From Saccoglossus kowalevskii (lineage: Eukaryota > Hemichordata > Enteropneusta > Harrimaniidae): a stretch of DNA of 20,298 nt. A model generated the notes under the pieces. That model searched no databases. It saw nothing but the letters and a program-made list of their open reading frames with translations, and had not been told where the DNA came from. The DNA lies in NCBI RefSeq assembly GCF_000003605.2, contig NW_003134981.1, forward strand, positions 1-20,298, written 5' to 3'. The translations under genes and the position numbers were made by a program. Numbering within the stretch: position 1 is the stretch's first letter; every line of letters starts with the position of its first letter. Of this stretch, positions 1 through 20,298 are shown piece by piece.

Positions 1-91
1 TAAAATATATTCAGAGTACAATTTTTTACATTCACATATTGAGGGCTGCTTATAACAGAGACATCATGGTATTACTTACATGTATTTTTAG
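1..91 (+). other. Left unique flank, probable intron 3' end
   Basis: This is AT-rich unique sequence with no similarity to the repeat unit. It holds T- and A-rich runs and ends in a pyrimidine-rich stretch and an AG at 90-91. A reading frame in register with the downstream exon is open from 43 (a TGA lies at 40-42), but that is only about 16 codons and says little. I see no promoter, RNA gene or transposon end. The intron call rests on the acceptor-like end and on the protein-like composition that begins just after it. Confidence 0.45.
80..91 (+). promoter_or_regulatory. Candidate 3' splice acceptor
   Basis: The sequence ATGTATTTTTAG ends at 91 and is followed by ATATTGGTGG. A T-rich tract directly before an AG, with the downstream base composition switching from AT-rich to a glycine-coding GGT-rich run, is what an animal 3' splice site looks like. 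TTAC at 76-79 could serve as a branch-point-like element, although it is very close to the AG. The call was made by eye and was not scored. Confidence 0.45.
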
Positions 92-252
92 ATATTGGTG
101 GTGGTATTGGTACAGGTGGGCTTGGATTAGTGCCACAAAACCCTGGATCAGGAAGACTACGTTCAACTGTTGAATGTGTTATGATATATATGGTAATGGA
201 CCAAATTAAGTCTAATCTACAAACAGAAGGACTTTATGACATATTTACTCAG
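92..252 (+). CDS. Candidate internal exon of an unrecognised protein
   Basis: This is a proposed exon of 161 bp, with two bases completing a split codon and then 53 complete codons. The frame begins with a glycine-rich run (GGGIGTGGLGL), continues through a PQNPGSG turn-like segment, and then an amphipathic helix-like stretch rich in Val, Met, Ile and Tyr, ending LQTEGLYDIFTQ. It is bounded by a T-rich AG acceptor and by CAG then GTTTGT at 250-258, so the exon would end exactly at a codon boundary. The last 21 bases (232-252) belong to the first copy of the tandem repeat. The same frame also runs on through the repeats without a stop to 7608, so the exon may be longer. TEGLY is reminiscent of the TEG(I/L)(Y/F) motif of RhoGAP domains, but the arginine-finger residue expected next is Asp here, so I do not assign that family. 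A start codon is not expected in an internal exon. Confidence 0.4.
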
Positions 253-258
253 GTTTGT
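250..258 (+). promoter_or_regulatory. Candidate 5' splice donor in first repeat unit
   Basis: CAG at 250-252 is followed by GTTTGT. This matches the CAG/GT core and +5 G of a donor, with T at +3 and +4 where purines are favoured. It falls on a codon boundary of the upstream reading frame. Most later units have GTTAGT at this point, a closer match to the GTRAGT consensus. It is the leftmost of about 316 equivalent sites 63 bp apart, so using any of them would add a whole number of 21-codon segments and keep the frame. Confidence 0.4.
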
Positions 259-1365
259 ACATGTGATAGCAACACAGCTAAAACACCAAGTCAACTTTAT
301 GACATATTTACTCAGGTTAGTACATGTTATAGCAACACAGCTAAAACACCAAGTCAGCTTTATGACATATTTACTCAGGTTAGTACATGTGATAGCAACA
401 CAGCTATAACACCAAGTCAGCTTTATGACATATTTACTCAGGTTAGTACATGTGATAGCAACACAGCTAAAACACCAAGTCAGCTTTATGACATATTTAC
501 TCAGGTTAGTACATGTGATAGCAACACAGCTAAAACACCAAGTCAGCTTTATGACATATTTACTCAGGTTAGTACATGTGATAGCAACACAGCTAAAACA
601 CCAAGTCAGCTTTATGACATATTTACTCAGGTTAGTACATGTGATAGCAACACAGCTAAAACACCAAGTCAGCTTTATGACATATTTACTCAGGTTTGTA
701 CATGTGATAGCAACACAGCTAAAACACCTAGTCAGGTTTATGACATATTTACTCAGGTTAGTACATGTGATAGCAACACAGCTAAAACACCAAGTCAGCT
801 TTATGACATATTTACTCAGGTTAGTACATGTGATAGCAACACAGCTAAAACACCAAGTCAGGTTTATAACATATTTACTCAGGTTAGTACATGTGATAGC
901 AACACAGCTAAAACACCAAGTCAGCTTTATGACATATTTACTCAGGTTTGTACATGTGATAGCAACACAGCTAAAACACCAAGTCAGCTTTATGACATAT
1001 TTACTCAGGTTAGTACATGTGATAGCAACACAGCTATAACACCAAGTCAGCTTTATGACATATTTACTCAGGTTTGTACATGTGATAGCAACACAGCTAA
1101 AACACCAAGTCAGCTTTATGACATATTTACTCAGGTTTGTACATGTGATAGCAACACAGCTAAAACACCAAGTCAGCTTTATGACATATTTACTCAGGTT
1201 TGTACATGTGATAGCAACACAGCTAAAACACCAAGTCAGCTTTATGACATATTTACTCAGGTTAGTACATGTGATAGCAACACAGCTAAAACACCAAGTC
1301 AGCTTTATGACATATTTACTCAGGTTAGTACATGTGATAGCAACACAGCTAAAACACCTAGTCAG

Positions 1366-1932
1366 CTTTATGACATATTTACTCAGGTTAGTACATGTGA
1401 TAGCAACACAGCTAAAACACCTAGTCAGCTTTATGACATATTTACTCAGGTTAGTACATGTGATAGCAACACAGCTAAAACACGAAGTCAGCTTTATGAC
1501 ATATTTACTCAGGTTAGTACATGTGATAGCAACACAGCTAAAACACCAAGTCAGGTTTATGACATATTTACTCAGGTTAGTACATGTGATAGCAACACAG
1601 CTAAAACACCAAGTCAGCTTTATGACATATTTACTCAGGTTAGTACATGTGATAGCAACACAGCTAAAACACCAAGTCAGCTTTATGACATATTTACTCA
1701 GGTTAGTACATGTGATAGCAACACAGCTAAAACACCAAGTCAGCTTTATGACATATTTACTCAGGTTAGTACATGTGATAGCAACACAGCTAAAACACCT
1801 AGTCAGGTTTATGACATATTTACTCAGGTTAGTACATGTGATAGCAACACAGCTAAAACACCAAGTCAGCTTTATGACATATTTACTCAGGTTAGTACAT
1901 GTGATAGCAACACAGCTAAAACACCAAGTCAG
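1366..1932 (+). repeat. Nine-unit block, copy 1 of an internal duplication
   Basis: Nine units with the ordered variant signature CCT-end, CGA-end, plain, CAGG-start (GTT), plain, plain, CCT-end, GTT-start, plain. The same order recurs at 8987-9553. Both copies are followed, after none or one extra plain unit, by a unit carrying TTTATTC. The shared order of rare variants, notably CGAAGT, makes common origin more likely than chance. Confidence 0.75.
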
Positions 1933-3129
1933 CTTTATGACATATTTATTCAGGTTAGTACATGTGATAGCAACACAGCTAAAACACCAAGTCAGCTTTA
2001 TGACATATTTACTCAGGTTAGTACATGTGATAGCAACACAGCTAAAACACCAAGTCAGCTTTATGACATATTTATTCAGGTTAGTACATGTGATAGCAAC
2101 ACAGCTAAAACACCAAGTCAGCTTTATGACATATTTACTCAGGTTAGTACATGTGATAGCAACACAGCTATAACACCAAGTCAACTTTATGACATATTTA
2201 CTCAGGTTAGTACATGTGATAGCAACACAGCTAAAACACCAAGTCAGCTTTATGACATATTTACTCAGGTTAGTACATGTGATAGCAACACAGCTAAAAC
2301 ACCAAGTCAGGTTTATGACATATTTACTCAGGTTAGTACATGTGATAGCAACACAGCTATAACACCAAGTCAGCTTTATGACATATTTACTCAGGTTAGT
2401 ACATGTGATAGCAACACAGCTATAACACCAAGTCAGCTTTATGACATATTTACTCAGGTTAGTACATGTGATAGCAACACAGCTAAAACACCAAGTCAGG
2501 TTTATGACATATTTACTCAGGTTAGTACATGTGATGACAACACAGCTAAAACACCAAGTCAGGTTTATAACATATTTACTCAGGTTAGTACATGTGATAG
2601 CAACACAGCTAAAACACCAAGTCAGGTTTATGACATATTTACTCAGGTTAGTACATGTGATAGCAACACAGCTATAACACCAAGTCAGCTTTATGACATA
2701 TTTACTCAGGTTAGTACATGTGATAGCAACACAGCTAAAACACCAAGTCAGCTTTATGACATATTTACTCAGGTTAGTACATGTGATAGCAACACAGCTA
2801 TAACACCAAGTCAGCTTTATGACATATTTACTCAGGTTAGTACATGTGATAGCAACACAGCTAAAACACCAAGTCAGCTTTATGACATATTTACTCAGGT
2901 TAGTACATGTGATAGCAACACATCTAAAACACCAAGTCAGGTTTATGACATATTTACTCAGGTTAGTACATGTGATAGCAACACAGCTAAAACACCAAGT
3001 CAGCTTTATGACATATTTACTCAGGTTAGTACATGTGATAGCAACACAGCTAAAACACCAAGTCAGCTTTATGACATATTTACTCAGGTTAGTACATGTG
3101 ATAGCAACACAGCTATAACACCAAGTCAG

Positions 3130-3507
3130 CTTTATGACATATTTACTCAGGTTAGTACATGTGATAGCAACACAGCTAAAACACCAAGTCAGGTTTATGA
3201 CATATTTACTCAGGTTAGTACATGTGATAGCAACACAGCTAAAACACCAAGTCAGCTTTATGACATATTTACTCAGGTTAGTACATGTGATAGCAACACA
3301 GCTATAACACCAAGTCAGCTTTATGACATATTTACTCAGGTTAGTACATGTGATAGCAACACAGCTAAAACACCAAGTCAGGTTTATGACATATTTACTC
3401 AGGTTAGTACATGTGATAGCAACACAGCTAAAACACCAAGTCAGCTTTATGACATATTTACTCAGGTTAGTACATGTGATAGCAACACAGCTATAACACC
3501 AAGTCAG
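3130..3507 (+). repeat. 189-bp trimer higher-order repeat, two copies
   Basis: Two adjacent 189-bp trimers (3130-3318 and 3319-3507) share the order: CTT-start unit with GCTAAAAC, GTT-start unit with GCTAAAAC, and CTT-start unit with GCTATAAC. This is a short higher-order repeat within the array. Confidence 0.6.
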
Positions 3508-4515
3508 CTTTATGACATATTTACTCAGGTTAGTACATGTGATAGCAACACAGCTAAAACACCAAGTCAGCTTTATGACATATTTACTCAGGTTAGTACA
3601 TGTGATAGCAACACAGCTAAAACACCAAGTCAACTTTATGACATATTTACTCAGGTTAGTACATGTGATAGCAACACAGCTAAAACACCAAGTCAGCTTT
3701 ATGACATATTTATTCAGGTTAGTACATGTGATAGCAACACAGCTAAAACACCAAGTCAGCTTTATGACATATTTACTCAGGTTAGTACATGTGATAGCAA
3801 CACAGCTAAAACACCAAGTCAGCTTTATGACATATTTACTCAGGTTAGTACATGTGATAGCAACACAGCTAAAACACCAAGTCAGCTTTATGACATATTT
3901 ACTCAGGTTAGTACATGTGATAGCAACACAGCTATAACACCAAGTCAGCTTTATGACATATTTACTCAGGTTAGTACATGTGATAGCAACACAGCTATAA
4001 CACCAAGTCAGCTTTATGACATATTTACTCAGGTTAGTACATGTGATAGCAACACAGCTATAACACCAAGTCAGCTTTATGACATATTTACTCAGGTTAG
4101 TACATGTGATAGCAACACAGCTATAACACCAAGTCAGCTTTATGACATATTTACTCAGGTTAGTACATGTGATAGCAACACAGCTAAAACACCTAGTCAG
4201 CTTTATGACATATTTACTCAGGTTAGTACATGTGATAGCAACACAGCTAAAACACCAAGTCAGCTTTATGACATATTTACTCAGGTTAGTACATGTGATA
4301 GCAACACAGCTAAAACACCAAGTCAACTTTATGACATATTTACTCAGGTTAGTACATGTGATAGCAACACAGCTAAAACACCAAGTCAGCTTTATGACAT
4401 ATTTACTCAGGTTAGTACATGTGATAGCAACACAGCTAAAACACCAAGTCAGCTTTATGACATATTTACTCAGGTTAGTACATGTGATAGCAACACAGCT
4501 AAAACACCAAGTCAA

Positions 4516-5208
4516 CTTTATGACATATTTACTCAGGTTAGTACATGTGATAGCAACACAGCTAAAACACCAAGTCAGCTTTATGACATATTTACTCAGG
4601 TTAGTACATGTGATAGCAACACAGCTAAAACACCAAGTCAGCTTTATGACATATTTACTCAGGTTAGTACATGTGATAGCAACACAGCTAAAACACCAAG
4701 TCAGCTTTATGACATATTTACTCAGGTTAGTACATGTGATAGCAACACAGCTAAAACACCAAGTCAGCTTTATGACATATTTACTCAGGTTAGTACATGT
4801 GATAGCAACACAGCTAAAACACCAAGTCAGCTTTATGACATATTTACTCAGGTTAGTACATGTGATAGCAACACAGCTAAAACACCAAGTCAGCTTTATG
4901 ACATATTTACTCAGGTTAGTACATGTGATAGCAACACAGCTAAAACACCAAGTCAGCTTTATGACATATTTACTCAGGTTAGTACATGTGATAGCAACAC
5001 AGCTAAAACACCAAGTCAGCTTTATGACATATTTACTCAGGTTAGTACATGTGATAGCAACACAGCTAAAACACCAAGTCAGCTTTATGACATATTTACT
5101 CAGGTTAGTACATGTGATAGCAACACAGCTAAAACACCAAGTCAGCTTTATGACATATTTACTCAGGTTAGTACATGTGATAGCAACACAGCTAAAACAC
5201 CAAGTCAG
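4516..5208 (+). repeat. Homogeneous run of 11 consensus units
   Basis: Eleven successive units appear identical to the consensus by eye, and are flanked on each side by CAACTT at the unit junction. This 693-bp stretch is the most uniform part of the array and suggests recent local expansion or conversion. Confidence 0.8.
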
Positions 5209-7539
5209 CTTTATGACATATTTACTCAGGTTAGTACATGTGATAGCAACACAGCTAAAACACCAAGTCAACTTTATGACATATTTACTCAGGTTAGTAC
5301 ATGTGATAGCAACACAGCTATAACACCAAGTCAGCTTTATGACATATTTACTCAGGTTAGTACATGTGATAGCAACACAGCTAAAACACCAAGTCAGCTT
5401 TATGACATATTTACTCAGGTTAGTACATGTGATAGCAACACAGCTAAAACACCAAGTCAGCTTTATGACATATTTACTCAGGTTAGTACATGTGATAGCA
5501 ACACAGCTATAACACCAAGTCAGCTTTATGACATATTTACTCAGGTTTGTACATGTGATAGCAACACAGCTAAAACACCAAGTCAGCTTTATGACATATT
5601 TACTCAGGTTAGTACATGTGATAGCAACACAGCTATAACACCAAGTCAGCTTTATGACATATTTACTCAGGTTAGTACATGTGATAGCAACACAGCTATA
5701 ACACCAAGTCAGCTTTATGACATATTTACTCAGGTTTGTACATGTGATAGCAACACAGCTATAACACCAAGTCAGCTTTATGACATATTTACTCAGGTTT
5801 GTACATGTGATAGCAACACAGCTATAACACCAAGTCAGCTTTATGACATATTTACTCAGGTTAGTACATGTGATAGCAACACAGCTATAACACCAAGTCA
5901 GCTTTATGACATATTTACTCAGGTTTGTACATGTGATAGCAACACAGCTAAAACACCAAGTCAGCTTTATGACATATTTACTCAGGTTAGTACATGTGAT
6001 AGCAACACAGCTAAAACACCAAGTCAGCTTTATGACATATTTACTCAGGTTAGTACATGTGATAGCAACACAGCTATAACACCAAGTCAGGTTTATGACA
6101 TATTTACTCAGGTTAGTACATGTGATAGCAACACAGCTAAAACACCAAGTCAGCTTTATGACATATTTACTCAGGTTAGTACATGTGATAGCAACACAGC
6201 TAAAACACCAAGTCAGCTTTATGACATATTTACTCAGGTTAGTACATGTGATAGCAACACAGCTATAACACCAAGTCAGCTTTATGACATATTTACTCAG
6301 GTTAGTACATGTGATAGCAACACAGCTATAACACCTAGTCAACTTTATGACATATTTACTCAGGTTAGTACATGTGATAGCAACACAGCTAAAACACCAA
6401 GTCAGCTTTATGACATATTTACTCAGGTTAGTACATGTGATAGCAACACAGCTATAACACCTAGTCAACTTTATGACATATTTACTCAGGTTAGTACATG
6501 TGATAGCAACACAGCTAAAACACCAAGTCAGCTTTATGACATATTTACTCAGGTTAGTACATGTGATAGCAACACAGCTAAAACACCTAGTCAACTTTAT
6601 GACATATTTACTCAGGTTAGTACATGTGATAGCAACACAGCTAAAACACCAAGTCAACTTTATGACATATTTACTCAGGTTAGTACATGTGATAGCAACA
6701 CAGCTAAAACACCAAGTCAGCTTTATGACATATTTACTCAGGTTAGTACATGTGATAGCAACACAGCTAAAACACCAAGTCAACTTTATGACATATTTAC
6801 TCAGGTTAGTACATGTGATAGCAACACAGCTAAAACACCAAGTCAACTTTATGACATATTTACTCAGGTTAGTACATGTGATAGCAACACAGCTAAAACA
6901 CCAAGTCAGGTTTATGACATATTTACTCAGGTTAGTACATGTGATAGCAACACAGCTAAAACACCAAGTCAGCTTTATGACATATTTACTCAGGTTAGTA
7001 CATGTGATAGCAACACAGCTAAAACACCAAGTCAGCTTTATGACATATTTACTCAGGTTAGTACATGTGATAGCAACACAGCTATAACACCAAGTCAGCT
7101 TTATGACATATTTACTCAGGTTAGTACATGTGATAGCAACACAGCTAAAACACCAAGTCAGCTTTATGACATATTTACTCAGGTTAGTACATGTGATAGC
7201 AACACAGCTAAAACACCAAGTCAGCTTTATGACATATTTACTCAGGTTAGTACATGTGATAGCAACACAGCTAAAACACCAAGTCAGCTTTATGACATAT
7301 TTACTCAGGTTAGTACATGTGATAGCAACACAGCTAAAACACCAAGTCAGCTTTATGACATATTTACTCAGGTTAGTACATGTGATAGCAACACAGCTAT
7401 AACACCTAGTCAACTTTATGACATATTTACTCAGGTTAGTACATGTGATAGCAACACAGCTAAAACACCAAGTCAGCTTTATGACATATTTACTCATGTT
7501 AGTACATGTGATAGCAACACAGCTATAACACCTAGTCAA

Positions 7540-7600
7540 CTTTATGACATATTTACTCAGTTAGTACATGTGATAGCAACACAGCTAAACACCAAGTCAG
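7540..7600 (+). repeat. 61-bp unit with two single-base deletions
   Basis: Relative to the consensus, this unit lacks one G at the ACTCAGGTTAG point (it reads ACTCAGTTAG at 7555-7564) and one A in the GCTAAAAC run (GCTAAAC). Phase is exact from 232 to here, and all downstream units are shifted by -2. The first deletion also removes the CAG/GTTAGT donor-like arrangement in this unit. Confidence 0.9.
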
Positions 7601-8041
7601 CTTTATGACATATTTACTCAGGTTAGTACATGTGATAGCAACACAGCTATAACACCTAGTCAGCTTTATGACATATTTACTCAGGTTAGTACATGTGATA
7701 GTAACACAGCTAAAACACCAAGTCAGCTTTATGACATATTTACTCAGGTTAGTACATGTGATAGCAACACAGCTATAACACCAAGTCAGCTTTATGACAT
7801 ATTTACTCAGGTTAGTACATGTGATAGCAACACAGCTAAAACACCAAGTCAGCTTTATGACATATTTACTCAGGTTAGTACATGTGATAGCAACACAGCT
7901 AAAACACCAAGTCAGCTTTATGACATATTTACTCAGGTTTGTACATGTGATAGCAACACAGCTATAACACCAAGTCAGCTTTATGACATATTTACTCAGG
8001 TTAGTACATGTGATAGCAACACAGCTATAACACCAAGTCAG

Positions 8042-8608
8042 CTTTATGACATATTTACTCAGGTTAGTACATGTGATAGCAACACAGCTAAAACACCAAG
8101 TCAGGTTTATGACATATTTACTCAGGTTAGTACATGTGATGACAACACAGCTATAACACCAAGTCAGCTTTATGACATATTTACTCAGGTTAGTACATGT
8201 GATAGCAACACAGCTAAAACACCAAGTCAGGTTTATGACATATTTACTCAGGTTAGTACATGTGATGACAACACAGCTATAACACCAAGTCAGCTTTATG
8301 ACATATTTACTCAGGTTAGTACATGTGATAGCAACACAGCTATAACACCAAGTCAGCTTTATGACATATTTACTCAGGTTAGTACATGTGATAGCAACAC
8401 AGCTAAAACACCAAGTCAGGTTTATGACATATTTACTCAGGTTAGTACATGTGATGACAACACAGCTATAACACCAAGTCAGCTTTATGACATATTTACT
8501 CAGGTTAGTACATGTGATAGCAACACAGCTAAAACACCAAGTCAGGTTTATGACATATTTACTCAGGTTAGTACATGTGATAGCAACACAGCTATAACAC
8601 CAAGTCAA
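8042..8608 (+). repeat. 126-bp dimer higher-order repeat with GATGAC variant
   Basis: The units alternate between a CTT-start unit with GCTAAAAC and a GTT-start unit with GATGAC and GCTATAAC. Complete dimers lie at 8042-8167, 8168-8293 and 8357-8482, with one CTT/GCTATAAC unit interposed at 8294-8356. A related dimer at 8483-8608 has ordinary GATAGC. GATGAC occurs in only two other places that I found (2533-2538 and about 16650-16655), so this cluster reflects local spread. Confidence 0.8.
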
Positions 8609-8986
8609 CTTTATGACATATTTACTCAGGTTAGTACATGTGATAGCAACACAGCTAAAACACCAAGTCAGCTTTATGACATATTTACTCAGGTTAGTAC
8701 ATGTGATAGCAACACAGCTAAAACACCAAGTCAGGTTTATGACATATTTACTCAGGTTAGTACATGTGATAGCAACACAGCTAAAACACCAAGTCAGCTT
8801 TATGACATATTTACTCAGGTTAGTACATGTGATAGCAACACAGCTATAACACCAAGTCAACTTTATGACATATTTACTCAGGTTAGTACATGTGATAGCA
8901 ACACAGCTAAAACACCAAGTCAGCTTTATGACATATTTACTCAGGTTAGTACATGTGATAGCAACACAGCTAAAACACGAAGTCAG

Positions 8987-9553
8987 CTTTATGACATATT
9001 TACTCAGGTTAGTACATGTGATAGCAACACAGCTAAAACACCTAGTCAGCTTTATGACATATTTACTCAGGTTAGTACATGTGATAGCAACACAGCTAAA
9101 ACACGAAGTCAGCTTTATGACATATTTACTCAGGTTAGTACATGTGATAGCAACACAGCTAAAACACCAAGTCAGGTTTATGACATATTTACTCAGGTTA
9201 GTACATGTGATAGCAACACAGCTAAAACACCAAGTCAGCTTTATGACATATTTACTCAGGTTAGTACATGTGATAGCAACACAGCTAAAACACCAAGTCA
9301 GCTTTATGACATATTTACTCAGGTTAGTACATGTGATAGCAACACAGCTAAAACACCAAGTCAGCTTTATGACATATTTACTCAGGTTAGTACATGTGAT
9401 AGCAACACAGCTAAAACACCTAGTCAGGTTTATGACATATTTACTCAGGTTAGTACATGTGATAGCAACACAGCTAAAACACCAAGTCAGCTTTATGACA
9501 TATTTACTCAGGTTAGTACATGTGATAGCAACACAGCTAAAACACCAAGTCAG
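8987..9553 (+). repeat. Nine-unit block, copy 2 of an internal duplication
   Basis: This block has the same ordered variants as 1366-1932: CCT-end, CGA-end, plain, GTT-start, plain, plain, CCT-end, GTT-start, plain. The preceding unit (8924-8986) also has the CGA end, unlike copy 1, where it has CCT. The offset of 7621 bp equals 121 units minus the 2-bp deletion at 7540-7600. Confidence 0.75.
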
Positions 9554-9616
9554 CTTTATGACATATTTACTCAGGTTAGTACATGTGATAGCAACACAGC
9601 TAAAACACCAAGTCAG

Positions 9617-9931
9617 CTTTATGACATATTTATTCAGGTTAGTACATGTGATAGCAACACAGCTAAAACACCAAGTCAGGTTTATAACATATTTACTCAG
9701 GTTAGTACATGTGATAGCAACACAGCTAAAACACCAAGTCAGCTTTATGACATATTTACTCAGGTTAGTACATGTGATAGCAACACAGCTAAAACACCAA
9801 GTCAGGTTTATAACATATTTACTCAGGTTAGTACATGTGATAGCAACACAGCTAAAACACCTAGTCAGGTTTATGACATATTTACTCAGGTTAGTACATG
9901 TGATAGCAACACAGCTAAAACACCAAGTCAG
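9617..9931 (+). repeat. Five-unit block, copy A
   Basis: The unit order is TTTATTC unit, GTT-start with TATAAC, plain, GTT-start with TATAAC and CCT end, then GTT-start with TATGAC. The same order recurs at 11387-11703. Confidence 0.65.
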
Positions 9932-11191
9932 CTTTATGACATATTTACTCAGGTTAGTACATGTGATAGCAACACAGCTAAAACACCAAGTCAGCTTTAT
10001 GACATATTTATTCAGGTTAGTACATGTGATAGCAACACAGCTAAAACACCAAGTCAGCTTTATGACATATTTACTCAGGTTAGTACATGTGATAGCAACA
10101 CAGCTAAAACACCAAGTCAGGTTTATAACATATTTACTCAGGTTAGTACATGTGATAGCAACACAGCTAAAACACCAAGTCAGCTTTATTACATATTTAC
10201 TCAGGTTAGTACATGTGATAGCAACACAGCTAAAACACCAAGTCAGCTTTATGACATATTTACTCAGGTTAGTACATGTGATAGCAACACAGCTAAAACA
10301 CCAAGTCAGGTTTATGACATATTTACTCAGGTTAGTACATGTGATAGCAACACAGCTAAAACACCAAGTCAGCTTTATGACATATTTACTCAGGTTAGTA
10401 CATGTGATAGCAACACAGCTAAAACACCAAGTCAGCTTTATGACATATTTACTCAGGTTAGTACATGTGATAGCAACACAGCTAAAACACCAAGTCAGCT
10501 TTATGACATATTTACTCAGGTTAGTACATGTGATAGCAACACAGCTAAAACACCAAGTCAGGTTTATAACATATTTACTCAGGTTAGTACATGTGATAGC
10601 AACACAGCTAAAACACCAAGTCAGCTTTATAACATATTTACTCAGGTTAGTACATGTGATAGCAACACAGCTAAAACACCAAGTCAGGTTTATAACATAT
10701 TTACTCAGGTTAGTACATGTGATAGCAACACAGCTAAAACACCAAGTCAGCTTTATGACATATTTACTCAGGTTAGTACATGTGATAGCAACACAGCTAA
10801 AACACCAAGTCAGCTTTATGACATATTTACTCAGGTTAGTACATGTGATAGCAACACAGCTAAAACACCAAGTCAGGTTTATGACATATTTACTCAGGTT
10901 AGTACATGTGATAGCAACACAGCTAAAACACCAGGTCAGCTTTATGACATATTTACTCAGGTTAGTACATGTGATAGCAACACAGCTAAAACACCAAGTC
11001 AACTTTATGACATATTTACTCAGGTTAGTACATGTGATACCAACACAGCTATAACACCCAGTCACCTTCATGACATATTTACTCAGGTTAGTACATGTGA
11101 TAGCAACACAGCTAAAACACCAAGTCAACTTTATGACATATTTACTCAGGTTAGTACATGTGATAGCAACACAGCTAAAACATCAAGTCAG

Positions 11192-11514
11192 GTTTATAAA
11201 CATATTTACTCAGGTTAGTACATGTGATAGCAACACAGGCTAAAACACCAAGTCAGCTTTTATGACATAATTTACTCAGGTTAGTAAATGTGATAGCAAA
11301 AACAGCTAAAACAACAAAGTCAGGTTTAGGACATATTTACTCAGGTTAGTACAAGTGATAGCAACACAGTTAAAACACCAAGTCAGCTTTATGACATATT
11401 TATTCAGGTTAGTACATGTGATAGCAACACAGTTAAAACACCAAAGTCAGGTTTATAACATATTTACTCAGGTTTAGTACATGTGATAGCAACACAGCTA
11501 AAACACCAAGTCAG
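11192..11514 (+). repeat. Degenerate five-unit patch with eight 1-bp insertions
   Basis: Successive unit lengths are 65, 67, 63, 64 and 64 bp, from eight single-base insertions, mostly homopolymer extensions (for example TTATAAAC, CACAGGC, CTTTTATG, ACATAATT, CCAAAGTC, AGGTTTAG). Several substitutions unique in the array also occur (TTAGTAAATG, ACAAGTGAT, CAGTTAAAAC, TTTAGGAC). The TTTAGGAC change creates a TAG in the otherwise open plus frame. Units just before (11003-11128) also carry unusual changes such as GATACC and CACCTTCATG. Elsewhere only three units have any indel, so the clustering is striking and could be residual sequencing error or a truly decayed segment. Confidence 0.9.
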
Positions 11515-11703
11515 CTTTATGACATATTTACTCAGGTTAGTACATGTGATAGCAACACAGCTAAAACACCAAGTCAGGTTTATAACATATTTACTCAGGT
11601 TAGTACATGTGATAGCAACACAGCTAAAACACCTAGTCAGGTTTATGACATATTTACTCAGGTTAGTACATGTGATAGCAACACAGCTAAAACACCAAGT
11701 CAG
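11387..11703 (+). repeat. Five-unit block, copy B
   Basis: This block repeats the variant order of 9617-9931 (TTTATTC; GTT plus TATAAC; plain; GTT plus TATAAC with CCT end; GTT plus TATGAC). It overlaps the right part of the indel-rich patch, so it is two bases longer. The diagnostic variants survive despite the insertions. Confidence 0.6.
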
Positions 11704-14700
11704 GTTTATAACATATTTACTCAGGTTAGTACATGTGATAGCAACACAGCTAAAACACCAAGTCAACGTCATGACATATTTACTCAGGTTAGTACATGTG
11801 ATAGCAACACAGCTAAAACACCAAGTCAGGTTTATAACATATTTACTCAGGTTAGTACATGTGATAGCAACACAGCTAAAACACCAAGTCAGGTTTATAA
11901 CATATTTACTCAGGTTAGTACATGTGATAGCAACACAGCTAAAACACCAAGTCAGGTTTATAACATATTTACTCAGGTTAGTACATGTGATAGCAACACA
12001 GCTAAAACACCAAGTCAGCTTTATGACATATTTACTCAGGTTAGTACATGTGATAGCAACACAGCTAAAACACCAAGTCAGCTTTATGACATATTTACTC
12101 AGGTTAGTACATGTGATAGCAACACAGCTATAACACCAAGTCAGCTTTATGACATATTTACTCAGGTTAGTACATGTGATAGCAACACAGCTAAAACACC
12201 AAGTCAGCTTTATAACATATTTACTCAGGTTAGTACATGTGATAGCAACACAGCTAAAACACCAAGTCAACTTTATGACATATTTACTCATGTTAGTACA
12301 TGTGATAGCAACACAGCTAAAACACCAAGTCAGCTTTATGACATATTTACTCAGGTTAGTACATGTGATAGCAACACAGCTAAAACACCAAGTCAACTTT
12401 ATGACATATTTACTCAGGTTAGTACATGTGATAGCAACACAGCTAAAACACCAAGTCAGCTTTATGACATATTTACTCAGGTTAGTACATGTGATAGCAA
12501 CACAGCTAAAACACCAAGTCAGCTTTATGACATATTTACTCAGGTTAGTACATGTGATAGCAACACAGCTAAAACACCAAGTCAGCTTTATGACATATTT
12601 ACTCAGGTTAGTACATGTGATAGCAACACAGCTAAAACACCAAGTCAGCTTTATGACATATTTACTCAGGTTAGTACATGTGATAGCAACACAGCTAAAA
12701 CACCAAGTCAGCTTTATGACATATTTACTCAGGTTAGTACATGTGATAGCAACACAGCTATAACACCAAGTCAGCTTTATGACATATTTACTCAGGTTAG
12801 TACATGTGATAGCAACACAGCTAAAACACCAAGTCAGCTTTATGACATATTTACTCAGGTTAGTACATGTGATAGCAACACAGCTATAACACCAAGTCAG
12901 CTTTATGACATATTTACTCAGGTTAGTACATGTGATAGCAACACAGCTAAAACACCAAGTCAGCTTTATGACATATTTACTCAGGTTAGTACATGTGATA
13001 GCAACACAGCTAAAACACCAAGTCAGCTTTATGACATATTTACTCAGGTTAGTACATGTGATAGCAACACAGCTATAACACCAAGTCAGCTTTATGACAT
13101 ATTTACTCAGGTTAGTACATGTGATAGCAACACAGCTAAAACACCAAGTCAGCTTTATGACATATTTACTCAGGTTAGTACATGTGATAGCAACACAGCT
13201 ATAACACCAAGTCAGCTTTATGACATATTTACTCAGGTTAGTACATGTGATAGCAACACAGCTATAACACCAAGTCAGCTTTATGACATATTTACTCAGG
13301 TTAGTACATGTGATAGCAACACAGCTAAAACACCAAGTCAGCTTTATGACATATTTACTCAGGTTAGTACATGTGATAGCAACACAGCTATAACACCAAG
13401 TCAGCTTTATGACATATTTACTCAGGTTAGTACATGTGATAGCAACACAGCTAAAACACCAAGTCAGCTTTATGACATATTTACTCAGGTTAGTACATGT
13501 GACAGCAACACAGCTAAAACACCAAGTCAGCTTTATGACATATTTACTCAGGTTAGTACATGTGATAGCAACACAGCTAAAACACCAAGTCAGCTTTATG
13601 ACATATTTACTCAGGTTAGTACATGTGATAGCAACACAGCTATAACACCAAGTCAGCTTTATGACATATTTACTCAGGTTAGTACATGTGATAGCAACAC
13701 AGCTAAAACACCAAGTCAGCTTTATGACATATTTACTCAGGTTAGTACATGTGATAGCAACACAGCTATAACACCAAGTCAGCTTTATGACATATTTACT
13801 CAGGTTAGTACATGTGATAGCAACACAGCTAAAACACCAAGTCAGCTTTATGACATATTTACTCAGGTTAGTACATGTGATAGCAACACAGCTATAACAC
13901 CAAGTCAGCTTTATGACATATTTACTCAGGTTAGTACATGTGATAGCAACACAGCTAAAACACCAAGTCAGCTTTATGACATATTTACTCAGGTTAGTAC
14001 ATGTGATAGCAACACAGCTAAAACACCAAGTCAGCTTTATGACATATTTACTCAGGTTTGTACATGTGATAGCAACACAGCTATAACACCAAGTCAGCTT
14101 TATGACATATTTACTCAGGTTAGTACATGTGATAGCAACACAGCTAAAACACCAAGTCAGCTTTATGACATATTTACTCAGGTTAGTACATGTGATAGCA
14201 ACACAGCTAAAACACCAAGTCAGCTTTATGACATATTTATTCAGGTTAGTACATGTGATAGCAACACAGCTAAAACACGAAGTCAGCTTTATGACATATT
14301 TACTCAGGTTAGTACATGTGATAGCAACACAGCTATAACACCAAGTCAACTTTATGACATATTTACTCAGGTTAGTACATGTGATAGCAACACAGCTAAA
14401 ACACCAAGTCAGCTTTATGACATATTTACTCAGGTTAGTACATGTGATAGCAACACAGCTAAAACACCAAGTCAGCTTTATGACATATTTACTCAGGTTA
14501 GTACATGTGATAGCAACACAGCTAAAACACCAAGTCAGGTTTATGACATATTTACTCAGGTTAGTACATGTGATAGCAACACAGCTAAAACACCTAGTCA
14601 GGTTTATGACATATTTACTCAGGTTAGTACATGTGATAGCAACACAGCTAAAACACCAAGTCAACTTTATGACATATTTACTCAGGTTAGTACATGTGAT

Positions 14701-16869
14701 AGCAACACAGCTAAAACACCAAGTCAACTTTATGACATATTTACTCAGGTTAGTACATGTGATAGCAACACAGCTAAAACACCAAGTCAGCTTTATGACA
14801 TATTTACTCAGGTTAGTACATGTGATAGCAACACAGCTAAAACACCAAGTCAGCTTTATGACATATTTACTCAGGTTAGTACATGTGATAGCAACACAGC
14901 TAAAACACCAAGTCAACTTTATGACATATTTACTCAGGTTAGTACATGTGATAGCAACACAGCTATAACACCAAGTCAGCTTTATGACATATTTACTCAG
15001 GTTAGTACATGTGATAGCAACACAGCTATAACACCAAGTCAACTTTATGACATATTTACTCAGGTTAGTACATGTGATAGCAACACAGCTATAACACCAA
15101 GTCAACTTTATGACATATTTACTCAGGTTAGTACATGTGATAGCAACACAGCTATAACACCAAGTCAGGTTTATGACATATTTACTCAGGTTAGTACATG
15201 TGATAACAACACAGCTATAACACCAAGTCAGGTTTATGACATATTTACTCAGGTTAGTACATGTGATAACAACACAGCTATAACACCTAGTCAGCTTTAT
15301 GACATATTTACTCAGGTTAGTACATGTGATAGCAACACAGCTAAAACACCTAGTCAGCTTTATGACATATTTACTCAGGTTAGTACATGTGATAGCAACA
15401 CAGCTAAAACACCTAGTCAGCTTTATGACATATTTACTCAGGTTAGTACATGTGATAGCAACACAGCTATAACACCAAGTCAACTTTATGACATATTTAC
15501 TCAGGTTAGTACATGTGATAGCAACACAGCTATAACACCAAGTCAACTTTATGACATATTTACTCAGGTTTGTACATGTGATAGCAACACAGCTAAAACA
15601 CCAAGTCAACTTTATGACATATTTACTCAGGTTAGTACATGTGATAGCAACACAGCTAAAACACCAAGTCAGGTTTATGACATATTTACTCAGGTTAGTA
15701 CATGTGATAGCAACACAGCTAAAACACCAAGTCAACTTTATGACATATTTACTCAGGTTAGTACATGTGATAGCAACACAGCTAAAACACCAAGTCAGCT
15801 TTATGACATATTTACTCAGGTTAGTACATGTGATAGCAACACAGCTAAAACACCAAGTCGACTTTATGACATATTTACTCAGGTTAGTACATGTGATAGC
15901 AACACAGCTAAAACACCAAGTCAGGTTTATGACATATTTACTCAGGTTAGTACATGTGATAGCAACACAGCTATAACACCAAGTCAGCTTTATGACATAT
16001 TTACTCAGGTTAGTACATGTGATAGTAACACAGCTAAAACACCAAGTCAGCTTTATGACATATTTACTCAGGTTAGTACATGTGATAGCAACACAGCTAA
16101 AACACCAAGTCAGCTTTATGACATATTTACTCAGGTTAGTACATGTGATAGCAACACAGCTATAACACCAAGTCAACTTTATGACATATTTACTCAGGTT
16201 AGTACATGTGATAGCAACACAGCTAAAACACCAAGTCAGCTTTATGACATATTTACTCAGGTTAGTACATGTGATAGCAACACAGCTATAACACCAAGTC
16301 AACTTTATGACATATTTACTCAGGTTAGTACATGTGATAGCAACACAGCTAAAACACCAAGTCAGCTTTATGACATATTTACTCAGGTTAGTACATGTGA
16401 TAGCAACACAGCTAAAACACCAAGTCAACTTTATGACATATTTACTCAGGTTAGTACATGTGATAGCAACACAGCTAAAACACCAAGTCAGCTTTATGAC
16501 ATATTTACTCAGGTTAGTACATGTGATAGCAACACAGCTAAAACACCAAGTCAACTTTATGACATATTTACTCAGGTTAGTACATGTGATAGCAACACAG
16601 CTAAAACACCAAGTCAGGTTTATGACATATTTACTCAGGTTAGTACATGTGATGACAACACAGCTAAAACACCAAGTCAGCTTTATGACATATTTACTCA
16701 GGTTAGTACATGTGATAGCAACACAGCTATAACACCAAGTCAGCTTTATGACATATTTACTCAGGTTAGTACATGTGATAGCAACACAGCTATAACACCA
16801 AGTCAGCTTTATGACATATTTACTCAGGTTAGTACATGTGATAGCAACACAGCTAAAACACCAAGTCAG

Positions 16870-16941
16870 CTTTATGACATACATTTTGTATTTACTCAGG
16901 TTAGTACATGTGATAGCAACACAGCTAAAACACCAAGTCAG
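16870..16941 (+). repeat. 72-bp unit with 9-bp insertion
   Basis: The insertion ACATTTTGT lies at 16881-16889 between TATGACAT and ATTTACTCAG. It is the only multi-base insertion in the array, and being nine bases it leaves all open frames intact. The inserted bases begin by copying the preceding ACAT, which suggests slippage plus a few non-template bases. It also enlarges the T-rich stretch before this unit's ACTCAG. Confidence 0.95.
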
Positions 16942-18012
16942 CTTTATGACATATTTACTCAGGTTAGTACATGTGATAGCAACACAGCTAAAACACCAAG
17001 TCAGCTTTATGACATATTTACTCAGGTTAGTACATGTGATAGCAACACAGCTATAACACCAAGTCAGCTTTATGACATATTTACTCAGGTTAGTATATGT
17101 GATAGCAACACAGCTAAAACACCAAGTCAGCTTTATGACATATTTACTCAGGTTAGTACATGTGATAGCAACACAGCTAAAACACCAAGTCAGCTTTATG
17201 ACATATTTACTCAGGTTAGTACATGTGATAGCAACACAGCTAAAACACCAAGTCAGGTTTATAACATATTTACTCAGGTTAGTACATGTGATAGCAACAC
17301 AGCTAAAACACCAAGTCAGCTTTATGACATATTTACTCAGGTTAGTACATGTGATAGCAACACAGCTAAAACACCAAGTCAGCTTTATGACATATTTACT
17401 CAGGTTAGTACATGTGATAGCAACACAGCTAAAACACCAAGTCAGGTTTATAACATATTTACTCAGGTTAGTACATGTGATAGCAACACAGCTAAAACAC
17501 CAAGTCAGGTTTATAACATATTTACTCAGGTTAGTACATGTGATAGCAACACAGCTAAAACACCAAGTCAGCTTTATGACATATTTACTCAGGTTAGTAC
17601 ATGTGATAGCAACACAGCTAAAACACCAAGTCAGCTTTATGACATATTTACTCAGGTTAGTACATGTGATAGCAACACAGCTAAAACACCAAGTCAACTT
17701 TATGACATATTTACTCAGGTTAGTACATGTGATAGCAACACAGCTAAAACACCAAGTCAGCTTTATGACATATTTACTCAGGTTAGTACATGTGATAGCA
17801 ACACAGCTAAAACACCAAGTCAGCTTTATGACATATTTACTCAGGTTAGTACATGTGATAGCAACACAGCTAAAACACCTAGTCAGGTTTATGACATATT
17901 TACTCAGGTTAGTACATGTGATAGCAACACAGCTAAAACACCAAGTCAGCTTTATGACATATTTACTCAGGTTAGTACATGTGATAGCAACACAGCTAAA
18001 ACACCAAGTCAG

Positions 18013-18074
18013 CTTATGACATATTTACTCAGGTTAGTACATGTGATAGCAACACAGCTATAACACCAAGTCAG
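18013..18074 (+). repeat. 62-bp unit with 1-bp deletion
   Basis: The unit begins CTTATGAC instead of CTTTATGAC, losing one T from a TTT run. It breaks the frames that had been open since the patch near 11.5 kb and shifts unit phase by -1. It could be a homopolymer sequencing error. Confidence 0.9.
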
Positions 18075-20152
18075 CTTTATGACATATTTACTCAGGTTAG
18101 TACATGTGATAGCAACACAGCTAAAACACCAAGTCAGCTTTATGACATATTTACTCAGGTTAGTACATGTGATAGCAACACAGCTAAAACACCAAGTCAG
18201 GTTTATGACATATTTACTCAGGTTAGTACATGTGATAGCAACACAGCTAAAACACCAAGTCAGCTTTATGACATATTTACTCAGGTTAGTACATGTGATA
18301 GCAACACAGCTATAACACCAAGTCAGCTTTATGACATATTTACTCAGGTTAGTACATGTGATAGCAACACAGCTAAAACACCAAGTCAGCTTTATGACAT
18401 ATTTACTCAGGTTAGTACATGTGATAGCAACACAGCTAAAACACCAAGTCAGCTTTATGACATATTTACTCAGGTTAGTACATGTGATAGCAACACAGCT
18501 AAAACACCAAGTCAGCTTTATGACATATTTACTCAGGTTAGTACATGTGATAGCAACACAGCTAAAACACCAAGTCAGGTTTATGACATATTTACTCAGG
18601 TTAGTACATGTGATAGCAACACAGCTAAAACACCAAGTCAGGTTTATGACATATTTACTCAGGTTAGTACATGTGATAGCAACACAGCTAAAACACCTAG
18701 TCAGCTTTATGACATATTTACTCAGGTTAGTACATGTGATAGCAACACAGCTAAAACACGAAGTCAGCTTTATGACATATTTACTCAGGTTAGTACATGT
18801 GATAGCAACACAGCTATAACACCAAGTCAGCTTTATGACATATTTACTCAGGTTAGTACATGTGATAGCAACACAGCTAAAACACCAAGTCAGGTTTATG
18901 ACATATTTACTCAGGTTAGTACATGTGATAGCAACACAGCTAAAACACCAAGTCAGGTTTATGACATATTTACTCAGGTTAGTACATGTGATAGCAACAC
19001 AGCTAAAACACCAAGTCAGGTTTATGACATATTTACTCAGGTTAGTACATGTGATAGCAACACAGCTAAAACACCAAGTCAGGTTTATAACATATTTACT
19101 CAGGTTAGTACATGTGATAGCAACACAGCTAAAACACCAAGTCAGCTTTATGACATATTTACTCAGGTTAGTACATGTGATAGCAACACAGCTAAAACAC
19201 CAAGTCAGGTTTATAACATATTTACTCAGGTTAGTACATGTGATAGCAACACAGCTAAAACACCAAGTCAGGTTTATGACATATTTACTCAGGTTAGTAC
19301 ATGTGATAGCAACACAGCTAAAACACCAAGTCAGGTTTATAACATATTTACTCAGGTTAGTACATGTGATAGCAACACAGCTAAAACACCAAGTCAACTT
19401 TATGACATATTTACTCAGGTTAGTACATGTGATAGCAACACAGCTAAAACACCAAGTCAGCTTTATGACATATTTACTCAGGTTAGTACATGTGATAGCA
19501 ACACAGCTAAAACACCTAGTCAGGTTTATGACATATTTACTCAGGTTAGTACATGTGATAGCAACACAGCTAAAACACCAAGTCAGCTTTATGACATATT
19601 TACTCAGGTTAGTACATGTGATAGCAACACAGCTATAACACCAAGTCAGGTTTATGACATATTTACTCAGGTTAGTACATGTGATAGCAACACAGCTATA
19701 ACACCAAGTCAGCTTCATGACATATTTACTCAGGTTAGTACATGTGATAGCAACACAGCTAAAACACCTAGTCAGGTTTATGACATATTTACTCAGGTTA
19801 GTACATGTGATAGCAACACAGCTATAACACCAAGTCAGCTTTATGACATATTTACTCAGGTTAGTACATGTGATAGCAACACAGCTATAACACCAAGTCA
19901 GCTTCATGACATATTTACTCAGGTTAGTACATGTGATAGCAACACAGCTATAACACCAAGTCAGCTTCATGACATATTTACTCAGGTTAGTACATGTGAT
20001 AGCAACACAGCTAAAACACCTAGTCAGGTTTATGACATATTTACTCAGGTTAGTACATGTGATAGCAACACAGCTATAACACCAAGTCAGCTTTATGACA
20101 TATTTACTCAGGTTAGTACATGTGATAGCAACACAGCTATAACACCAAGTCA

Positions 20153-20298
20153 CGTTGGCACAATACATTTGTATCCAACACAAAAACTATTATCCATGAC
20201 AAATAGTCTTAAAATTCTGCAATTGAAATGCCTCCTACTGCAGACTGCATATATTTAGCTTTTTCTTTTTCTAATAACATATGAATCATGATAGTGAA
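20153..20298 (+). other. Right unique flank
   Basis: The last unit runs 20091-20152, agreeing with the consensus to its penultimate base, and then gives way to unique sequence starting CGTTGGCAC. The flank is AT-rich, with no recognised gene. The reading frame continuing from the last unit stays open for 34 codons to a TAG at 20256-20258, but its composition is unremarkable. A pyrimidine-rich run (CTTTTTCTTTTTCTAATAAC, 20259-20278) could be part of an intron's 3' region, but no convincing acceptor follows within the window. Confidence 0.7.

Follow-up and report, generated by a model that had tools for sequence, protein, structure and literature searches.

A single-locus 63-bp minisatellite with donor-like sites in nearly every unit at a probable DNA polymerase theta exon of Saccoglossus kowalevskii

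Introduction

In the human IFI6 gene, two downstream repeat units of a minisatellite are described as serving as splice donors, which gives rise to three mRNA species (PMC4526556). De Grassi and Ciccarelli (2009) reported for human paralogs internal tandem repeats at exon-intron boundaries, with units of 30 bp on average that are repeated 4 times (PMC2812944). In described cases of intron gain or change, an AGGT or a boundary that is duplicated in tandem supplies both donor and acceptor, and in a case from potato the duplication spans the intron-exon boundary (PMC3443670; PMC4974935). Recursive splicing makes use of ratchet points of the form (y)nncag/gtaagt, which are described to occur singly inside large introns (PMC2773006). 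The Drosophila Y genes kl-3 and kl-5 possess gigantic introns filled with transcribed satellite DNA (PMC6508621), and fragments of the gene ATF7IP2 are amplified on the W chromosome of Eremias (PMC8160951).

In this study, we analysed a window of 20,298 nucleotides from S. kowalevskii, which is a whole small contig made up of one 63-bp array and its flanks, nearly all of its length being array. The array looks like an extreme, very large relative of the rare known kind of splice-donor minisatellite, for which IFI6 would be the human precedent. The IFI6 repeat is short in unit and low in copy number, reportedly about 26 copies of 12 nt, whereas the array presented here counts 316 copies of 63 bp with candidate donors and would belong to another gene. 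In both, repeats stand in tandem where an exon meets an intron, here at a putative junction, and the units contain a donor, here a donor-like site (PMC4526556). Minisatellite expansion at exon-intron boundaries is also what the human paralog repeats are described to represent; there, gene structure was altered and new introns were formed, whereas here the copies number 316 and the exon is found in one copy (PMC2812944). An AG/GT in the duplicated segment is shared with the intron-gain cases, in which one duplication is described to yield a new intron, whereas hundreds of copies would here lengthen an existing one (PMC3443670; PMC4974935). The unit motif ACTCAG/GTTAGT may correspond to both halves of the ratchet consensus except for the T at +3; however, the ratchet points described are single, and candidate sites here occur by the hundred at 63-bp spacing (PMC2773006). 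Satellite DNA in an intron, transcribed in the Drosophila case, is a further likeness, but kl-3 and kl-5 contain megabases of simple satellite, whereas the 20 kb found here would stem from the gene's own junction (PMC6508621). Like the ATF7IP2 repeat, the array would derive in part from a protein-coding gene; the ATF7IP2 fragments, in contrast, are described as chromosome-wide and mixed with SINEs, and the present array occupies one locus (PMC8160951). In a literature search, no published description of this locus was found among the matches listed.

Results

The features of the locus are compiled in Table 1. TRF returned a single array with a period of 63, 316.0 copies and 97% matches, and a wrap-around alignment resolved it into 316 units, in which 20 bases are inserted or missing. 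These fall into four spots, namely 7560-7587 (2), 11198-11473 (8), 16877-16888 (9) and 18014 (1). The second of these spots coincides with many single-unit variants. By its short head-to-tail unit and its high identity, the array is a minisatellite or satellite. The joint of units 1 and 2 reads AGTCA/ACTTTATG and is consistent with a clean duplication of 231-293. The order of the unit variants is aperiodic, with a near-zero difference at no lag from 1 to 149, and therefore the array is not one segment looped. A run of nine unit types reappears 121 units further on (29.2 bits versus a maximum of 17.0 in 100 shuffles). An assembly artefact, with a wrong array length or a wrong join of array and flank, would be in keeping with a window that is an entire small contig and with indels that cluster in four spots, one of them rich in single-unit variants, as consensus errors would. 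However, it is at odds with the aperiodic variant order and with an exon that continues in frame into unit 1, and we regard it as barely credible.

Table 1. Features of the analysed window and the evidence for each.
Positions	Strand	Feature	Evidence
62..91	+	Putative 3' splice site that closes the intron preceding the exon, TTACATGTATTTTTAG	Sequence; acceptor score 1.15 (crude)
92..252	+	Probable DNA polymerase theta (POLQ) exon, ends in CAG	phmmer, ungapped alignment 109-255
232..20152	+	63-bp x 316 array, consensus CTTTATGACATATTTACTCAG/GTTAGTACATGTGATAGCAACACAGCTAAAACACCAAGTCAG	TRF, wrap-around alignment, genome search
253..258	+	First donor-like site CAG/GTTTGT, native junction in the proposed model	Sequence, unit counts; score 1.6
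7560..7606	+	Unit 117 lacks one base at 7560 and one at 7587; shift of the exon's frame, then stop at 7606	Alignment, frame analysis
20153..20298	+	Unique right flank, CGTTGGCACAATAC, presumably the rest of the intron	One genome match, itself

In the searchable part of the 572-Mb genome, the left flank, the right flank and the repeat core were each found only at this locus, and all exact matches to the core (267 of 267) lay within this contig. Insertion of the repeat from elsewhere, which the preliminary description had named as one finding that would speak against its model, was thus not seen, and with exact core copies at no other locus of the genome searched the array does not look like a dispersed satellite. 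Exact matches to the core were likewise absent from the collections viral_contigs and genome_contigs, the DNA at 91-430 was unmatched in the plasmid collection, and Rfam gave no match at gathering scores.

The exon was compared with the PDB by phmmer and matched six sequences of Pol theta with E values between 2e-4 and 3e-4, followed by an unrelated one at E 1.2. All six matches below E 1 are Pol theta, and a search with the longer frame gave the same six only, up to E 10. The alignment is ungapped over 109-255, passes the array edge at 232 and has 42% identity over 48 residues. At E 2e-4 and 42% identity the match is modest. A fish Pol theta present in the PDB was unmatched by the single-sequence search up to E 10, and no model of Pfam or NCBIfam matched the exon alone. 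A first guess by eye, receptor tyrosine phosphatase, was dropped after the PDB search named Pol theta. These alignments suggest that the exon probably belongs to the DNA polymerase theta gene, and it is presumably part of a working gene.

Exon and array overlap, and the final 21 bases of the exon are at the same time the opening 21 of repeat unit 1. Homology to Pol theta ends at the CAG/GTT point, give or take one codon; to the nucleotide it cannot place the boundary, because GTT encodes V, the residue that is also present there in human Pol theta. Human Pol theta goes on as EMPSQYCLALLELNG, whereas the array reads STCDSNTAKTPSQ and then returns to LYDIFTQ. The TPSQ of the array resembles the MPSQ that comes next in human Pol theta, and this likeness leaves room for an exon-internal origin of the repeat.

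The left flank might instead be a stray or decayed POLQ fragment, and the array a non-genic minisatellite that happens to take in the end of the fragment. One exon only is seen, with none downstream in the 146-base right flank, and the contig is small and almost entirely array, as would be expected from such a fragment. On the other hand, the exon frame is without a stop from 43 to the array, an acceptor-like AG precedes the exon, and a second copy of the exon DNA, which a spare would lead one to expect, was not found in the 572-Mb genome; a stray fragment is therefore unlikely. Inspected by eye, the right flank showed none of the expected next Pol theta exon (EMP stretch, family A motifs). 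Its best acceptor-like site is an AG at 20242-20243 (score 2.61), after which phase 0 reads ACT GCA TAT ATT TAG. We take this flank to be the remainder of the same intron.

The donor point had been proposed to be in frame with the upstream exon, and CAG/GT does fit the upstream frame, which is open from 43 to 7605. The related proposal, that donors further downstream leave the frame unchanged, applies to part of the array only. Since the unit equals 21 codons, donor use would be frame-neutral as far as about unit 116; beyond that unit this ends, because the bases missing at 7560 and 7587 put the sequence out of frame. The suggested unusual U1 substrate, by which protein length would vary by 21 codons at a time, could likewise concern no more than about the first 116 units. 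A repeat within the coding sequence, where the exon would read through the units and the resulting Pol theta variant would carry a long repeat of 21 residues or end in a repeat tail, would accord with this long open frame, with a unit frame that stays open for about 35 codons past the last unit into the right flank, and with the TPSQ likeness. However, the 31 substitution types comprise 25 non-synonymous, 5 synonymous and 1 stop (possible: 145, 38 and 6), and these neutral proportions show no sign of unit translation. In the exon-derived part of the unit, none of the eight types is synonymous. The antisense frame is just as open along the array (220-7560), and no Pol theta sequence follows the array. 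Given no coding constraint in the substitution types and a frame broken at 7560-7587, where a sequence error is possible, the array does not behave as a coding repeat, and we consider this explanation very improbable.

A Pfam search with 315 residues of exon and array returned nine families, of which DUF6199 scored above its whole-protein cut-off (50.1 bits) and the other eight below theirs. The DUF6199 match was read as summed repeat noise, no individual stretch having passed. In three protein scans, pattern matching picked out 120, 141 and 127 stretches, of which none was confirmed.

CAG/GT is kept in 313 of the 316 units, 300 times as CAGGTTAGT and 13 times as CAGGTTTGT; two of the remaining units read CATGTTAGT and one is without the final G of CAG, while the GT is unchanged in all 316. 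The some 316 tandem donor-like sites of the preliminary description are thus confirmed, whereas its GTTAGT in each unit applies to most units but not to unit 1, the one joined to the unique exon, which has GTTTGT. With a human donor matrix, the site of unit 1 scores 1.6 versus 4.6 for the consensus GTTAGT. An equally strong donor occurred in 1.6% of 20,000 mononucleotide-shuffled units and, when it had to lie no more than 6 nt from a fixed position, in 0.3%. Strength by itself is not rare, because the exon contains a near-equal donor, CAGGTGGGC at 116 (4.46 versus 4.60 for the unit donor). Among 20 neighbouring contigs (first 10 kb of each, some wholly or partly N), nine had an array of >5 kb, and none of the nine carried such a donor on either strand (best 1.6). 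Donor-specific constraint was considered for a 21-column block of low variation (p 0.028 by permutation when all 31 types were included). The block was gone after 11 types confined to units 170-178 had been dropped (20 types, p 0.57); therefore, no donor constraint is claimed.

The donor-like point could be a matter of chance, if a minisatellite grew across this spot and no intron started at 252. The near-equal donor inside the exon and the missing donor-specific constraint agree with a coincidence, but a site so close to a set point in 0.3% of shuffles, the end of Pol theta homology at this very point and the lack of such a donor in the nine other arrays make it very unlikely. The array starts at what appears to be the exon end and has a donor-like site in 313 of 316 units, and in this it resembles the IFI6 type. 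Set against the ratchet consensus, TTTACTCAG/GTTAGT differs by its T at +3, and its acceptor score is 1.02 versus 1.15 for the putative acceptor of the exon (crude scores).

Discussion

Homology to Pol theta extends through the left edge of the array to CAG/GTT, and flanks and core are confined to a single locus. Together, these findings suggest that the repeat most likely originated at this very locus, when a segment across a POLQ exon/intron junction was duplicated in tandem, and they support the origin by junction amplification that had been put forward from the sequence. We think it probable that a DNA polymerase theta intron harbours, at its 5' end, a minisatellite confined to this locus, which came from in-place duplication of the junction and would be spliced out with the intron. 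A 63-bp segment, in which the last ~21 bp of the exon are joined to ~42 bp from the start of the intron, including the 5' splice site, would have been duplicated in tandem and expanded to 316 copies, probably via unequal exchange or slippage. Each copy would bear a donor-like CAG/GTTAGT (or GTTTGT), and the bases upstream of it have some likeness to an acceptor as well. The most likely course is that the array is transcribed and then removed within a long intron, with splicing from the first donor or another very early one. In our reading, the array is intronic, neutral and spliced away.

A further variant, quite unlikely in our estimate, is a self-erasing splice ladder. Here each CAG/GT would act as acceptor and donor, the 20-kb block would be excised in steps, or starting at any unit, and leave the mRNA unchanged, and early donors would occasionally insert 21-residue blocks just before the Pol theta polymerase domain. 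If this were true, the splice signals of the junction itself would explain why such a large array is tolerated at this place.

Returning to the junction-derived intronic minisatellite, the array would, if transcribed, offer a natural experiment on spliceosomal choice between 313 near-identical donors that follow each other every 63 bp and begin with one weaker than most. The locus may also indicate what size can be reached by tandem duplication across a splice junction, a point of relevance to the lengthening of introns and to their gain via AG/GT duplication. The product of the probable gene, DNA polymerase theta, is itself an end-joining polymerase, which is mentioned as a curiosity only.

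Array and adjoining putative exon

The window, an entire contig of 20,298 bases in a 572-Mb assembly of 4,830 contigs, consists of 316 tandem units of 63 bp (97% matches, TRF), with a left flank of 231 bases and a right flank of 146. Genome size, the intron-like organisation and the similarity to Pol theta indicate a eukaryote. In a wrap-around alignment, the units differed from their consensus by a mean of 1.46%, gaps included, with 20 inserted or missing bases at four spots. In the upstream open frame the consensus reads LYDIFTQ and, after the donor-like CAG/GTT point, VSTCDSNTAKTPSQ. Units 172-179 contain 8 inserted bases, many variants private to one unit and, in unit 177, the only in-frame stop of the array units; the patch resembles either a place where the consensus is of low quality or old sequence that has decayed. 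Unit 265 has nine extra bases, which the alignment divides into runs of 4 and 5; no other indel in the array is longer.

Coordinates of features in the window
Feature	Position	Strand	Sequence
Open frame of the exon	43-7605		
Exon translation	91-252	+	DIGGGIGTGGLGLVPQNPGSGRLRSTVECVMIYMVMDQIKSNLQTEGLYDIFTQ
Ungapped Pol theta alignment	109-255		
Exon-internal donor-like site	113-121		CAGGTGGGC
Open antisense frame	220-7560		
Array	232-20152		
Irregular patch (units 172-179)	11003-11514		
Unit 265	16870-16941		
29-codon frame from contig end	20212-20298	-	FTIMIHMLLEKEKAKYMQSAVGGISIAEF, then stop

Six Pol theta sequences in PDB matched the putative exon that adjoins unit 1 (E 2e-4 to 3e-4; 42% identity over 48 residues), and the sole other match up to E 10 was unrelated (E 1.2). 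When the frame was extended both ways (43-315), these six were the only PDB matches up to E 10. The exon had no match in Pfam or NCBIfam, and as a single sequence it did not match Pol theta of the fish Lates calcarifer in PDB up to E 10; a profile of window and human sequences reached the latter at 3.6e-4, a value that is partly circular as the human row was included. A 41-residue peptide of human Pol theta aligned from end to end with six PDB sequences, with all residues identical in the five alignments shown.

Origin of the array

The Pol theta homology passes the left edge of the array (232) unbroken and stops at the CAG/GTT point or one codon beyond; the exact end is uncertain by this one codon, since GTT is a V codon and the human protein likewise has V at that position. 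Human Pol theta reads LQDVFRKV, then EMPSQYCLALLELNG (PDB alignments of the 41-residue peptide), whereas the array continues after the junction with STCDSNTAKTPSQ, then LYDIFTQ again. The unit's TPSQ resembles human MPSQ, but nothing past TPSQ matches; an origin of the repeat from within the exon retains a small probability. Amplification of the exon/intron junction, as proposed in the preliminary description, is supported by the homology crossing 232 and by the confinement of flanks and unit core to a single locus. Each flank has one match in the genome, itself. Exact matches to the unit core (the repeat segment used as query) number 267, all on a single strand and all in the window; therefore, as far as exact matching in the part of the assembly covered can show, insertion of a repeat widespread elsewhere, the event named as contradicting the proposal, is unlikely.

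The joint of units 1 and 2 reads AGTCA/ACTTTATG, base 231 is also A and the final unit ends in AGTCA, as a clean duplication of 231-293 would produce; most units have G at this position, which would be a later change that spread. A run of nine unit types (units 19-27) is repeated at units 140-148, scoring 29.2 bits against a shuffle maximum of 17.0 (100 shuffles), while the second-best run (16.8 bits) falls inside the shuffle range. Nearby units are also more alike than random pairs (1.32 differences at lag 2, 1.58 at random). Unequal exchange or slippage would leave such a pattern.

Donor-like sites and coding constraint

GTTAGT had been ascribed to every unit; this holds for 300 of 316 (CAGGTTAGT) but not for unit 1, one of 13 with CAGGTTTGT. 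Two units carry CATGTTAGT, and one of the 316 lacks the last exon-side G. The weaker donor GTTTGT (units 1, 8, 12, 14-16, 85, 88, 89, 91, 123, 220 and 244) crowds the exon side, with 6 of 13 within units 1-16 and 10 within units 1-91. With a human donor matrix, the consensus donor scores 4.6 and that of unit 1 scores 1.6; no second GT of the consensus unit scores above 0 on either strand. U1 duplex energies are -9.6 (consensus), -8.9 (unit 1) and -14.0 kcal/mol (perfect site). When the unit was mononucleotide-shuffled 20,000 times, a score of 4.6 was reached in 1.6% of cases, and in 0.3% the site lay no more than 6 nt from a set position. Donor strength alone deserves little weight, because the exon itself holds CAGGTGGGC (4.46, same matrix). 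Omitting the 11 variant types that occur solely in units 170-178 left no donor-specific conservation.

The 31 substitution types comprise 25 non-synonymous, 5 synonymous and 1 stop (possible single changes: 145, 38 and 6); those in the exon-derived 21 nt comprise 7, 0 and 1, respectively. The open frames stem from unit composition, because the antisense frame equally lacks stops. From such comparisons we conclude that the array units show no coding constraint.

Proposed splicing

The array probably forms the 5' part of an intron, with which it would be transcribed and then spliced out. Use of the native donor (252/253) would restore the ancestral mRNA, and a donor chosen anywhere from unit 2 to about unit 116 would lengthen the message by n x 21 codons. 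The suggestion that any downstream donor could be used without frame change is thus valid to about unit 116; farther on, bases missing at 7560 and 7587 break the frame, unless they are sequence errors, and a stop follows at 7606. As each unit also has an acceptor-like half, TTTACTCAG (crude score 1.02 versus 1.15 for the exon's putative acceptor), unit-to-unit splicing is conceivable; it would excise whole units, regenerate the donor and leave the message unchanged. Such splicing would share its logic with ratchet points (PMC2773006) and AGGT-duplication introns (PMC3443670).

By eye, the next Pol theta exon was not found in the 146-base right flank, which would presumably lie within the gene. 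The 29-codon minus-strand frame there matched nothing in PDB, Pfam or NCBIfam and may be due to chance.

Precedents and neighbouring contigs

Turri et al. (1995) reportedly described the human IFI6 minisatellite as a source of several splice donors. Two downstream repeat units of IFI6 serve as donors (PMC4526556), human paralogs have tandem repeats at exon-intron boundaries (PMC2812944) and introns of Drosophila Y genes are filled with satellite (PMC6508621). Therefore, this kind of element is already known. As far as literature searches show, novelty lies in the extent of the array (20 kb, 316 copies), in the gene concerned and in the single-locus evidence, with no earlier report of this locus among the matches listed.

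In 20 neighbouring contigs, sampled over their initial 10 kb (N throughout or in part in some of them), blastn found no relatives of the 63-bp unit. Nine of the 20 contain arrays longer than 5 kb, none with a donor scoring 4.6 (best 1.6). Long minisatellite arrays with unrelated units are thus common among the assembly's small contigs. In these nine (L010, L012 and L015-L021), arrays fill most of the 10-kb stretch, with periods of 26, 107, 42, 49, 46/92, 78, 34, 42 and 26.
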